From the NCBI RefSeq assembly GCF_001719045.1, contig NZ_CP015423.1, positions 3,815,501 through 3,879,500 on the forward strand: DNA of 64,000 nucleotides, in the 5' to 3' direction. This DNA comes from Paenibacillus polymyxa (GTDB lineage Bacteria > Bacillota > Bacilli > Paenibacillales > Paenibacillaceae). Below are positions 1-64,000 of the stretch, in pieces. Made by a program: the position numbers and the translations under genes. Numbering within the stretch: the stretch's first letter is position 1; each line of letters begins with the position of its first letter. The notes below the pieces were generated by a model. That model saw only the letters and a program-made list of their open reading frames with translations, did not search any database and was not told the DNA's origin.

Positions 1-12
1 GGATACGAAAAC

Positions 13-51
13 AAAAAGTTGTTTGCTCTTTAACGGGGTAGGCAACTTTTT
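13..51. terminator. Hairpin terminator of an upstream gene
   Basis: A 9-bp perfect stem (AAAAAGTTG at 13-21, CAACTTTTT at 43-51) encloses a 21-nt loop. The A-rich and T-rich arms let it work on either strand. It probably ends a gene lying before the window. Nothing else is recognised in bases 52-180. Confidence 0.55.
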
Positions 52-199
52 CTATATAAAATTTACTATCACTATGATTTCTACATAAAAAAACGTAATT
101 TTTTTAAATTAATAAAATCATTGCTTGCATTTTCGGAAACAATCTTATAAGATACAAGCAACAACGATAAAAGTTAATTTAAGAAAGGCACAAATTTAT

Positions 200-775
200 A
201 TGAAGAGATTAGATAGTATAGTAGAGTTCGTGAGTGGTTCACCGCAATTTAGGATTATAGAAGTGGTTGATGATAATGCACCACTTTACACCTATTATGG
301 ACAACAAGATATTGAAGATGATTTGGTTGGTATTGATTCAAATGGTAGTGACAGCAAACAAGTACGAACCTTGGATAAGGTCAGTACGCTATGTCAAGGG
401 GATATTGTTTTTAGTTTGATATCGGGAAAATCTACTATAGTTGGTGTGGAGCATCAGGGATATCTATACACGCAAAACTACGTTAAATTAGTAACTAATG
501 AAAAGGTTGATTCAAAATATCTTGTTTACTTACTTAATGAAGATAAATTCATTAAGAAACAGTTTCAAATGGGGCTGCAGGGGTCTCAAGTTCTAAAATA
601 CACACTGAAACAAGTGAAAGAGCTTGAGCTACCAGATCTGCCAACAATAGAAAAACAGCGGATGATCGGTGAACTCTATTTCAACCAATTGCGACTAGAA
701 GCATTGAAAATTAGAGCGGCAAATTTGGAAACTACCATAGTATTAGAAAAGCTTAGGGGGGCAATCAATAAATGA
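200..775 (+). CDS. Single-TRD type I restriction specificity (HsdS-like) protein
   Basis: This is a 191-residue protein with one target-recognition domain followed by the C-terminal conserved helix of type I S subunits (LPDLPTIEKQRMIGELYFNQ and following residues). A normal HsdS has two such halves and about 400 residues, so this is a half-size S protein. The ATG at 200 is chosen because AAGAAAGG lies 11 bases upstream; reading back to a TTG at 125 adds residues with no ribosome-binding site. Its stop overlaps the hsdR start (ATGA, 772-775), which indicates translational coupling to hsdR. Half-size S proteins can act as dimers in known systems. Whether this one pairs with the HsdM encoded at 5753 is unknown. 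It could also be the surviving half of a longer gene. Confidence 0.75.
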   Translation: MKRLDSIVEFVSGSPQFRIIEVVDDNAPLYTYYGQQDIEDDLVGIDSNGSDSKQVRTLDKVSTLCQGDIVFSLISGKSTIVGVEHQGYLYTQNYVKLVTNEKVDSKYLVYLLNEDKFIKKQFQMGLQGSQVLKYTLKQVKELELPDLPTIEKQRMIGELYFNQLRLEALKIRAANLETTIVLEKLRGAINK

Positions 776-3700
776 CCGAGAATCAATTTGAAACAGAATT
801 AATTCAATACCTGACGAGTCGCACAATTGTAGAACAAGAACATCCTGAAGGAACGAGTAACTTTGATATCAAAGAATCAAGTGCTGGCTACATAGTGAAA
901 ACAAAATTATGGAAATACGAACCGCATATTAAATCTACAGAACAACTCTGGAATAATTTCAAGGCGATCCTGGAACAACACAATCAGAATACGCTTGACC
1001 ATCCTTTAAGTGTTGTGGAATTTAATCAAGTTAAGAAAATTATCTCTGATATTCAGACCCCCTATGAAGCAGGGCAGTTCTTATATGGTTTAAATGGGGT
1101 TTCGCAAATCGAAATAGATTTAGATGATGGACGTCATGTGTTTCTTACTGTATTTGATCAAAAACAAATAGGGGCTGGAGATACCGTTTATCAAGTGGTC
1201 AATCAAATCAAACGACCATCAGTGATCACAGGAAAAGGAGAATGTCGTTTTGACACAACTCTCTTAATTAATGGTTTACCAATCATTCAAATTGAAGAAA
1301 AGCGTGATACGCGTAATGTCGATGAAGCGCTCAATCAGATGCAGCAATATGCTGCAGATCATCAGTATCGTGATATTTTCTCAACCTTGCAAATTTTGGT
1401 GGCAATGACACCAAATAATGTGAAGTATATGGCGAATACGACGGCAGATAAATTTAATAAGGATTTTGCTTTTAACTGGCAACGCAAGAGCGACAATACC
1501 ATCGTGCGTAACTGGAAAGAATTTGCTGATTCTATGCTTTCGATTCCAATGGCGCATCAAATGGCTACTAACTACATGATTTTGGACGGAACAAAGAACA
1601 AACAAACGTTGAAAGTGATGCGTCCGTATCAAGTGTATGCGACACAAAATGTGATCGAGGGCTTGAAACGTTCAGATTTTGAACTTGGTACCAATAAAAT
1701 CGGTTATATCTGGCACACAACGGGATCTGGTAAAACGATCACAAGCTTCAAAACGGCATGGCTGGCAAGTCGTATGCCGAAGGTGGACAAGGTTGTCTTT
1801 GTTGTGGATAGAATTGCTTTAACCAAGCAAACCAATGAAAATTACAAAGCCTATGATCCTGATGCGACAGAAGACACATTTGGTAGCGTTCAAAACACAG
1901 ACAATACGACTGATTTGAGTCGCAAGCTTAAAAGTAAAGACAATAGCATTATTGTTACTTCGGTTCAAAAACTAGATACCTTGGTGAAACGCAAAACCTT
2001 TCAAGCTCCAGATAAGAATATCGTATTTATCGTGGACGAAGCCCATCGTTCAACTGGTGGTGACTCATTCAAGAATATCCAAAAAGCTTTTAAGAAATCT
2101 GCTTGGGTAGGCTATACGGGGACACCGATGTTTGATGAAACGACCACTGGTCTTCGAACAGAAGATATTTTTGGTCCACTATTACATGCATATACCATTC
2201 GTGAAGCGATTGCTGACCGTAATGTGTTAGGATTCAAGGTGGATTTTGAGACAACAATTGACGAAAAACAAATGAAAGAACAATATCTTCCTGCGTTCTA
2301 CCGTGAACGCTATCCCAACTGGAATGAAGAACGAATTCAAGAGAAAATCAACAATCTCTCCCAGGAAGATATGGATGATGCTGTTGAACCCAGTTTCTAC
2401 GATGAAAATTTGGATCATATCAAATTAGTAGTGCAAGACATTTTCAAAAATTGGCGTAATCGTTCTAACGAAGGCAAGTATAATGCTTTGTTCACAACTC
2501 ATGTGGGTGGTGGTAAAGCAAGTACGCCAATGGCAATGATGTATTTTAAGGAGTTTCAACGTATCAACGAAGAAAATAAGATGAATGGCGGACAAACATT
2601 AAAAGTTGCGGTGACATTTAGTCAAAACACGTCAAACAATGATAGTATGCTTGCTACGAATCAAGGTTTGCACTATGCCATGACAGCTTATAATGCTGAA
2701 TTTGGCACATCTTTTGGAATGGATGATGTTTCTGGCTATACCCAAGACGTGACTTCGCGATTAAATAAATCGGTCACCGATCGAAATTTCCTCGATTTGG
2801 TTATTGTGGTTGACCAATTATTGACTGGTTTTGATGCACCTGAACTTAACACGCTTTATGTGGATCGAACCTTAAAAGGCGCGGGGTTAATTCAAGCTTA
2901 TTCAAGAACGAATCGTATTGCAGATATGCAAGAGAAGCCATGGGGGCGTGTGGTAAATTACCGATGGCCTGCGCAAAATGAGAAGTTGATGAATAAAGCG
3001 CTTGCCGTTTATGCGAATAAAGACTCAGCCATTCTGTCTGAAGAAGATCAACGTGAATCTAATCAGAAAGATGGTATCATTGCCAAACCATTTGAAGATG
3101 TATTTAATGAAGTGAAAGAAGTGGTGGGGAAGCTAGGTAGCTTAACGACTGATTTTCAACAGTTGCCTCCATCTGAAAAGAAAAAGGACGAGATGCTCGA
3201 TCTGCTCCGTGAATATAACAGAGGGATGGCAAAATTAAAGCAATATGATTCCGATGAAGTTGATGGTGAAAAAGTCGGATTTAACTATGATGATCGAGAT
3301 GAGTTAATAGAGAAGCTGGGAATGACTTCAGATCAAGAGAAAATGTTAACAACCGTTTTAACGAATGAATTGAAGTCACATATTGCTAAAGAGAAGAAAA
3401 TCCCTATCTATCAAATCGAACTGCGGATGACACATGTGAAGGATATTAGAGTTGACTATGATTATCTTACTGAACTCGTGGAACGATTATTGAACGAAGT
3501 CCACGAAGGCAAAGATGAAGAGGCCAAAGAGACGCAAGAAAAAATCAACCAATTTGCGAATGGGTTGGATGATCGTAACTATGCGACTAAAATTATGAAT
3601 GCAGCTACTGCAATTATCAAAGGTCACTTCCCACCTGCAGGCTCTGACTTCAAGTATCCTGTGAAGCTGAGTGACAGTGAACATATTATCCAGCAAGCGA

Positions 3701-3981
3701 ACAACGTCAGCCTGGATCGAAGGTTTCTTGACTTCCGAGTGAAGTGGGGAATCACAGATATTATCACAAGTGCTCAAATGCGAGAGCTGTTTAGTCGTCA
3801 TCGCTACGGAGAGAAAGATTTGGATGATACGGGTCAAATTCGTGACATTATCGCTCAAGCCAGCTCTGACTACATGACACTGGCTCATGATGAGAGCGTG
3901 CAGTCTTTAGCTAGAATGAAATATCGCAACGGTTTGCGCGACGCAATTTATGAGCTAGCGGATGAGTTGGCAGAAAGTTAA
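772..3981 (+). CDS. hsdR: Type I restriction enzyme R subunit (ATP-dependent translocase and endonuclease)
   Basis: A 1069-residue motor and nuclease subunit of a type I restriction complex, which cleaves unmodified DNA after ATP-driven translocation. The N-terminal nuclease core shows an acidic patch then EEK at residues 175-177 (a PD-(D/E)XK pattern). The SF2 helicase part has Walker A TTGSGKT at about 316-322, DEAH at 422-425, then STGG and a TGTP motif. The C-terminal helical part follows from about residue 800. Length is typical for the family. It overlaps the half-S gene by 4 bases and is followed, after a decayed RhuM gene, by hsdS and hsdM. No truncation or frameshift is visible. Confidence 0.96.
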   Translation: MTENQFETELIQYLTSRTIVEQEHPEGTSNFDIKESSAGYIVKTKLWKYEPHIKSTEQLWNNFKAILEQHNQNTLDHPLSVVEFNQVKKIISDIQTPYEAGQFLYGLNGVSQIEIDLDDGRHVFLTVFDQKQIGAGDTVYQVVNQIKRPSVITGKGECRFDTTLLINGLPIIQIEEKRDTRNVDEALNQMQQYAADHQYRDIFSTLQILVAMTPNNVKYMANTTADKFNKDFAFNWQRKSDNTIVRNWKEFADSMLSIPMAHQMATNYMILDGTKNKQTLKVMRPYQVYATQNVIEGLKRSDFELGTNKIGYIWHTTGSGKTITSFKTAWLASRMPKVDKVVFVVDRIALTKQTNENYKAYDPDATEDTFGSVQNTDNTTDLSRKLKSKDNSIIVTSVQKLDTLVKRKTFQAPDKNIVFIVDEAHRSTGGDSFKNIQKAFKKSAWVGYTGTPMFDETTTGLRTEDIFGPLLHAYTIREAIADRNVLGFKVDFETTIDEKQMKEQYLPAFYRERYPNWNEERIQEKINNLSQEDMDDAVEPSFYDENLDHIKLVVQDIFKNWRNRSNEGKYNALFTTHVGGGKASTPMAMMYFKEFQRINEENKMNGGQTLKVAVTFSQNTSNNDSMLATNQGLHYAMTAYNAEFGTSFGMDDVSGYTQDVTSRLNKSVTDRNFLDLVIVVDQLLTGFDAPELNTLYVDRTLKGAGLIQAYSRTNRIADMQEKPWGRVVNYRWPAQNEKLMNKALAVYANKDSAILSEEDQRESNQKDGIIAKPFEDVFNEVKEVVGKLGSLTTDFQQLPPSEKKKDEMLDLLREYNRGMAKLKQYDSDEVDGEKVGFNYDDRDELIEKLGMTSDQEKMLTTVLTNELKSHIAKEKKIPIYQIELRMTHVKDIRVDYDYLTELVERLLNEVHEGKDEEAKETQEKINQFANGLDDRNYATKIMNAATAIIKGHFPPAGSDFKYPVKLSDSEHIIQQANNVSLDRRFLDFRVKWGITDIITSAQMRELFSRHRYGEKDLDDTGQIRDIIAQASSDYMTLAHDESVQSLARMKYRNGLRDAIYELADELAES

Positions 3982-4025
3982 CCTGGTTGAAACTGTTCAA
4001 TAAGGGATGCAGATGGGAGATTGTG

Positions 4026-4529
4026 ATGAACGAAATACAATTTTTAATGTATGATGCCGATGAAAAAGTGGTTAGTGCAGAAATTGCACATACCACTCAA
4101 CACGGTGCAATGGAAGGAAAAACACAAACAAAGCCAGTGAAATATTACACTTGGTTGCCATTATTTCAGTTGGCTATCGTGTAAATTCGCAAAAGGCAAC
4201 GAAGTTCCGTATATGGGCAACGGATGTCTTAAAAGAATACATCCAAAAAGGTTTTAAAATTGATGTTGAACGTATGAAACAAGGTGAGCATGTTTTTGGC
4301 AAGGATTCTGCTCGAAGATGAGGTTTTATTGGGAATGCAGGACATTGCGAAAAGCATTGATGATATTCTTAACATTCAATCGCTATGAAATCTTGGATGG
4401 AAATGGGCACATTTCACAAAGGCAGCTAAGGAAAAGGCTATTGGCGAGTATAAAGAATTCAACAAGCATCAAAAAATAGTTTCTGATTTTGATAGAGTAA
4501 TTAAGACCATACAGGGAGAGCAGAAATGA
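4026..4529 (+). pseudogene. Decayed RhuM-family gene
   Basis: Pieces of a RhuM-family protein (virulence RhuM family, function unclear, common inside type I RM islands) can be read in order but in different frames. The N-terminus is MNEIQFLMYDADEKV from 4026 and runs to a stop at 4182. A second piece, YRVNSQKATKFRIWATDVL and on to about 4318, lies in another frame. A third holds the C-terminal part (DIAKSIDDIL, EILDGNGHIS, EYKEFNKHQKIVSDFD) from about 4340 to the TGA at 4527. Much of the N-terminal and central region is missing, so there are deletions as well as frameshifts. The final TGA overlaps the hsdS ATG as ATGA, so the original gene was probably coupled to hsdS. The family call rests on recalled family sequence. 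Confidence 0.8.
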
Positions 4530-5737
4530 GCGAACATAAAGAAAATGTACCTAAATTAAGGTTTCCTGGATTTACTGATGCTTGGGAACATCGTAGGTTG
4601 GGGGAGCTATGTGATGAGTTCCAAAGTGGAAAGAATATCAAATCAGAGGATATTAGGGATGAAGGCAGATACCCTGTGTTTGGTGGTAATGGACTTCGCG
4701 GATGCACAAACACTTATAATCACGATGGATTATATGCACTTATCGGAAGGCAAGGTGCACTCTGCGGAAACATGAATATCTCCTATGGAAAAGCCTATTT
4801 TACGGAACATGCTATTGCTGTCAAAGGTAACAAAAACAACGAAACAAGGTTTTTATTTTATCTTTTAGGCGAGATGAATCTCGGTCAATATTCGGGTCAA
4901 TCTGCACAGCCGGGATTGGCAGTTAATAAACTTATAGCACTGTCTGCGTTTGTTCCCTCTTTTGCAGAACAAGCTCAAATCAGCGCATTCTTCAAACAAC
5001 TCGACCACCTCATCACCCTTCATCAGCGTAAGTTAAATAACGTAAAAAAATTGAAGGCTGGGTTGCTCCAAAAAATGTTTCCGAAAAATGGCGAAGATTT
5101 TCCCGAAATTCGTTTCCCTGGATTCACTGACGCTTGGAAACAGCGTAGGTTTGATTTGGTGTTTGACCCAATACCGAACAACTCTTTTTCAAGAGCAGAT
5201 TTAAACTATGACGAAGGCAAAATAAAGAGTGTCCATTACGGCGATATTCTCGTCAAATATGGTGCCGTTACTGATTGCCGCAAAGATGTGATACCGTTCA
5301 TTACAGGAGCTGAGGTCTCCGATCATCAGAGCCAACTTCTCCAAAACGGTGATGTGCTGATTGCCGATGCTGCCGAGGATAAAACGGTTGGCAAAGTTAC
5401 AGAAATAACAGGAATTATTGACATTCCTGTAGTATCAGGATTACACACTATAGCTTGCAGACCGAAGGTGAAAATGCAGCCCAACTATCTTGGATACTAT
5501 ATGAACTCACCATCATATTATCAACAATTATTACCGCTCATGCAGGGAATCAAGGTCCTTTCGCTAAGTAGGACGAATCTTGCCAAAACAATCATTTGCT
5601 TTCCGACTTCGGCGCAGGAACAGTCGCTAATTGGAAAAGTGTTTGCTAATGTCGACCACCTCATCACCCTTCATCAGCGTAAGCTAGAACACTTGCAAGA
5701 GCAGAAGAAAGCACTACTACAACAGATGTTTATCTAG
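4526..5737 (+). CDS. hsdS: Type I restriction-modification specificity subunit S
   Basis: A 403-residue DNA-recognition subunit with the classic two-fold layout. Each half starts with RFPGFTDAW (residues about 12 and 195) and ends with DHLITLHQRKL plus a lysine-rich helix finishing in QKMF or QQMF (about 160-190 and 376-403). The two variable target-recognition domains lie between and differ from each other, so the site should be bipartite. The linker repeat is identical over 32 bases in DNA (5001-5032 and 5652-5683). A GGAGAG ribosome-binding site lies in the end of the RhuM relic. The hsdM gene begins 15 bases downstream. Confidence 0.95.
   Translation: MSEHKENVPKLRFPGFTDAWEHRRLGELCDEFQSGKNIKSEDIRDEGRYPVFGGNGLRGCTNTYNHDGLYALIGRQGALCGNMNISYGKAYFTEHAIAVKGNKNNETRFLFYLLGEMNLGQYSGQSAQPGLAVNKLIALSAFVPSFAEQAQISAFFKQLDHLITLHQRKLNNVKKLKAGLLQKMFPKNGEDFPEIRFPGFTDAWKQRRFDLVFDPIPNNSFSRADLNYDEGKIKSVHYGDILVKYGAVTDCRKDVIPFITGAEVSDHQSQLLQNGDVLIADAAEDKTVGKVTEITGIIDIPVVSGLHTIACRPKVKMQPNYLGYYMNSPSYYQQLLPLMQGIKVLSLSRTNLAKTIICFPTSAQEQSLIGKVFANVDHLITLHQRKLEHLQEQKKALLQQMFI
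5001..5032 (+). repeat. 32-bp direct repeat inside hsdS, copy 1
   Basis: Identical to 5652-5683 and encodes DHLITLHQRK in both halves of HsdS. Such exact repeats at the two conserved regions are the usual places where S-gene halves are exchanged by recombination. Confidence 0.9.
5652..5683 (+). repeat. 32-bp direct repeat inside hsdS, copy 2
   Basis: Exact copy of 5001-5032, located at the end of the second recognition domain. Recombination between the two copies would delete the second target-recognition domain in frame. Confidence 0.9.
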
Positions 5738-5752
5738 GAGGAAAATAACAAT

Positions 5753-7351
5753 ATGAGCAATAATCTACAAACCATCACAACAAAACTGTGGGCGATGGCA
5801 AATGAGCTTCGTGGAAGCATGGATGCTGCAGAATATAAGAACTACATTTTAGCCTTTATGTTTTATCGTTACCTGTCAGAACATCAAGAACAGTACTTAG
5901 TTAAAAATAATGTTATTGATGTTGCCGTTGGTGAAACGATCAATAGTGCCTACTTAGAACAAGCGAATGGTGACGATTTGAATGATTACTTAGAAGATAT
6001 TTCTGCAAGTTTAGGCTATGCCATTGCACCGCTTGATACTTGGGAATCTTTAGTTCATAAGATTGATAATAGCATGGTGATTCCAAGTGATTATCAAACT
6101 ATTTTTGATAACTTCAATCGAAACGCTGAATTAAATAAAGAAGCTGCGAAAGATTTTCGTGGCGTATTTAACGACATTAATCTTGGAGACTCGCGTCTAG
6201 GCTCTTCTACCAATGAACGTGCAAAATCACTTAACCGAATTGTAAAGCTTGTTCATGGCATTGAATACAAGGGTGAAGATAACAAGGATATTCTTGGCGC
6301 AATCTATGAATACCTAATCGGTCAATTTGCAGCAAGTGCAGGTAAAAAAGGTGGAGAGTTCTACACACCCCATGAAGTGTCTAAAGTATTGGCTAAAATC
6401 GTAACGGACGGTGTAGAAGAATCGGAACATACTTTTTCGGTGTATGACCCGACTTGTGGATCTGGGTCATTGCTGTTAACGGTTCAAGGTGAGCTACCTG
6501 GTGGAAATAAACCCGGGGCGATTAAATTTTTTGGTCAAGAAAAGAATACGACAACATACAACTTGGCCCGTATGAATCTGATGATGCATGGTGTTTCATT
6601 TAATAACATAACTCTGTCTAATGCTGACACACTTGAAAGTGATTGGCCTGATGGACCAGATGCCCAAGGAACTGACCACCCACGCTCATTTGATGCCGTG
6701 GTTGCGAATCCTCCTTATTCTGCTCATTGGGACAATAGCGAAACGAAACTCAAAGATCCACGTTTTAGGGAATATGGTAAACTCGCTCCTAGAACTAAAG
6801 CGGATTATGCATTCATTTTACACAGCTTGTATCATTTGAATGATACTGGAACAATGGCGATTGTATTACCGCATGGTGTCTTGTTCCGTGGTGCAGCAGA
6901 AGGTGCGATTCGCCAAACGATCATTGAGAAAAACTACCTTGATACCGTTATAGGCTTACCTGCCAACTTGTTTTACGGCGTATCCATCCCAACTACGGTT
7001 TTAGTATTCAAGAAAAATCGTAAAACAAAAGACATCTTGTTTATCGATGCAAGCAATGAATTTGATAAAGGTAAAAATCAAAACAAACTTACTGATAAAA
7101 ACATCAATAAGATTATCGAAACGTACCGAAATCGTGTGGATGTTGATAAATATGCTCACGTGGCATCACTTGAAGAAATCAAAGAAAACGAGTTTAACTT
7201 AAATATTCCTCGCTACGTGGATACGTTTGAAGAAGAGCAAGTCATTGACCTTGCCGAAGTGAGTAAGCTTTTAGAACAAGATAAACAAGAAATCGCTGAA
7301 CTTGAAGCCAAAATCAATGAACAGCTGAAAATTTTGGGTATTCATGTGTAG
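5753..7351 (+). CDS. hsdM: Type I DNA methyltransferase subunit M (adenine-N6)
   Basis: A 532-residue modification subunit. The N-terminal helical domain is followed by the SAM-binding motif DPTCGSGS at residues 232-239 and the adenine-methylase motif NPPY at 319-322. An alpha-helical, charged C-terminus (from about 495, EVSKLLEQDKQEIAELEAKI) probably packs on HsdS. The start has AGGAGG 12 bases upstream. It is the last gene of the hsd cluster and is followed by a terminator. The order R-S-M with a half-S in front is less common than R-M-S. Confidence 0.96.
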   Translation: MSNNLQTITTKLWAMANELRGSMDAAEYKNYILAFMFYRYLSEHQEQYLVKNNVIDVAVGETINSAYLEQANGDDLNDYLEDISASLGYAIAPLDTWESLVHKIDNSMVIPSDYQTIFDNFNRNAELNKEAAKDFRGVFNDINLGDSRLGSSTNERAKSLNRIVKLVHGIEYKGEDNKDILGAIYEYLIGQFAASAGKKGGEFYTPHEVSKVLAKIVTDGVEESEHTFSVYDPTCGSGSLLLTVQGELPGGNKPGAIKFFGQEKNTTTYNLARMNLMMHGVSFNNITLSNADTLESDWPDGPDAQGTDHPRSFDAVVANPPYSAHWDNSETKLKDPRFREYGKLAPRTKADYAFILHSLYHLNDTGTMAIVLPHGVLFRGAAEGAIRQTIIEKNYLDTVIGLPANLFYGVSIPTTVLVFKKNRKTKDILFIDASNEFDKGKNQNKLTDKNINKIIETYRNRVDVDKYAHVASLEEIKENEFNLNIPRYVDTFEEEQVIDLAEVSKLLEQDKQEIAELEAKINEQLKILGIHV

Positions 7352-7360
7352 AAATTGACG

Positions 7361-7397
7361 AAAAGGGTCAAGGATATTATTCCTCGGCTCTTTTTTT
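7361..7397 (+). terminator. Intrinsic terminator of the hsd operon
   Basis: A 10-bp stem with G-U pairs and one mismatch (GGGTCAAGGA with TCCTCGGCTC, 7365-7390) has a 6-nt loop and is followed by seven T. It lies 14 bases after the hsdM stop. Confidence 0.75.
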
Positions 7398-7442
7398 AAG
7401 CCATTCGCTTGGGAACGGCGTAAGCTGGGGGGAAGTTATGCC

Positions 7443-7481
7443 GTGCAGTATTTCTATGAACTGCGGCGCAGTACGTTATAG
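7443..7481 (+). pseudogene. 3' relic of an SF0329-like gene
   Basis: This stretch reads VQYFYELRRSTL then TAG, the same twelve C-terminal residues as the intact gene at 8757-9326. The DNA matches 9288-9326 with only a few substitutions. Upstream of it the reading frame is lost at the hsd operon boundary. It is the tail of a destroyed paralogue or orthologue left when the restriction island arrived. Confidence 0.8.
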
Positions 7482-7489
7482 AAGATGGC

Positions 7490-7517
7490 AAGGAGGGGCG
7501 GAGCTCTTCCTTTTTTT
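7490..7517 (+). terminator. Terminator left behind the SF0329-like relic
   Basis: AAGGAGGGGC (7490-7499) pairs along its full length with GCTCTTCCTT (7503-7512), allowing G-U pairs, and is followed by a run of T. It was probably the terminator of the gene whose 3' end survives at 7443-7481. Confidence 0.6.
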
Positions 7518-7712
7518 GCGAGTCTTTTGGGGAGTATGCTCCTCAATTGAGTATGATATACTCATTTAGATGTCTATGCTTAACATACACTGCCGTTTGA
7601 ACTACGTTGCTTAAACATGTTATATGTGAAGAAGAAGCAAGGACATGAAGAGGTTAGCTTTACCATTTTGGGACCAAAGATTTGTCCTGGTATTTATAGA
7701 GGAGTTTTTGAT

Positions 7713-8702
7713 ATGACGAATAATTTTTGGCGTGATTTGCCACGACCTTTTTTTATACTGGCACCGATGGAAGATGTGACGGATGTTGTGTTTCGCCATG
7801 TCGTAAGTGAAGCAGCCAGACCGGATGTGTTTTTTACGGAGTTTGCGAATACAGAGAGTTATTGTCACCCGGAGGGGAACAAAAGTGTACGCGGGCGTTT
7901 GACTTTTACAGAGGATGAACAGCCCATGGTGGCCCATATCTGGGGAGATAAGCCGGAATATTTCCGTGAAATGAGCATCGGTGTGGCGAAAGAAGGCTTC
8001 AAAGGCATCGATATTAATATGGGTTGTCCTGTAGCGAATGTAGCCGAGAATGGGAAGGGAAGCGGCCTGATCTGCCGTCCCGAAATCGCAGCGGATATCA
8101 TTCAGGCCGCCAAAGCCGGGGGACTGCCCGTCAGTGTAAAAACAAGGCTCGGTTTCACTACCGTAGACGAATGGCGCGACTGGTTGACCCATATTTTGAA
8201 ACAAGACATTGTGAATTTGTCCATTCATCTGCGGACCAGAGAGGAAATGAGCAAAGTAGACGCTCACTGGGAACTGATTCCGGAGATTAAGAAACTTCGT
8301 GATGAGGTGGCACCAGATACACTGCTGACCATTAACGGAGATATTCCGGACCGTCAGACAGGCCTGAAGCTCGCTGAGCAATATGGAGTGGATGGCATTA
8401 TGATTGGGCGTGGTATTTTCCAGAATCCATTTGCGTTTGAGAAGGAGCCGAAGGAACACAGCAGTGAGGAATTACTTGAATTGCTGCGGCTTCATCTAGA
8501 TCTCCATGATCATTATTCAGCGCAGGAGCCACGTTCGTTCAGCCCTCTCGCCCGCTTCTTCAAAATATATGTCCGTGGATTCCGAGGGGCAAGTGAACTC
8601 AGAAACAGCTTAGTGAACGCCAAATCAACAAGTGAAGTGCGTACATTGCTTGATGAGTTTGGAAGCAAGGATCATGATGAGGTAGAGGAACGTGAAAATT
8701 AA
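7713..8702 (+). CDS. dus: tRNA-dihydrouridine synthase
   Basis: A 329-residue FMN enzyme that reduces uridines in the D-loop of tRNA with NAD(P)H. The TIM barrel opens with the family signature [13 protein letters not shown]. The NMGCP motif carries the catalytic cysteine, followed by [19 protein letters not shown] and SIHLRTR hold FMN- and tRNA-contacting lysine, histidine and arginine, and [12 protein letters not shown] is the phosphate-binding end of the barrel. The ATG at 7713 has GAGGAG at good spacing, whereas an in-frame ATG at 7617 would add 32 residues not seen in the family. The protein belongs to the Dus family, but I cannot say which uridine it modifies. Confidence 0.9.
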
Positions 8703-8756
8703 ATTGCCAAGTTGGGGCACGGGCTGTTAGTAGGCATTGAAAACATAGGAGGATAT

Positions 8757-9326
8757 ATGTCCTGGAGTAAATTGAAGCAACAACTGGAGAGCTTCCGCTG
8801 TCCTGCGTTAGACGGAAGGGTCGAATACCGAGCGACCAGTTACCGTTATTTGCCTGATAAGTCTGGAATTTGTTATATAACTGTAGATAAGAAGAACATA
8901 CTCAATATGAATGATATCACTAGTCCAATCAAATGGTATCAGACGGAGTTGGAAATCAAGAATGATCCCAATATCGAAGTTCCTATCAGCAATGAAGAAA
9001 TTGAAGCGGTCAGAAAAGATACTAATGGGAACGTTCCGGAGGATCGTCTACAAGTAATTGCAAGAGGTAGAAAAATATCAGAACATGCAAAGGAGCTTTT
9101 GTCAGCACAGGCCTCATTAAGCAAGTCTAATTTTAATGTTGTAGCTAATAAGTTTTTAACTACTTCTATAGAGGACAGCTTAGAGAGTAATGATATCTTA
9201 TTGAATATTCTAGCTTTAGTGGACAGACGAGTTGGAAAAAAGCGAATATTAAACATGACCGAGAAGATGAAGCTAAAGCATCCCAGTGTGCAGTATTTTT
9301 ATGAACTACGGCGTAGTACGTTATGA
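8757..9326 (+). CDS. SF0329-like conserved protein of unknown function
   Basis: A 189-residue soluble protein opening MSWSKLKQQLESFRCPAL and ending HPSVQYFYELRRSTL. This pattern resembles the small SF0329 family, for which no function is established. The ATG at 8757 follows TAGGAGG by four bases; an earlier in-frame TTG has no such site. A second copy of its last twelve codons lies at 7443-7481, on the other side of the dus gene. A terminator follows at 9433. The family name is from memory. Confidence 0.6.
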   Translation: MSWSKLKQQLESFRCPALDGRVEYRATSYRYLPDKSGICYITVDKKNILNMNDITSPIKWYQTELEIKNDPNIEVPISNEEIEAVRKDTNGNVPEDRLQVIARGRKISEHAKELLSAQASLSKSNFNVVANKFLTTSIEDSLESNDILLNILALVDRRVGKKRILNMTEKMKLKHPSVQYFYELRRSTL

Positions 9327-9432
9327 AAATAAACAACTTCCATTGATGGGGGCACGTCGTTTTAGGGTTGGGTGCTGTTCATTGTTACTGCATTACACAA
9401 TGGCAAATAATTTGGATGTCTGGGAAAACAGC

Positions 9433-9462
9433 AAAGAGGGCCGGTGTGCCCCTCTTATTTTC
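9433..9462 (+). terminator. Intrinsic terminator after the SF0329-like gene
   Basis: AAGAGGG pairs with CCCTCTT around a GC-rich loop and is followed by ATTTT. The region 9327-9524 holds nothing else that I recognise. Confidence 0.65.
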
Positions 9463-9524
9463 GTGATGCTGAGCATTTTTGTTTATTTACAGAAAGTGTA
9501 GCACTTCATTTTCACAATTGAACA

Positions 9525-10949
9525 TCATAAAAAAACTTTTTTCTCATTTAATGATCTTGCTATATTCGATAAAAGCTGAATTGTATTTCTTATCTCATGT
9601 TCCGTAGTGTCTGGGTGAATTGCACAGATTCTGAGAACAGTTTTTCCATTGAGTTGTGTCGTAAGCACAGTGGCATATCCATTCGCCACCATTTCTTGGG
9701 AGATCCTTTTGTTGAGTGAATCTAATTCTTGGTCCGATAGCCCAGTTGGCGCATATCGAAAATTAACAATCGCTAACTGTGCGGGGCATACAATCTCCCA
9801 ATGATTATGTTTTTTGATTTCATCTTCAGCCCATTCTGCGAGTTGAACTCCATGCTCTATAACTTCACTGACAGCATCCGTTCCTAAAGCTTGCAGTGTC
9901 ACCCATAGTTTCAAACTTCGAGCAGGCCGGGTCAACTCAGGACCCAGATCCCAATAATTCATATGTTCTTCATCAGTCTCGGCATCTTTCAAATACTCTG
10001 GATGTGTGCTGAAGCAATTTTCGAGGTGCTGCTTTTCTTTGGCTAAAACCACGCTACAGGAATAGGTCTGCATTAGCCATTTGTGTGCATCCCAGGTGAT
10101 ACTATCTGAACGCGATATCCCGCTCAAAAGAGACTTATATTTCGAAGAAGCCAAAATCGACGCACCGTAAGCTCCATCCACGTGTAACCAAATATTATGT
10201 TTTTCACATAGGTCAGCAATTTCGTTTAATGGGTCAATGCTTCCCGTATTGGTTGTGCCTGCCGTGGCAATGATTGCAAAAGGCTTCATCCCAGCCGCTT
10301 GATCATCCATTATTTTTTTTTCTAAGGCTGAAACATCCATACGAAAATTTGTATCACTTGGAACCTTCCTGATTTGATCACTGCGGAATCCGAGGATGCG
10401 TAACCCTTTGGCGACCGATGAATGAGTTTGATCTGAAACATAAGCAGTTCCAATGGCATATTCCTGCTCGGATAACCTTGCATTGCGTGCAGCCGCTAAA
10501 GCAGTCAAATTCGACAGCGATCCGCCCGACAGAAATATGCCTCCAGCAGTATTGGGATATCCTGCTTGGTCACACATCCACCGGATCACTTCCCCCTCTA
10601 AAAGGCTTGCGCTCGAACTCAGCATCCAGCTTCCGGTATGGGTATTATAGGCGCTGGTCATGATATCTCCTAACCACGAGTAAAGAGACATTGGACCAGG
10701 AACCAATGCGAAAAAGCGAGGGTGTTGCATGAAGGTTTGGTGAGGATAGACGTTTTTCCTCATTTCATCGACTACCTCTTTTACTGGTCTTCCTTTTTTG
10801 GGAAAACCAATTTCCTTTAAATGAGCTATCGTATCCTCATCTGCAATGTTGATTACTTTTTGAGATCGAATGTTATTATTTTCTGCTATAAATGAATGTA
10901 TGAACTGTTCAATAATCTCACCTAATTGCTGATTTGGTTCTTGATTCAT
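9525..10949 (-). CDS. PLP-dependent group II amino-acid decarboxylase
   Basis: A 474-residue enzyme of the aromatic-L-amino-acid/glutamate decarboxylase fold. It shows GGSLSNLTAL (cofactor phosphate binding), HVDGAYGAS (the Asp that contacts the pyridine nitrogen) and DAHKWL with the Schiff-base lysine at residue 290. QHPRFFALVPGP near the N-terminus is the substrate-site segment typical of aromatic amino-acid decarboxylases, so an aromatic amine product is likely but not proven. Two ATGs are possible; the second (10949) is preferred because AGGAG directly abuts the first. It stands alone, with no transporter or partner next to it. The 301 bases upstream (10950-11250) show no structure that I recognise. 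Confidence 0.88.
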   Translation of the reverse strand: MNQEPNQQLGEIIEQFIHSFIAENNNIRSQKVINIADEDTIAHLKEIGFPKKGRPVKEVVDEMRKNVYPHQTFMQHPRFFALVPGPMSLYSWLGDIMTSAYNTHTGSWMLSSSASLLEGEVIRWMCDQAGYPNTAGGIFLSGGSLSNLTALAAARNARLSEQEYAIGTAYVSDQTHSSVAKGLRILGFRSDQIRKVPSDTNFRMDVSALEKKIMDDQAAGMKPFAIIATAGTTNTGSIDPLNEIADLCEKHNIWLHVDGAYGASILASSKYKSLLSGISRSDSITWDAHKWLMQTYSCSVVLAKEKQHLENCFSTHPEYLKDAETDEEHMNYWDLGPELTRPARSLKLWVTLQALGTDAVSEVIEHGVQLAEWAEDEIKKHNHWEIVCPAQLAIVNFRYAPTGLSDQELDSLNKRISQEMVANGYATVLTTQLNGKTVLRICAIHPDTTEHEIRNTIQLLSNIARSLNEKKVFL

Positions 10950-11250
10950 TATAAGCATCTCCTTTGCTTAACTTCAACCAAAGTATAATATAACATCTGT
11001 TGTCATATTGTGAGATTCACCGATTTCATCATTACGTTTATTTTTAGGCACTTGGCTATTACATAAATTAATTTTCAAGGTCAAAGATGGCTATACAACG
11101 GGGCTTGCTGGAATGGAGTTGTTAAAAGATTTGAATTTTATGCTTTTCTAGATACATTGCAAAATGTGATTAATCATATAAAGCAGAAAATGGCTAGTTT
11201 GATATCCAGAATATTGAATTCGTTTTATCGAGTTTATTTCTGCTGTTATG

Positions 11251-12192
11251 CTAAACCCACCCCGTAAACTCCAGTATAGACGCTTTCGCAGATTGCGCTT
11301 CGGATTGTGCCCCTTTACGCCATTCTTTTGGCGGCTTTCCCATAAGCCTGGAGAAGCAACGATTGAAGCTGGAAATGGAGTGAAAACCGACTTGTTCGGA
11401 GATCGAAAGAATAGAATCCTCCGTGCTTTTTAACTGCTTGCAAGCCTCTTCGATTCGGGTGCTGTTTAGGAAATCGAGAGGCGACGTCCCCATAATTTCA
11501 TGGAATTTTCTTCGGAAATGAGTTGTACTTAAATGGCACAGATCGGCCAAAAAATCCATGGTAATGGGGTTCATATAGTTTTTCGTGATGTACTCCAGAA
11601 CCGGAGAAATGACAAAATCGCTTTTCAGGCTATGCTCTGTTTCTTGATCTGCCAACAGTTCATTCCTGGAATGAATTCTAAGGAGTTCTATGTAAAGGGA
11701 TAGCAATAAGCCGTAGGCACTTTCCTGATAGTAAGGATTCTGCTGTTTTAATTCCTCTACGATTGAAGTCGCAAGTGTATAAACCTTGGGATACTGCTCC
11801 TTATCCAATATACAGTTTTTTCCCTTCACCACCCACAAATTTGGCTCGAAGTTGCTGTAAGCACTTTTAAATGAATGTTGAAAGAGGTCCTCTGGCGAAA
11901 AAAAGATATAAGACCAAAGGCTGGATGTATTTGGTGAACTGTATGTGGTATGAGGAAGATACCTGGGGATGAAGGTCACATCGCCGGCTTTGAAGGGTAT
12001 TGATTCTCCTTTGATCTCCATGTTGCCGCTATCTGAATAGCATATACCAATCTCCAAATGGTTATGGAAATGGAGATGTTCACTTTTAATATCTGAAATC
12101 TTCCAACGTTCACCGCTTAATAGCAAGACAGGGAAATTTATGGGCAAGCTGTAGTGTCGATATTCTATAACGGGCTTCTTTTTTCTGGGCAT
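11251..12192 (-). CDS. AraC-family transcriptional regulator with cupin sensor domain
   Basis: A 313-residue regulator. The N-terminal cupin domain (residues about 10-140, HFHNHLEIGICYSDSG then GDVTFIPRYLPHTTYS) probably binds a sugar. The C-terminal double helix-turn-helix (about 210-310) contains LADLCHLSTTHFRRKFHEIMG and ISEQVGFHSISSFNRCFSRLMG, the standard AraC pattern. The start at 12192 (MPRKKK) follows GGGGG by eight bases; a longer start adds 19 unsupported residues. It is divergent from the GH105-GH112 pair and most likely controls it. The shared upstream region carries strong inverted repeats. Confidence 0.9.
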   Translation of the reverse strand: MPRKKKPVIEYRHYSLPINFPVLLLSGERWKISDIKSEHLHFHNHLEIGICYSDSGNMEIKGESIPFKAGDVTFIPRYLPHTTYSSPNTSSLWSYIFFSPEDLFQHSFKSAYSNFEPNLWVVKGKNCILDKEQYPKVYTLATSIVEELKQQNPYYQESAYGLLLSLYIELLRIHSRNELLADQETEHSLKSDFVISPVLEYITKNYMNPITMDFLADLCHLSTTHFRRKFHEIMGTSPLDFLNSTRIEEACKQLKSTEDSILSISEQVGFHSISSFNRCFSRLMGKPPKEWRKGAQSEAQSAKASILEFTGWV

Positions 12193-12238
12193 ATTCAATA
12201 CCCCCATGACTTTGATTTTAACCAGCAGATATACATCA

Positions 12239-12371
12239 GGATTTTGCAAAATTCGATTCCAATCGCTCCAAGGTGCAATATATAGACGAACTAGACCATT
12301 TCGATCTATATATTGTTTATTGGAAGTCGCTTATTGGATTTTTGCAAAATCCTCACATAAATGATTGGAAT
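12239..12371. promoter_or_regulatory. Paired AraC-site candidates flanking the divergent control region
   Basis: Two matching blocks face the two genes. GGATTTTGCAAAAT starts at 12239 and the longer GGATTTTTGCAAAATCC, a palindrome with 7-bp arms, covers 12336-12352. Next to each lies one arm of a second match: ATTCCAATC at 12256-12264 and its complement GATTGGAAT at 12363-12371. The duplicated composite arrangement suggests binding by the adjacent AraC protein. This is inference from the repeats only. Confidence 0.55.
12276..12315. repeat. Long inverted repeat in the AraC/GH105 intergenic region
   Basis: CAATATATAGA (12276-12286) and TCTATATATTG (12305-12315) are perfect complements. The stem continues inward with CGAA/TTCG after one bulged base, giving about 15 bp around a 9-nt loop. 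It could be an operator or an RNA hairpin in the leader of either gene. Confidence 0.7.
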
Positions 12372-12508
12372 TGCGCAGTTTTGTTGCGAATATGCTTAGA
12401 TGGAGACTATTTTACTGCGTACAATGGAATAAGTAAAGCGTTTCCAAAGCAGTGACGAACAGCTCTCAAGCGCCTTTGGGGGCGTGTGCAAAAGAGAGGA
12501 GAACATAG

Positions 12509-13528
12509 ATGCTTCAATTAAATTATGACAAGGAAGAGATATTAAAAGTCATCGACAAAGTCGTCAGAAAAACAATGGCGATGGATTTGACGTGGGACTG
12601 GCCTTGCGGTGTGGCTTATTATGGTGTATCCACGGCCTATACAAAAACAGGAAATAAAGACTATTTGAATATGCTTAAGCAGTGGGCGGATGAATATATC
12701 GAGCTGGGCCTGCCGCACTGGACGGTAAACACATGTGCTATGGGCCATATGCTGATCACATTGTATGAAGAAACAGGGGACCAGAAATATTGGGATATTG
12801 TGATGAGCAAGGTGGATTATATTCGGAACCATGCTCTCAGGTTTGGAGACAATGTTTTGCAGCATACGGTATCCGTTGCTAATGATTTTCCAGAACAGGC
12901 ATGGGCGGATACGTTGTTTATGGCGGCATTTTTTCTGCTACGTGTAGGTACCAAATTAAAAGATGAGGAAATGATCCAAGATGCCTTAAATCAGTATTAC
13001 TGGCATATCAAATACCTGCAAGACCCTAGTAGCGGTCTCTGGTACCATGGCTACAATAATGTCAAGCAGGACCATATGTCCGGATTTTTCTGGGGTAGAG
13101 CGAATGCTTGGGGAGCCTATACCATGTCGCAAGTTAAAATTCATTTGAAAGACTGGTATTTATATCCGCAGTGCATGGACGTGGAGTGTTCACTTCGGGA
13201 TCAACTGGCGGCACTGAAGGGGGTTCAAACGGAGAACGGCCTGTGGCGGACGGTACTGGATGACGAGGAGTCCTACGAAGAAGTGTCTGCATCTTGCGGA
13301 ATCGCGGCAGCCATGATCAATAACGGCAATCCGCTGCATACCAAATACGTGCAAAAGGCATTGGAGGGCATCTTGAACCATATTAGCGAGGACGGACGGG
13401 TACTAGGTGTGTCGGGCGGCACAGCGGTTATGAAAGATCGGGATGGGTATCGGAATATTCCAAAAGACTGGATTCAGGGCTGGGGTCAAGGCCTGGCATT
13501 GGCCTTTCTGTCTGATATGTTGAATTAG
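12509..13528 (+). CDS. GH105-type unsaturated rhamnogalacturonyl hydrolase
   Basis: A 339-residue (alpha/alpha)6-barrel enzyme of the GH88/GH105 group, which hydrates and removes the unsaturated galacturonate left at the non-reducing end by pectate or rhamnogalacturonan lyases. WDWPCGVAYYG near residue 30 and QAWADTLFMA, with the likely catalytic Asp134, match YteR/YesR-type proteins, as do the later GFFWGRANAWG and WIQGWGQGLA. There is no signal peptide, so it acts on imported oligosaccharides. GAGAGGAG precedes the ATG. The GH112 gene follows 12 bases later in the same operon. Confidence 0.9.
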   Translation: MLQLNYDKEEILKVIDKVVRKTMAMDLTWDWPCGVAYYGVSTAYTKTGNKDYLNMLKQWADEYIELGLPHWTVNTCAMGHMLITLYEETGDQKYWDIVMSKVDYIRNHALRFGDNVLQHTVSVANDFPEQAWADTLFMAAFFLLRVGTKLKDEEMIQDALNQYYWHIKYLQDPSSGLWYHGYNNVKQDHMSGFFWGRANAWGAYTMSQVKIHLKDWYLYPQCMDVECSLRDQLAALKGVQTENGLWRTVLDDEESYEEVSASCGIAAAMINNGNPLHTKYVQKALEGILNHISEDGRVLGVSGGTAVMKDRDGYRNIPKDWIQGWGQGLALAFLSDMLN

Positions 13529-13540
13529 GAGGGAACCAAG

Positions 13541-15715
13541 TTGTCCAAACAAACTACGGGGAACTTTACACTACCGGGAGAATCCGGTTATGAGGCGCTG
13601 ACCCTGAAATTAGCTGAACGGTGGGGTGCCGATGTCATCCGTGATAGTGACGGCACGCAATTGTCCGATGAGATTATTAACGCTGGGTACGGCATATATT
13701 CGACAATCTGTATCATCAGAGATCATAATGAGTGGGCGTCCCACCATCTGGATAAGCTGCAGCAGTGTTTTTTAATTACAAATCCGAAGGTAGCTGTACA
13801 AGATTATGTATCCATCTATCTGATGGAGGATTTTTTTGCTGAACAATTCAAAGTTAATGATTCCAAAGAGGCGTTTAATTATTGGCAGGTTTTTGACAGA
13901 ACGACCGGAGAGGAAGTTCCAAGAGAACAGTGGAATTATGAAAGGGAATCCGGAAATGTGGTCATTACCGGAATTGTTCCTTGGCATAAATACACGGTAA
14001 GCTTTATGGCCTACCGGATCTGGGAAGAGATTTCCATGTACAATCACACAACGAATCATTGGGACAAAGAGCATTTGATGCAGATTGATCCCATCTATGC
14101 AGAAACGCAAAAATATCTGCTGGATTGGATGGAAGATTGGTGTCTCCATCATAAGGAAACCACGGTTGTTCGGTTTACCTCCTTATTTTATAATTTCGCC
14201 TGGGTCTGGGGCAGCAGTGAGCGCAATCGCCATCTGTTCTCTGACTGGGGTTCATACGATTTTACGGTAAGCTCAAGAGCGCTTGATCTGTTTGCCAAGA
14301 AATACGGGTATTCGATGACTGCCGAGGATTTTGTGAATGGCGGGAAATACCGCGTCAGTCATATCCCGGCTGAGCAGCGCAAGCTGGATTGGATGGCATT
14401 TATCAATGATTTTGTAATCGAATTTGGCAAGAAATTAATTGACATTGTGCATAGGCACGACAAGCTTGCCTATGTTTTTTATGATGACAGTTGGGTTGGC
14501 ATGGAGCCTTACAATGACCGTTTTCAAGAGTTTGGATTTGACGGGTTGATTAAATGTGTATTCTCAGGATACGAGGCGAGGCTCTGTTCAGGTGTAAAAG
14601 TGAATACGCATGAGATTCGGCTGCATCCATACTTATTTCCAGTTGGTTTAGGCGGGCTTCCTACCTTTATGGAAGGGGGAAATCCCACGCTGGATGCCAA
14701 AAAGTATTGGATTAATATCCGGCGCGCCTTGCTGCGGGAGCCTATTGACCGGATTGGACTGGGCGGATATTTGCACCTTGTAGAGCCTTACCCGGATTTT
14801 TGTGATTATATCGAAAAGATTGCCAATGAGTTCAGAGAAATTAAAGAACTACATCATGAAGGCAAACCCTATCACATGAAGACGAAGGTAGCTATTTTGC
14901 ATAGCTGGGGAAAATTGAGATCGTGGACATTGTCTGGACATTTCCATGAAACGTATATGCATGATTTGATTCAGGTCAATGAAGCTTTATCCGGATTGCC
15001 GATTGAAGTGCAGTTCATTGATTTTGAAGATATCCGTCAGGGAATTCTACAGGATTGTGATGTAGTGATCAATGCCGGCTCTGCTGGTTCAGCATGGAGT
15101 GGTGGGGAGCACTGGAATGACAACAAGTGTGTGGACTTACTGACGAAATGGGTTTATGAGGGTGGTACCTTTATTGGCATCAACCAGCCTTCTGCGGTCG
15201 AAGGCCACGACAGCTTTTTCAGAATGGCACATGTTCTTGGACTGGATGAGGATACAGGCTCCAGAGTAGGTCATGGAAGATGGGCATACGAGGCTAGGGA
15301 TGAGCATGGTTTGGTGCCTGAGGGAGCCAGTATAACGCCAAAGAATAGCATTTATCTTACGGATGGGTCAGCTGCGGTAGTGGAGGAAACGAGTGGTATG
15401 ATAGCATTGTCTACTCATGCCTTTGGTAAAGGAAAGGGGATCTACCTTCCTTCTTTCGAATTCAGCTGGGAGAACACAAGGTTGCTGCTGAATATAATTC
15501 GGTTTGCAGGCAATGAGTTACATGAAACGAAGTACATTACAGATAACCTATATACAGAGTGTGCTTATTATCCAGAAAGTAAAATATTGGTTGTTATTAA
15601 CAATAGCGATGAACTTCAAAGAACGACGATTGAAACGGAATATGGCAAACAAACCATGGAATTAGATCCGTATGACACCATGATCACCCATATCGGCTTA
15701 ACAAAATCGGTATAG
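13541..15715 (+). CDS. GH112 phosphorylase, probably D-galactosyl-1,4-L-rhamnose phosphorylase
   Basis: A 724-residue cytoplasmic phosphorylase of family GH112. The N-terminal TIM barrel has WGADVIRDSDGTQL at about residues 28-41 and YDDSWVG at 314-320 (acidic residues D315 and D316 near the expected general acid). FMEGGNPTLD, a galactose/phosphate-site block, is followed by an alpha/beta domain with VINAGSAGSAWSGGEHW and a beta C-terminus. The family includes lacto-N-biose and galactosyl-rhamnose phosphorylases. Pairing with GH105 and AraC points to galactosyl-rhamnose released from rhamnogalacturonan I, giving galactose-1-phosphate plus rhamnose. It starts at TTG (13541) behind AGGAGGG. Substrate is inferred from context. 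Confidence 0.85.
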   Translation: MSKQTTGNFTLPGESGYEALTLKLAERWGADVIRDSDGTQLSDEIINAGYGIYSTICIIRDHNEWASHHLDKLQQCFLITNPKVAVQDYVSIYLMEDFFAEQFKVNDSKEAFNYWQVFDRTTGEEVPREQWNYERESGNVVITGIVPWHKYTVSFMAYRIWEEISMYNHTTNHWDKEHLMQIDPIYAETQKYLLDWMEDWCLHHKETTVVRFTSLFYNFAWVWGSSERNRHLFSDWGSYDFTVSSRALDLFAKKYGYSMTAEDFVNGGKYRVSHIPAEQRKLDWMAFINDFVIEFGKKLIDIVHRHDKLAYVFYDDSWVGMEPYNDRFQEFGFDGLIKCVFSGYEARLCSGVKVNTHEIRLHPYLFPVGLGGLPTFMEGGNPTLDAKKYWINIRRALLREPIDRIGLGGYLHLVEPYPDFCDYIEKIANEFREIKELHHEGKPYHMKTKVAILHSWGKLRSWTLSGHFHETYMHDLIQVNEALSGLPIEVQFIDFEDIRQGILQDCDVVINAGSAGSAWSGGEHWNDNKCVDLLTKWVYEGGTFIGINQPSAVEGHDSFFRMAHVLGLDEDTGSRVGHGRWAYEARDEHGLVPEGASITPKNSIYLTDGSAAVVEETSGMIALSTHAFGKGKGIYLPSFEFSWENTRLLLNIIRFAGNELHETKYITDNLYTECAYYPESKILVVINNSDELQRTTIETEYGKQTMELDPYDTMITHIGLTKSV

Positions 15716-15744
15716 GAACGGAAAATAATGAGAAGTAGCGGTAT

Positions 15745-15780
15745 CAAGCCCTCCTTTATTTTAAGGAAGGGCTTTTTGTT
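15745..15780 (+). terminator. Terminator of the GH105-GH112 operon
   Basis: AAGCCCTCCTT pairs with AAGGAAGGGCTT with one bulge and is followed by TTTT. It lies 30 bases after the GH112 stop. Confidence 0.8.
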
Positions 15781-15883
15781 TCAGCACCTCCAGAAAATCA
15801 AGCTAATTTACCGGGGATTTTGTCCATTCAAAAGTATCTCCCCATCATTAACTATAAGTAGAACAATTAAGGAGATGATTTCT

Positions 15884-16246
15884 TTGAGAAAGGCAACCTT
15901 AATGAAAATTAAAAATGCGGAAGCAAAGTTGGGAAGAAAGCTAAAGAAAAGAAGTCACGTGGTTATGAATCTTAAAAAAGCCATTCGTGTAACTCAACTT
16001 GGAGATGGATTCGCACGCTTCACTTTCGCTCCGATCACTATTTCTCCTAATAGCTTTAGAAGCACTACGATTAACGGTAACGCCTACAATCTGATTAGCG
16101 GTGCATGGACTTTCTCTGGAAATGAACAAGGGTTTCTTCTCAATAATTATTCCGCGGCCGAAGACAGATGGGTATTTACTGCATGGAATCCAACTGGATT
16201 CACAAGAACGGTATCCTATGCTGTTATCGCCAAACGGAAGCCATAA
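15884..16246 (+). CDS. Small basic protein of unknown function
   Basis: A 120-residue protein that I do not recognise. The N-terminal third is lysine/arginine-rich (KLGRKLKKRSHVVMNLKKAIR). The rest is polar with many aromatic and beta-strand-like segments (GFARFTFAPITISPNSF, AYNLISGAWTFSG, RWVFTAWNPTGFTRTV). There is no signal peptide or membrane segment. The start is a TTG at 15884 with AAGGAG nine bases upstream; an ATG at 15902 is an alternative. A long perfect hairpin follows the stop, so it is probably a single-gene unit. Confidence 0.6.
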   Translation: MRKATLMKIKNAEAKLGRKLKKRSHVVMNLKKAIRVTQLGDGFARFTFAPITISPNSFRSTTINGNAYNLISGAWTFSGNEQGFLLNNYSAAEDRWVFTAWNPTGFTRTVSYAVIAKRKP

Positions 16247-16260
16247 TTCAAATGTCATCG

Positions 16261-16301
16261 TTAGCAAGGAAAAGGAGCGTGAGCCTTCTTTTCCTTGCTA
16301 A
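16261..16301. terminator. Long perfect hairpin between convergent genes
   Basis: Fourteen perfect base pairs (16261-16274 with 16288-16301, TTAGCAAGGAAAAG) plus a few further inner pairs. The T-rich arm is inside the stem, so it may terminate transcription from both sides. Confidence 0.7.
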
Positions 16302-16337
16302 AATGTAGAGGAAATGTTGAACAAACCTTCGATGATC

Positions 16338-17276
16338 TTATAATTTTTGATAGTGGTTTAAGAGGTGCTCAACTCTATCTTTAATAATCTGTTTTAAAGA
16401 TTCTGGCTTCACTGATCGTACATAATGACCATATCTCATAAAATAATGAGCGATAAACTCCTCTTCTCCAGGATTATAAAATCCCTTAATGACTGTCTTA
16501 TCACCATTTTCTATTTTCATAGAAGGATAATGTTCTTTATAAAAAATATCCTTGGCTTGTTCTACAATCTCTACTTCAAAGTCAATGCTCTTCTCGGATT
16601 GATACATTTCTAATGAACGACTAAGGAGTTCATCTATAGAAAAGCGAGAATTGTTCTCCTCTTCTTCTACAAAGGTGATTCGATCACACCTGAAAACTCT
16701 ATATTTATTCGTATGTAACTCTATTCCAGTAGCATACCATTGGCCAAACTTAGCGGAAATTTTGAAAAATTGAACATAGTAACTTTTGTTCTGATTATTT
16801 TTTACATATTTAACTTTACACGTACTCTCATTAAGAATGCTTGTTAAAATTTTATCTAAATAGCGACTAACATGATTATGCTGATATATTTCAAATTGTA
16901 GAACCTTTTTCATTTTATGAATCTGGTTTATTTGTATTTTAGAAAGACAGTGTTCAAACTTTTCATTCAGTTGATTAACACTTAAGTGAAAGGGGGTGGA
17001 TTGATAAGCTTCTAACGTCAACATTGCAAAGTACAGAGCATACACTTCATCCATCGTAAAAATAATGGGGGATAACAATCTATTTTTTAGGATACCATAT
17101 CGTCCATGTCTGCCATGTTCCGAAAAAATAGGCATACCTAGTTGTTCCAATGAACTAATATCTCGTAGAGCTGTACTTTTTGAGATATGGTATTTATCCA
17201 TTAGGTCATTTAAATTAAAAAACTCTCGACTGTTTAAGTATCTGATCATGTCATTTAATCTTTCTGATTTCTTCAT
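16338..17276 (-). CDS. HTH/WYL-domain transcriptional regulator
   Basis: A 312-residue regulator. The N-terminal DeoR-like helix-turn-helix (residues 1-60) includes LMDKYHISKSTALRDISSLEQLGMPI. A WYL-type sensor domain (about 135-225) contains WYATGIELHTNKYRVFRCDRI, and a WCX extension runs to the end. WYL domains bind nucleotides or other small effectors. AAGGAG lies five bases before the ATG. It is divergent from the PhnB-like gene, with an inverted repeat between them that is a plausible shared operator. Confidence 0.85.
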   Translation of the reverse strand: MKKSERLNDMIRYLNSREFFNLNDLMDKYHISKSTALRDISSLEQLGMPIFSEHGRHGRYGILKNRLLSPIIFTMDEVYALYFAMLTLEAYQSTPFHLSVNQLNEKFEHCLSKIQINQIHKMKKVLQFEIYQHNHVSRYLDKILTSILNESTCKVKYVKNNQNKSYYVQFFKISAKFGQWYATGIELHTNKYRVFRCDRITFVEEEENNSRFSIDELLSRSLEMYQSEKSIDFEVEIVEQAKDIFYKEHYPSMKIENGDKTVIKGFYNPGEEEFIAHYFMRYGHYVRSVKPESLKQIIKDRVEHLLNHYQKL

Positions 17277-17290
17277 CTAAATCTCCTTAT

Positions 17291-17315
17291 AAAGGTGTCA
17301 TATTTTGATACCTTT
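17291..17315. promoter_or_regulatory. Inverted repeat, candidate WYL-regulator operator
   Basis: AAAGGTGTCA (17291-17300) and TGATACCTTT (17306-17315) are complementary at 9 of 10 positions, with a 5-nt spacer. It lies 15 bases upstream of the regulator start, between divergent genes, which suggests autoregulation. Confidence 0.6.
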
Positions 17316-17388
17316 TTATATGATAATAAGTTCAAGGGAATAGATCAAATTCATAAGATATCTACACATATAAAAGGAGACTGATACC

Positions 17389-17835
17389 ATGAGTACAACA
17401 TTAGAAGTAGCTATTTTCTTATCCATGAACGGAAAGGCAAAAGAAGCTATACATTTTTACAAAAAACATCTCAACGCAAAGGAATTGTTTCTTGTTACCT
17501 ATCAAGACATGGCCCAACGTGACAGCTCCATACAGCTTACTGATGAAAATAAAAATTATATTTCTCATTCAGTCTTAGCAATCGGAAAAACAAAGGTAAT
17601 GATAGCAGAAGATACAATGAATCCCAGTGAAGAATATACAGTAGGGAATAATACTTCATTATGTATTCAAAGTGCTGACCTAGAAGAAATTAAACGTTTT
17701 TATGATAGCTTAATTACAGATGATCGAGTGAAAATTATTGTGCCTTTATCAAATAATGTGTTTAGCCAAGCCTACGGTATTATTGAAGACCCGTTCGGTA
17801 TTCAAATACAATTAATGTTTGATAATCGATTATAA
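17389..17835 (+). CDS. PhnB/YjdN-like VOC-fold protein
   Basis: A 148-residue protein of the glyoxalase/VOC superfamily, PhnB-like branch. The start LEVAIFLSMNGKAKEAIHFYKKHLNAKEL and the end YGIIEDPFGIQIQLMFD are typical of this fold's paired beta-alpha-beta units. The branch includes putative metal-dependent enzymes, but no reaction can be assigned. AAAAGGAG precedes the ATG. It is probably controlled by the divergent WYL regulator. Confidence 0.8.
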   Translation: MSTTLEVAIFLSMNGKAKEAIHFYKKHLNAKELFLVTYQDMAQRDSSIQLTDENKNYISHSVLAIGKTKVMIAEDTMNPSEEYTVGNNTSLCIQSADLEEIKRFYDSLITDDRVKIIVPLSNNVFSQAYGIIEDPFGIQIQLMFDNRL

Positions 17836-17935
17836 TAAAAAAAGCAATTTCCATGTTTAATAATTGGATAATAAATGGACAGAAGTAAAAACTAAAATGG
17901 GAAAACCTAAGATACGCAGCAGAAAAGGAGACACT

Positions 17936-19414
17936 ATGACGGAGAAAAAAGAAATAGCAGATCAAATAGGGTGGAACTTCGACAACAGTTATTCTCGTTT
18001 GCCGGAATCATTGTTTACAAAGCTCAACCTGACTCCTGTCCGCTCACCCAAGCTGATTATACTTAATCATCCGTTGGCAGCATCACTGGGGTTGAACGGT
18101 ACAGCGCTGCAAAGGAATGATGGCGTAGCGGGGCTGGCCGGTAACCAGGTTCCAGAAGGAGCCGCACCTCTTGCTCAAGCTTACGCAGGGCATCAATTCG
18201 GGCATTTTAACATGTTAGGAGACGGTCGTGCTCTGCTGCTTGGCGAACAGATCACTCCCTTGGGTGAACGGGTTGATATTCAGCTCAAGGGCTCAGGCAG
18301 AACGCCATACTCCCGTGGTGGTGACGGCCGTGCGGCACTTGGTCCGATGCTTCGCGAATACATCATCAGTGAGGCGATGCATGCGTTAGGTATTGCTACC
18401 ACCCGCAGCTTGGCGGTGGTATCCACGGGTGAGTCGATCATCCGGGAAACCGAGCAGCCCGGAGCCATTCTGACCCGTGTGGCTGGCAGTCATCTTCGCG
18501 TCGGCACCTTTCAATACGTCTCAGCATGGGGCACGTCCCAAGATCTCCGTGCTCTGGCTGATTATACCTTGGAAAGACACTACCCGGAAGTTGCCAATGA
18601 CGAAAACCGTTACCTTTCACTGCTTCAGGAAGTGATTAAGCGTCAAGCCGAGCTGATTGCCAAATGGCAGCTAGTTGGTTTTATTCATGGGGTGATGAAC
18701 ACCGACAATATGACCCTTAGCGGAGAAACCATTGATTATGGTCCTTGCGCCTTCATGGATACCTATGATCCTGAGACGGTGTTCAGTTCCATCGACAGGC
18801 AGGGACGCTATGCTTATGCCAATCAGCCGCATATTGCTGCGTGGAATCTCGCGAGATTTGCTGAGACGCTCTTGCCACTGCTGCATGACAACAGGGAGCA
18901 GGCTGTCACACTGGCTGAGGATGCAATTTCAGATTTTGTAAAAATGTTTCACCATCATTGGCTTGCAGGAATGCGGGCGAAGCTAGGGATCTTTAACGAA
19001 GAGCAGGAGGATGAATCTCTTATTGAGGAGCTTCTGAGTATCATGCAGAAGCATCGTGCCGACTACACCAATACCTTCCGTGCCCTAACTTTGAACAAGC
19101 TGGAGGATACGCTTCTGTTCAGCACTGCGGAATTTACCCAGTGGCACGAGCAGTGGCAGGCGAGACTGGGCAGACAGCAGGAATCACAAGCCTCCTCGCG
19201 TCAGCTGATGCGCAGCAGTAATCCTGCAATCATCCCACGCAACCACCGGGTAGAAGAAGCACTAGAAGCTGCGGTGGAACGAGAAGACTACCGTGTGATG
19301 GAGCAGCTTCTTGAAGTTCTTTCGAACCCTTATGCCTACTCTACCGAACAGGAAATTTACTCTACATTGCCTGAGGAATCCACCTGTCCTTATCGAACCT
19401 ACTGTGGTACCTGA
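17936..19414 (+). CDS. selO: Protein adenylyltransferase SelO (YdiU/UPF0061)
   Basis: A 492-residue pseudokinase-fold enzyme that transfers AMP from ATP to Ser, Thr or Tyr of target proteins, linked in other organisms to redox stress. Family blocks are present in order: [18 protein letters not shown], the nucleotide-binding [20 protein letters not shown], and [13 protein letters not shown] with the metal-binding Asn/Asp, followed by DYGPCAFMD (the DFG equivalent). It ends PYRTYCGT rather than with the selenocysteine or cysteine of some animal homologues. The ATG at 17936 has AAAGGAG at proper spacing; a start at 17864 is unsupported. It stands alone and has its own terminator. Confidence 0.93.
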
Positions 19415-19447
19415 TGTGGAGCGAACGATTTGAAGATAATCTATATC

Positions 19448-19498
19448 ATGCGTTGGTGGAGAAGATAGCCATTCTCTCACCAGCGCATTTTGTTTTTA
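19448..19498. terminator. Terminator between convergent selO and the spike operon
   Basis: ATGCGTTGGTGGAGAAG pairs almost fully with TTCTCTCACCAGCGCAT and is followed by TTTTGTTTTT on the plus strand. It lies between the selO stop and the end of the minus-strand DUF4280 gene. Confidence 0.8.
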
Positions 19499-19518
19499 TA
19501 GGGGGAGGTTGCACCTGA

Positions 19519-19935
19519 TTAATCCAGTTCCTGACCGTCATTTTCGATCTGTATGTGCCCGCAATAAAGACATTGATGCGTACAGTTCTGCGTAAGAGCA
19601 GGCTGGCCTTCGATGCGCATGTCGCTTTTTCCGTTCAACCAAGGCATCGTAAGGACTGGAATACACGGGGCCTTTTTCACTCCATAAATATCGACCATCT
19701 CACTGGCTTGCACAGCCGGATTCAGCGGACTGGAGCAATTCCCAAAAGATTTTATGTTCACACCAGGTACATAATCTCCAATATTCATCTGTGCTTTATT
19801 TTTAACATACACCCCGTGGCTAAAAGGGCGCTTCAAACGCGTAGGCTGTGTACCGTAACTACAGCTTAAAATCGCACCTGCCACGACATAGCTTTTTTTC
19901 GCACCTGTTCCAGGCTGCACACTTGCTTCTTCCAT
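19519..19935 (-). CDS. DUF4280 PAAR-like spike-tip protein
   Basis: A 138-residue protein of the DUF4280 family, proposed to form a PAAR-like sharpening tip on VgrG-type spikes. VVAGAILSCSYG near residue 18 and the two DNA-free glycine/proline blocks (YVPGVNIKSFGNCSSPLNP and VLTMPWLNGKSD) fit. The C-terminus holds CTHQCLYCGHIQI, a cysteine-rich segment that could bind metal. It is the last gene of a five-gene minus-strand operon, five bases after the Imm11-like gene. No extra toxin domain is fused to it. The family is recognised from pattern. Confidence 0.75.
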   Translation of the reverse strand: MEEASVQPGTGAKKSYVVAGAILSCSYGTQPTRLKRPFSHGVYVKNKAQMNIGDYVPGVNIKSFGNCSSPLNPAVQASEMVDIYGVKKAPCIPVLTMPWLNGKSDMRIEGQPALTQNCTHQCLYCGHIQIENDGQELD

Positions 19936-19940
19936 ACGGC

Positions 19941-20480
19941 TTATTCCTCCTTTGTGGCCATCTCCACTTTTTGCACACGAACACCTGTAAATGGACGACG
20001 CAGCAGACTTTCCGCTACCGCGAGATTGATATAGATATGTGCTTCCAACAAGCCGGCGATCCGAAATATAGACGGTTCGATTTTCTCGTACTTAAGTACC
20101 AGCTGCTTCAAGGTATGGTCGGGATACCACTCGGTTTGTGAGGAAAGACAGTCCACCACAGGTGGACGCAGTACCCAGTACACATCCTGCCTGGCTTGCT
20201 GAAAATCGGTAAGTATAGCGGCCTTCCATTCCAGCTCTGGCATGTATTTTTCCAACAGGGCTTTCATGGAGTCTGAAACCAGCGGCAAAGGGAACTCCAG
20301 AAAATCCGGATAGACGGTTCGTGGATCTGTATGTACTGCTAAAAATAGGGGAGTGTCCTCTGTCTGAATGGTATGACCCGAAAGGATATCTTCCACCTGC
20401 AAGGGAGCTAGGGGCGCAGTCTCCACCTGATGCTTTACGCGCTCGTCCACCATGAGTCGGTAATACCTCATGACATCCAC
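19941..20480 (-). CDS. Imm11-like (DUF1629-type) protein
   Basis: A 179-residue protein. The central and C-terminal pattern FPLPLVSDSMKALLEKY, DVYWVLRPPVVDCL, PSIFRIAGLLEAHIYINLAVAESLLRRPFTGVRVQKVE resembles the Imm11/DUF1629 family of proteins found beside polymorphic toxins and T6SS-like genes. In those loci it is often annotated as immunity. No matching toxin gene is visible here, so a structural or chaperone role is equally possible. Its start overlaps the pentapeptide gene by 13 bases, so the two are co-translated. Confidence 0.5.
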   Translation of the reverse strand: MDVMRYYRLMVDERVKHQVETAPLAPLQVEDILSGHTIQTEDTPLFLAVHTDPRTVYPDFLEFPLPLVSDSMKALLEKYMPELEWKAAILTDFQQARQDVYWVLRPPVVDCLSSQTEWYPDHTLKQLVLKYEKIEPSIFRIAGLLEAHIYINLAVAESLLRRPFTGVRVQKVEMATKEE

Positions 20481-21730
20481 TCCCCTTTACTCACTGCATC
20501 TGTTACCTGTGTAGCCAGTGGCGTTTCTACAGCAGCAAGGCCAATAGCTTGGCTTAGTTGGTCATCTGTAAAGATTACCCGGTGTAGTTTTGCTCCTGTA
20601 AAATTAGCTTTTACTAAACGTGCACCTATAAACGAAGCGTCAGTAACATCGGCTCCTATAAAGCAGGCACCTGTTAGATCCGCGCCGTTAAATAATGCTC
20701 TTTGCAGCGCGGCATCTTGGAAAGCAGCTCCTTGAAGCTGTGCATGTTGAAAACTAGCTCCCTGTAAATTAGCTCTTGTAAAATCCACTCCATCCAATCC
20801 TAACGGTTCCCAATCCAGCCAAGCATCCGATCCATATTCGCTATTGCTTATAACTTCGTCCAGTACAGCCTCTTGCAGGGAACAGCCACTGAAATCGGCT
20901 CCGTGAAGCAGGCTGTGCGAAAAGTCTGTTCCATCTAGCTGAGCTTCTCGCCATACTGTGCCTACGAGGATACAGTGATGCAATCGACTTTGTTGCATCC
21001 CGATCTGGCGAAAGACTGTATAGCGAAAATCCAAGGAGCTGTAATCTCCATCCGATAGTTGAACTTGAGACAGTGTTTGGTAGCTGTAGGCCGATTCTTC
21101 TTTTTCCTCCAGCCAAGACTTTATTATGTTTGCATCCATAGGTCTTCGATCTTCCCGGTACACGGAGACACTATGATCCATATACTCTCCGACGCGAATC
21201 TCAACAGCTTCTTCACGATCCAACGTCTCAAACTCTGGTAGGTCGACTGCTTGCTTCATAGCCTGACGAACCAGACTAACGATCATCGTATGAAGATATC
21301 CCGCTGCTTCCAGCATGATCTGTTCTAATTCAAGTTCGGAAAGGGAGACTTGCTGCTTCAAAGTTTCAGCCCCAAGCTGTTCACGTAATTGAGTCCAATA
21401 GAGAAAAATCCAACTTGCATCGTACTCCAACTGAACGGGCTCAGCATCAAGCATCCATAAGGCATCCGTAGCTTCAACAAGATAAACGGGCTTCTGTTCA
21501 AGCCATGTGGTGCGCAGCATAGAGTAGGTGATGTAACCAATATGACCTTTACGACCTGTGAGTTGTTTTTGCCGAACCAGCTCACAAAAGGCGCGAAAAT
21601 GTTCTACTATATGCTGTAATCTTTGTGTTTGTGTTGATTTACATTTCAACGCCCATTCTTTGCGAATGAAAGACCAAGCTTGATGAAGAGCCGCTTGTTG
21701 CTGATCTAACAGATCTGTTTGCTTTTCCAT
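20468..21730 (-). CDS. Pentapeptide-repeat protein of the spike operon
   Basis: A 420-residue protein. The first two thirds are mixed helical with no known motif. From about residue 250 a run of A(D/N)LXX-type pentapeptides forms a right-handed quadrilateral beta helix (LDGTDFSHSLLHGADFSG, then LDGVDFTRANLQGASFQ, GADLTGACFIGADVTDASF, ARLVKANFTGAKL), interrupted by a short insert near residues 290-305. Pentapeptide proteins recur in VgrG/DUF4280 clusters of Firmicutes. The helix may dock on or extend the spike. The gene starts 12 bases after the VgrG-like gene ends. Confidence 0.85.
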   Translation of the reverse strand: MEKQTDLLDQQQAALHQAWSFIRKEWALKCKSTQTQRLQHIVEHFRAFCELVRQKQLTGRKGHIGYITYSMLRTTWLEQKPVYLVEATDALWMLDAEPVQLEYDASWIFLYWTQLREQLGAETLKQQVSLSELELEQIMLEAAGYLHTMIVSLVRQAMKQAVDLPEFETLDREEAVEIRVGEYMDHSVSVYREDRRPMDANIIKSWLEEKEESAYSYQTLSQVQLSDGDYSSLDFRYTVFRQIGMQQSRLHHCILVGTVWREAQLDGTDFSHSLLHGADFSGCSLQEAVLDEVISNSEYGSDAWLDWEPLGLDGVDFTRANLQGASFQHAQLQGAAFQDAALQRALFNGADLTGACFIGADVTDASFIGARLVKANFTGAKLHRVIFTDDQLSQAIGLAAVETPLATQVTDAVSKGEWMS

Positions 21731-21742
21731 TTCTAATCATCC

Positions 21743-23158
21743 TTAATTTGACTTCACTTCGCTGCCTTTCATGTCTGCCGACCCACTTAATTCGATATGA
21801 CTGCCATTACAATCCATCCGGAGCTGACTACCTGCGGACAGACTCATCGTCTTCCCCGCAGATAGGCTGAGATTGCCTCCCGCCGTAATATTCACCTGTT
21901 TGCTGCTCGCAATATGAATGCCTTCTTTATCGTCCAGTTTGATATAAATAGCGCCGTCCTTACCTGTAACGACCAGTTCATCCGGTCCCAGTCGAATTTC
22001 CTTGCCATGCGGGGTACGCCATATTTTCATTTGCGGATTGGAAAAATGGTTATGCGTACTCTTGCGGTCTGCCCGTCTCACGGCACTACCTGCTACGCCG
22101 TCTTCTTCCCGACTACCGGGGAAATAGAGGGAAACTGAATCGCCTTTTTCTGGCATGACGTACCAACCGGTATGACCACCGCCACTGTACACGGTAGAAT
22201 AGTTGAACCAGTGTGCTTGGTTTGTGTCCTGTTGTTCATCACAATCCAGATGAATGCGCACTTGATCCTGACGTACGTCCAGCACAATACCGCTTAATGA
22301 AGCTCCTGCCAGCTTATCCTGGTAGTAGCTTTTTTGCCGAAATCCCTGGTAAGAACCTAACACATACTGATGCCGCAGCAGTCCTTGGCTCATGGCGGTG
22401 TAGGCTTCCATCACATACAGGTTATGCCCCTGAAAATTCAACTGAGCGCCCAAGTCGAGTACCTCATCCGTTTCTACCTCATAAAAAATAAAATCATGTT
22501 CACTCAGTTTGGTTTGTTCATTCTCCTGAAAATAACGAAAAGGTAGCAACTGCTTACGTACGGTATAACGGGTATGATCCAGTATCGCCTGTGCAGGACT
22601 GTCCTCAATACCAAAATAAAATTTGGGACTGTCAAAACGAGCTACAGGCATCAGACTTGTATGATAACGGGAGGCTATGCGTCTTAAAAATGCCCAGTCT
22701 GTCTCCTGATACTGAATGGCAAGCCGCCCGATGGCTTCTCCGCCAGTAGCCCCGTCGATCACATCCAGCCCTTCATAGTCCTTACCTATGTGCTCCAGCA
22801 TTTGAGGAATCGTCATTTTCGTATACTGAAAAGAACGAGTACGCTGCTTCATGTCCATCCGGTACGTATGGGAAATGGCTTCCACCTCCAGATAGTACAC
22901 ACCTCGCACGACTTTTACCTCAACTGAGAGGGCAATCCCACTAAATAGCGGCTTGCTTGCGCCAGATTCATCTTGTTGGCTGACTTCAATGATGGTATTT
23001 TTTTCTGTCGTTTCCACGTAACTGTCTTGCAAGTCTTCGGGGATAACACCTGTAAAATAAAGCCGAGTATGCTCGTTAACTTTTTTCGTTAAGGTGAGCT
23101 CTTCTAGATCCATTTGTTCATAAGGGTGAATTTGAATTTGATCGTATCCCAGACTCAT
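21743..23158 (-). CDS. VgrG-like contractile-injection spike protein
   Basis: A 471-residue protein with the full VgrG layout. A gp27-like base (about 1-270) carries the family block IQYQETDWAFLRRIASRYHTS. A gp5-like OB fold (about 285-370: SGIVLDVRQDQVRIHLDCDE, GWYVMPEKGDSVSLYFPG) follows. The C-terminal beta-prism shaft is built from short repeats (KQVNITAGGNLSLSAGKTMS, LSAGSQLRMDCNGSHIELSG). It is shorter than most T6SS VgrGs and has no effector extension. The ATG overlaps the upstream DcrB-related gene (ATGA). No sheath, tube, baseplate or ATPase gene is in this window. Confidence 0.88.
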   Translation of the reverse strand: MSLGYDQIQIHPYEQMDLEELTLTKKVNEHTRLYFTGVIPEDLQDSYVETTEKNTIIEVSQQDESGASKPLFSGIALSVEVKVVRGVYYLEVEAISHTYRMDMKQRTRSFQYTKMTIPQMLEHIGKDYEGLDVIDGATGGEAIGRLAIQYQETDWAFLRRIASRYHTSLMPVARFDSPKFYFGIEDSPAQAILDHTRYTVRKQLLPFRYFQENEQTKLSEHDFIFYEVETDEVLDLGAQLNFQGHNLYVMEAYTAMSQGLLRHQYVLGSYQGFRQKSYYQDKLAGASLSGIVLDVRQDQVRIHLDCDEQQDTNQAHWFNYSTVYSGGGHTGWYVMPEKGDSVSLYFPGSREEDGVAGSAVRRADRKSTHNHFSNPQMKIWRTPHGKEIRLGPDELVVTGKDGAIYIKLDDKEGIHIASSKQVNITAGGNLSLSAGKTMSLSAGSQLRMDCNGSHIELSGSADMKGSEVKSN

Positions 23159-23835
23159 GGTGTAGTCATTCCTTTCTCATTTATAGAATAGGCGGAGGGT
23201 GGAAGGACAGAAAGGGATTGAACCCAGTATTCTGCTACAGGTAACCAGACTTCGAGATCTGCCTCCAGACAGCTAAAGGAACCTATGACAACTCGTCCAT
23301 TGTGGATAAAGAGCAGCATTTCGTTGTATAGATTACCGTCGATCCCCGCCACCACAAAACGAATCTGTCCAACTGAAAGTCCGGAACAGTTGGTGACCAT
23401 TTCGGTACCTAACCAGTTGCGAATCGGTTGTACAGACCGTAGAATATCCGCCATTTGCTCTACAAAATTGGGCAGTTCTTCCGCTTCCAGAGCGGTATCT
23501 GTAGGATTAAAAGTGATATTGATGGTCTCCTCAGATGAGGTATAAATGACCTTTGGTCGATGCTCTGAAGGATATTTGATTATAGCTTGCTCCATTGGCA
23601 TAGGAGTAAAGGACTTGGGGATGTAGAAACCAATCTCTCCGTGTAGTATTGTAATGGGCTCCAACGTGAGATAATCATTTTCAACATGAAGTAGCTTTGT
23701 TTCTTCAAACATGGAACCGTCCTGTTCCGATTTCTGAGTTTGAGCTGGGATGGATTTCACATTATCGTTATTAGCTGTCTTCTGATCCACCATTTTAGCT
23801 TTGAGGCTAAGTATATGCTCGTCTAGATAGTTCAT
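23155..23835 (-). CDS. DcrB-related (DUF1795) protein, possible spike chaperone
   Basis: A 226-residue cytosolic protein. After a polar N-terminus of about 60 residues it shows GEIGFYIPKSFTPMPMEQAIIKYPSEHRPKVIYTS and VNITF-like strands (EETINITFNPTD). It ends with a domain containing VGQIRFVVAGIDGNLYNEMLLF. This pattern matches DcrB-related/DUF1795 proteins, which in type VI systems (Eag proteins) load PAAR effectors onto VgrG. AAGGGGG precedes the ATG. It is the first gene of the five-gene operon, four bases overlapping the spike gene. A chaperone role is inferred from family and position. Confidence 0.7.
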   Translation of the reverse strand: MNYLDEHILSLKAKMVDQKTANNDNVKSIPAQTQKSEQDGSMFEETKLLHVENDYLTLEPITILHGEIGFYIPKSFTPMPMEQAIIKYPSEHRPKVIYTSSEETINITFNPTDTALEAEELPNFVEQMADILRSVQPIRNWLGTEMVTNCSGLSVGQIRFVVAGIDGNLYNEMLLFIHNGRVVIGSFSCLEADLEVWLPVAEYWVQSLSVLPPSAYSINEKGMTTP

Positions 23836-23867
23836 AGAAAGCCCCCTTTTAGGAAAAATACGCGTTT

Positions 23868-23907
23868 GTACTTGAATATGTAAAGATGAGAGGAGATATT
23901 TAAGTAC
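23868..23907. promoter_or_regulatory. Inverted repeat upstream of the spike operon
   Basis: GTACTTGAATAT (23868-23879) and ATATTTAAGTAC (23896-23907) are complementary at 11 of 12 positions, with a 16-nt spacer. It lies 33-72 bases upstream of the first spike-operon gene and is a candidate operator for an unlinked regulator. Confidence 0.5.
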
Positions 23908-24001
23908 AGAACCAACATATGTATTTATCGGTTAAAAGAGAGATTTAGTTTACAAAATGAACCATTCGTTGGAGGAGCATTGTTCAATATTAGATTCTAT
24001 T

Positions 24002-24877
24002 TCATTCCATAACGCCTTTTTGCCGTAATAATTCGGTTGTAGTATTCCAAAGTAGGCGTTGCATCTTGATATCCCCACCAGGATATGTCGGCACAATCGG
24101 CTTACCAGTACCAACATTAAAATATCCGCCTGTCACTTCTTGATATTGGGATTCTGTTGCTAAACGAATAATGATGTCCGCTCCTTTCCGTGGGTCTCCG
24201 ATATGCAAAGCGTTCAATATTTTCGCAAGTATCGAAGAAAATCCTAACTCGCGACCAAGGCCGGTAACGTTAAAGCCTGGATTAAGTGCGTTAACTACGA
24301 TTCCAGTTCCATCTAGCTGACGTCCAAGTTCTTCTGTAAACATGATATTAAGAAGCTTGGTCTTTCCGTATATCTTAGATGAACCTCTTGCGGTAAATAC
24401 AGATGTATCTGTTAAATCCTCCGGTAATTTTAATTCACCATGGTTGCGTGATGCTTCAGAAGCCACATTGACGATCCTAGCATTAGTGGATTCCATGAGT
24501 GAATTGAGTAGTGTATGCGTTAACAGCCACGGGGCAAGATAGTTTACGGCTATCATTTCTGCCAAACCCTCTGAGGTTATTCGCTGTTCAAATCCATGTA
24601 ATCCAGCATTGTTCACTAATACATCAATCTTTGGATAATTAGCTTTAATTTCATCTCCCATACGTTTGACATCTTTCATAAGAGACAGGTCCCCGAAAAA
24701 AAAGTCTACCTTTGTACTTGGCGCCAGATCTTTTAAAATATTTTTAGTCATTTCAGCACGTTTTTCATTTCTGGCTGTTAAGACTAGATGTGTCCCACGT
24801 TTGGCTAATTCAATTGCTACCCATTGTCCAAGACCGTTAGTAGCACCAGTGATTACAATAATCGGGTATATCGACAT
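24002..24877 (-). CDS. Short-chain dehydrogenase/reductase
   Basis: A 291-residue NAD(P)-dependent oxidoreductase of the SDR superfamily. TGATNGLG at residues about 10-17 binds the cofactor. NNAG, a Ser in VNVASEAS and YGKTK (YxxxK) form the active site. The extended C-terminus resembles retinol-dehydrogenase-like SDRs. The ATG at 24877 follows GGAGG by nine bases; an upstream ATG at 24922 lacks a site. It is divergent from a MarR regulator with two palindromes between them, so it is probably repressed by that regulator. The substrate is unknown. Confidence 0.88.
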   Translation of the reverse strand: MSIYPIIVITGATNGLGQWVAIELAKRGTHLVLTARNEKRAEMTKNILKDLAPSTKVDFFFGDLSLMKDVKRMGDEIKANYPKIDVLVNNAGLHGFEQRITSEGLAEMIAVNYLAPWLLTHTLLNSLMESTNARIVNVASEASRNHGELKLPEDLTDTSVFTARGSSKIYGKTKLLNIMFTEELGRQLDGTGIVVNALNPGFNVTGLGRELGFSSILAKILNALHIGDPRKGADIIIRLATESQYQEVTGGYFNVGTGKPIVPTYPGGDIKMQRLLWNTTTELLRQKGVME

Positions 24878-24968
24878 ATAGATCATCCTCCAAATTCTCG
24901 ATCCAATTACATCCATATTCATGTCTATGCTTTACGGTTGTGGATGCTTTATAATGTAGATCTTCTGC

Positions 24969-24997
24969 TTGACACTTACCAAAGTTGAAAATATGAT
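24969..24997 (+). promoter_or_regulatory. Sigma-A promoter of the MarR gene
   Basis: TTGACA (24969-24974) and TATGAT (24992-24997) are separated by 17 bases. The palindromic operator begins at the last base of the -10 box. Confidence 0.8.
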
Positions 24998-25010
24998 TGA
25001 TATATATCAA
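24997..25010. promoter_or_regulatory. MarR operator 1
   Basis: TTGATATATATCAA is a perfect 14-bp palindrome covering the expected transcription start of the marR-type gene. Confidence 0.75.
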
Positions 25011-25025
25011 GTATATGTATTTTGA

Positions 25026-25039
25026 TTGATATATGTCAA
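25026..25039. promoter_or_regulatory. MarR operator 2
   Basis: TTGATATATGTCAA differs from operator 1 at one position and is centred 29 bases downstream of it, so the two sites lie about three helical turns apart. Confidence 0.7.
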
Positions 25040-25076
25040 ATATATATTCGAACTCATTCAAATAAGGTGGAGACAT

Positions 25077-25544
25077 ATGGATAATAAAACTCAACATCCA
25101 GATTCTACAAGAGAGCAATTAGAACTGAATCTTGGTGAACAACTTAATGCACTTATAAGCGCGTCGCATGCACTCAATGTAAAAACTGCGGCACTTTTCG
25201 ATCCATCATTACAACCTGCAGCTTTTCTGATTGTACGTTGTCTCCTGTCATACGGTCCGGCAAGCGCTACATTTTTGGCGGAATCCACCGCTATGGATCG
25301 AAGCTCTGTCAGCCGTCTTGTTACTCAGCTTAAACACTTGAATTATGTAAAAAGTGAAACTCATCCTGAGGATCGTCGGGGAGTGTTGATATCCCTGACA
25401 GCCAATGGTCGTGAAAAAGCCTTGGAAGCTTTAAAAGAAAAAGAAAAAGAGTTTTATCAACGTATTTCAACATGGGGGGATTCTAAACTTAAAGCGTTCA
25501 TCGAGATGCTGAAGTGTTTTAACGGGTATGATTGCGAGGATTAA
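25077..25544 (+). CDS. MarR-family transcriptional regulator
   Basis: A 155-residue winged-helix regulator. The recognition region is ATFLAESTAMDRSSVSRLVTQLKHLNYVKSE and the wing is THPEDRRGVLISLTANG, both standard for MarR proteins. Dimer helices flank this core. AAGGTGGAG precedes the ATG at 25077. It is divergent from an SDR gene; the promoter and two near-identical palindromes upstream indicate autorepression and control of the SDR gene. The ligand is unknown. Confidence 0.9.
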   Translation: MDNKTQHPDSTREQLELNLGEQLNALISASHALNVKTAALFDPSLQPAAFLIVRCLLSYGPASATFLAESTAMDRSSVSRLVTQLKHLNYVKSETHPEDRRGVLISLTANGREKALEALKEKEKEFYQRISTWGDSKLKAFIEMLKCFNGYDCED

Positions 25545-25592
25545 TGATTCAACATAAAGCATCATATGATGAAAAAAGGAGGCATTTCAAAA

Positions 25593-26039
25593 GTGAAAGA
25601 AAAAAATGTTAGGGAAATTAGAGTCTCTGATTATCATGATATTTATTTGTTGAACCAAGATTTTAACCCCAATATATATCTATTTCCTGAAGAAAAAGTA
25701 AAAGAGAAGATTGAAATGATTATAAAAAAATCAAAAGATGTGATCTTTGTTTATGAAGAAAATAACGAGGTGTTAGGATATATTCATGGAAGCCCACATG
25801 AATTACTTTTTTCTGAATCTTTGGTAAATGTACTAGGATTTGTTGTTAAAGAAAAGTATAGAAATCAAGGTGTAGGTAGCATGTTGATTGAGCGTCTTGA
25901 ACAGTGGGGGAAGTCCCATGGATTTTCCGGGATCAAACTGTTATCTCATCCAAGTAGGATACAGGCTCACAGGTTCTACGAACGACGTGGCTATATGTTT
26001 ACCAAGGATCAAAAAAATTTTATAAAAAATCTCAAATAA
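25593..26039 (+). CDS. GNAT-family N-acetyltransferase
   Basis: A 148-residue acetyl-CoA-dependent acetyltransferase. VLGFVVKEKYRNQGVGSMLIERLEQWGKSHG contains the R/Q-x-x-G-x-G/A acetyl-CoA loop, and LLSHPSRIQAHRFYERRGY is the closing beta-alpha motif. The GTG at 25593 follows AAAGGAGG by ten bases; an ATG at 25566 precedes that ribosome-binding site and is less likely. The substrate is unknown. It lies 48 bases after the MarR gene and could be co-transcribed with it. Confidence 0.85.
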   Translation: MKEKNVREIRVSDYHDIYLLNQDFNPNIYLFPEEKVKEKIEMIIKKSKDVIFVYEENNEVLGYIHGSPHELLFSESLVNVLGFVVKEKYRNQGVGSMLIERLEQWGKSHGFSGIKLLSHPSRIQAHRFYERRGYMFTKDQKNFIKNLK

Positions 26040-26186
26040 ATACATATTCACTAGTTATATCACAAGGCAATGTTTGAAATGTTGCTCTTTCATTCGGATT
26101 TCATGTTTTCCACTGTATGAATACAGATTTAAATAGGCTTAATATCGTGATATTTATCATTGAAAAAATATGTATGTTTAGCACTC

Positions 26187-26201
26187 TAATGCATTGCATT
26201 A
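26187..26201. promoter_or_regulatory. Palindrome in the permease upstream region
   Basis: TAATGCATTGCATTA has 7-bp arms around one central base. It sits in the 471-bp gap between the GNAT gene and the permease and is a candidate operator. Confidence 0.45.
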
Positions 26202-26249
26202 AATTGACCATTGTTCAGAAAATATGAATAGCCTTCCTTTCCATTTCAT

Positions 26250-26294
26250 GCCTAAAAATGTCTGCTAATTAGCAGTTGTATTTAGGCGTTTTTT
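26250..26294 (+). terminator. Hairpin with T run in the permease upstream region
   Basis: GCCTAAAAA pairs with TATTTAGGC, with an inner palindrome CTGCTAATTAGCAG, and is followed by six T. It may end the GNAT transcript or act as an attenuator in the permease leader. Confidence 0.55.
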
Positions 26295-26359
26295 GTCATA
26301 CAATGCATCTAATGCTACGGACTCGGTCTTAGAAACAGTAAGGTTTGGACGGTAAATAG

Positions 26360-26426
26360 GACGTGGTTTCCTTGTATATTTACGAATCGTGGAACTACTT
26401 TGTAGTCGTTCACTCACGACCACGTC
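26360..26426 (+). other. Possible structured leader RNA before the permease
   Basis: GACGTGGT (26360-26367) pairs with ACCACGTC (26419-26426). Between them a smaller hairpin forms around AACTAC/GTAGT (about 26391-26412). The element lies 85 bases before the permease start. It is not a riboswitch class that I recognise, and no T-box motif is present. Confidence 0.3.
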
Positions 26427-26510
26427 AGTCTGAAAAATTAATAATGTTTGGGGACAGTTTTCCGGATCATTAGCGTTTGATGATGAACATATACGAAGGG
26501 GAGCGTTCTT

Positions 26511-27890
26511 TTGGAATCGAAACAATTAACGAGAGGGCTAAAGCCACGGCACGTTGAGTTGATTGCGCTTGGAGGTACGATTGGCGTCGGTTTGTTTATG
26601 GGGTCGGCAAGTACGATAAAATGGGCAGGTCCCTCAGTGCTGTTGGCATATCTCTTAGCTGGGATTATTATGTTTTTTGTCATGCGGATCATGGGGGAAA
26701 TGCTGATTCTTGAACCGGTGACAGGCTCATTCGCTACATTTGCTCATAAATATATCAGCCCTTTAGCCGGTTTCTTGACCGCCTGGAGCTATTGGTTTTT
26801 ATGGGTTACCGTAGGGATGGCAGAAGTCACTGCGATTGGGGTATATGTGGGCTACTGGTTCCCAGATATCCCGCAATGGTTGCCGGCTTTGGCAGGTGTA
26901 ATTATTATTGCATTGGCCAATTTGGCGGCTGTGAAATTTTATGGAGAATTTGAGTTTTGGTTTGCGATGATTAAAATTGTCGCCATTATCTTCATGCTAG
27001 TAGTTGGTACGGGGATGATCTTCTTTGGACTCGGTAACGGTGGACAACCGATAGGTCTATCCAATCTGTACAGCCAGGGAGGCTTCTTTGCAGGTGGTTT
27101 GAAAGGGTTCCTATTTGCACTCTGCATTGTAACAGCGGCTTACCAAGGGATAGAGATGGTGGGTATTACGGCAGGTGAAGCTGAAAATCCGAAGATGACA
27201 CTGCGAAAAGCCATTAAAAACATCATCTGGCGTATTTTGATTTTCTACGTGGGTGCAATCTTTGTCATTGTTACGATTTATCCTTGGAACCAAATAGGCG
27301 AGATCGGCAGCCCATTTGTTCTGACTTTTGCCAAGGTAGGAATTGTGGCTGCTGCGGGTATCATTAACTTTGTTGTACTTACAGCTGCGATGTCTGGTTG
27401 TAACAGTGGTATTTACAGTGCGGGCAGAATGTTATATACATTGGCTAAGAACGGACAAGCTCCTAAGTTCTTTGGGAAAGTTTCTCCAAGCGGCGTCCCT
27501 AGAAATAGTATAATAACGACCATTTCCTTGCTGCTGGTAGGGGTGTTATTTAACTATTTAATGCCTGATTCCAAACTGTTTCTGTATATTTACAGCGCCA
27601 GTGTTCTTCCAGGCATGGTACCGTGGTTTGCATTAGCCATCAGTCAATTTAAATTCAGGAAAAAGTGGAAGGACGAAATGAAGGATCACACCTTTAAATC
27701 TCGTTTTTTTCCGATCAGTAATTACATCACTATTGTCTTTTTGTTGCTTGTGATCGTTGGAATGTGGTTTAATCCAGACACACGCTTGTCGTTGATTGTC
27801 GGGGCAACATTCATGGCGATCGTCATTGTTGGATATTTCGTCTTTGGCATAGGAAAGCGGCAGAGAATTGAAGAATTAGAGGAAAACTAA
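26511..27890 (+). CDS. APC-family amino-acid permease
   Basis: A 459-residue membrane transporter with about twelve hydrophobic segments. The N-terminal [18 protein letters not shown] is the unwound TM1 substrate-binding motif of the AAT group. [13 protein letters not shown] text ([17 protein letters not shown]) follows TM6, and [24 protein letters not shown] is a hallmark of these proton symporters. It resembles Bacillus AlaP/YbxG. The exact amino acid cannot be told. The start is TTG with AAGGGGAG upstream. Confidence 0.9.
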
Positions 27891-27914
27891 AAGATTGCTA
27901 AATACGTAACATTT

Positions 27915-27960
27915 GCCGAGCGCAATTCAGATGATCCTGAGTTCGCTCGGCTTTTCTTTT
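27915..27960 (+). terminator. Strong terminator of the permease gene
   Basis: GCCGAGCGCAATTCAG pairs with CTGAGTTCGCTCGGC with one bulge and is followed by TTTTCTTTT. Confidence 0.85.
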
Positions 27961-28014
27961 ATATGACGAGGGAGGGGCTACGAAAGGGTTGTTACTGAGG
28001 TATAGAACCTGTGG

Positions 28015-28278
28015 TTATCCTGTTCGCACTACAAGTGTAAATACAAATACAAAAAAAGTGAGAACGAAAATGGAGAAGTTGATTATTGCTACACTCTTAC
28101 GATTGGCCTTAAGCTCTGTAATTCCAGAAAATAAAAATATAAACCCTAGAAAAAATTGCGCGATTTTGTATGAGTCCCTATAGGTGTCTGGGTATGCGAG
28201 TGATAAAAAGGAAGAGATCATAACAACTACAGCAAATATTAAAGTGAGGATTCGGTATATATCCATTTTCTTGAACAT
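28015..28278 (-). CDS. Small membrane protein, DUF3953-like
   Basis: An 87-residue protein with three hydrophobic segments (ILTLIFAVVVMISSFLSL, IAQFFLGFIFLFSGITEL, INFSIFVLTFFVFVFTLVV). The layout and the short polar loop KANRK after the second segment resemble the small DUF3953 family of Firmicutes, of unknown function. AAGGGGG lies upstream of the ATG at 28278; a second ATG at 28263 is possible. Confidence 0.65.
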   Translation of the reverse strand: MFKKMDIYRILTLIFAVVVMISSFLSLAYPDTYRDSYKIAQFFLGFIFLFSGITELKANRKSVAIINFSIFVLTFFVFVFTLVVRTG

Positions 28279-28373
28279 AGATAAGTTCCCCCTTCCTATA
28301 TAACGCCTAGTACATTATATATTTTAAAGGTCAGACCGTGGGACTTCAAATAAATACAAAAAAAGGAGGGAAA

Positions 28374-28564
28374 ATGATACTGGATAAGAGAAGAAACTAA
28401 GTGACATTAAAAACCCTTCCGTGAATGAAAAAGCCTTCGTTGCGGCCTATCAAAAAGCAAGGGATGAGACCAATAATCTTATGGATCTATTAAACATTAT
28501 GGTGTCTACGGAAATGGAAAAACGTCTCAAAGCAGCAACCGAGCAGCAGAATACAGGCCAATAG
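28374..28564 (+). pseudogene. Frameshifted small gene
   Basis: AAAGGAGGG directly precedes an ATG at 28374, but that frame stops after eight codons (MILDKRRN). A second frame, open from 28388 to the TAG at 28562, encodes a protein-like helical sequence (KLSDIKNPSVNEKAFVAAY, ARDETNNLMDLLNIMV, KRLKAATEQQ). A one-base shift near 28388-28400 would join the two into about 63 residues. It may be a decayed gene, a sequencing error, or a gene restarted at the GTG in frame 2. The region 28565-28764 holds a possible promoter (TATAAT near 28714) for the next gene. Confidence 0.55.
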
Positions 28565-28764
28565 CTTAAATCATCATTTTTTGAAATAATACCCATACGT
28601 ACCCGATCCGAGAGAGAAAGCTCAAATTATCTTGAGAACAGCCTAATATGGAAAGGACATAATTTATCCATACTTTCTTCTAATATTTAACTGTTGATAG
28701 ATTTATTGAAAAGCTATAATGCTAATGATGATTTGAGTGTACTTGGAGAAAAGAGGTTGAGGGT

Positions 28765-29472
28765 ATGAAGTTGAAAAAATGGCCGTTAGTATTCATGATA
28801 GGTATTCTCATGCTGTTATCCGTAGGCTGGAACAGTGGAGTATCTTATGCGAAATATTATTACGAATACACTTGGGATCAGTACAAGGGGACTGAAATCA
28901 AGACGTACAGGCTGACACCAGTAGCTGGAAGAGCCGGATTCATGGATCAGGAAAAGGCCTTAGCTGCTATTGGCAAAACCCCGAATGTGTATGGAAAGTT
29001 CAGTGGCTATAGAACAGAGAAAACAACTGAAATTGCAACCAAGAGTGTAACAGATGAGGTTTATAAATATGCAGTTGTTGATTTTATTAGCGACAAGGAG
29101 CCAGAAACTGTAGAATACGTTAATCCAAAAGGTGGAGTTCCTCATACATGGAACGGAACCGATGAGATTCGAATTTTTATGAGAGGGTCTGAGGCAGCTT
29201 CTTTGGCAGAGCTGTTTTATGAGGGAACTCCAAGTGAAGGACGCTATCATTTTAATGCTGACGATGTCTACTTAGTTACATTCTGGTCCAGCACAGTAAA
29301 ACCAATCACTGAAATGTCTGCTGAAGCACTAGTTGAGGAAGGCCCCCCTACGCTTATAAATCGAGAGTTGGTAGGCCAAATAAAAGACAGAGATCCTGCT
29401 GCTTATCCGCAAAACGGAACTTTAAACGGCTACTTTTATGTTTATAAGGGTTCAGAGTTTAAAGAGAATTAA
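28765..29472 (+). CDS. Secreted protein of unknown function
   Basis: A 235-residue protein with a clear Sec signal peptide (KLKKWPLVFMIGILMLLSVG, likely cut after SYA near residue 30). The mature part is rich in Tyr, Thr and Glu and contains no domain that I recognise. It looks like a compact beta-rich extracellular protein without cysteines. GAGG precedes the ATG. It is monocistronic with a strong terminator. Confidence 0.75.
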   Translation: MKLKKWPLVFMIGILMLLSVGWNSGVSYAKYYYEYTWDQYKGTEIKTYRLTPVAGRAGFMDQEKALAAIGKTPNVYGKFSGYRTEKTTEIATKSVTDEVYKYAVVDFISDKEPETVEYVNPKGGVPHTWNGTDEIRIFMRGSEAASLAELFYEGTPSEGRYHFNADDVYLVTFWSSTVKPITEMSAEALVEEGPPTLINRELVGQIKDRDPAAYPQNGTLNGYFYVYKGSEFKEN

Positions 29473-29514
29473 AACAGCAGACAGGATTTTATAAGTATAT
29501 ATGTACACGAGAAC

Positions 29515-29573
29515 GAGATAACATTTTGTATTCTCCAAGCGAATGCGGATACAGATGTTATCTCTTTTTTTAT
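29515..29573 (+). terminator. Terminator of the secreted-protein gene
   Basis: GAGATAACAT pairs perfectly with ATGTTATCTC, the loop itself can fold (TGTATTC/GGATACA), and seven T follow. The remaining bases to 29860 show nothing recognisable. Confidence 0.8.
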
Positions 29574-29881
29574 TTGTATACGGGATCAACATAGTAACTC
29601 AAAAAGATGATAAATATTTAATTGCCAATGAAAACCATTGTTTAGTGATAGGGAATTACGGCTTAAAAAAAGATGGTGAATAGACAGGATAGTAGATTGC
29701 CAAAACCACTTTTTTTACTGGCTTTATTCAATCCTAGGGAGATTATTCCGATAATTCAAGTATATACAGTTTGGTGTTAACAGTAATGAAAAACCGATTG
29801 AAAACAAGAGAGATTAATTTTCAAAGTTGATATGAAAGTACAGGCGAAAGTGGCTCAGTGCTATCTAGTAAAGGAGGTGTA

Positions 29882-29905
29882 ATGATTCCGAATAATGAAT
29901 TATGA
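29882..29905 (+). other. Seven-codon leader ORF overlapping the SLH gene start
   Basis: AAAGGAGGTG places an ATG at 29882 at good distance and reads MIPNNEL then TGA at 29903. The SLH-protein ATG at 29895 lies inside it in another frame and is about 17 bases from the ribosome-binding site. The main gene may therefore be translated by coupling to this mini-ORF. Confidence 0.4.
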
Positions 29906-32744
29906 AAAAAAGTTAAAACAAATTAGGCATTACATGGCTGGTTTACTGGCTGTCTGGTTGTTCTGTATACATAGTGCGCCTGTTTTTGCGGACAGAGCCT
30001 TTAACGATATCGGACATTCCTATGCAGCTGATGCGATTGAGGCCATGGCTGCTCAAGGTTATGTTACGGGTTATCAGGATGGGAGCTTTCGACCTTTACA
30101 TTTTATCTCGCGACAGGAATGGGCAAGCATTTTCGCTAAAACCTTAAAGCGAACATCGAATAACAGAGGCGTAACTTCTTTTCGTGATGTGTCACCATGG
30201 GCTCTACCTTATGTACAGGCCTTACAGGAAGAGAGCATTACGAAAGGAATTAGTGATCAATTATTCGGTGCCAAGCACAATATGACTCGTCAGGATATGG
30301 CCGTTTGGTATGCCCGCTATTTTGGTGTTACTGAAAATACCCGATCGGCTGGTATATCCAGTTTTGTGGATCAATCTGATATATCAGATTATGCACAAAC
30401 GAGCGTATGGCTGATGGAACGGCTGGAACTGATCGAGGGAGATACGAATCACTATTTCCATCCTAAAGAGTCTGTGAGACGGCAGGATGCCACGCTGGTT
30501 GCTTATCGAATATGGTTAGGCGGTGACGGTCTGAGAGAACGTGCCAAGCGTTTGCTAGGGTCATTAGGAGATGGAACTGCAACGATGCCTCAGACGACCA
30601 GCCAACAAGAATCGAAGAAGATCGAGGTCGATGTGACACCGGAAATTAGTCAACAACCTGTGAATTCGGAAGTCGAGGAGCCTAAAAGGCATCGCCCAAG
30701 CCCTGATTCACCAGTATCTCCGGTGACACCACCAGAACCGAAGCCGGAACCGTCGGTGACACCGCCGGGACCTAAACCCAAACCACCAGTAATTCCGGTA
30801 GATCCACCGGATCATTCTTCGGATTTTCTGGTAGATGAGGTCGTAATCAAGGCGCAGGAGCTGGTAAATCAACCGGAAACATACCCTTCATATCAGCTAT
30901 CTTTTCAGCTCTACAATAAAGGGCGACCCGTAAGCATTCCTGCTGCCAGCGTCACAAGTGTTACGTACACATTTAGTGATGGGTTAGGTATTTTTGATGA
31001 ACAAGGGAAAATTGCGCATCCCGAAAATATTCCGGTTGCGGACAGCTTCATTCCTGTAGAAATGAAGGTCACCGTTGCCAAACCTTATCAGGTCCTTACA
31101 GCTCAGGCCAAGCTGATCGTGAAAGGGAAGACTCCGCCGGCAGAGCCACCGAACGTAATCAGGTCCGTATACTTGGCTACGTATACCATTTCAGAGGCTG
31201 CTACTTTAGATCCTGCTGCTTGGAATATGTCCTACGTATTTCATAATGCTAATGGAGAGGTTATAGCTCCTGGATTGCTGCCCTCAGACTTGATACTTCG
31301 GGTAGAGGATTCCAGAGGGATATTTGATGAGGATGGAAAAATTGCTAACCTGCATTTGATTCCGGTAGTAAATTCGGTCATTCCATTAAAAATCACGGTT
31401 GAGTCGCCATCTCAAGGGGTTCTCTTCACATCCGATGCGGAATTAACAGTAGAACCCGGGGAACGCAAAAAGCAATACTTTGCTGTCTCCATCATGCTGC
31501 AGGGAAGCGCGACGACGGTAGATCAAATCAAGCAAGCGCGTCAATTGCTGATGGACCACTTTGGTCCTAATATCAAAGTGACGTGGGCGATGGAAAACGG
31601 ATTTGTTTTTGTAGAAGCAAATCGCCCGCAGCTTAGACAGGTTTTGGCATACGTTGATCAATATGACGACGAAGTCGGAATGTTGGATGGGTATCCGAAC
31701 CAGTTGAAGTTTCCTATTTGGGAAGCAAAGATGGATGAGTGGTTGTATATGTATCGTTATAATGCATTCAATGAGCTGCACCAATCCGGTACAATGGGAT
31801 CACCATCTGTGTTTGAAAGCATGGATACAGACCAATATCGGAAGTATCTGCCGAAATCATTGACCAGCTTTACGGTGAATCCCGAACAGACTCAATGGCT
31901 TAAAGATCACTATCGGATTACATCCGCGATGGGATGGTCGGCTACACAATATAATGTCAACGGTATGTATGGTGAGGGCTCTCCATTGATGCCTTACTGG
32001 TCCCATAAGGACAATCCGATTGTTCCCGCACAGGGACTTGCAGATAATAGCGGTACCGTATTCATGAACTCGGTTACGATTGATCCGATTGGATCACGCT
32101 ATACGAAAGATTCCTCACGCTGGACTCTTCATCCGCTTGACCCATATGTGACTGAGACGGATGCAGCACCACAACTGTATATAGTACAGCAATATTTGGA
32201 TAACCCTTATCAACGTATAAATACGGTAAACTACTTGTCCATTATTTTGGACATCAACGCACTTGCCAACACCCATAACATGGCTCCAATATGGGAGAAT
32301 TTTGTGAACCACTTCCCTGTTGATCGCAAGGTTGAGATTGTAGGCGTGGACGGGCTGAAACAGATTTATGAATCGGTAGCTGGATTGAGTAATGATCATA
32401 CGGAGTTTACGCTCATGTTTAGAGGCTCAGGTATTAAGACGGCTATGGATTCCAATAATTCACCAGCAAATCTGCGCTATTTGTGGACCGAAAATGCCTC
32501 ACAGCGGATTATTTTATCCAAAGAGGATGGAGATGCGGCATGGTCCATTATTGACTTTACCGATTATACCCGAAAACCGGTTCCGAAGATGGACTACAAC
32601 TTGGATGGTCACACGGACGTAAGCTATGTCACCGGAAGGAACTTCAAGCTATGTCCAACGGCTCCTTTAACAGTGGATGAAATTCAACGCGTAAAGGATC
32701 GTTTGAAGGATATTTACTTTGCAGAAGAAGTAAATTATCAGTAA
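29895..32744 (+). CDS. S-layer-homology (SLH) surface protein with a large uncharacterised C-terminal domain
   Basis: A 949-residue exported protein. A signal peptide (about 1-32, ending VFA) is followed by three SLH domains (about 34-85, 92-140, 150-205) that anchor it to pyruvylated cell-wall polymer. A Pro/Pro-Lys linker spans about 249-312. Two Ig-like repeats (about 312-418 and 419-522) share GIFDEQGKIA / GIFDEDGKIA. The 420-residue C-terminal domain, rich in Trp, Tyr and Asp (DGYPNQLKFPIWEAKMDEWL, WSATQYNVNGMYGEGSP), may relate to the DUF3863-type domains seen in polysaccharide-associated proteins. It has no catalytic motif that I can assign. No neighbour suggests a substrate. Confidence 0.82.
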   Translation: MNYEKKLKQIRHYMAGLLAVWLFCIHSAPVFADRAFNDIGHSYAADAIEAMAAQGYVTGYQDGSFRPLHFISRQEWASIFAKTLKRTSNNRGVTSFRDVSPWALPYVQALQEESITKGISDQLFGAKHNMTRQDMAVWYARYFGVTENTRSAGISSFVDQSDISDYAQTSVWLMERLELIEGDTNHYFHPKESVRRQDATLVAYRIWLGGDGLRERAKRLLGSLGDGTATMPQTTSQQESKKIEVDVTPEISQQPVNSEVEEPKRHRPSPDSPVSPVTPPEPKPEPSVTPPGPKPKPPVIPVDPPDHSSDFLVDEVVIKAQELVNQPETYPSYQLSFQLYNKGRPVSIPAASVTSVTYTFSDGLGIFDEQGKIAHPENIPVADSFIPVEMKVTVAKPYQVLTAQAKLIVKGKTPPAEPPNVIRSVYLATYTISEAATLDPAAWNMSYVFHNANGEVIAPGLLPSDLILRVEDSRGIFDEDGKIANLHLIPVVNSVIPLKITVESPSQGVLFTSDAELTVEPGERKKQYFAVSIMLQGSATTVDQIKQARQLLMDHFGPNIKVTWAMENGFVFVEANRPQLRQVLAYVDQYDDEVGMLDGYPNQLKFPIWEAKMDEWLYMYRYNAFNELHQSGTMGSPSVFESMDTDQYRKYLPKSLTSFTVNPEQTQWLKDHYRITSAMGWSATQYNVNGMYGEGSPLMPYWSHKDNPIVPAQGLADNSGTVFMNSVTIDPIGSRYTKDSSRWTLHPLDPYVTETDAAPQLYIVQQYLDNPYQRINTVNYLSIILDINALANTHNMAPIWENFVNHFPVDRKVEIVGVDGLKQIYESVAGLSNDHTEFTLMFRGSGIKTAMDSNNSPANLRYLWTENASQRIILSKEDGDAAWSIIDFTDYTRKPVPKMDYNLDGHTDVSYVTGRNFKLCPTAPLTVDEIQRVKDRLKDIYFAEEVNYQ

Positions 32745-32783
32745 GTAATTGGAAAGAGTTAAGAGCTGAGGTTTTATGAAAAG

Positions 32784-32828
32784 GGGGTGTCCCCACAGCC
32801 ATCGAAATGGCTGTGGGGACACCCCTTT
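32784..32828. terminator. Bidirectional terminator, 19-bp perfect stem
   Basis: Arms 32784-32802 and 32807-32825 (GGGGTGTCCCCACAGCCAT and its complement) enclose a CGAA tetraloop. It is flanked by A on one side and T on the other. It separates the convergent SLH and nitroreductase genes. Confidence 0.9.
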
Positions 32829-32845
32829 GTTTTAGAGAAAAGGTT

Positions 32846-33520
32846 TTACACCCATTCAATAACCTGATCTATAGATCGCCGGGTTTTGCCGCGCGGCTCG
32901 TTCAGACGGTATCCAAATGCCACCATACAGGAAATACCGAAATGTTCGGCATCCATAATGCCTTCTTCGGAGAGTATGCGTTCGATTTCCTGTTTATTAA
33001 AACCTTCGATAGGACAGGAATCAATGCCGATTTGAGCTGCGGCAGTCATCATGTTGCCCAGTGCGATGTAGGTTTGGCGGCAGCCCCACTCGAACAAGGC
33101 TCTTTTATTTTCCTCCAGCCCAAAATCAGATTTTAGAAAGGCATCATACACTTTCTCTCTGCCTTGAATCACTTCAGCGGGTAATTGCTGTACGTTCTCC
33201 ATCATACTCTTGATATAATCGGAGGAGGCTACCATATCTTCAGGAAGTCTAGAGAGGATGAGTACAAAATGGCTGGCTGTTGGCAGTTGTTTTTGCGCCC
33301 CCCAAGAGTAAGGCAGCAGCTTCTCACGCATAGCTTTACTCTGAACGACAACAAATTTCCAAGGTTCAAAGCCAAATGAGCTTGGAGATAAACGACCGGT
33401 TTCAAGAATAAAATCAAAATCGGAATCGCTAATTTTCTTATGACTATCAAATTCCTTCGTTGCATGTCTGAACTCGTATGCAGATAAGATTTGATCTTTA
33501 GTAGTAGTTAAGGTTTCCAT
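32846..33520 (-). CDS. Nitroreductase-family NAD(P)H oxidoreductase
   Basis: A 224-residue FMN flavoprotein. RHATKEFDSHKKISDSDFDFILE and LSPSSFGFEPWKFVVVQS are the FMN-binding N-terminal blocks. DSCPIEGFNKQEIE and VAFGYRLNEPRGKTRRS complete the family pattern. Such enzymes reduce quinones, nitro compounds or other electrophiles. AAGGAG precedes the ATG. The divergent HxlR-type regulator probably controls it, as in many Bacillus electrophile-response pairs. Confidence 0.9.
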   Translation of the reverse strand: METLTTTKDQILSAYEFRHATKEFDSHKKISDSDFDFILETGRLSPSSFGFEPWKFVVVQSKAMREKLLPYSWGAQKQLPTASHFVLILSRLPEDMVASSDYIKSMMENVQQLPAEVIQGREKVYDAFLKSDFGLEENKRALFEWGCRQTYIALGNMMTAAAQIGIDSCPIEGFNKQEIERILSEEGIMDAEHFGISCMVAFGYRLNEPRGKTRRSIDQVIEWV

Positions 33521-33611
33521 CGTTATTCCACTCCTTATGGATGTGATTAAAATTGACGCTTACCAAGTGACATGCTTAATATTAGAATATACATGATCGT
33601 TTTTGAAGTAC

Positions 33612-33625
33612 GCACATTAATGTGC
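33612..33625. promoter_or_regulatory. Palindrome, candidate HxlR operator
   Basis: GCACATTAATGTGC is a perfect 14-bp palindrome, extended outward by TAC/GTA with a one-base offset. It lies between the divergent nitroreductase and HxlR genes, next to a TATAAAAT-type -10 for the regulator. Confidence 0.65.
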
Positions 33626-33663
33626 TGTAGTATATAAAATGATACCAAGGAGGAGAAAAGCCT

Positions 33664-34056
33664 ATGCGCAATCGGAAAGGCGGCTTTGGGGAATGTACCG
33701 CTGGAAATGATCAGGCGTGTCCAGTTGAGTTCACGCTGGACGTGATTGGGGGCAAATGGAAAGGGATTATTCTATATCATCTTATGTATGGGACTAAGCG
33801 ATTTAGTGATTTTCGGCGGATCTGTCCGGGAATTACTCAGCGTATGCTGACACTCCAATTGCGCGAGCTGGAAGAGGACGGAGTCGTTCACCGTGAAGTC
33901 TACCAACAGGTTCCTCCTAAGGTCGAATACTCTCTAACTGAATTTGGAAAAACGCTGATCCCGATTATTAACCTGATGAAGGATTGGGGAGAAGAATATA
34001 AAACAAAACAGCGATCATTAGAAAGCAGTCTTCAGCAGCCTAGCCCCAATGTGTAG
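33664..34056 (+). CDS. HxlR-family transcriptional regulator
   Basis: A 130-residue winged-helix protein. CPVEFTLDVIGGKWKGIILYHLMYG with its N-terminal cysteine, then RFSDFRRICPGITQRMLTLQLRELEEDGVV, is the HxlR signature. In related YodB/HypR proteins this cysteine senses electrophiles or disulfide stress. A second cysteine at about residue 13 gives a possible partner. AAGGAGGAG precedes the ATG. It is divergent from a nitroreductase gene and likely regulates it and itself. Confidence 0.9.
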   Translation: MRNRKGGFGECTAGNDQACPVEFTLDVIGGKWKGIILYHLMYGTKRFSDFRRICPGITQRMLTLQLRELEEDGVVHREVYQQVPPKVEYSLTEFGKTLIPIINLMKDWGEEYKTKQRSLESSLQQPSPNV

Positions 34057-34077
34057 GTTTTTGAGACGGCTCCACGA

Positions 34078-34122
34078 AAAAAGACCTGGCCATCATTTTT
34101 TGGCAGGTCTTTTGTTTTTTAA
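34078..34122 (+). terminator. Terminator of the HxlR-type gene
   Basis: AAAAGACCTG pairs with CAGGTCTTTT around a T-rich loop and is followed by GTTTTTT. Confidence 0.75.
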
Positions 34123-34151
34123 AGTGAAATGATGCAAAGTTCGTTTTTCAG

Positions 34152-34180
34152 TTGACAGCAAGGACGACGCTTGATATATT
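34152..34180 (+). promoter_or_regulatory. Sigma-A promoter of the siderophore-binding gene
   Basis: TTGACA (34152-34157), 17-base spacer, TATATT (34175-34180). The Fur box begins 12 bases after the -10. Confidence 0.8.
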
Positions 34181-34191
34181 TCTTACGATAT

Positions 34192-34206
34192 TGATAATCA
34201 TTATCA
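34192..34206. promoter_or_regulatory. Fur box
   Basis: TGATAATCATTATCA is a perfect 7-1-7 match to the Bacillus Fur consensus. It sits at the expected transcription start, so iron-bound Fur should block the promoter. Confidence 0.92.
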
Positions 34207-34250
34207 TCTGTATGGGAGATCATCTCCACAATATATAGGGGGCTAATCAG

Positions 34251-35243
34251 TTGAAAAGAAAATCGTATTTTATGATGACAGCTATGTTACTTGTATTGTT
34301 TGTATTCATCAGCGCTTGCGGCGGAAATAATAATGGAAGTAGTCCGGCTTCATCTTCAGAAGATAAGCAAGAGTCGGCTACTACTGGAGAGACTAGAAGC
34401 TTTAAAACGGTTAAAGGGGATATTCAAATTCCTGCTAAGCCACAGCGCATTGTAACGGATTTTTACGGCGGAGAATTGCTGTCCGTGGGTGCTAACGTGG
34501 TGGGTGTGGAGCCGACTGCGTTTCAAAATCCTTTTCTGACCGATTTGCTGAAGGAAAAAGGAACCAAAGAGGTGGGCGATCCGACCAATTTGGAAAAGAC
34601 GCTGGAACTCAAACCCGATCTGATCGTGGTTATGAAGGATACGAATTATGAGGCTTTGTCTAAAATCGCACCTACCCTGTACATTCCGTACGGTACGACG
34701 ACTAATATCTATGATACGGTTAAGCTGTTCGGCGATATCACTGGGGAAAAGGAGAAGGCTGAGCAATTTATTGCTGCATTTGATAAAAAGGCCGCTGAAG
34801 GTCGCGCACGTCTTAAAGGTGTGATTGACGAAAAGGCAACTTTCGGTTTGTATGAGCTGACGGACAAGCACGCACTTTGGATCTTTGGTGACAATGCGGG
34901 TCGCGGCGGCCAAGCTGTATACAATGCGCTTAAACTGAACATGCCAAAGAAAACAGTGAACTCCAAGGAACAAACGGTGCAGCTTTCGATGGAGGTATTG
35001 CCACAGTATGACGCAGATTATATGTTCCTGACTACGTATGACCCCGAGAAAAAGGGTGACGCGCTCAAACAACTAAAGTCGTCCGCTGTGTGGGGGAATC
35101 TTCCAGCGGTGAAGAACAATAGAGTGTTCTTTAACGATTTTGATACGTATTATCGCTATGATCCAATCGCTATTACCGGGCAAATTGATATGATCGTAGA
35201 TATGCTGGTCGAAAGAGAAAAAGAGAATAAAGCTAAACAATAG
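34251..35243 (+). CDS. Iron-siderophore ABC transporter binding lipoprotein
   Basis: A 330-residue cluster-III solute-binding lipoprotein. The signal peptide ends in the lipobox ISAC with the lipidated Cys at residue 23. The two-lobed FecB/FhuD fold shows PQRIVTDFYGGELLSVGANVVGV, LKPDLIVVMKDTNYEALSKIAPTLYIPYG and a C-terminal QIDMIVDML. The family delivers ferric siderophores to a membrane permease. The start is TTG after TAGGGGGG. A Fur box controls it. No permease or ATPase gene is adjacent, so it must share a transporter encoded elsewhere. Confidence 0.9.
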   Translation: MKRKSYFMMTAMLLVLFVFISACGGNNNGSSPASSSEDKQESATTGETRSFKTVKGDIQIPAKPQRIVTDFYGGELLSVGANVVGVEPTAFQNPFLTDLLKEKGTKEVGDPTNLEKTLELKPDLIVVMKDTNYEALSKIAPTLYIPYGTTTNIYDTVKLFGDITGEKEKAEQFIAAFDKKAAEGRARLKGVIDEKATFGLYELTDKHALWIFGDNAGRGGQAVYNALKLNMPKKTVNSKEQTVQLSMEVLPQYDADYMFLTTYDPEKKGDALKQLKSSAVWGNLPAVKNNRVFFNDFDTYYRYDPIAITGQIDMIVDMLVEREKENKAKQ

Positions 35244-35315
35244 ATGTGAGATTCTGCGTTGTAATGAATTGCCCAAAACAGATAGGAATTCGCATATTAT
35301 ACGCAGTATATAGCA

Positions 35316-35359
35316 TTAAAAACCAGTCCAACATGAATCATGTTTGGACTGGTTTTTAA
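35316..35359 (+). terminator. Terminator after the siderophore-binding gene
   Basis: AAAAACCAGTCCAACATG pairs with CATGTTTGGACTGGTTTTT with one bulge. The T-rich arm serves the plus strand and the A-rich arm the minus strand. Confidence 0.85.
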
Positions 35360-35474
35360 TTTACTATTTTGTCGTAATTTCAATAGTATCTTCTTTTTGT
35401 ATCCAATCAGGCTATTTTTTAATGAGTAAGCAGAATATATTGGTTCGAACAGGTTAAACACGGTTATGAGCAAT

Positions 35475-36110
35475 CTAATTCGCTATTCGACTGCGCACCA
35501 TCAACAAGGTTTGTTCTTTGATCTGTCCGATTTCACGGATGAGTGCGGCTGTCTTGGTCTCATAGGAGTATTTGACATCCAAATCTTTCAGCGAAGCAAG
35601 GTTAATGTCGACGGTAAGCAGGGCGGATTGAGCGGCGGCTTCGAACAGGATCGCGCCGATGCCAAGATCCGAAATCACATTTTTATTGGATATTTCCACA
35701 ATGTTGTAGGCTTGCGACAATCCGTCCCGGCATACTTCCAGCAGGCGCATGGGTGCCTCAATGGCAGCGATCACCGCTGTCTGTAAGGAATGGGTACGAT
35801 AGCGCTTTTCTTCGTCCGTTTCCTTGGGCAAACGCAGCGCGGTCATGTACTGTTCAAAGGATTGGATGTCTGCGGCCATTAGTTCCTCACAATGTGTAGA
35901 CAATCCTTCCATGCTGCTAATGACGTCCGTGATTTGTTCATGGATATGCGCATATTTTTCTCCTTGTGAAAGATTGGCGGTCATAGAGGTCATAGCCGCG
36001 CCTAGTGCCGCAGCCAGTGCGGATACACTTCCTCCGCCGGGGGTAGGCGCTGCACTTGCAGCCTCTTTTAGAAAATGCCCGATGGAATGATTCCACGACA
36101 GTTCACTCAT
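35475..36110 (-). CDS. Cyclodeaminase/cyclohydrolase-family protein (FchA/FTCD C-domain type)
   Basis: A 211-residue all-helical protein of the formimidoyl-THF cyclodeaminase / methenyl-THF cyclohydrolase family. APTPGGGSVSALAAALGAAMTSMTANLS is the diagnostic N-terminal folate-binding helix pair, and AYNIVEISNKNVISDLGIGA is conserved. It would interconvert one-carbon folates (5,10-methenyl-THF). Its ATG overlaps the folD stop by 4 bases, so both are translated together under the same ZTP riboswitch. Whether it acts as cyclohydrolase or cyclodeaminase cannot be told. Confidence 0.88.
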   Translation of the reverse strand: MSELSWNHSIGHFLKEAASAAPTPGGGSVSALAAALGAAMTSMTANLSQGEKYAHIHEQITDVISSMEGLSTHCEELMAADIQSFEQYMTALRLPKETDEEKRYRTHSLQTAVIAAIEAPMRLLEVCRDGLSQAYNIVEISNKNVISDLGIGAILFEAAAQSALLTVDINLASLKDLDVKYSYETKTAALIREIGQIKEQTLLMVRSRIAN

Positions 36111-36973
36111 GAATAGACCACCTCTCTGGAGTAGTGTTGCAGATGTATTGCTTTGAGCAGATTTTTGTATAAAATCGCAGTTGTTAAGGTGCCAACACCG
36201 CCGGGAACCGGAGAAATGGCATGGACCTTTTCCCCAACGTCTAAAGCGGCATCCCCCACTATTTTTCCCTCTAGCGTCTCATTAATTCCCGCATCTACCA
36301 AAATCAGACCGGGATGAACCATATCCTGTGTGATCACATCAGGGCATCCGACTGCGACGAAGGCAATGTCTGCATGGCTCAGATGCTCTGCAATATCACG
36401 TGTACCTGCATGACAGGCGGTAACGGTGGCATTTTCTCTTTGCAACATGTGGAAAAGGGGAAGTCCCACTGTCTGTCCGATGCCCACGAGAGTGACATTT
36501 TTGCCTGCCAATGTGTGACCGTAATGCTTAAGTAGCTCGATACAGGCTTGAGGTGTTGCGGGATATAGTCCGGCGTCACCTGTTACGGTAGCCAGCTTGT
36601 TATCAGGTGTAATTCCATCAATATCCTTGTAGGGGGCGATGGATTGTTTAATAACGGAGGCGGAAAGATGTTGGGGAAGCGGCAGTTCCAGCATAATGCC
36701 ATGTACATGGGGTGCATTGTTCAGACTGCCGATCAGGTGCAGTAGCTCGGTTTCGCTAACATGACGATCAAAAGTATGAAGATGAAATGAGATGCCCAGC
36801 TTCTCCGCTATTTTTTGCTTGGTCCGGGCATAGTAGGCAGAAGCCGGATCGCCTTCTACCAATAGTGTCGCCAGATGGGGACGGTGTCCTTGCTGCTTCA
36901 TTTCTTCTACCTGTGAACGGATCGTTGCATATACTTGCTCAGCTGCTTCTTTGGATTTCATGATAATAGCCAT
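36107..36973 (-). CDS. folD: Bifunctional methylene-THF dehydrogenase / methenyl-THF cyclohydrolase
   Basis: A 288-residue enzyme making 10-formyl-THF for purine synthesis. The N-terminal catalytic domain has YARTKQKIAEKLGI (the Tyr and Lys of the active site) and GIMLELPLPQHL. The NADP-binding Rossmann domain has TLVGIGQTVGLPL and ISPVPGGVGTLT at the end. VTLVGIGQTVG replaces the more common GRSxxVG, a small variation in the cofactor loop. The ATG at 36973 follows GGAGG by eight bases; a longer start at 37054 would run into the leader. It is preceded by a ZTP riboswitch with a terminator. Confidence 0.93.
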   Translation of the reverse strand: MAIIMKSKEAAEQVYATIRSQVEEMKQQGHRPHLATLLVEGDPASAYYARTKQKIAEKLGISFHLHTFDRHVSETELLHLIGSLNNAPHVHGIMLELPLPQHLSASVIKQSIAPYKDIDGITPDNKLATVTGDAGLYPATPQACIELLKHYGHTLAGKNVTLVGIGQTVGLPLFHMLQRENATVTACHAGTRDIAEHLSHADIAFVAVGCPDVITQDMVHPGLILVDAGINETLEGKIVGDAALDVGEKVHAISPVPGGVGTLTTAILYKNLLKAIHLQHYSREVVYS

Positions 36974-37037
36974 AGTCCGAGCCTCCTCTGAATTTATCGC
37001 ATGATTTATCAACAGGGTGTCATGGTCTTGTAAAACG

Positions 37038-37091
37038 AAAAAAAGTATTTGCACAAGGTCGTCAAGACAGACGAATCCTCTGCAAATACTT
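37038..37091 (-). terminator. Riboswitch-controlled terminator before folD
   Basis: On the minus strand AAGTATTTGCA (37091-37081) pairs perfectly with TGCAAATACTT (37053-37043), followed by seven T. The 5' arm directly abuts the 3' end of the ZTP aptamer, so ligand binding can compete with terminator formation. Confidence 0.9.
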
Positions 37092-37170
37092 CTCCCAGGC
37101 GAACGGTACGCTTTTTTTGTATGCTCCCTCGTGGTTCATTCCACTGACTTCGCCAGTCACATACAGCGTT
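37091..37170 (-). ncRNA. ZTP (pfl) riboswitch
   Basis: Reading the minus strand from 37170, the conserved pieces appear in order: GACTGGCGAAGTC, GTGGAA, ACCACGAGGGAGCATAC, then a short linker and CCGTTCGCCTGGG forming the pseudoknot side. This is the pfl/ZTP aptamer, which senses ZMP/ZTP when 10-formyl-THF is low and turns on one-carbon genes. Its terminator lies immediately downstream and folD is the first gene. Class recognition is from known consensus, not from a covariance search. Confidence 0.9.
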
Positions 37171-37248
37171 ATTATGTCTTATATTTTAACAAATAATCCT
37201 CAGAAAAGAAACCCGCGAACATTTGGAAAACGGGTTATGTTACTTGTC

Positions 37249-37317
37249 TATATGACAAATGTCATATACCCGAGCTGACGTTTATGACTACAGCGTCTAC
37301 AGTCTTCACCTTATACT
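37249..37317 (+). promoter_or_regulatory. des control region: palindrome plus -10 box
   Basis: TATATGACAAATGTCATATA (37249-37268) has perfect 8-bp arms around AAAT, and a further TGAC half-site lies near 37276. TATACT at 37312-37317 is a likely -10 with no good -35, as expected for an activated promoter. The palindrome is centred about 65 bases before the expected start, fitting a DesR activator site. Confidence 0.6.
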
Positions 37318-37383
37318 GAGATTAGATCAACATGTACGCCTAACAGGATCAAGGTATAGGCGTCATTTTAAAGGAGGATCATA

Positions 37384-38445
37384 ATGAGTATGACACAACT
37401 CCCATTAGCCCAATTGAAAAAAAATATGGCTCCCTACGAGAAAATAAACACGAAATCCAGCGTTCTGCAACTCATCAATACTTTGGGTCCACTGATCCTA
37501 TTGTGGTATGCTGCTTATCTTAGCCTGTCGGTTTCGTACTGGCTGACGCTTCCCATTGCCATTGTTGCATCGGGGTTTGTGGTACGGACGTTTATTATTT
37601 TTCATGATTGTGGTCATCAATCCTTCTTCAAAAGCCGCAAGCTGAACGACATTGTGGGAACGATTACAGGTATTATTACGCTCTGTCCTTATCATCAATG
37701 GAAAAATAGTCACGCGATCCACCATGCAACCAGCAGTAATCTGGATAAAAGAGGCACAGGTGACATGTGGGTGCTTACGGTAGAAGAGTACACAGAGGCT
37801 TCCACATGGACACGGCTGGCCTATCGCATATATCGAAATCCTTGGGTTATGTTCGGACTAGGTCCGATCTATACTTTTTTGATTTCCTATCGCTTTAATA
37901 TCAAGACAGCCAAACGCAAGGAAAAAATGAACACTCATGTGACGAATATATCCATCGTTGCATTGTATGCACTGTTGTGCTGGGCTATTGGATGGCAGGC
38001 CTTCCTTCTCGTACAGGCACCTATCTTTTTTGTATCCGGTATGTTGGGCATCTGGTTGTTCTATGTACAACATCAATTTGAGGATTCGTATTTTGAGCAT
38101 GATGAAGAGTGGAGTTATATTAATGCAGCCGTAGAAGGCAGTTCTTACTACAAGCTTCCTAAAGTATTGCAATGGATTACGGGGAATATCGGATTTCATC
38201 ACGTTCATCATTTGAGCCCCAAAGTGCCAAATTATAATTTGGAAAAAGCGCATGAAGCGACACCGTTACTTCAAAAAGCAACCACGATCACAGTAAGTAG
38301 CAGTCTGCAATCATTGAAATTCCGACTTTGGGATGAAAATACGAAAACCTTTTTGACCTTTAAACAAGTGAAGCCGCTCCTCAGCAAACGTGTTGCAGTT
38401 ACGAAACCCATCCCTACACCTGTTGTAAGCACAGAAAGAAAATAA
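37384..38445 (+). CDS. des: Membrane fatty-acid (acyl-lipid) desaturase
   Basis: A 353-residue integral membrane di-iron desaturase that puts a double bond into phospholipid acyl chains when the membrane stiffens. The three histidine boxes are H74DCGH78, H110AIHH114 and H272HVHH276, and four to six hydrophobic segments surround them. AAAGGAGG precedes the ATG. It is followed by desK and desR as in Bacillus, and the upstream palindrome is a candidate DesR site. The position of the double bond is unknown. Confidence 0.93.
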   Translation: MSMTQLPLAQLKKNMAPYEKINTKSSVLQLINTLGPLILLWYAAYLSLSVSYWLTLPIAIVASGFVVRTFIIFHDCGHQSFFKSRKLNDIVGTITGIITLCPYHQWKNSHAIHHATSSNLDKRGTGDMWVLTVEEYTEASTWTRLAYRIYRNPWVMFGLGPIYTFLISYRFNIKTAKRKEKMNTHVTNISIVALYALLCWAIGWQAFLLVQAPIFFVSGMLGIWLFYVQHQFEDSYFEHDEEWSYINAAVEGSSYYKLPKVLQWITGNIGFHHVHHLSPKVPNYNLEKAHEATPLLQKATTITVSSSLQSLKFRLWDENTKTFLTFKQVKPLLSKRVAVTKPIPTPVVSTERK

Positions 38446-38512
38446 CGTTGTACAAAACTTGGTATGATATGATAAGAGATATAAGTCAAGTGAAGTAGAA
38501 GAGGGTGGCAGG

Positions 38513-39646
38513 ATGCAAAAATGGTATCAGATTTTTCAAAGAAATACTGGACTTAGCCCTTATGTGTGGGTCGTCTTTTATATCCTGCCCTTTTACTACT
38601 TTAGCTCTTCATCTACAAGTCATATTATTCTGGGTACTGCAATTATTTTGGTGTTTTTTGCATGTTATGTATTGGCTTTTGTCTCGAAAGGCTGGCTCAT
38701 ATACTTTTGGACCAGTGTACAAATTGCCATATCGATTACCATGACACTGCTGTTTAGCTATATGTATTTTTCCATATTTATCGCCTATCTGATCGGTAAT
38801 ATTAAAAGTAAGGCTGCATTTACGACGCTGTATATTATTTTAATGGTTATTACGATTGGATTGATCAATTACGGTTTTGTTTCTCAGAATCCCGTTTTTA
38901 TTAAACAGATTCCTTTTATCCTGCTCAATCTGATCGGTGTGATTCTCCTTCCGATTACGAATTTTAATCGCAACAAAAGCGATCGGCTCCAAGTCCAATT
39001 AGAAGATGCCAATAAGAAAATATCGGAATTGATTAAGCTGGAGGAACGGCAAAGAATTGCGCGTGACCTGCACGATACCTTAGGTCAGAAGCTGTCACTC
39101 ATCGGGCTGAAGAGCGATTTGGCGGGCAAACTGATGGATCAGTACCCGGAGCGTGCTCATGCTGAAATTAACGATGTTCGTCTCACGGCGAGAAGCGCAC
39201 TAAAAGAGGTGCGGGAAATGGTTACTCAAATGCGCGGTATGCGACTAGAGGATGAACTGCTACGTATTCGGCAGATTTTAAAGGCTGCTCACATTGAATT
39301 GACTCTAGAGGGCGACCCGAAGCTGGAGCATACATCATTAATGAATGAAAATGTCCTTAGTATGTGTATGAAGGAAGCAGTGACAAATGTGGTTAAGCAC
39401 AGTGGAGCCACCGCTTGTTCCATCACCATTGAGCCGTCTCGTAAGGAATTAACCCTTCGGATTCAGGATAATGGAGTCGGTATTACGAGAGAAAATGGAA
39501 CCTTTCGTGGAAACGGCCTGAAAGGTATGAAAGAAAGGCTCGAATTCGTGAACGGATGTATGGAGCTGCGTTCAGATCAGGGAACGACCTTGGTCATTAA
39601 AGTGCCCAATATCACTGAAAAGCCGAATGAGGAGGTGGGGCCATGA
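38513..39646 (+). CDS. desK: DesK-like thermosensor histidine kinase
   Basis: A 377-residue membrane kinase. About five N-terminal transmembrane segments (residues 10-150) sense bilayer thickness. A coiled-coil linker leads to the HisKA_3 box with the phospho-accepting His187 in RQRIARDLHDTLGQKLS. The ATPase domain has an N-box (VVKHSGA) and G-box (DNGVG, GNGLKGMKERLEF). The last four bases overlap the desR ATG. Phosphatase/kinase switching would set DesR activity toward des. Confidence 0.92.
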   Translation: MQKWYQIFQRNTGLSPYVWVVFYILPFYYFSSSSTSHIILGTAIILVFFACYVLAFVSKGWLIYFWTSVQIAISITMTLLFSYMYFSIFIAYLIGNIKSKAAFTTLYIILMVITIGLINYGFVSQNPVFIKQIPFILLNLIGVILLPITNFNRNKSDRLQVQLEDANKKISELIKLEERQRIARDLHDTLGQKLSLIGLKSDLAGKLMDQYPERAHAEINDVRLTARSALKEVREMVTQMRGMRLEDELLRIRQILKAAHIELTLEGDPKLEHTSLMNENVLSMCMKEAVTNVVKHSGATACSITIEPSRKELTLRIQDNGVGITRENGTFRGNGLKGMKERLEFVNGCMELRSDQGTTLVIKVPNITEKPNEEVGP

Positions 39647-40242
39647 TTCGAATTGTCATCGCGGAGGACCAGCGTATGCTGCTGGGTGCTCTAGCCTCCC
39701 TGCTGGACTTGGAAGAGGACATGAAAGTAGTCGGAAAAGCAAGCAACGGGGAAGAAGCTTTAGAGCTGGTGAAGCTGCATCAGCCCGATATATGCATTAT
39801 GGACATCGAAATGCCGATCAAGAGCGGATTGGATGCGGCTGAGGAACTCAAAGGCTTGAACTGCAAGGTGCTGATTTTAACTACGTTTGCTCGCCCCGGG
39901 TATTTTGAACGAGCGATCAAGGCGGGGACACACGGTTATCTGCTCAAGGACAGTCCCAGTGAAGAGCTGGCTTCCTCCATTCGAAGTATTATGGCAGGTC
40001 GGCGTATCTATGCTCCGGAACTGGTCGATGATGCTTATGCCGAAGTCAACCCGCTAACAGAGCGTGAAAAAACCGTTTTGGCGCTCATTGCTGACGGAAA
40101 GAACACAAAAGAGATTGCTGGTGAACTGTATTTAACGACAGGGACGGTGCGCAATTATATTTCAGTCATTCTCGATAAGCTGGGTGTCAGTAACCGGATT
40201 GAGGCAATTACACGTTTTAACGAAAAAGGTTGGTTTAAATGA
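39643..40242 (+). CDS. desR: DesR-like response regulator (NarL/FixJ family)
   Basis: A 199-residue regulator. The receiver domain holds an acidic pair near residue 8 (EDQ), the phospho-acceptor Asp54 in MDIEMP, a Thr in ILTTFAR and a Lys in LLKDSPS. The C-terminal LuxR-type helix-turn-helix (about 135-195) has LTEREKTVLALIADGKNTKEIAGELYLTTGTVRNYIS. It overlaps desK by 4 bases. Asp54 is the same position reported for Bacillus subtilis DesR. Confidence 0.93.
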   Translation: MIRIVIAEDQRMLLGALASLLDLEEDMKVVGKASNGEEALELVKLHQPDICIMDIEMPIKSGLDAAEELKGLNCKVLILTTFARPGYFERAIKAGTHGYLLKDSPSEELASSIRSIMAGRRIYAPELVDDAYAEVNPLTEREKTVLALIADGKNTKEIAGELYLTTGTVRNYISVILDKLGVSNRIEAITRFNEKGWFK

Positions 40243-40243
40243 G

Positions 40244-40287
40244 AAACAGGGACGCTATGAAGCAAAATGTAGCGCTCTGTTTTTTTG
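40244..40287 (+). terminator. Terminator of the des operon
   Basis: AACAGGGACGCTA pairs with TAGCGCTCTGTT with G-U or mismatched inner positions and is followed by seven T. Confidence 0.8.
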
Positions 40288-40387
40288 TTTTATCCATAGA
40301 TTTGGTATGCCTTTAGCGTACTACCTTGTGATACAATAGGATAGTTGTCCACAGGATGGACTGGAGTACAAGGAGGAGCAGAACCCC

Positions 40388-41008
40388 ATGAAACAAGCCC
40401 CATTTATAGCCGTTGAAGGGCCGATCGGAGCAGGTAAAACGACGTTAGCTTCGATGCTTTCAACCGAGCTACATTTGCCGATGATCAAAGAGATTGTCGA
40501 GGAGAACCCATTTCTCGATAAATTTTATCAAAATATAGATGAGTGGAGTTTTCAGCTGGAAATGTTCTTTCTCTGCAATCGGTACAAGCAGCTGGAGGAT
40601 ACAGGTCTGCAATATATCGAGAAAGCTCAGCCCGTTATTTCTGATTACCATATCTACAAGAATTTAATTTTTGCTGAACGTACGCTTAAGGGTGTGAAGC
40701 TCGAAAAATATCGTCAAATCTATCATTTGCTCACAGATGATATGCCTAAGCCGGACATTATCATTTATATCAGAGCAGATTTGGATACCTTGCTGGGGAG
40801 AATTCGCAAGCGTGCACGCTCTTTTGAACAGGAGATGGACCCCGCCTATCTGGAGCAATTGATCATAGATTATGATAAAGGCATGCAGTTTCTCGCTGAA
40901 CAGTCCCCTTCCCCTCGTATATTGACCGTGAACGGGAATGAAATTGATTTTGTAGAAAATCAGGCACAATTTAAACAAATTGTTTCCGATGTAAAGGAGC
41001 TTATATAG
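40388..41008 (+). CDS. dgk: Deoxynucleoside kinase, deoxyguanosine-kinase type
   Basis: A 206-residue salvage kinase. P-loop GPIGAGKTT (about 11-19), then EIVEENPFLDKFY and WSFQLEMFFLCNRYKQL, closely follow the Bacillus Dgk pattern. ISDYHIYKN holds the DRS-like catalytic region and RIRKRAR is the lid. It phosphorylates purine deoxynucleosides with ATP. AAGGAGGAG precedes the ATG. The stop overlaps the GTG start of dck by one base (TAGTG), so the two are translationally coupled. Confidence 0.9.
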   Translation: MKQAPFIAVEGPIGAGKTTLASMLSTELHLPMIKEIVEENPFLDKFYQNIDEWSFQLEMFFLCNRYKQLEDTGLQYIEKAQPVISDYHIYKNLIFAERTLKGVKLEKYRQIYHLLTDDMPKPDIIIYIRADLDTLLGRIRKRARSFEQEMDPAYLEQLIIDYDKGMQFLAEQSPSPRILTVNGNEIDFVENQAQFKQIVSDVKELI

Positions 41009-41649
41009 TGAATAATTACAACATTCCTGCGAGTGCCCTGATTACGGTAGCGGGCACAGTGGGTGTAGGTAAATCCACGCTGACTGGTGCTTTGGCCGGA
41101 CGCCTTGGTTTTAAGACCTCTTTGGAGCAGGTCGATCATAATCCCTATCTGGAGAAATTTTATCATGATTTCGAAAGATGGAGCTTTCATTTGCAAATTT
41201 ATTTTCTCGCGGAACGCTTCAAGGAACAAAAGAATATCTTCTTGTCTGGTGGAGGTTTTGTACAGGATCGTTCTATTTATGAGGACACAGGCATTTTTGC
41301 GAAAATGCATGCCGATCAGGGAACGATGAACCCTACCGATTATGAAACGTATACTAGCCTGTTTGAGGCGATGGTGATGACACCGTTTTTCCCACACCCT
41401 GATGTGTTGATCTATTTGGAGGGCAGCTTGCCTTCCATACTGAGTCGGATTGAGGAGCGTGGTCGCGAGATGGAGATCCAGACCGAGCGATCCTATTGGG
41501 AGCAAATGCATCGCAGATATTCCAATTGGATCAACGAATTTGATGCCTGTCCTGTACTGCGTCTGAACATTGATGAGTATGATGTACACGACCCAGCTTC
41601 CATGGATGCCATTTTGGAAGAAGTAGGAAAAGTGATATCAAAAAAATAG
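41008..41649 (+). CDS. dck: Deoxynucleoside kinase, deoxyadenosine/deoxycytidine-kinase type
   Basis: A 213-residue kinase with P-loop GTVGVGKST, SLEQVDHNPYLEKFYHDFERWSFHLQIYFLAERF and the catalytic DRSIYED, all as in Bacillus Dck. RIEERGREME is the lid. It phosphorylates deoxyadenosine and deoxycytidine. It starts at GTG overlapping the dgk stop. Together the pair supplies dNTPs from scavenged nucleosides. Confidence 0.92.
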   Translation: MNNYNIPASALITVAGTVGVGKSTLTGALAGRLGFKTSLEQVDHNPYLEKFYHDFERWSFHLQIYFLAERFKEQKNIFLSGGGFVQDRSIYEDTGIFAKMHADQGTMNPTDYETYTSLFEAMVMTPFFPHPDVLIYLEGSLPSILSRIEERGREMEIQTERSYWEQMHRRYSNWINEFDACPVLRLNIDEYDVHDPASMDAILEEVGKVISKK

Positions 41650-41675
41650 AGATATAACCCCAAATAAATGACAGG

Positions 41676-41727
41676 GACTGTGGTACAATCAGTATAAATT
41701 ATGCTGATAGACTACAGTCTTTTTTTG
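41676..41727 (+). terminator. Terminator of dgk-dck
   Basis: GACTGTGGT pairs with ACTACAGTC, an inner ATCAG/CTGAT stem adds to it, and seven T follow. Confidence 0.8.
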
Positions 41728-41846
41728 TCGAATGAACATGTTGAGGCATGAGATATGAATAACGGTATAGTGGACAAGTTTAGGCTGGAATGCGAGAATA
41801 GGTACATATGAATTGTAATGACTCACGGGAAGGATGGGATACTGTG

Positions 41847-42848
41847 ATGCGTTTTGGTATTGTTGGAACCAACTGGATAACAGAGAGGTTTATTCAAGCT
41901 GCGATGGAGACGGACGAATTTTCCCTGACGGCGGTATACTCACGCACAGAGGATAAGGGCAAAGCTTTTGCTGACAAATATAACAGCCAGCCGGAGGTTT
42001 TTACAGACCTGGCGCAAATGGCCGCAAGTGATCAGGTCGATGCCGTATATATTGCCAGCCCCAATTCCTTACATGCGGAGCAGGCGATCTTATGTATGAA
42101 TCACGGAAAGCACGTGTTGTGTGAGAAACCCTTTGCGTCTAATGCAGCAGAGGTGAAGAGCATGATCGAAGCCGCGCGCAACAACGATGTTCTGCTGATG
42201 GAGGCCGTTAAATCCACACTGATGCCTAACTTTAAAATAATAAAGGATCATATGTATAAATTAGGCCGGGTTCGGCGTTATTTTGCAAGCTACTGTCAAT
42301 ACTCCTCACGCTTTGATGCTTTTAAGCAAGGTAAGGTATTGAATGCGTTTAATCCGGCCTTTTCCAATGGTTCCTTGATGGACCTTGGAGTGTATTGTTT
42401 GTATCCTATGGTGACTTTGTTCGGCAAACCTGAGGAGGTTCGGGCGGTTGGTGTACTTTTATCCTCTGGTGTCGATGGCGAGGGCAGTATCGTGATGAAG
42501 TATCCTGATATGGATGCTATCGTCATGTATTCCAAAATTACAGATTCCTATCTGCCTGCTGAAATTCAGGGTGAGAATGGAACGATGGTGATCGACAAAA
42601 TCAGCCAGCCCTATGAGGTGAAAATTCATTATCGGGACGGCACAATTGAGGATCTAACCAAAGCTCAGACGCGTGAGCCAATGTATTATGAAATTCAGGA
42701 ATTTATTGATTTGATCAAGAGTGGTGAACGCAACAGTTCCATTAACTCCTTGGAGTGTTCACTTACAGTCGCTGAAGTGATGGAGGAGGCAAGACAACAA
42801 TTCGGCCTTCGTTATGAAGCAGATTTGAAAAATACTTCTGCACATTAG
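41847..42848 (+). CDS. Gfo/Idh/MocA-family oxidoreductase
   Basis: A 333-residue NAD(P)-dependent dehydrogenase. The Rossmann start MRFGIVGTNWITERFIQAAM has the cofactor glycine pattern, IASPNSLHAEQA and CEKPFASNAAEV give the conserved EKP lysine, and the C-terminal beta-sheet domain contains GSLMDLGVYCLYP. Substrates in the family are sugars or their derivatives; none can be assigned. The ATG at 41847 is chosen because the domain starts there; an in-frame ATG at 41808 is possible. It is a single gene. Confidence 0.88.
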   Translation: MRFGIVGTNWITERFIQAAMETDEFSLTAVYSRTEDKGKAFADKYNSQPEVFTDLAQMAASDQVDAVYIASPNSLHAEQAILCMNHGKHVLCEKPFASNAAEVKSMIEAARNNDVLLMEAVKSTLMPNFKIIKDHMYKLGRVRRYFASYCQYSSRFDAFKQGKVLNAFNPAFSNGSLMDLGVYCLYPMVTLFGKPEEVRAVGVLLSSGVDGEGSIVMKYPDMDAIVMYSKITDSYLPAEIQGENGTMVIDKISQPYEVKIHYRDGTIEDLTKAQTREPMYYEIQEFIDLIKSGERNSSINSLECSLTVAEVMEEARQQFGLRYEADLKNTSAH

Positions 42849-42877
42849 TCTGTGGAATGATCGAGATTGCAATGCAC

Positions 42878-43088
42878 AAAGGGCTGCCGGTTTGCAAACT
42901 TTGCAAATATACGGTTAGCCTTATTTGGCTTTGTAGCCCTAAAAGTGTAAGCAATTGTGATGACAGGAGTCAGAAGGCTATATTCATTTTTTATTGACAG
43001 ATTCTCCTTCTTGTCTTAAGGTGTTAACAATGCAATATACAGTTAAATAATCCCACCTTCGGTCAAACGAAGATTAGGGAGTTTTTTT
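42878..43088 (+). other. Leader region before metN with attenuator-like hairpin
   Basis: The 323-bp gap before metN contains AGGGCT (42878) that can pair with AGCCCT (about 42938) or, slightly shifted, with CGGTTAGCC (about 42913), giving two alternative folds. A second hairpin at 43051-43080 (TCCC..CTTCG / CGAAG..GGGA) is followed by seven T (43082-43088), 83 bases before metN. TTGACA at about 42994 could be a -35. I find no SAM-I riboswitch core and no T-box. The first hairpin may simply end the upstream gene. Confidence 0.4.
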
Positions 43089-43171
43089 AGGGTATAAATC
43101 CGATTAAATCCACCGGATTACTAAAATGGGATAGAGGAATACATACATTGTAGACGTAAGGAGGAAGCAGT

Positions 43172-44197
43172 TTGATAAAGTTTGAACAAGTTAGCAAAAT
43201 ATTTACCTTACCCAATCGTAAGGTAAATGCTCTCGAAAAGGTTTCGTTATCGGTTGAAAAAGGAGAAATTTTCGGCGTGATTGGCTTTAGCGGTGCAGGT
43301 AAAAGTACGCTGCTGCGGCTTGTCAATTTACTGGAACGCCCCTCAGAGGGACGAATTGTCGTTAATGATCAGGATGTTACTCAGATACGTCCTAAGGAAC
43401 TAAGGAATTTAAGAAGACGGATCGGGATGGTATTCCAAACCTTTAATTTGTTTAACTCTCGTACTGTATATGGGAATCTGGCTTATCCTCTAAAACTGGC
43501 TAAACTGCCCAAGACACAGGTAGATGCTCGTGTTAAGGAGCTGCTGCAATTTGTTGGATTGGAGGACAAAGCGGATTCCTATCCGGAGCAGTTATCTGGC
43601 GGGCAAAAGCAACGGGTCGGCATTGCCAGAGCACTGGCGAATTCGCCCGATATTCTCATCTGTGATGAAGCGACCTCGGCCCTCGACCCGGAAACGACAG
43701 AAGATATATTGAGGCTGCTGAAAAAAGTAAATGAAGAGTACCAGATTACGATCTTGCTCATTACCCATGAAATGAATGTGATTCGCAGTATTTGTGACCG
43801 TGTGGCGGTGATGGAGAATGGTAGGGTGATTGAGCAGGGCAGTGTGTTCGATGTATTTGCCAATCCACAGACGAAGACGACGAAAAATTTTATTCGCTCT
43901 GTACTGAATGATCAGCTTTCACCCAAACTGCTGAACAAGATTCGGGAGCATCATGCCGGCCGATTGTACAGACTTGTTTTTCGGGGTGGGGCGACCAGTG
44001 AACCGGTGCTTTCTAGAGCGACACGGAAGCATAATCTGGATTACAACATTGTATATGGAAGTATTAATGAGCTACAGGGAGCGCTGTTCGGAAGTTTAAT
44101 TGTCGAGTTAATCGGTGCAGACGATGAAGTTAACAAGGTCGTGGAGGAACTACGAACGACGGTGGAAGTCAGGGAGGTCGTCGATCATGAGAGTTAA
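43172..44197 (+). CDS. metN: Methionine ABC transporter ATPase
   Basis: A 341-residue ATPase of a MetNIQ importer. Walker A is GFSGAGKST (residues 38-46), the Q-loop is in MVFQTFNLFNS, the signature is LSGGQKQRV, Walker B is ILICDEATSALD, and a switch His is in ITHEMN. The C-terminal NIL domain (about 265-341) binds methionine for feedback inhibition. AAGGAGG precedes the TTG start. It overlaps metI by 11 bases. Substrate may include methionine sulfoxide or related sulfur compounds. Confidence 0.93.
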   Translation: MIKFEQVSKIFTLPNRKVNALEKVSLSVEKGEIFGVIGFSGAGKSTLLRLVNLLERPSEGRIVVNDQDVTQIRPKELRNLRRRIGMVFQTFNLFNSRTVYGNLAYPLKLAKLPKTQVDARVKELLQFVGLEDKADSYPEQLSGGQKQRVGIARALANSPDILICDEATSALDPETTEDILRLLKKVNEEYQITILLITHEMNVIRSICDRVAVMENGRVIEQGSVFDVFANPQTKTTKNFIRSVLNDQLSPKLLNKIREHHAGRLYRLVFRGGATSEPVLSRATRKHNLDYNIVYGSINELQGALFGSLIVELIGADDEVNKVVEELRTTVEVREVVDHES

Positions 44198-44849
44198 TTG
44201 GGATACATTTTGGCTCAAGGTAGTGGAGGCTACAGGGGAAACGCTTTTGATGGTTGTTGTCACGCTGATTTTTGCCAGTATTCTGGGGCTTATGATTGGT
44301 TTAGTACTGTATGTGACACGTAAAGGGAGCTTGTTTGAAAACAAATTTGTGTTTATGTTTCTGAATTTGCTGATTAATATCATTCGCCCGATTCCGTTTA
44401 TCATTTTTTTAGTGGCGATTAGCCCGTTTACGCGTTTAATCATGGGAACCACGATTGGAACCTCGGCGGCTATTTTCCCAATGACTATTGTAGCGGCCTT
44501 TGCTGTAGCGAGAATTGTGGAAAATAATCTGGTCTCCATAGATCCGGGCATGATAGAAGCTGCCAAGGCACTGGGTGCGACTCCATTTCAGATCATCACG
44601 GGTGTGTTGATTCGGGAAGCGCTGGGACCTTTGATTCTTGGGTTGACGTTTATTACCGTGGCCTTGATTGATTTCTCTGCCATGGCTGGTACGGTGGGCG
44701 GAGGAGGCCTTGGGAATCTGGCAATGACCTATGGTTATCAACGATTCGATACCTCGGTCATGATTGTCACGATTGTTTTGCTGATTATTTTTGTACAGGT
44801 CGCCCAATATGCGGGGAACTACTTGTCTCGTAAATTTCTACGGCGCTAA
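44187..44849 (+). CDS. metI: Methionine ABC transporter permease
   Basis: A 220-residue permease with five hydrophobic segments. The ATPase-coupling (EAA) loop is EAAKALGATPFQIITGVLIREALGP. The ATG at 44187 lies within the metN end and follows AGGGAGG; an earlier in-frame ATG at 44115 would add 24 residues encoded entirely within metN. Located in the cytoplasmic membrane as a homodimer with MetN. Confidence 0.93.
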   Translation: MRVNWDTFWLKVVEATGETLLMVVVTLIFASILGLMIGLVLYVTRKGSLFENKFVFMFLNLLINIIRPIPFIIFLVAISPFTRLIMGTTIGTSAAIFPMTIVAAFAVARIVENNLVSIDPGMIEAAKALGATPFQIITGVLIREALGPLILGLTFITVALIDFSAMAGTVGGGGLGNLAMTYGYQRFDTSVMIVTIVLLIIFVQVAQYAGNYLSRKFLRR

Positions 44850-44892
44850 TGGTAACAGAGTATTATACATAACGATTAAAGGGGAAATGAAA

Positions 44893-45780
44893 ATGAAAAA
44901 AATATTTCGCTTGGGTTTACTAGCTATTCTTAGTGTAGCGGTTCTATCTGCTTGCTCGGCTAACGGTTCGGGCTCAAATGCAAATGAAAAAGTACATGTT
45001 AAAATCGGGGTTTCAGGATCTGAGGACACGTATTGGGATGTGCTCAAGAAGAAAGCAGAGGCCAAAAACATTGAAATTGAGCTGATCAGTTTCTCGGATT
45101 ATACATTACCCAATAAGGCGCTCGCCAATAAAGAGGTAGATTTGAATTCCTTTCAACATTTGGCCTTTCTCAGTCAGTTTAATGTAGAAAATGATGTGAA
45201 TATCGTCCCTATTGGTGCAACGATTATCGCTCCGATGGCACTATACTCTGAAAAATTCAAAAACGTATCGGATATTCCTGACGGCTCAAAAATTGCTATA
45301 CCGGATGATCCCTCCAATCAGGGACGGGCTTTAAAACTGCTCCAGTCTGCAGGGCTGATTAAGTTGAAGCAGGATGCGGGCCTGTATCCAACCACGGATG
45401 AAATAGAAGGTAATCCTAAAAAGCTGGAGATTGTCCCAGTTGTTGCCCAGCAGACGCCGCGCGTCTTGTCTGATGTAGCCGCCTCAGCTGTGAACAGCGG
45501 TGTTGCTACGGATGCTGGGCTCAAGCTGGACGGAGCCATCTACAAGGATGATGCAAGCAGCGAAGAAGCGAAGCCATATGTGAACGTGTTTGCTGCCCGT
45601 GCGGAGGATAAGGATAATGCGACTTACAAAACGATCGTGGATTTGTACCATGATGCTGATGTAGCCGAGGCGGTAAAACAGGATTCCAAAGGAGCTAACG
45701 TCGTGGTAGACCAGTCTGCCGAAGAGCTACAGGCCACATTGGATAAGCTGGTAGCAGATGTTAAAGCACAAAAGAAATAA
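44893..45780 (+). CDS. metQ: Methionine-binding lipoprotein
   Basis: A 295-residue NlpA/MetQ-type binding protein. The signal peptide MKKIFRLGLLAILSVAVLSAC ends in the lipobox LSAC (Cys21). The mature part shows FSDYTLPNKALANKEVDLNSFQHLAFL and KIAIPDDPSNQGRALKLLQ, both family hallmarks. AAAGGGG lies eight bases before the ATG at 44893. It delivers ligand to MetNI. The next gene, an M20 hydrolase, follows 64 bases later and is probably in the same operon. Confidence 0.92.
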   Translation: MKKIFRLGLLAILSVAVLSACSANGSGSNANEKVHVKIGVSGSEDTYWDVLKKKAEAKNIEIELISFSDYTLPNKALANKEVDLNSFQHLAFLSQFNVENDVNIVPIGATIIAPMALYSEKFKNVSDIPDGSKIAIPDDPSNQGRALKLLQSAGLIKLKQDAGLYPTTDEIEGNPKKLEIVPVVAQQTPRVLSDVAASAVNSGVATDAGLKLDGAIYKDDASSEEAKPYVNVFAARAEDKDNATYKTIVDLYHDADVAEAVKQDSKGANVVVDQSAEELQATLDKLVADVKAQKK

Positions 45781-45844
45781 GAATGTTGAACAGAAGTAGG
45801 GTTGGAAGCATACTAATCTATTTTCGAAACGAGGAGAGATTGCG

Positions 45845-47053
45845 ATGAGTACAACGAATACGGTCGATACACATAGACAGCGGATTATTGAGAAAATTGA
45901 GGAGTCTCGTCAGCTTTACACGGAAACGAGCCGGTTTATTCATGCTAATCCCGAAATCGGCAATCAAGAATTTCAAGCTTCCCAGGCACTGACGGGTATT
46001 TTAGAGCAAGCGGGGTTTGAGGTAACTCGTAATGTAGCGGGACACGAAACCGGATTTGTTGCACGTAAGGCTTCTGCTAGGCCAGGTCCGAAAATCGGAT
46101 ACTTGGCTGAATATGATGCATTGCCCGGTCTGGGCCATGCTTGTGGCCACAATATTATCGGAACCGCAAGCACGGCAGCAGCCATCGCCTTGGCGCAGGT
46201 GATCGACGAAACGGGAGGTGAGGTGTATGTGTTCGGTACACCAGCGGAAGAAGGCGGTCCTAATGGTAGTGCAAAAGGCAGCTTCGTGAAGCACGGGCTG
46301 TTCGAAGGGATTGATGCTGCACTGATGGTTCATCCATCCGGTGTGACCCGGCTGACCTCACCAAGTCTGGCAGTTGATCCGCTAGATTTTCATTTTTACG
46401 GCAAAGCGGCTCATGCCGCAGGATCACCAGAGCAGGGAATCAATGCGCTCGATGCGGTGCTACAGTTGTTCAGCGGTATCAATGCTTTGCGTCAGCAACT
46501 GCCGACCGATGTGCGTATTCATGGCATCATTACGCATGGAGGAGACGCGCCCAATATCATTCCGGACTATGCGTCGGCACGCTTTTTCATTCGGGCAAGT
46601 ACTTGGCAGCGCACAGAGGAGGTTTCCACGAAAGTTCGCCATATCGCAGATGCTGCTGCTTTGGCAACAGGAGCCACTGTGAAAATCGAACGTTTTCAAA
46701 ATGAAGTGCGTGATTTCATTCTGAACGATACGCTGGACGAGGTTGTAGGTCGTGAACTGGAAGCGCTGGGAGAACAGCTGGATCGTGGCCCTCGTGCCGG
46801 ACTGGGTTCGACGGATGCGGGGAATGTGAGCCATGTTATCCCGACTGCACATGCTTACATTAAGATCGGTCCAGATGATCTCATCGCTCATACGGTGGAA
46901 TTCAGGGAAGCGGCTGGCTCTGAACAGGGTGAGGAAGCCTTAGTGACTGGAGCCAAAGCGTTAGCCTTGTCAGGCTTGGAGCTACTGGTGAATGAAACAC
47001 TACTGGTTGCGGTGAAGGAAGATTTTAAGCGTACGCATTCAGTGGCACAGTAA
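45845..47053 (+). CDS. M20-family amidohydrolase (N-acyl amino acid / PABA-glutamate type)
   Basis: A 402-residue zinc-type peptidase/amidase. LAEYDALPGLGHACGHNIIG contains the metal-binding Asp and CGH, and PAEEGGPNGSAKG holds the catalytic Glu pair. The dimerisation domain (about 185-300) includes FHFYGKAAHAAGSPEQGINALDA, and LGSTDAGNVSHVIPTAHAY closes the active site. Downstream of metNIQ it most likely deacylates an imported N-acyl sulfur amino acid or similar conjugate. GAGGAGAG precedes the ATG. Confidence 0.88.
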   Translation: MSTTNTVDTHRQRIIEKIEESRQLYTETSRFIHANPEIGNQEFQASQALTGILEQAGFEVTRNVAGHETGFVARKASARPGPKIGYLAEYDALPGLGHACGHNIIGTASTAAAIALAQVIDETGGEVYVFGTPAEEGGPNGSAKGSFVKHGLFEGIDAALMVHPSGVTRLTSPSLAVDPLDFHFYGKAAHAAGSPEQGINALDAVLQLFSGINALRQQLPTDVRIHGIITHGGDAPNIIPDYASARFFIRASTWQRTEEVSTKVRHIADAAALATGATVKIERFQNEVRDFILNDTLDEVVGRELEALGEQLDRGPRAGLGSTDAGNVSHVIPTAHAYIKIGPDDLIAHTVEFREAAGSEQGEEALVTGAKALALSGLELLVNETLLVAVKEDFKRTHSVAQ

Positions 47054-47108
47054 GCCAAATCCACACAGGGCATAGCAGAGCCGTCTAATATGAGTGTTAT
47101 AGTTGAAG

Positions 47109-47160
47109 AGGATATCCTTCAGTCTGGTTGGCTGCATGGATATCCTTTTTCATTTTCTTA
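47109..47160 (+). repeat. 52-bp terminator repeat, copy 1
   Basis: AGGATATCC pairs with GGATATCCT around a loop CAGTCTGGTTGGCTGCAT region and is followed by TTTTT; it terminates the M20 gene. It matches 48776-48827 at 50 of 52 positions in direct orientation. Confidence 0.92.
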
Positions 47161-47309
47161 TAAGCTGCTATCCTTGCTCCTCAATCGCTAGGTCACTCAT
47201 AACCTCATTTTTACAAAGTACTATATTTCCAAAAACAACGTATTAACAATTGATTGTTATGATCATAATTATAACTTTTACATATTTAACCGCAAAGAGG
47301 AGTGTACAC

Positions 47310-48749
47310 ATGTTTAAGAAGTTTCAAAAATGGTCAGCAACATCTATGTCTATTGCTCTTATGCTAGGTTTGATTACTGGTCCGTCTGCTTCGCCTGTCT
47401 ATGCTGAATCACCAGGGAACACAGATGGTATTAGCAAAGTTACAGCTACATTTTATGGAGACACAAAAGGCTCCAAAGGGTTTACCTGGTATACTTCAAA
47501 ACTGCTCACGAACAGCACTGTTCAAGTAATAAAGAAAACGGATTCAGAAGCTGATTTTAAGAGTGCTATCGCATTCGTAGGCGCTTCTTCTCCATCGACC
47601 AATTCTGCAGAAGAGCTTGTCCATAAAGCCGTAGCTACAGGTCTTCAAGCGAACACAACTTATTATTATCGTGTGGGTGATGCAACGCGCGGGATATGGA
47701 GCGAAACAGGTACGTTTCAAACGGCTCCTAAGAGCGGTGAATTTACCTTCATTGATCTAGCTGATACACAAGCAAAAAGCGAAGATGAAGCCATATTGTC
47801 TTCACAGACGCTCGAAAAAGCACTTCAAACTGTAGGTAATGCTCAGTTTGTAGTCCACAACGGAGATATCGTAGACACCGGTACCAAAGAAGAACAGTGG
47901 GACTGGTTGTTGGGACATTCACAAAAAAGTCTTTTGAATACAACCATTGTTCCTTCAGCAGGTAATCACGAGGATGAGAACTACGCTTTTTATGATCACT
48001 TTAATATTAATGGACCAGCTGGTTCTGCTACTAAAACAGGAGCATACTACTCCTTTGATTACAGCAATGCTCACTTTATTGTACTGAACTCCAATGAGGA
48101 CTCAGAGAAATATGCCAATTTTTCTGAAGATCAAGTTGAATGGTTAGAGAAAGATGCTGCGGCAGCCAAAAGGGCAGGTGCAAAGTGGATTATTGTTAAC
48201 ATTCATAAAGGTCCCTATACCACCTCTAATCATGCAACAGACTCTGACATCATAGATAGTAACGGAGTTCGTAACCAGATTGCACCTTTAATGGCTGAGC
48301 TGGATATCGACTTTGTTGTGCAAGGGCACGATCATATTTACGCTCGTACGAAACCAATCAATCAAGAGGGTAAAGCAACAACGCCAACAAAAGTAAAAGA
48401 TACATTAAATGAAAAGACAATTGAATACAGTGTGAATCCAGACGGAAGTATCTATGTCATCCCAGCAACCGCTGGCCCCAAAGTTTACTACAAGAACCCA
48501 AGCGAAAAACTTGGAGATAAGTACTATAATCTCTTTGAACTAGCTGAAGAGAATCATGCGGCAGTATATGGCCCAGATCCGAGTGACAATCGTAGACCTA
48601 CACGAGGACAGGTACAGAATTTTGTTGGCATCACCATAGACGGAAACAAACTTACAGCCGTAACGTATGAAATTGATCAAAACAAAAATGATGCCAAACC
48701 TTTTATTGTGGATCAATTCGGAATCATCAAAAAAGATTGGTATAATTGA
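47310..48749 (+). CDS. Secreted purple-acid-phosphatase-like metallophosphoesterase
   Basis: A 479-residue exported phosphatase. A signal peptide (about 1-34, ending VYA) is followed by a fibronectin-like PAP N-domain (about 40-145, ATGLQANTTYYYRVGD). The metallophosphoesterase domain has DLADTQ, HNGDIVD, GNHEDEN, NIHKGPY and VQGHDHIYAR, giving both metal sites. It would release phosphate from extracellular esters. AAGAGGAG precedes the ATG at 47310; an upstream TTG or ATG at 47250 lacks support. It lies between two copies of a 52-bp terminator, a sign of insertion as a cassette. Confidence 0.9.
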   Translation: MFKKFQKWSATSMSIALMLGLITGPSASPVYAESPGNTDGISKVTATFYGDTKGSKGFTWYTSKLLTNSTVQVIKKTDSEADFKSAIAFVGASSPSTNSAEELVHKAVATGLQANTTYYYRVGDATRGIWSETGTFQTAPKSGEFTFIDLADTQAKSEDEAILSSQTLEKALQTVGNAQFVVHNGDIVDTGTKEEQWDWLLGHSQKSLLNTTIVPSAGNHEDENYAFYDHFNINGPAGSATKTGAYYSFDYSNAHFIVLNSNEDSEKYANFSEDQVEWLEKDAAAAKRAGAKWIIVNIHKGPYTTSNHATDSDIIDSNGVRNQIAPLMAELDIDFVVQGHDHIYARTKPINQEGKATTPTKVKDTLNEKTIEYSVNPDGSIYVIPATAGPKVYYKNPSEKLGDKYYNLFELAEENHAAVYGPDPSDNRRPTRGQVQNFVGITIDGNKLTAVTYEIDQNKNDAKPFIVDQFGIIKKDWYN

Positions 48750-48775
48750 TTTCATAGTTTCTAAATGATTATAAA

Positions 48776-48827
48776 AGGATATCCTACAGTCTGGTTGGCT
48801 GCATGGGTATCCTTTTTCATTTTCTTA
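48776..48827 (+). repeat. 52-bp terminator repeat, copy 2
   Basis: Direct copy of 47109-47160 with two changes (T to A in the loop and A to G in the 3' arm, leaving one G-U pair). It terminates the phosphatase gene. Confidence 0.92.
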
Positions 48828-48951
48828 GGGGATATCTACTATTGTACTTGTAATACTTACGCCCTGTTCGGAAGCTGGTAAAACGTACATAATGCAATTA
48901 ACGACTTTACAAGTTTAAACATGGAGTGACTTACAGGAGGATGAAACGACG

Positions 48952-50178
48952 ATGGCTTATCAAGAAATCAATGGAGTACGAGTATGGGGAGCACCTGATC
49001 CAGGGGCATTATCTCAAGCCCGTACATGTGCCGAAAACGGCAATGTGATTCAGGCGCTGCTGATGGCAGATCATCATAAAGGCTACAGTCAGCCGATTGG
49101 CGGTGTGATGGTATATGACGGACAAATTTCGCCTTCAGGTGTCGGGTATGATATCGGTTGCGGGAATAAGGCGGTAAGAACCAAGCTATTTGCAGCAGAT
49201 ATTATGCCGCGTATTTCAGCCGTGATGGATGAGATTGCACGTCATATTTCGTTTGGCGTAGGCCGTGTGAATGCGATTCAGGTAGACCATGAGCTGTTCG
49301 ATGACCCGGACTGGGGGGTATATGCAGCGATAGGGAAACAAGAACATGACAAACTGAAGTCCTTAGCGAGAGAACAGCTGGGTACAGTAGGGAGTGGCAA
49401 TCATTTTGTTGATATATTCGTGGAGGAAGCGACAGGGCGGGTCTGGATTGCCAATCATTTCGGCAGTCGGGGCTTTGGCCACAAAACAGCAAGTGGGTTT
49501 CTAAACTTGGCCGCTGGACGAGAGTTTCTCGGAAAGGCGCCGGGAGAGCATATGGATCAGCCGCCTGTGCTGCTGGATATGAACAGTGAGCTGGGGGACA
49601 TGTACTATCGTGCGATGCGTCTTGCCGGACGCTATGCGTATGCGGGACGTGACTATGTGATAGAACAAGTGCTTGGTATTATGGGAACCGAAGCGGACTT
49701 TACTGTGCATAATCACCATAATTACGCATGGAAAGAACAGCATGATGGGCGTGACACCATTGTGGTCCGCAAAGGCGCTACTCCCTCGGCACCTGGCCAG
49801 ATTGGCTTTATTGGAGGAAGCATGGGCGATATTTCGGTAATTGTGCGTGGAAGAGATACGGTAGAAAATCGGGATTCCTACTATAGTACAGTCCATGGCG
49901 CAGGTCGTATTATGAGTCGTACCCAGGCAGCCGGTAAAATGAATTGGAAAACCCGTACACGGAGTGGTGGACAAATCACAGACGTACAGATGAAGGAGGC
50001 CGTTCGGAACTATGGTGTCCAGCTGCGCGGAGCCGGTACAGATGAAAGCCCGTTCGTCTACCGTAAACTGCGCGAGGTACTGGATGCTCATTCCGAGACC
50101 GTGGAAGTTATGCATGAACTGAAGCCTATTGGGGTATGCATGGCTGGGGCCAATGAATTTGACCCTTATAAGGATTAA
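48952..50178 (+). CDS. rtcB: RtcB-family RNA ligase
   Basis: A 408-residue GTP-dependent ligase joining 2',3'-cyclic-phosphate or 3'-phosphate RNA ends to 5'-OH ends. GVGYDIGCGNKAVRTKL holds the metal-binding Asp and Cys, GTVGSGNHFVDI and HHNYAWKE give histidine ligands, and STVHGAGRIMSR contains the histidine that is guanylylated. CAGGAGG precedes the ATG. No archease or RtcA gene is nearby, so its role here (RNA repair after nuclease damage, for example) is unknown. Confidence 0.93.
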   Translation: MAYQEINGVRVWGAPDPGALSQARTCAENGNVIQALLMADHHKGYSQPIGGVMVYDGQISPSGVGYDIGCGNKAVRTKLFAADIMPRISAVMDEIARHISFGVGRVNAIQVDHELFDDPDWGVYAAIGKQEHDKLKSLAREQLGTVGSGNHFVDIFVEEATGRVWIANHFGSRGFGHKTASGFLNLAAGREFLGKAPGEHMDQPPVLLDMNSELGDMYYRAMRLAGRYAYAGRDYVIEQVLGIMGTEADFTVHNHHNYAWKEQHDGRDTIVVRKGATPSAPGQIGFIGGSMGDISVIVRGRDTVENRDSYYSTVHGAGRIMSRTQAAGKMNWKTRTRSGGQITDVQMKEAVRNYGVQLRGAGTDESPFVYRKLREVLDAHSETVEVMHELKPIGVCMAGANEFDPYKD

Positions 50179-50294
50179 TCAAAAGACTATGCCTGGCAGA
50201 AGTGTTCATTCGCCGAGCATAGTCTTTTGAGTACATGCATGAGTATATAATAGAAGGAATTCATTGCTTAGTGCACTTGTTAGCAGCTCTATGT

Positions 50295-51185
50295 CTACAG
50301 CTTATCAGCAAAAAGCTGTTCTTTAATATAAGCGACTGGCATCTCTTGGCCTGTCCACAGTTCGAAGGCCAATGCGCCCTGCCACAGCATCATGCCCAGA
50401 CCGTTAATGGCAGTTGCACCTACGGATTCGGCTTGTTCCATCAGCTTGGATTTAGCTGGGCTGTACACTACATCGGTTACGATCAGGTCGGAACGAAGCA
50501 TGGACACATCTTCAATCACACTTTTGCCTTCCAGCGGTTTCATACCAACACCTGTACCGTTAGCGAGAATATGACTTGTGCGGATCTCTTCACGTAGCTG
50601 TTCTTGATTTTCCAATGGATAGATATTCGCCTTGACTTGGGTGTGTTTCATATCTTCATTAATAATACGGACATTCTCTTCTGCACGAGCAAAGAACTGA
50701 TCGTTACGGGCAAAGATTGAAATTTCAGCCAGACCTGCTTGAGCCGCTTCAATAGCAATCGGTGTAGCTGCGCCGCCAGAGCCGACAAGTGTCATTTTCT
50801 TACCTTTGAGGTCAATGCCGTGTTCACGCAAGTTGCGAACATAACCAGATCCATCTGTACTGTAGCCTTTCAGTATACCATCTGTGTTTACGACGGTGTT
50901 GACGGCACCTGTAAATTTAGCGCTGTCGTCCAGCTCGTCAAGGTACTGTAATATAGCTGTTTTGTTAGGCATGGACACGTTATAACCACGTATGTTCAGA
51001 GCGCGCATCCCCCGTACCACTTCTTCAAGTTGTTCGTTTCCTACTTCAAAGGCCATATACGCGTTATTCAGGCCCAGCTTTTCAAACGCAAGATTATGCA
51101 TAGCCGGGGACAAAGAGTGTCCGATTGGTGTAGCAAGCAGTCCGATTAATTGTGTTCTTCCGTCAATACGTCCAGCATTTTTCAT
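50295..51185 (-). CDS. Shikimate/quinate dehydrogenase (AroE/YdiB-like)
   Basis: A 296-residue NAD(P) enzyme. GLLATPIGHSLSPAMHN binds shikimate, NVSMPNKTAI holds the catalytic Lys, and GAVNTVV follows. LVGSGGAATPIAIEAAQAG is the dinucleotide fold and GLGMMLWQGALAFELWTG the C-terminal substrate block. SMPNK and FARND resemble YdiB, which accepts quinate and NAD, more than the biosynthetic AroE. GGAGG precedes the ATG at 51185. The linked MFS and AroD genes suggest uptake and use of quinate or shikimate. Confidence 0.88.
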   Translation of the reverse strand: MKNAGRIDGRTQLIGLLATPIGHSLSPAMHNLAFEKLGLNNAYMAFEVGNEQLEEVVRGMRALNIRGYNVSMPNKTAILQYLDELDDSAKFTGAVNTVVNTDGILKGYSTDGSGYVRNLREHGIDLKGKKMTLVGSGGAATPIAIEAAQAGLAEISIFARNDQFFARAEENVRIINEDMKHTQVKANIYPLENQEQLREEIRTSHILANGTGVGMKPLEGKSVIEDVSMLRSDLIVTDVVYSPAKSKLMEQAESVGATAINGLGMMLWQGALAFELWTGQEMPVAYIKEQLFADKL

Positions 51186-51214
51186 AATATAAGCCTCCAA
51201 GTAATCTGTGTGGT

Positions 51215-52405
51215 TTAATGAAACACTTTTTTATATCGATAAGCAACAAACAAGGCCAGCAAAATACTGACTACAGCAATCGCAATATCCAGAATGAATA
51301 CCGAGGTAATTCCCAAACTTTTGGACATGCCCCCGGTAGCCAAAGGCATCAGAATGAACGAAAGACTGGCTGCTATGTTCACGAGAGAAGTCGTAGTGCC
51401 TTTGTTCTTGCGGAAAAATTCCGTCATAACCGTGAGGGCAATTTGGAATATGCCTGCGGTAGACAAGCCGATCAGGAATGAACTGATCAAAGTAGCGACA
51501 GGATTGTGCCATGTAATTAAAGCCAGCAAAGAAAGCAGGGCAATAAGCGGATATACAATCATGACAGTAATCGGTTTAATGAATCTACCAAGTACCACAG
51601 CTAACAGAATAACGGAAACCAATGAACCTATACTATAGTAGCTCAGCAGTTTAATGGCACTGGCTTTGTCCATGCCCAGGGCCTCTTGTCCAAAGGTAGG
51701 AAGCCATAGCTGTACGATCATGAACAATACAGTAGAAGTAAAACCGATAATAATCAGAGATAAACCTTCTTGCCAAAACTTAGGCTCGCTGCGGAAAGTA
51801 TCTGTGGATTGGGCAGCCTCGGTTGAAGCCTTTTGTTCCTCTGCTTTGTGGTTGGGGAAAGCTGTCATCGACAAGAAGATACCGTTCAGCAGATAAATCC
51901 CTGCTGGAATAAAGAAGGAGTATCCATAGAACATGTCGTGATTAATAAAGAAAGCAATCATGAATGGAATCACAATGGCACCGATTGAGATGGATGCTTT
52001 GACCAGTACCGTTGCAGACCCGGCTTTTTTTCCAAAGCCTTCAATTAATGCAGGATACGTTCCTGCATCCATCATAGAGTTGCAAAGCCCTGCGATAATA
52101 GCAAACACGAATGCCAACGTATAGTTAGGCGCAAGCGGAATGCCGATCAGGAAGATTAAATAAGCAAATGATGCAATAACAATGAGTGGTTTTCTTCCGT
52201 ATTTGTCTGACATTTTTCCGGCTACCCCGAGAGCGAGCAGCTTACCGATCCCAATCGCGGACACCAGATAGCCGATGGCTGCTTTATCCGTGTTCAATTG
52301 AACGGTCAGGAAGCTCATATTCGACGATAGAATAACATTGATCATACCCAGAAGAAAATAGTTGATGTAAAGCCCTGCTGCCATTCTGATATAAGGATTT
52401 TTCAT
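51215..52405 (-). CDS. MFS transporter, YdiN-like
   Basis: A 396-residue permease with twelve predicted membrane spans. The loop motif GKMSDKYGRKPLIV between TM2 and TM3 is the MFS signature A, and PALIEGFGKKAGSATVLVKA is shared with the second MFS at 53664. Just upstream of the AroE-like gene (29 bases apart) in one operon, it probably imports quinate, shikimate or a related acid. GGGAG precedes the ATG at 52405. A 14-bp palindrome lies 82 bases upstream. Confidence 0.88.
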   Translation of the reverse strand: MKNPYIRMAAGLYINYFLLGMINVILSSNMSFLTVQLNTDKAAIGYLVSAIGIGKLLALGVAGKMSDKYGRKPLIVIASFAYLIFLIGIPLAPNYTLAFVFAIIAGLCNSMMDAGTYPALIEGFGKKAGSATVLVKASISIGAIVIPFMIAFFINHDMFYGYSFFIPAGIYLLNGIFLSMTAFPNHKAEEQKASTEAAQSTDTFRSEPKFWQEGLSLIIIGFTSTVLFMIVQLWLPTFGQEALGMDKASAIKLLSYYSIGSLVSVILLAVVLGRFIKPITVMIVYPLIALLSLLALITWHNPVATLISSFLIGLSTAGIFQIALTVMTEFFRKNKGTTTSLVNIAASLSFILMPLATGGMSKSLGITSVFILDIAIAVVSILLALFVAYRYKKVFH

Positions 52406-52486
52406 AAGTGTAACTCCCAACTTAAATTTTAGATCAATGGCCTAGGTAGGCATCGTCCAGCTGTATTACATTACGCCTACAGATAA

Positions 52487-52500
52487 GTGAAATTATTCAC
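52487..52500. promoter_or_regulatory. LysR-site candidate upstream of the first MFS gene
   Basis: GTGAAATTATTCAC is a palindrome with 5-bp arms, followed by AT. The same element with one central change lies at 53607-53620 before the second MFS gene. Confidence 0.7.
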
Positions 52501-52621
52501 ATTCTTTCTATGTCATTATTATATAAGGAGTGTTATTATAAATCCAATGCATATTTTTATCGTTTTTCATAGTTTGGGTCTATAATTTAAAATATGAATT
52601 AAAGAAGGAGAGTACATAATT

Positions 52622-53533
52622 ATGAACCTGAAGCACTTACAATATTTTCGTGTACTTGCGGAGATGGAGCATTTTACCCAGGCAGCTGTGCGACTATGTA
52701 TTACACAACCCAGTTTAAGTCATGCGATTTCAGAATTAGAAAAAGATTTGGGAGTTCATCTGTTCGAGAAGCAGGGGAGAAATATTCGGTTAAACAAATA
52801 CGGACGATTTTTCCTAAAGTATGTGGAGCACGCGATGGATGAATTAGAAAAGGGAGAGCATAATTTACGAGAGTTAGTGAGTCCAAGCCATGGAAATATA
52901 GATTTGGCGTTCATTTACACGTTAGGCTCACACTTCATTCCAGCGATCATTCAAGCCTTTTCAGCTCTGGATGCCCATAAAGATATCTCCTTTTCGTTTC
53001 ACCAAGGGAATACGAACGATATTATCCAGGGGCTAAAGCAGGAACATTATGATGTGGCGTTCTGCTCTCACATGGAAAATGAACCGGATGTGGAGTTTAT
53101 TCCGTTGGCTCAGCAGGAACTGGTTGTCATTGTTTCGCCTGATCATCCACTGGCGTCTCTAGACCAAATTGATCTTAAGGATACGGCAGATTATCCGGTG
53201 ATCTTCTTCAACAAAAAGAGTGGGGTGCGGCCCATTATTGAAAATTTGTTCGCCAAAGCGGGTGTTACGCCACAGATTATTTGCGAGATTGAAGAGGATA
53301 CAGCAATGGCAGGACTGGTGTCTGTCAATTACGGAATTGGGGTTATGCCTCGCATTTCATCGTTAGATTATTTTAACGTCAAAACATTGCCTATTGTAAA
53401 TCCAGAATACGAGCGTTTTATCTACCTAGCCAGCATCAAAAATAGATATTTATCCCCGGCAGTAGTGGACTTTCGGAACTTTGCACTAAGTTACGGCAAG
53501 GAGTTCTATCTGAAAACGCATCAGCGCGTCTAG
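52622..53533 (+). CDS. LysR-family transcriptional regulator
   Basis: A 303-residue regulator. The N-terminal winged helix has FTQAAVRLCITQPSLSHAISELEKDLGVHLFEKQGR. The C-terminal type-2 periplasmic-binding-like domain (about 90-300) senses a coinducer. AAGGAGAG precedes the ATG. It sits between two MFS genes, divergent from one and 130 bases ahead of the other, and most likely controls both through the shared GTGAA-N4-TTCAC element. The coinducer could be shikimate, quinate or dehydroshikimate. Confidence 0.92.
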   Translation: MNLKHLQYFRVLAEMEHFTQAAVRLCITQPSLSHAISELEKDLGVHLFEKQGRNIRLNKYGRFFLKYVEHAMDELEKGEHNLRELVSPSHGNIDLAFIYTLGSHFIPAIIQAFSALDAHKDISFSFHQGNTNDIIQGLKQEHYDVAFCSHMENEPDVEFIPLAQQELVVIVSPDHPLASLDQIDLKDTADYPVIFFNKKSGVRPIIENLFAKAGVTPQIICEIEEDTAMAGLVSVNYGIGVMPRISSLDYFNVKTLPIVNPEYERFIYLASIKNRYLSPAVVDFRNFALSYGKEFYLKTHQRV

Positions 53534-53606
53534 GCTGAGCTCCCGCAATATTTAAACTTGATAAATCTTAAAATGTGTTCTATACTTCATCATCGACACA
53601 GGTAAT

Positions 53607-53620
53607 GTGAAATGATTCAC
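53607..53620. promoter_or_regulatory. LysR-site candidate upstream of the second MFS gene
   Basis: GTGAAATGATTCAC differs from 52487-52500 at one central base, and the flanking ACATT is also conserved. It lies 44 bases before the MFS start. Confidence 0.7.
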
Positions 53621-53663
53621 ATTTTTGATACTACAAGACTTACTTACAAAAGCAGGTGAATTC

Positions 53664-54926
53664 ATGATGAAACGTTCTTCTTTTCCAGTGGCGACAGGCC
53701 TTTATGTAAACTATCTTTTGTTCGGCATGTTTAATATTATGCTAGCGTCCCACATGTCTTTTTTAACAGAGCATTTGCATACAGATCAGGCGGGCATCAG
53801 TCTCTTGGTTTCTGCGATGGGATTTGGCAGGCTGTTTACGCTGTACATATCCGGCGTGCTCTCCGACCGTTATGGTCGTAAGCCGTTTATTGTGGCAGCA
53901 GGGCTACTGATGGCTGTATTCTTGGTCGGTATACCGCTGAGTCCCAGCTTTGAGATGGCGATCGTACTGGCAGTGCTGGCAGGTGTAGCGAATTCTTTTC
54001 TTGATTCAGGTACTTATCCAGCGCTGATCGAAGCTTTCCCCCAATCCTCTGGTTCGGCTACAGTGTTAGTGAGAGGTTTTATATCCGTCGGGGCGGCATT
54101 TTTGCCGTTAATGATTATCTTTTTTATGAATCACGACATTTTCTACGGGTTCTCTTTCTTTTTACCAGCCCTCATATTTGCTTTAAATGCAATTTACTTG
54201 TTCAAGATGAAGTTCCCAGACATGCGGGTTCAGTCACCCAAGAAGCCAGTTGGTGATACTTCTGTATCAAGCGTTGAGCAAACGGGAAAATTGGAGACAA
54301 ATGACCGAAGTAAGCCGCGGTTTTGGCAGGAGGGGCTATGTCTTATCTTGCTCGGATTTACGGGACCTACCTTGCTTTATATTGTGCAATTATGGTTGCC
54401 TACTTTTGGACAACAGTTTATCGGTATGACCGAATCAGAGTCTCTCAGATTATTAGTTTATTACAATGTCGGTTCGCTGATTTCCGTGTTTGTATTGGTA
54501 ATTGTGTTAAGAAAATGGGTTAAACCTGTTCACATTATTCTTATTTATCCATGTATTTCCTTGTTGGCTTTTGGAGCGCTTCTTCTTTTCAAGTCAGGGG
54601 CGGCGGCCATTATTTGTGCGAGTGTCATTGGGTTTTCAATATCGGGTGTACTCCAGCTGACGTTAACTGTAATGAGTGAATTTTTTAGTCAACGAAAAGG
54701 ACAGATTACTGGGTTTGTTTATACAGCAACCTCGCTGTCATACACGATCATTCCTGTGTTTACAGGCTTTCTTTTGAAACATTCTCAGATATCGAGTGTT
54801 TTTATGCTAGCTATTATTGTGAATGTGCTAGGGATCGTACTGGCGGTGTTTGTTAATTTTCGGTACAGTTTAGTTTTTCCAGCAAGTCGCAAATTGTCCC
54901 CTAAAATCGTACTGGATACCAAATAA
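53664..54926 (+). CDS. MFS transporter, paralogue of the 51215 gene
   Basis: A 420-residue permease. It shares long blocks with the 51215 protein: ATGLYVNYLLFGMFNIMLAS, SGVLSDRYGRKPFIV, DSGTYPALIEAFPQSSGSATVLV and KPRFWQEGLCLILLGF. A local duplication is therefore likely, with the regulator gene between the two copies. The C-terminal tail is longer. The ATG at 53664 follows AGGTG; 53667 is equally possible. It probably carries the same class of substrate. Confidence 0.88.
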   Translation: MMKRSSFPVATGLYVNYLLFGMFNIMLASHMSFLTEHLHTDQAGISLLVSAMGFGRLFTLYISGVLSDRYGRKPFIVAAGLLMAVFLVGIPLSPSFEMAIVLAVLAGVANSFLDSGTYPALIEAFPQSSGSATVLVRGFISVGAAFLPLMIIFFMNHDIFYGFSFFLPALIFALNAIYLFKMKFPDMRVQSPKKPVGDTSVSSVEQTGKLETNDRSKPRFWQEGLCLILLGFTGPTLLYIVQLWLPTFGQQFIGMTESESLRLLVYYNVGSLISVFVLVIVLRKWVKPVHIILIYPCISLLAFGALLLFKSGAAAIICASVIGFSISGVLQLTLTVMSEFFSQRKGQITGFVYTATSLSYTIIPVFTGFLLKHSQISSVFMLAIIVNVLGIVLAVFVNFRYSLVFPASRKLSPKIVLDTK

Positions 54927-55029
54927 ATGACGACAGGACCTAATCATCTGCATGCTTATTCAGAATGCGTTATACTATGAATTATTGTACATGTTCGACC
55001 TGAAACTGTAATTTGGGAGTGAGATAGAG

Positions 55030-55794
55030 ATGGCTAAAATCGTAAAGGTGAGAGATGTTCTGATCGGTGAAGGAGCGCCAAAAATTTGTGTGCCCATGGT
55101 GGGAGAAACGTTGGAGCAGTTGAAGGAAGAGGCCACTTATTTGCGTACGCTCGACCTGGATATCGTGGAGTGGAGAGTCGATTTTTTCGAGCATGTGGAG
55201 GATTTGAAAAAGGTGAAAGCTGCCTTACATGAAATTCGGTCTATTTTAGCAAATATTCCGCTCGTATTTACGTTCCGTAGCGCTCGGGAAGGCGGAGAAA
55301 AGGAAATCAGTGCGGCGAGTTATGTGGAATTGAACCGTACAGTAGCCGAAACGGGACAAGTTGAACTTATTGATGTAGAGCTTTTTAATGAGGAAGCTGA
55401 TGTGAAGACGCTGGTAGAAGCAGCACATAAGCATAACGTATATGTGATTATATCTAATCATGATTTTCATAAGACGCCGTCGAAGGAGGAGATTGTGTCC
55501 CGGTTACGCAAGGCGCAGGAATTAGGAGGCGATCTGCCTAAGATAGCAGTGATGCCGACCAATACAGCCGATGTTCTCACTTTGCTGGATGCCACACGTA
55601 CCATGGCAGAAGAGCATGCAGATCGGCCGATTATTACGATGTCGATGGCGGGGAAAGGTGTCGTGAGCCGCCTGACCGGAGAACTGTTTGGTTCGGCTCT
55701 GACCTTTGGTGCTGCTAAGAAAGCTTCCGCTCCGGGGCAGATTCCTGTCACTGAACTGAGAGAGATATTGACGGTGCTGCATAGCCATTCTTAA
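55030..55794 (+). CDS. aroD: Type I 3-dehydroquinate dehydratase
   Basis: A 254-residue TIM-barrel enzyme converting 3-dehydroquinate to 3-dehydroshikimate through a Schiff base. EWRVDFFEH near residue 47, the catalytic His144 in ISNHDFHKTPS and the Schiff-base Lys171 in LPKIAVMP match the family. SMAGKGVVSRLTGELFGSALTFG closes the barrel. GGGAGTGAG precedes the ATG. In Bacillus-type genomes the type II enzyme usually serves biosynthesis, so this one may work in quinate use with the linked AroE-like enzyme. Confidence 0.93.
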   Translation: MAKIVKVRDVLIGEGAPKICVPMVGETLEQLKEEATYLRTLDLDIVEWRVDFFEHVEDLKKVKAALHEIRSILANIPLVFTFRSAREGGEKEISAASYVELNRTVAETGQVELIDVELFNEEADVKTLVEAAHKHNVYVIISNHDFHKTPSKEEIVSRLRKAQELGGDLPKIAVMPTNTADVLTLLDATRTMAEEHADRPIITMSMAGKGVVSRLTGELFGSALTFGAAKKASAPGQIPVTELREILTVLHSHS

Positions 55795-55840
55795 AAGATG
55801 GATAGCATTACTCGCCAGTCAGTAATATATTCGTAGTGAA

Positions 55841-55890
55841 CCAAAAAGGAGGGCCCCATGCGGTAAGCATGCTGGAGCCCTCCTTTTTGG
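55841..55890. terminator. Bidirectional terminator between aroD and aroK
   Basis: CCAAAAAGGAGGGC (55841-55854) pairs perfectly with GCCCTCCTTTTTGG (55877-55890), with an inner ATGC/GCAT. It serves the convergent genes on both sides. Confidence 0.88.
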
Positions 55891-55898
55891 TGTAACTC

Positions 55899-56480
55899 TT
55901 AATTCAATCCCCGAGTAGGTTCATATAACTCCCAACCTAGATTCAGCGTTTGAATAATATAGTCTGCGACTTCTTCCGCATCCAACTGATCCGTATCGAT
56001 CTTGGAGTGATTCACCGCGTAAATGTCCTGTCTGGAACGGAAAAGATCTTCAATTTCCCCTAAAGTCTTGTTTTGTAGATTGGGGCGGGTGTCAATCAGC
56101 ATCTTAAGCCGATCTTTCCAGGAATCCCAATTCAAATCCAAGAAGAAAACAATCGATGAAGCCAAACAAGCTTGCTTCACCTCTTCCTGTAAAAATGCAC
56201 CACCGCCAACGGAAATGATTTTAAGGCGTGTGTTGCTGCACAGCTTCAAAATATGCTCTTTTTCAATCTCACGGAAACGTTTCTCTCCATAAGTTTTGAA
56301 AATCTCGGTTGTTGGCATGTTGTACTCTTGTTCAATCTCCTGGTCAATATCCACGAAATCGCGATACAGCTTGCGCGCTAGATGGGAACCGATCGTTGTT
56401 TTGCCTACACCCATAAAGCCGATGAGCACAATATTTTGTTCTTTTAATGGAATCTCACTATTGTTTTGCACGATAACCAC
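55899..56480 (-). CDS. aroK: Shikimate kinase
   Basis: A 193-residue kinase making shikimate-3-phosphate. P-loop GFMGVGKTTIGSHLA (about 21-35), the shikimate-binding FVDIDQEIE, FREIE and GGGAF blocks, and the lid region DTRPNLQNK are all present. The start is GTG at 56480 with a weak ribosome-binding site. It lies convergent to aroD. It would trap imported or internally made shikimate into the chorismate path. Confidence 0.9.
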   Translation of the reverse strand: MVIVQNNSEIPLKEQNIVLIGFMGVGKTTIGSHLARKLYRDFVDIDQEIEQEYNMPTTEIFKTYGEKRFREIEKEHILKLCSNTRLKIISVGGGAFLQEEVKQACLASSIVFFLDLNWDSWKDRLKMLIDTRPNLQNKTLGEIEDLFRSRQDIYAVNHSKIDTDQLDAEEVADYIIQTLNLGWELYEPTRGLN

Positions 56481-56760
56481 TCTTTTCTCACCAGTAATGT
56501 TGAGATGTAACGCTTCAAAGCACTAAATACATTATACGTTCATCCAACGTGTCATTCAATAGTATAGATCACATCAAAAATAAGGTATAGGACGGAAAAG
56601 AGCTTGTGAATACCATTATAGTGATCTAGAGTAAGTCAACGAGACTAGATATTCAAGTCTTGTAATGCGTAAATTGCTGAAAGGCAACTTTGTACAAGTA
56701 TAAAAAAGGCAAAATTGTGTACTTAATTGAAAAAAAGCATGTATTTTGCCGAAAAATATA

Positions 56761-56788
56761 TTGAAATTACTGGAAGTAGGATTATAAT
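56761..56788 (+). promoter_or_regulatory. Promoter of the pectate lyase gene
   Basis: TTGAAA (56761-56766) and TATAAT (56783-56788) are spaced by 16 bases. They leave a leader of about 230 bases. The rest of the 546-bp gap (56481-57026) is AT-rich and otherwise featureless apart from the inverted repeat at 56797. Confidence 0.65.
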
Positions 56789-56796
56789 AGAATTAT

Positions 56797-56833
56797 ACAA
56801 ATTGTAAATGTAATCGCTCTATTTACAATTTGT
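56797..56833. promoter_or_regulatory. Perfect 13-bp inverted repeat at the pel transcription start
   Basis: ACAAATTGTAAAT (56797-56809) and ATTTACAATTTGT (56821-56833) flank an 11-base spacer. It begins at the expected start site, so it could be a repressor operator or a 5' RNA hairpin that stabilises the message. Confidence 0.75.
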
Positions 56834-57026
56834 GTGTACCTGAATTTATAGAATGTAGTTACTTTGAACCAAAAACCAAGTATACATATGCAAATAGTAT
56901 AATAATGCTTTATAGACATGTATCGGTCAATGGGTTCATTGTACGAAGGTGGTGATACGGTCTACGCGTTCTAGTCAACGAAGAATTGGAACAATAAAAA
57001 AGTATCTACGAGAGGGATGAATTGAA

Positions 57027-57719
57027 ATGAAAACAAACACAGCTAAAGTATTGAAAAAGGGAATCAGTATCGCTTTATCAGGAATGTTGGTCGCTTTATT
57101 TGTCGGCAATTATTCTGCACATGCAGCACCAGAAGTCGTTCATAAGACCATACTTGTTAAAGCTGGAGAAGTATACGATGGTAAAGGCAAGACTGTAGTG
57201 GCTGATCCCGATACCTTGGGAGACGGAAGCCAGAAAGAGGCTCAAAAGCCTATTTTCAAGCTTGAAAATAATGCAACTCTGAAAAATGTGACCATCGCTG
57301 CCCCTGCTGCGGATGGTGTGCATGTATATGGCAACGGAACTATTTCCAACGTAACGTGGGAGGATGTAGGTGAAGATGCCTTGACGCTTAAAGAACCAGG
57401 CACGGTAAACATTACGGGCGGTGGAGCGTTCCATGCGTACGATAAAGTATTCCAAATTAATGCCGAAGGCACGATTAACATTAAAAACTTTAGAGCCGAT
57501 GATATCGGAAAGCTGGTTCGCCAACTTGGGGGCTCTACATTCAGAGTGAATATGACTTTGGATAACTCGGATATTTCCAATGTAAAGGACTCGATCCTGA
57601 GATCGGATGGTCCTAACAGCAAAGCTAAAATTACGAACACTCGTTATCACAATGTGAAACAATTGTTCAAAGGCTTTAAGTCTGGTAATACGAGCGAGTC
57701 CGGCAATACTCAATATTAA
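57027..57719 (+). CDS. pel: Secreted pectate lyase, family PL3
   Basis: A 230-residue extracellular enzyme cleaving polygalacturonate by calcium-dependent beta-elimination. The signal peptide spans about 1-31 (ending AHA). The mature PL3 parallel beta helix shows [45 protein letters not shown] and [20 protein letters not shown], then RQLGG and [11 protein letters not shown]. Length is usual for the family. A strong inverted repeat lies in its leader. Its unsaturated products fit the GH105 enzyme at 12509. Confidence 0.92.
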
Positions 57720-57759
57720 TCGGTATAGAATAGAGTAAGGATAGGAGTATGGATGTGAT

Positions 57760-57807
57760 AAGGGGCTGCCAACAGGTCGCGTGATCTGCTTGGGCAAGCC
57801 CCTTTTT
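57760..57807 (+). terminator. Terminator of pel
   Basis: AAGGGGCT pairs with AGCCCCTT across a 29-base loop and is followed by TTT. Confidence 0.7.
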
Positions 57808-57906
57808 GGGTACAGCGAGTTACCCCAAGATGATCTGGGCTTCGTTCGGAACGAGGACTATGATATGATCGTGCTATTACATTTTATACAAAAAAGTTGG
57901 GTGGCT

Positions 57907-58902
57907 ATGAATCCTTTTCATCAATATGTGAATGTTGACGGCACCTTAAATGATACGCTGGTGCGGAATCGTGAGGTTTTATATACAGGTACGAATGGCC
58001 GGCATGTGGAACGTTTTTACGTTTCCTCCTCTGAAAGTTATATATTTAAACCGCTAACCAACGATGGTCAGGAAGGGCGTGAGAGATGGGTGTATGAGCA
58101 TGTGCTTCCTGCGTTATCACCGATCTATCCTCGATTGCTAGCCTGGTCTGATGCAGGTGCGGATGGCGGAGGAGAATGGATGGTTTTTGAGGACCTTGGT
58201 TCGTTACATCATCTACACGCAGACGAAACTTTATTGCGAGCTGTTGGACTTGTTGCATGGTGGCATGCTTTGCCGACAGATCGTTTTGCTGGGATGCCGT
58301 TACGGGGACCAAAGCCACTTATTCAGGAGATGGTTTCCGAGCTATACACGCGCAAGCCGGATGTGTTAAAGCTTTGCAGCTCACTGGGTTTATCTAAGCA
58401 ACAGATGCGGCGTATATATGTACAGCTGGAGCATGTATCTTTTTCACAGCAGCTTGTACTGTCTCATGGTGATCTTCATCCGGGGAACTATGCGCTGAGC
58501 GGGGAACGGCTTATGGTACTGGATTGGGAGCATGCTCATCTGAACACACCGCTGTGGGATGTATATCATCTGATCGATATGTCCCATCCGTTGTTTCCCC
58601 GACGCATGACGTCCGAATTGCGTATTCGTATGCTGGACACATACGTGGAGCAGCTGGAGCTGTTGGGGAAAAGAGTGGATCGAACGGCATTTATGCTGGA
58701 ATATGGCATGTTTGCGGTGGTATTTTCGCTCTGGATGCTGTTGTTAATCACAAGTGATTTGCAAAGGATTGGAACGAACCTGCATAGAAACGCCGACAAA
58801 TGGTCAAAAGAGCAATTAGAGTCCCAGTTGGATGAAACGTTAGCCTGTTTGAACCAATGTGCAGCAATGATGGATTGGGGACAAGCCCAACAATGTAGAT
58901 AG
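57907..58902 (+). CDS. Aminoglycoside-phosphotransferase-fold kinase
   Basis: A protein of about 331 residues with the APH/choline-kinase fold. YIFKPL near residue 40 may hold the ATP lysine, WMVFEDLG is the hinge, SHGDLHPGNYAL is the catalytic loop and VLDWEHAH the metal-binding Asp. The true substrate (sugar, choline, antibiotic or other) is unknown. ATG at 57907 has only GGGTGG close by; ATG at 57865 with GAGG is an alternative. The next gene, a glycosyltransferase, follows 54 bases on and may be co-transcribed. Confidence 0.8.
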   Translation: MNPFHQYVNVDGTLNDTLVRNREVLYTGTNGRHVERFYVSSSESYIFKPLTNDGQEGRERWVYEHVLPALSPIYPRLLAWSDAGADGGGEWMVFEDLGSLHHLHADETLLRAVGLVAWWHALPTDRFAGMPLRGPKPLIQEMVSELYTRKPDVLKLCSSLGLSKQQMRRIYVQLEHVSFSQQLVLSHGDLHPGNYALSGERLMVLDWEHAHLNTPLWDVYHLIDMSHPLFPRRMTSELRIRMLDTYVEQLELLGKRVDRTAFMLEYGMFAVVFSLWMLLLITSDLQRIGTNLHRNADKWSKEQLESQLDETLACLNQCAAMMDWGQAQQCR

Positions 58903-58956
58903 TAGCTTAAGACATAGACTGTGTTTAGTTAGCTAAAGAAGGTAGGGAATATATCC

Positions 58957-59955
58957 ATGAAAAAAGTCGGTTTAGTCATGAGAAAAATACAATTTGCTGA
59001 AGCGCAGGGTCCACGTATTTTCGCAGAGCGTCTGAAGCAGATCGGGTTGGAATTGGGGGTGGACATCGTATTTGTCTCACCGGAGCGCCATGTGAGCAGC
59101 CATGACTGGCTTCCGGGCTATGAGCACGAAAAGGGCGACCTGGTCAACTATGACGTCGTACTGGACCAACTCCATGAGCAGCAGATTGAGCACGTTATTT
59201 ATACGGTATCTGGCTTTACCTATTTAAATATGTTTTTTAAAAACAGCGTGCTTTTTCCGCATAGTTTTCCAGATCCGGCGCTTACAGGCTATGAGATGAT
59301 GAAGCCTTTTTATCAGATCGTGGACAAGGCTATTGTACAGACTGCCTTTCTCAAGCAGGAGATGGCTTCGAAGTTTGGCGTAACCGATGTGACAGTCATC
59401 CCGATCGGATTCAATGAACGTCTGGTGGAAAAGCATTTTGATTCCTCGCAAGTGATAGAGAACCGGGTGATGTGGATTGGTAGAGATGAGGAGAACCGAC
59501 GTCCGGATTTGGTACTGGAGTATGCGAGGCATAATCCTGACAAGGATGTCTATATGGTATTTGGCGGTGAACGCTACAAGGAAAGTATGAAGAAGTACGA
59601 TATCCCGGACAATGTTAAACTTCAATTTGCGTTGACGCAAGATGAGGTGTTTGCACTGATGAACACGGCGAAGGTGTATTGGAGCTGCTCCAAATTCGAT
59701 ACATTCGCAATGCCGCTGACCGAAGCGCTCGCTATGGGGAAAATCGTCGTGAAGCCAGAGCATCCTTGCTATGGACATATCAGCTCTACGCATTCTTTTT
59801 CAGGGAATGAGAAAAACTGGTTCGAGCTGGTCAATATGGCTGCCGCCTCACCGCGTCGGGTTTCTACAGAAAATCAGGCATACGCCATGGAACAGTTTTC
59901 AAGTCAGGTGATGAAGCAGGGCTATCGGGACTTTTTTGATCATTGGTTAAGCTGA
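58957..59955 (+). CDS. GT4-type glycosyltransferase
   Basis: A 332-residue GT-B enzyme. The N-terminal acceptor domain is short. The donor domain shows NRVMWIGRDEENRRPDLVLEYA, YMVFGGERYKES, and WSCSKFDTFAMPLTEALAMGKIVVKP, where the E-x(7)-E-like block binds the nucleotide sugar. GAAGGTAGGG lies before the ATG. It is unlinked to any polysaccharide locus; the upstream phosphotransferase is the only candidate partner. Confidence 0.75.
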   Translation: MKKVGLVMRKIQFAEAQGPRIFAERLKQIGLELGVDIVFVSPERHVSSHDWLPGYEHEKGDLVNYDVVLDQLHEQQIEHVIYTVSGFTYLNMFFKNSVLFPHSFPDPALTGYEMMKPFYQIVDKAIVQTAFLKQEMASKFGVTDVTVIPIGFNERLVEKHFDSSQVIENRVMWIGRDEENRRPDLVLEYARHNPDKDVYMVFGGERYKESMKKYDIPDNVKLQFALTQDEVFALMNTAKVYWSCSKFDTFAMPLTEALAMGKIVVKPEHPCYGHISSTHSFSGNEKNWFELVNMAAASPRRVSTENQAYAMEQFSSQVMKQGYRDFFDHWLS

Positions 59956-60015
59956 ACGGCGAGGCAAAATACTATGGTTGCAACAAGCGTCTGAATGTCC
60001 AGTGTGAAATAAAAA

Positions 60016-60064
60016 TAACCCGCAAGGTAGTCACTTTTTTAAAAAATGTCCATCTTGCGGGTTA
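60016..60064. terminator. Hairpin between convergent genes
   Basis: TAACCCGCAAG (60016-60026) pairs with CTTGCGGGTTA (60054-60064); the loop contains a T6/A6 pair that can also fold. It is likely a terminator for the glycosyltransferase and the minus-strand DUF1036 gene. Confidence 0.65.
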
Positions 60065-60141
60065 CGGTTCATTGTGTTTTTTCAAAGGGGCTTTGTAGTG
60101 TTTGCAACCAGGTTGCGCCTTTTATTGGCGAATTCTTTGAC

Positions 60142-60636
60142 TTATCGTTTGGACTTTACTGGAACTGGGGTTCCTTTTTTAAATCGAGTCGGTCTTCTCT
60201 GAATTCTGTTAATGCCGGAGTCCTCCGATTTGGAAGGTAACGCTCTACGAGTTGTCTTTGTTGTCAGTAAGCTTTGGTTGGTTCTGCTAAACTCAACAGT
60301 GTAATTGTCTACAGATGAATCAATGGCAAGGCGGCGCATCCCCACTCGTCTGGATGATCCTCTGCTATCGTTCCAACACCAATGAAAATCATGGCTAGTA
60401 TTTCTCGGAAGCCATGTGCGGTACGTGCCACGCCATGTATTTCTGGAGTGATCTTCAGCATAATAATAGAATGTGGTTCCCCCTACAGACCCGCTCCATA
60501 TTTCTCTCGTATCACCAGGCTCTAGCCGATACCAGCCCATTTTAGAATAATTCATGGGATGACAGTCGGAATCAGGATAAGCATAGGCAGCAAAGATCGT
60601 GTTACTCGTGTGGTTTGTAAAAAAAAGGCTCATCAT
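60142..60636 (-). CDS. DUF1036-like protein
   Basis: A protein of about 164 residues. LFFTNHTSNTIFAAYAYPDSDC, GWYRLEPGDTREIWSG and TTFYYYAEDHSRNTW match the DUF1036 pattern of small beta-rich proteins with unknown role. The C-terminal 50 residues are basic and low in complexity (RRPTRFKKGTPVPVKSKR). The start at 60636 (or 60633) is favoured by GAGGA upstream; a start at 60669 would include the ribosome-binding site. Confidence 0.65.
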   Translation of the reverse strand: MMSLFFTNHTSNTIFAAYAYPDSDCHPMNYSKMGWYRLEPGDTREIWSGSVGGTTFYYYAEDHSRNTWRGTYRTWLPRNTSHDFHWCWNDSRGSSRRVGMRRLAIDSSVDNYTVEFSRTNQSLLTTKTTRRALPSKSEDSGINRIQRRPTRFKKGTPVPVKSKR

Positions 60637-60828
60637 ACACACTTTTTTCCTCATAAATTTGTATTGCAATGCATACTATGAGGAATTTAGAAGAAGAGAG
60701 TGGACAATATCTCTCAATCTATGAAAAATGAACCAATCGTTTACGTCCAACTTGCTGTTTTTAGAGATATGCCGCCATTTATTGTTCTCCGGTTGATAGC
60801 TGTACACTGTCCAACAAACAGAACGATT

Positions 60829-62037
60829 CTATGACTGTATCTCCGCTGTTGCTTCAGTATGAGCCGTCTTACGATCCACAATGTAGCTAACTATCATGAG
60901 TAGCAGACCGCCGACAGTGATTAGCGATGCAACCCATGGAATAGCGGCTAGCCCCATTTGATTAATAACGACTCCCCCGATAAAAGCGCCGCCTGCGTTA
61001 CCCAGATTCAATGCGGAATGACTGGAGGTAGAAGCAAGCAAAGGAGCCTCATAGGCCAGATTCATGATGCGAACCTGAATACCCGGCATGATGCCGAACG
61101 CAGCAATGCCCCAGATAAAGACGGTAATGACGGCCAATACCTGGCTTTGAAGCGTAAATGTCAGAATGGCCAAAATAATAGCCAGTACAGCATAGTTTGC
61201 GATCAGAGATGGAAGTAGTCTCCAATCCGCAAGCTTGCCGCCAACGATATTGCCGATCGTTACCCCTAGGCCAAACAGGACGAGAATCCAGGTAATGCTA
61301 TGTTCGGCAAAGCCACTAATGTCCGTAAGCAAAGGCGTAATGTACGTAAAGACAGTGAACAGACTACCACAACCGACTGCACCTGTGAGCAGCATCAGCA
61401 GCACTTTTGGATTAAACAGGCTTTTGACTTCTTGTTTGAGACTGGAAGGCTTGTCCTGGTGAATTACCGGAATGTAACGAATGATACCAAAGAGAGAAAT
61501 CAAGCCGATGACCACAATAGCTCCAAAGGAAGCACGCCAGCCGAGTTGTTGTCCGATAAAGGTTCCAAAGGGCACACCAATAATGTTCGCCACGGTCAAA
61601 CCGGTCAGCACCATAGAAATGGCACCCGCGCGCTTGTCAGGACGAACCAGTCGGGCAGCGATCAGGGAACCGGCTCCCAAAAAGGTTCCGTGCGATAATG
61701 CAGTAGCCATACGGGCCGCAATCAGAAATTCGTAATTGGGAGCAATGACGGAAAAAAGATTGCCTAAAATGAATATGGTCATTAGTAGGCATAGCAGCTT
61801 TTTCTGCGGAACCTTATGGGTTAATACAGTAAGCACAGGCGCACCAATGGCTACACCAAGCGCATAACTGGTGATTAACTGCCCGGCTTGCGGAATCGTA
61901 ACATGAAGATCATGGGCTACATTGGGCAGTAGTCCCATAATGACGAATTCAGTCATGCCGATGGCGAAGGCACCAAGGGTCAACCATAGCAAGGAGGGGG
62001 GAAAGCGATTTGCTGTCATATTTTGTTGATTACTCAT
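60829..62037 (-). CDS. MFS efflux transporter (DHA1, AraJ/YdhP-like)
   Basis: A 402-residue permease with twelve membrane spans. LGAFAIGMTEFVIMGLLPNVA at the start, GQLITSYALGVAIGAPVLTVLT and the antiporter motif GLTVANIIGVPFGTFIGQQLGWR identify the sugar-efflux/drug-efflux branch. AGGAGG lies 13 bases before the ATG, rather far. It is divergent from cysK. The exported compound is unknown. Confidence 0.88.
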   Translation of the reverse strand: MSNQQNMTANRFPPSLLWLTLGAFAIGMTEFVIMGLLPNVAHDLHVTIPQAGQLITSYALGVAIGAPVLTVLTHKVPQKKLLCLLMTIFILGNLFSVIAPNYEFLIAARMATALSHGTFLGAGSLIAARLVRPDKRAGAISMVLTGLTVANIIGVPFGTFIGQQLGWRASFGAIVVIGLISLFGIIRYIPVIHQDKPSSLKQEVKSLFNPKVLLMLLTGAVGCGSLFTVFTYITPLLTDISGFAEHSITWILVLFGLGVTIGNIVGGKLADWRLLPSLIANYAVLAIILAILTFTLQSQVLAVITVFIWGIAAFGIMPGIQVRIMNLAYEAPLLASTSSHSALNLGNAGGAFIGGVVINQMGLAAIPWVASLITVGGLLLMIVSYIVDRKTAHTEATAEIQS

Positions 62038-62208
62038 AAGTGTCTTGTATCCTCCTGGAAAAATAGTAATGCGAGTATATCATTACAGGCGATATCTGGC
62101 GACCCATTTTGCAAGAATTTTACATACTAAGCTGATGAGTTTTATGTAATTTACAAAAGCGACAGGTAGGAAGGAGCCAAGTATGTTATTTTGGTAGTAT
62201 GATATTAA

Positions 62209-62237
62209 GATCGTAAATGACGCTGTAAGGAACGATC
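62209..62237 (+). promoter_or_regulatory. Small inverted repeat in the cysK leader
   Basis: GATCGT (62209-62214) and ACGATC (62232-62237) are perfect 6-bp arms next to the cysK ribosome-binding site. It may affect translation or be chance. Confidence 0.3.
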
Positions 62238-62253
62238 TAAGGAGGATACAACG

Positions 62254-63177
62254 ATGGCACCTAAAGTGGTACAGAGTATTACAGATTTAATAGGAGATAC
62301 ACCTTGTGTAAGACTCCAACGGCTCACAGGGCCGCAGGATGCGGAAGTGTATGTGAAGCTGGAGTATTTTAATCCAAGCGGCAGTGTTAAAGATCGGGCG
62401 GCGGGCAACCTGATTGCCGAGGCTGAAAAGGCAGGACATCTAAAGCCGGGAGGCACCATTATTGAGCCGACGAGTGGCAACACGGGAATTGGTCTTGCGA
62501 TGAATGCGGCAGCCCGAGGTTACCGTGCGGTTTTGGTGATGCCCTCGAATATGACGAAGGAACGGATCAATATTTTGAAAGCCTACGGGGCTGAGGTTGT
62601 ACTGACACCAGCGGAAGAACGGATGCCAGGAGCGATTCGCAAGGCACTCGAACTGGGGGCTGAAATTAAAGGGAGCTTTATCCCGCATCAATTTGAAAAT
62701 GAGGCAAATCCCGATATCCACCGTACGACGACGGCACTGGAAATTTTGGAACAGACGGAAGGGAAGCTGGATGTGTTCGTCGCTTCTTCGGGAACGGGCG
62801 GTACCATTACGGGAACAGGTGAAGTGCTACGTCAGCATTTGCCGGATCTGCGGATTGTTGTAGTTGAGCCGAAGGGTTCGCCAGTGCTATCTGGAGGAAA
62901 ACCCGGTCCACATAAGCTGGTTGGCACCAGTCCAGGCTTTGTTCCCACCGTGCTGAATACGGAAGTGTATGACGAAATCGTGCAGGTTTCCGATGAGGAT
63001 GCGATTGCAATGACACGAGCGATTGCTGCCCAGGAAGGGATTCTGGTTGGTCCCTCTAGCGGAGCTACGATATGGACGGCGATTCAGGAAGCGCGGCGTT
63101 TGGGAGCAGGCAAACGGGTACTTTGCATTGCCCCGGATACCGGAGAACGTTATCTGAGCATGGGGATATTCGGATAA
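62254..63177 (+). CDS. cysK: Cysteine synthase (O-acetylserine sulfhydrylase)
   Basis: A 307-residue PLP enzyme forming cysteine from O-acetylserine and sulfide. The Schiff-base Lys46 lies in NPSGSVKDRAAGN, the substrate loop is EPTSGNTGIGLAM, the phosphate loop is SSGTGGTITGTG and the C-terminal GPSSGATIW block is present. Two related enzymes (CBS, or OAS lyase B) cannot be fully excluded. AAGGAGG precedes the ATG. It is divergent from an MFS gene and 132 bases before an aldo/keto reductase. Confidence 0.93.
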   Translation: MAPKVVQSITDLIGDTPCVRLQRLTGPQDAEVYVKLEYFNPSGSVKDRAAGNLIAEAEKAGHLKPGGTIIEPTSGNTGIGLAMNAAARGYRAVLVMPSNMTKERINILKAYGAEVVLTPAEERMPGAIRKALELGAEIKGSFIPHQFENEANPDIHRTTTALEILEQTEGKLDVFVASSGTGGTITGTGEVLRQHLPDLRIVVVEPKGSPVLSGGKPGPHKLVGTSPGFVPTVLNTEVYDEIVQVSDEDAIAMTRAIAAQEGILVGPSSGATIWTAIQEARRLGAGKRVLCIAPDTGERYLSMGIFG

Positions 63178-63309
63178 AAAGATGTGGATGGGGACCAAAG
63201 TGATACACGACCGTAAGTAAGTGGTAAAATAGGTGTGTGATAGCGGTTCCACGAACTATTCATATGTGGATGAAGCAGGGAATATTTTGAGGGTTGAAGG
63301 AGGAGCAGC

Positions 63310-64000
63310 ATGAAGATTATGCCTTTACAGAAACGTGGAATCTCCGATAGTCGGCTGGCGCTCGGTTGTATGCCTTTTGGTGGAGAATGGAGCCATGCAC
63401 CGTTTACGCAGGAGCATGTCGTTGAAGCGGAAAGAGCTGTAGAAGCCGCACAATCCATTGGGATTACGATGTTCGATCATGCGGATATCTATCGTATTGG
63501 GAAAGCGGAAGAGATTTTCGGCCGGATTTTAAAGGGACAGCCGGGCTTGCGTGAACAAATCGTAATTCAGTCCAAATGCGGCATTTTTCTGCCAGATGGT
63601 ACGCTCCCGGGCCGCTTTGATTTCTCATATGCTCATATTATGGAGTCCGTGGATGGTATCCTGAAGCGTCTGGGTACCGAATATTTGGACATCCTGCTGC
63701 TGCATCGCCCTGATCCGCTGGTAGAGCCGGAAGAAGTAGCGAAGGCGTTCAGCGAGCTTAAGACATCTGGCAAAGTACGGCATTTTGGCGTTTCCAATAT
63801 GAATGTAAGCCAAATTCGGTTTCTGGAACGGAGCCTAACGGAGCCGCTGATCGTTAATCAGCTGGAAATGAGCCTGGCCCATCTGCATTTTATAGATCAG
63901 ACAGTACATGTGAACCAGCAGGCAGGGACAAATGTACATTTTGGCGAAGGTTTGCTGGAATATTGCCAAACCGAGGATATTCAGCTCCAAGCCTGGGGAC
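63310..64000 (+). CDS. Aldo/keto reductase, partial (window end)
   Basis: The first 230 codons of an NADPH-dependent aldo/keto reductase; the gene runs past base 64000. SRLALGCMPFGGEW, TMFDHADIYRIGKAEEIFG (catalytic Asp and Tyr), QSKCGIF (catalytic Lys), DILLLHRPDPL and KVRHFGVSNMN follow the YdhF-type branch. GGAGGAG precedes the ATG. Substrate unknown. Confidence 0.9.
   Translation, partial: MKIMPLQKRGISDSRLALGCMPFGGEWSHAPFTQEHVVEAERAVEAAQSIGITMFDHADIYRIGKAEEIFGRILKGQPGLREQIVIQSKCGIFLPDGTLPGRFDFSYAHIMESVDGILKRLGTEYLDILLLHRPDPLVEPEEVAKAFSELKTSGKVRHFGVSNMNVSQIRFLERSLTEPLIVNQLEMSLAHLHFIDQTVHVNQQAGTNVHFGEGLLEYCQTEDIQLQAWG

Follow-up and report, generated by a model that had tools for sequence, protein, structure and literature searches.

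A toxin-less spike module in Paenibacillus polymyxa and its candidate type VI-like injection machine

Organisation of the spike operon

The window analysed here, a stretch of 64,000 nucleotides of the Paenibacillus polymyxa chromosome (contig NZ_CP015423.1), contains a minus-strand operon of five open reading frames. Counted from the end at position 19519, the genes are spaced by a gap of 5 bases, an overlap of 13, a gap of 12 and an overlap of 4, and these coordinates agree with the original prediction, made from the sequence alone, of five tightly packed genes. The features are as follows:

19519-19935, minus strand: DUF4280 PAAR-like spike tip, 138 aa (Pfam DUF4280, E 9.9e-36)
19941-20480, minus strand: Imm11-like protein, 179 aa (family-level Imm11 matches)
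20468-21730, minus strand: pentapeptide-repeat protein, 420 aa, putative adaptor (Pentapeptide, 4.8e-31)
21743-23158, minus strand: VgrG-like spike, 471 aa (Phage_base_V and family profile)
23155-23835, minus strand: DcrB-like (DUF1795/Eag-type) putative loading chaperone, 226 aa, first gene of the module (family profile A8)
23855-23884, minus strand: possible weak sigma-70-type promoter upstream of the first gene (9/12 matches)

Promoter-like sites are rarer in this region than in shuffled sequences (4 versus a mean of 8.0), and the promoter is thus a lead at most. The gene order of the window was seen again in 51 of 76 related named loci, so the operon is not a chance arrangement.

Profile searches upheld the predicted VgrG, DUF1795, DUF4280, pentapeptide and Imm11-like assignments, that of DcrB/DUF1795 by the family profile only; a failure of the profiles to support VgrG, DUF1795 and DUF4280, envisaged as a possible refutation, did not materialise. 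In Pfam the window VgrG matches Phage_base_V above its cut-off (6.4e-6), and Phage_GPD (2.4e-5) and DUF2345 (3.2e-4) under theirs; the match to NCBIfam VgrG_rel (8.7e-12) is also under its cut-off. A profile built from 27 members of the VgrG family matches a solved VgrG with an E-value of 6e-16. The DUF4280 protein carries cysteines C25, C67, C91 and C122, which are invariant across the five copies of the genome. By these similarities both a VgrG/gp5-type spike and a PAAR-type tip are predicted to be present.

The DcrB-like protein by itself has no Pfam match, and Pfam DcrB is matched by only 3 of the 37 members of its family. The 37-member profile A8 matches solved DcrB (13cz, 2e-5) and a DUF1795 protein (6e8a, 4.2e-5), both over about 150 of its 217 positions; its top row, 7q58 (3.4e-6), was disregarded since it covers 23 residues with no stretch passing alone. 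The protein is accordingly assigned by profile to the DcrB/DUF1795 sequence family, and is a putative loading chaperone. The Imm11-like protein of the window alone gives only a weak Imm43 match (0.095), while Imm11 is matched by 23 of 34 family members (best 9.9e-10). In two distant relatives (L192 and L194) the Imm11-like gene lies directly before the sheath gene, with the Imm11-like, sheath, tube and spike genes adjoining one another, which argues that this protein is probably a component of the system. The pentapeptide-repeat protein begins with a conserved N-terminal domain of about 200 aa that has no convincing match in Pfam or among PDB sequences.

As the original prediction had stated, neither Pfam, run on the five genes and five flanking ones, nor our own family profiles, run on the window ORFs, picked out a sheath, tube or baseplate gene in the window.

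Candidate firing machine elsewhere on the chromosome

A genome search for sheath and tube genes, which had been proposed as a check, found them together with a TssK-like gene, clustered 2.5 Mb from the window operon at approximately 1.300-1.318 Mb of the same chromosome and unlinked to it. This locus encodes a single-gene sheath (1312001-1314295), an Hcp/TssD-like tube, a TssK-like baseplate protein (P256) and an Hsp70-like protein, as well as FHA, kinase, phosphatase and membrane proteins; the RDD protein, the second FHA protein and the 283-aa PP2C were named by eye from translations. Sequence searches with the sheath, P439 and P256 returned no meaningful family, and none was assigned to P231. 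The sheath (722-764 aa, one gene) and P256 (256 aa) were assigned through fold only, the sheath model being compared by VIA-align, and database labels mask both, the sheath as a 'transcriptional regulator' and the TssK-like protein as a 'DNA and RNA helicase'. In the tube family TssD is matched by 14 of 18 members (best 3.2e-5); the Hcp1 E-value is 0.0091, and that of the genome's own tube protein is 0.0014, under the curated cut-off. The tube gene is present in 39 of 40 loci; in L077 it is cut by the end of the locus, more than 1 kb from the sheath gene. The models identify a predicted contractile sheath protein and a predicted TssK-type baseplate protein, and the family matches a predicted Hcp-type inner tube protein.

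Machine genes lie within the same locus in 24 of the 51 named loci that share the gene order of the window. Of 198 genomes sampled from the order, 34 have strong VgrG relatives, and precisely those 34 and no others carry the non-phage sheath; candidate parts were found in Paenibacillus, Brevibacillus, Lysinibacillus, Aneurinibacillus, Sporosarcina and relatives; across the phylum the sheath was found in 13 of 398 sampled genomes. Firing by an unlinked contractile system, as had been suggested, is supported by the distant machine genes and by the co-occurrence of sheath and VgrG in 34 of 34 genomes. Export by another route is an unnecessary alternative.

The genome contains one Phage_sheath_1 (PF04984) match, which is not beside the spike. 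It lies at 4.137 Mb in a PBSX-like contractile prophage or tailocin (about 4.13-4.15 Mb, L188), surrounded by genes that by eye are tail-like, and this particle might instead fire the spike. PF04984 is slightly commoner in genomes with the VgrG family (31/34 versus 120/164, p 0.026), but in this control comparison the association is weak: PF04984 is found in those 120 genomes without the VgrG family, three genomes with a strong VgrG (G053, G084 and G086) have no PF04984 match, and it is the non-phage sheath that shows perfect co-occurrence and gene linkage with VgrG. The phage-type sheath was rejected as the driver, and firing by the prophage is highly improbable.

Toxin-bearing relatives and the state of the window copy

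Most modules end with a second VgrG whose C-terminal part is variable (22 clusters among 28); it continues the module in 41 of the 51 loci with the gene order of the window. The variable toxin gene that had been anticipated at the operon end is therefore present in most relatives and absent in the window, where neither a VgrG-toxin nor an immunity gene follows the module. A stand-alone VgrG with a deaminase-like end lies about 60 kb from the window operon, at 3.772-3.776 Mb; in L187 the resemblance to a deaminase and to Imm3 was judged by eye.

The pentapeptide helix had been proposed as payload or adaptor. A pairing of pentapeptide payload and Imm11-like immunity protein in the window copy would suit a module without other linked cargo, where the gene after the pentapeptide gene is of an immunity-named family and where the pentapeptide and DcrB-like proteins evolve faster than the other three (dN/dS 0.19-0.22). 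However, the pentapeptide gene is also found in modules in which a toxin-bearing VgrG already comes last, in L008 the protein is cut down to its N-terminal domain, and the Imm11-like genes that precede the sheath in L192 and L194 have no pentapeptide N-domain match nearby. The first of these points makes an adaptor likelier than a payload, and the payload and immunity pairing is improbable.

Loss of the toxin could alternatively have left the window copy as an inactive relic of a real machine. The module has no VgrG-toxin or immunity gene behind it, the 3' end of the convergent SelO gene is about 100 bp from the DUF4280 gene, and in P. farraposensis the ORFs of a related module (L104) are split. 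Against this, all five window ORFs are intact and under purifying selection, with dN/dS of 0.03-0.22 (0.03 for VgrG) relative to Paenibacillus brasilensis, and the toxin is likewise missing in P. brasilensis and strain BJ-4 at the same place between the SDR (86% identical) and SelO (88-89% identical) genes. A relic is unlikely. Intactness, purifying selection and recurrence at machine loci also led us to reject phage tail debris; the module is neither that nor decaying, contrary to the decayed prophage tail locus raised as a possible refutation.

Relation to known systems and proposed function

Type VI secretion systems (T6SS) have been described as weapons of Gram-negative bacteria. The FHA, kinase and phosphatase genes are reminiscent of T6SS regulation, and IglD of Francisella is TssK-like. 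T6SS features are further seen in the sheath fold, Hcp/TssD-like tube, VgrG, DUF4280 tip, TssK-like protein, DcrB/DUF1795 chaperone, and VgrG-fused toxins with immunity genes; in the non-canonical T6SS of Francisella, IglG is a DUF4280 protein (PMC5349215). Unlike T6SS, the Paenibacillus host is monoderm, the sheath is one gene rather than the two subunits TssB/TssC (VipA/VipB), the TssK-like protein is short, and a VWA/FHA/PP2C membrane set is present, as is an Hsp70-like protein. VipB (PF05943) and gp25/TssE (PF04965) have no match in the genome at E <= 1, although a divergent gp25/TssE could escape; TssJLM-type families are missing among ten scanned machine-locus proteins, and no ClpV was noticed there by eye. 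In the part of one study drawn on here, PAAR_H2 (DUF4280) genes adjoin Phage_GPD VgrGs in Firmicutes and no machine is identified (PMC8651086), whereas in the present analysis fold, linkage and co-occurrence identify one.

Extracellular contractile injection systems (eCIS; Afp, PVC and Streptomyces CIS) share the sheath fold and spike, but have a gp19-type tube rather than a TssD-type one, and differ in the TssK-like protein and in the fusion of toxins to VgrG. Neither Phage_T4_gp19 nor Phage_sheath_1 was found at the machine locus, and the former has 0 matches in the genome (E <= 0.1). An eCIS with a DUF4280 tip might own the module, given that 43 sheath-negative genomes of the order have DUF4280 genes, which by eye adjoin MORN-repeat-like genes in the loci inspected, and in L180 an eCIS-like sheath start. 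These DUF4280 genes proved to be of a different, VgrG-free type, with no DcrB-like, VgrG, pentapeptide-N or Imm11-like match alongside (flanks of about 1.5 kb in 26 loci, mostly about 5 kb in 17). The eCIS explanation was rejected as extremely improbable.

The window operon is very probably the spike-loading module of a type VI-like contractile injection system found in Bacillota, which is chromosomal and whose machine is unlinked; by sequence, our verdict is a toxin-less spike/adaptor module. The five genes most likely represent a spare set of tip parts for the spring-loaded injection machine encoded elsewhere on the chromosome. The parts, sheath and TssK-like folds, linkage, co-occurrence, C-terminal polymorphism and purifying selection were computed, and we infer assembly, firing, anchoring, targets and pairing with unlinked toxins. 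The module would supply a chaperone, VgrG, two putative adaptors and a PAAR-like tip. The DcrB-like chaperone and the adaptors would load VgrG, or a VgrG-toxin fusion, beneath the DUF4280 tip, and the spike would dock onto the TssK-like baseplate and the tube. Contraction of the sheath would push the spike into a neighbouring cell, which the C-terminal toxin would poison, while linked immunity genes would shield kin. Whether its own VgrG-toxin was lost or was never part of it, the window copy most likely provides spike components to toxins from other loci, for instance the stand-alone deaminase-like VgrG.

More broadly, we lean towards the view that Bacillota have their own cell-anchored type VI-like system, with a single-gene sheath, a TssD-like tube and a short TssK-like protein, a single-membrane anchor formed by an unrelated FHA/PP2C/VWA/RDD set, kinase-phosphatase control, possibly an Hsp70-like substitute for ClpV in recycling the sheath, and dispersed polymorphic VgrG-toxins fired across Gram-positive walls into rival bacteria; the window operon would be a spare spike set that carries no toxin and is shared by unlinked toxins. 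The matches listed in open-access PubMed Central included no description of this machine, although one could exist behind a paywall or as a preprint. Such a weapon had earlier been suspected in Gram-positive bacteria without being identified; candidate parts can now be named, which makes the question of a Gram-positive T6SS-like system directly testable by deleting single genes and raises that of how such a device may be anchored in a single membrane and pass through thick walls.

Gene families and conserved order of the operon

ORF calling bore out the five minus-strand ORFs of the original prediction (DcrB-like, VgrG, pentapeptide, Imm11-like and DUF4280 tip proteins, in transcription order), with their strand and spacing, on the single 5.76 Mb chromosome, of which the window spans 3,815,501-3,879,500. 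The families proposed for them also hold, two of the five only via family profiles. DUF4280 (E 9.9e-36), the pentapeptide repeat (4.8e-31) and VgrG are direct assignments; the latter includes a VgrG_rel match of 8.7e-12, below the NCBIfam cut-off, and the VgrG family profile matches a solved VgrG at 6e-16. For the Imm11-like protein, 23 of 34 family members match Imm11. The DcrB-like protein as a single sequence found no family in Pfam, and DcrB/DUF1795 therefore rests on a 37-member profile matching 13cz (2e-5) and 6e8a (4.2e-5). DUF4280 has been named PAAR-like and its Gram-positive carriers remarked on (PMC5349215), and passages of PMC8651086 place PAAR_H2 (DUF4280) genes beside Phage_GPD VgrGs in Firmicutes.

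The named-genome scan gave 371 stretches encoding VgrG relatives, and the best 80 of the 371, representing 76 loci, were scored for gene order with profiles built in this analysis. The five genes are consecutive in the window order in 51 of these 76 loci, and 24 of the 51 also contain machine genes (PP2C-TPR, P439, P231, Hsp70-like or P256; fragments counted). The five-gene set is followed by a second VgrG in 41 of the 51, by another gene in six, and by none on that strand in four, where L094 and L095 end at SelO and L119 and L159 reach the contig end.

A probable unlinked contractile machine

A run of machine genes adjoins the L007 module of the same genome, listed here from upstream to downstream in genome coordinates (P proteins are named by length; P256 is TssK-like).

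1316939-1317850, kinase
1314784-1316895, VWA protein, on the opposite strand to its neighbours
1312001-1314295, sheath
1311456-1312004, tube
1310295-1310843, FHA membrane protein
1309699-1310226, second FHA-like protein (by eye)
1308833-1309684, PP2C-like protein (by eye)
1306933-1308810, PP2C-TPR membrane protein
1305566-1306885, P439
1304880-1305575, P231
1302197-1304848, Hsp70-like protein (match 0.007, below cut-off)
1301622-1302176, RDD-like protein (by eye)
1300620-1301390, P256

P256 is followed by DcrB-like, VgrG, DUF4280, VgrG-deaminase and Imm3 genes, in that order. Judging from hydropathy, the FHA, PP2C, PP2C-TPR, VWA and RDD-like proteins probably have membrane helices. A tube-family gene lies near the sheath gene in 39 of 40 sheath loci and is cut by the locus end in the fortieth, L077. 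Pfam TssD matches 14 of 18 tube-family members (best 3.2e-5) and the own-genome protein at 0.0014, which falls short of the curated threshold. Among PDB sequences, Hcp1 scores best (0.0091). Public annotation masks the machine, many sheath relatives being labelled 'transcriptional regulator' and many TssK-like relatives 'DNA and RNA helicase'. In Lysinibacillus boronitolerans a tube-family gene (L134:8560-8985) stands directly ahead of a module, possibly as a module-specific or cargo-carrying tube.

Co-occurrence was scored for all profiles in one set of 198 genomes of the order. Of these, 77 have DUF4280, 34 have the sheath and 41 match the VgrG profile (34 at E <= 1e-108, seven at 4e-7 to 2e-4). 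The 34 genomes with strong VgrG matches are exactly the 34 sheath genomes (34/0/0/164, or 34/7/0/157 with the weak matches), a co-occurrence whose p value is inflated by kinship among the 198; within the genus alone the split is 12/12 versus 0/19. The phage-type sheath PF04984, used as a control, is only weakly associated (31/34 VgrG genomes versus 120/164 others, p 0.026). The 43 DUF4280-positive genomes without the sheath carry a different DUF4280 type, and a profile search of its flanks found no module genes. This second, VgrG-free type (L024-L053, L170-L186) occurs in many genomes of the order, with MORN-repeat-like genes alongside in the loci read; these are probably eCIS loci.

Across the phylum the sheath was found in 13 of 398 genomes, in 11 genera. 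Spike and Imm11-like genes directly neighbour sheath and tube in two distantly related Bacillota genomes, where sheath identity is 28-29%. One run in L192 comprises a DUF4280-containing protein (3.9e-5), Imm11-like, sheath, tube, VgrG, a 419-aa gene without a match, P231, Hsp70-like and P256; that in L194 comprises a 594-aa gene without a match at the tip position, Imm11-like, sheath, tube, VgrG, P439 and P231.

Toxin-bearing modules and the toxin-free window copy

DUF4280 has five copies in the genome, the four outside the window each lying within a related gene set; three of these (L006, L007, L008) finish with a VgrG whose C-terminal part is long. The VgrGs outside the window, with the toxin-family scan confined to own-genome second VgrGs, are as follows.

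L006, terminal VgrG whose toxin type is uncertain (Ntox28 at only 0.031), then CdiI_3 (1.9e-11)
L007, terminal VgrG with a deaminase C-terminal part (PF14424, 5.6e-32), then Imm3 (4.6e-32)
L008, terminal VgrG whose C-terminal part matched no family in the toxin-family scan
L009, 411-aa VgrG, then a 573-aa WHH nuclease-domain protein (6.4e-14), then a SUKH protein (1.2e-17)
L187:6367-9474 and 5645-6346 (3.772-3.776 Mb), stand-alone VgrG whose end looks deaminase-like, next to an Imm3-like gene (both by eye)

Roughly 60 kb separate the L187 VgrG from the window operon, and this VgrG has no tip or chaperone genes of its own alongside. Just upstream of the window, at 3.81 Mb, the L009 module (L009:26-7564) has phage-like structural genes and a recombinase next to it (by eye) and may lie beside a prophage remnant. 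A 617-aa VgrG-like gene at 1.21 Mb (L189:7524-9377) precedes genes encoding 341, 161 and 174 aa, and L188 (G000:C1:4129000-4148900) is a contractile prophage or tailocin of PBSX-like type that shows no linkage to the module.

Among the 28 of 41 second VgrGs that were complete and at least 650 aa long, the first 150 residues form one cluster and the last 150 form 22, which, as read from sequence, is the pattern of polymorphic toxins. Seven second VgrGs (L135, L156, L160, L164, L166, L167, L169) are 1825-2064 aa long, roughly double the usual size, which suggests a class with very large C-terminal cargo.

Unlike the other four, the window module has no VgrG with a long C-terminal part and no separate toxin gene at its end, as judged from the window ORFs and Pfam; a convergent SelO gene ends 104 bases away. 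The module is also toxin-free in Paenibacillus brasilensis KACC 13842 and Paenibacillus sp. BJ-4, whose VgrGs are 96% identical to that of the window and where it occupies the same place, with SDR and SelO genes on either side. The host of the window is probably a Paenibacillus close to these two. Against P. brasilensis, dN/dS is 0.03 for VgrG, 0.04 for DUF4280, 0.10 for the Imm11-like, 0.19 for the DcrB-like and 0.22 for the pentapeptide gene, and the window module is therefore maintained. A toxin-immunity pair formed by its pentapeptide and Imm11-like proteins is a disfavoured explanation; the likeliest role of the module would be to supply spikes and adaptors to unlinked VgrG-toxins or tube-borne cargo.

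Relation to type VI secretion

DUF1795, DUF4123 and DUF2169 are among the T6SS adaptors in passages of PMC10433429, and firmicutes among the taxa with T6SS-type toxins in those of PMC3482391. Passages of PMC11566945, PMC12923769 and PMC12961389 treat CIS and eCIS and do not describe this machine; neither does any of the papers listed in searches of open-access PubMed Central. The Bacillota machine is predicted to work like a T6SS. It is kept apart from the canonical T6SSs on two grounds: a profile search of this genome found no member of their VipB family, and the membrane complex is putative. The window operon is most likely one of the conserved modules that serve a T6SS-like contractile system of Bacillota, with the machine itself encoded at a separate site.
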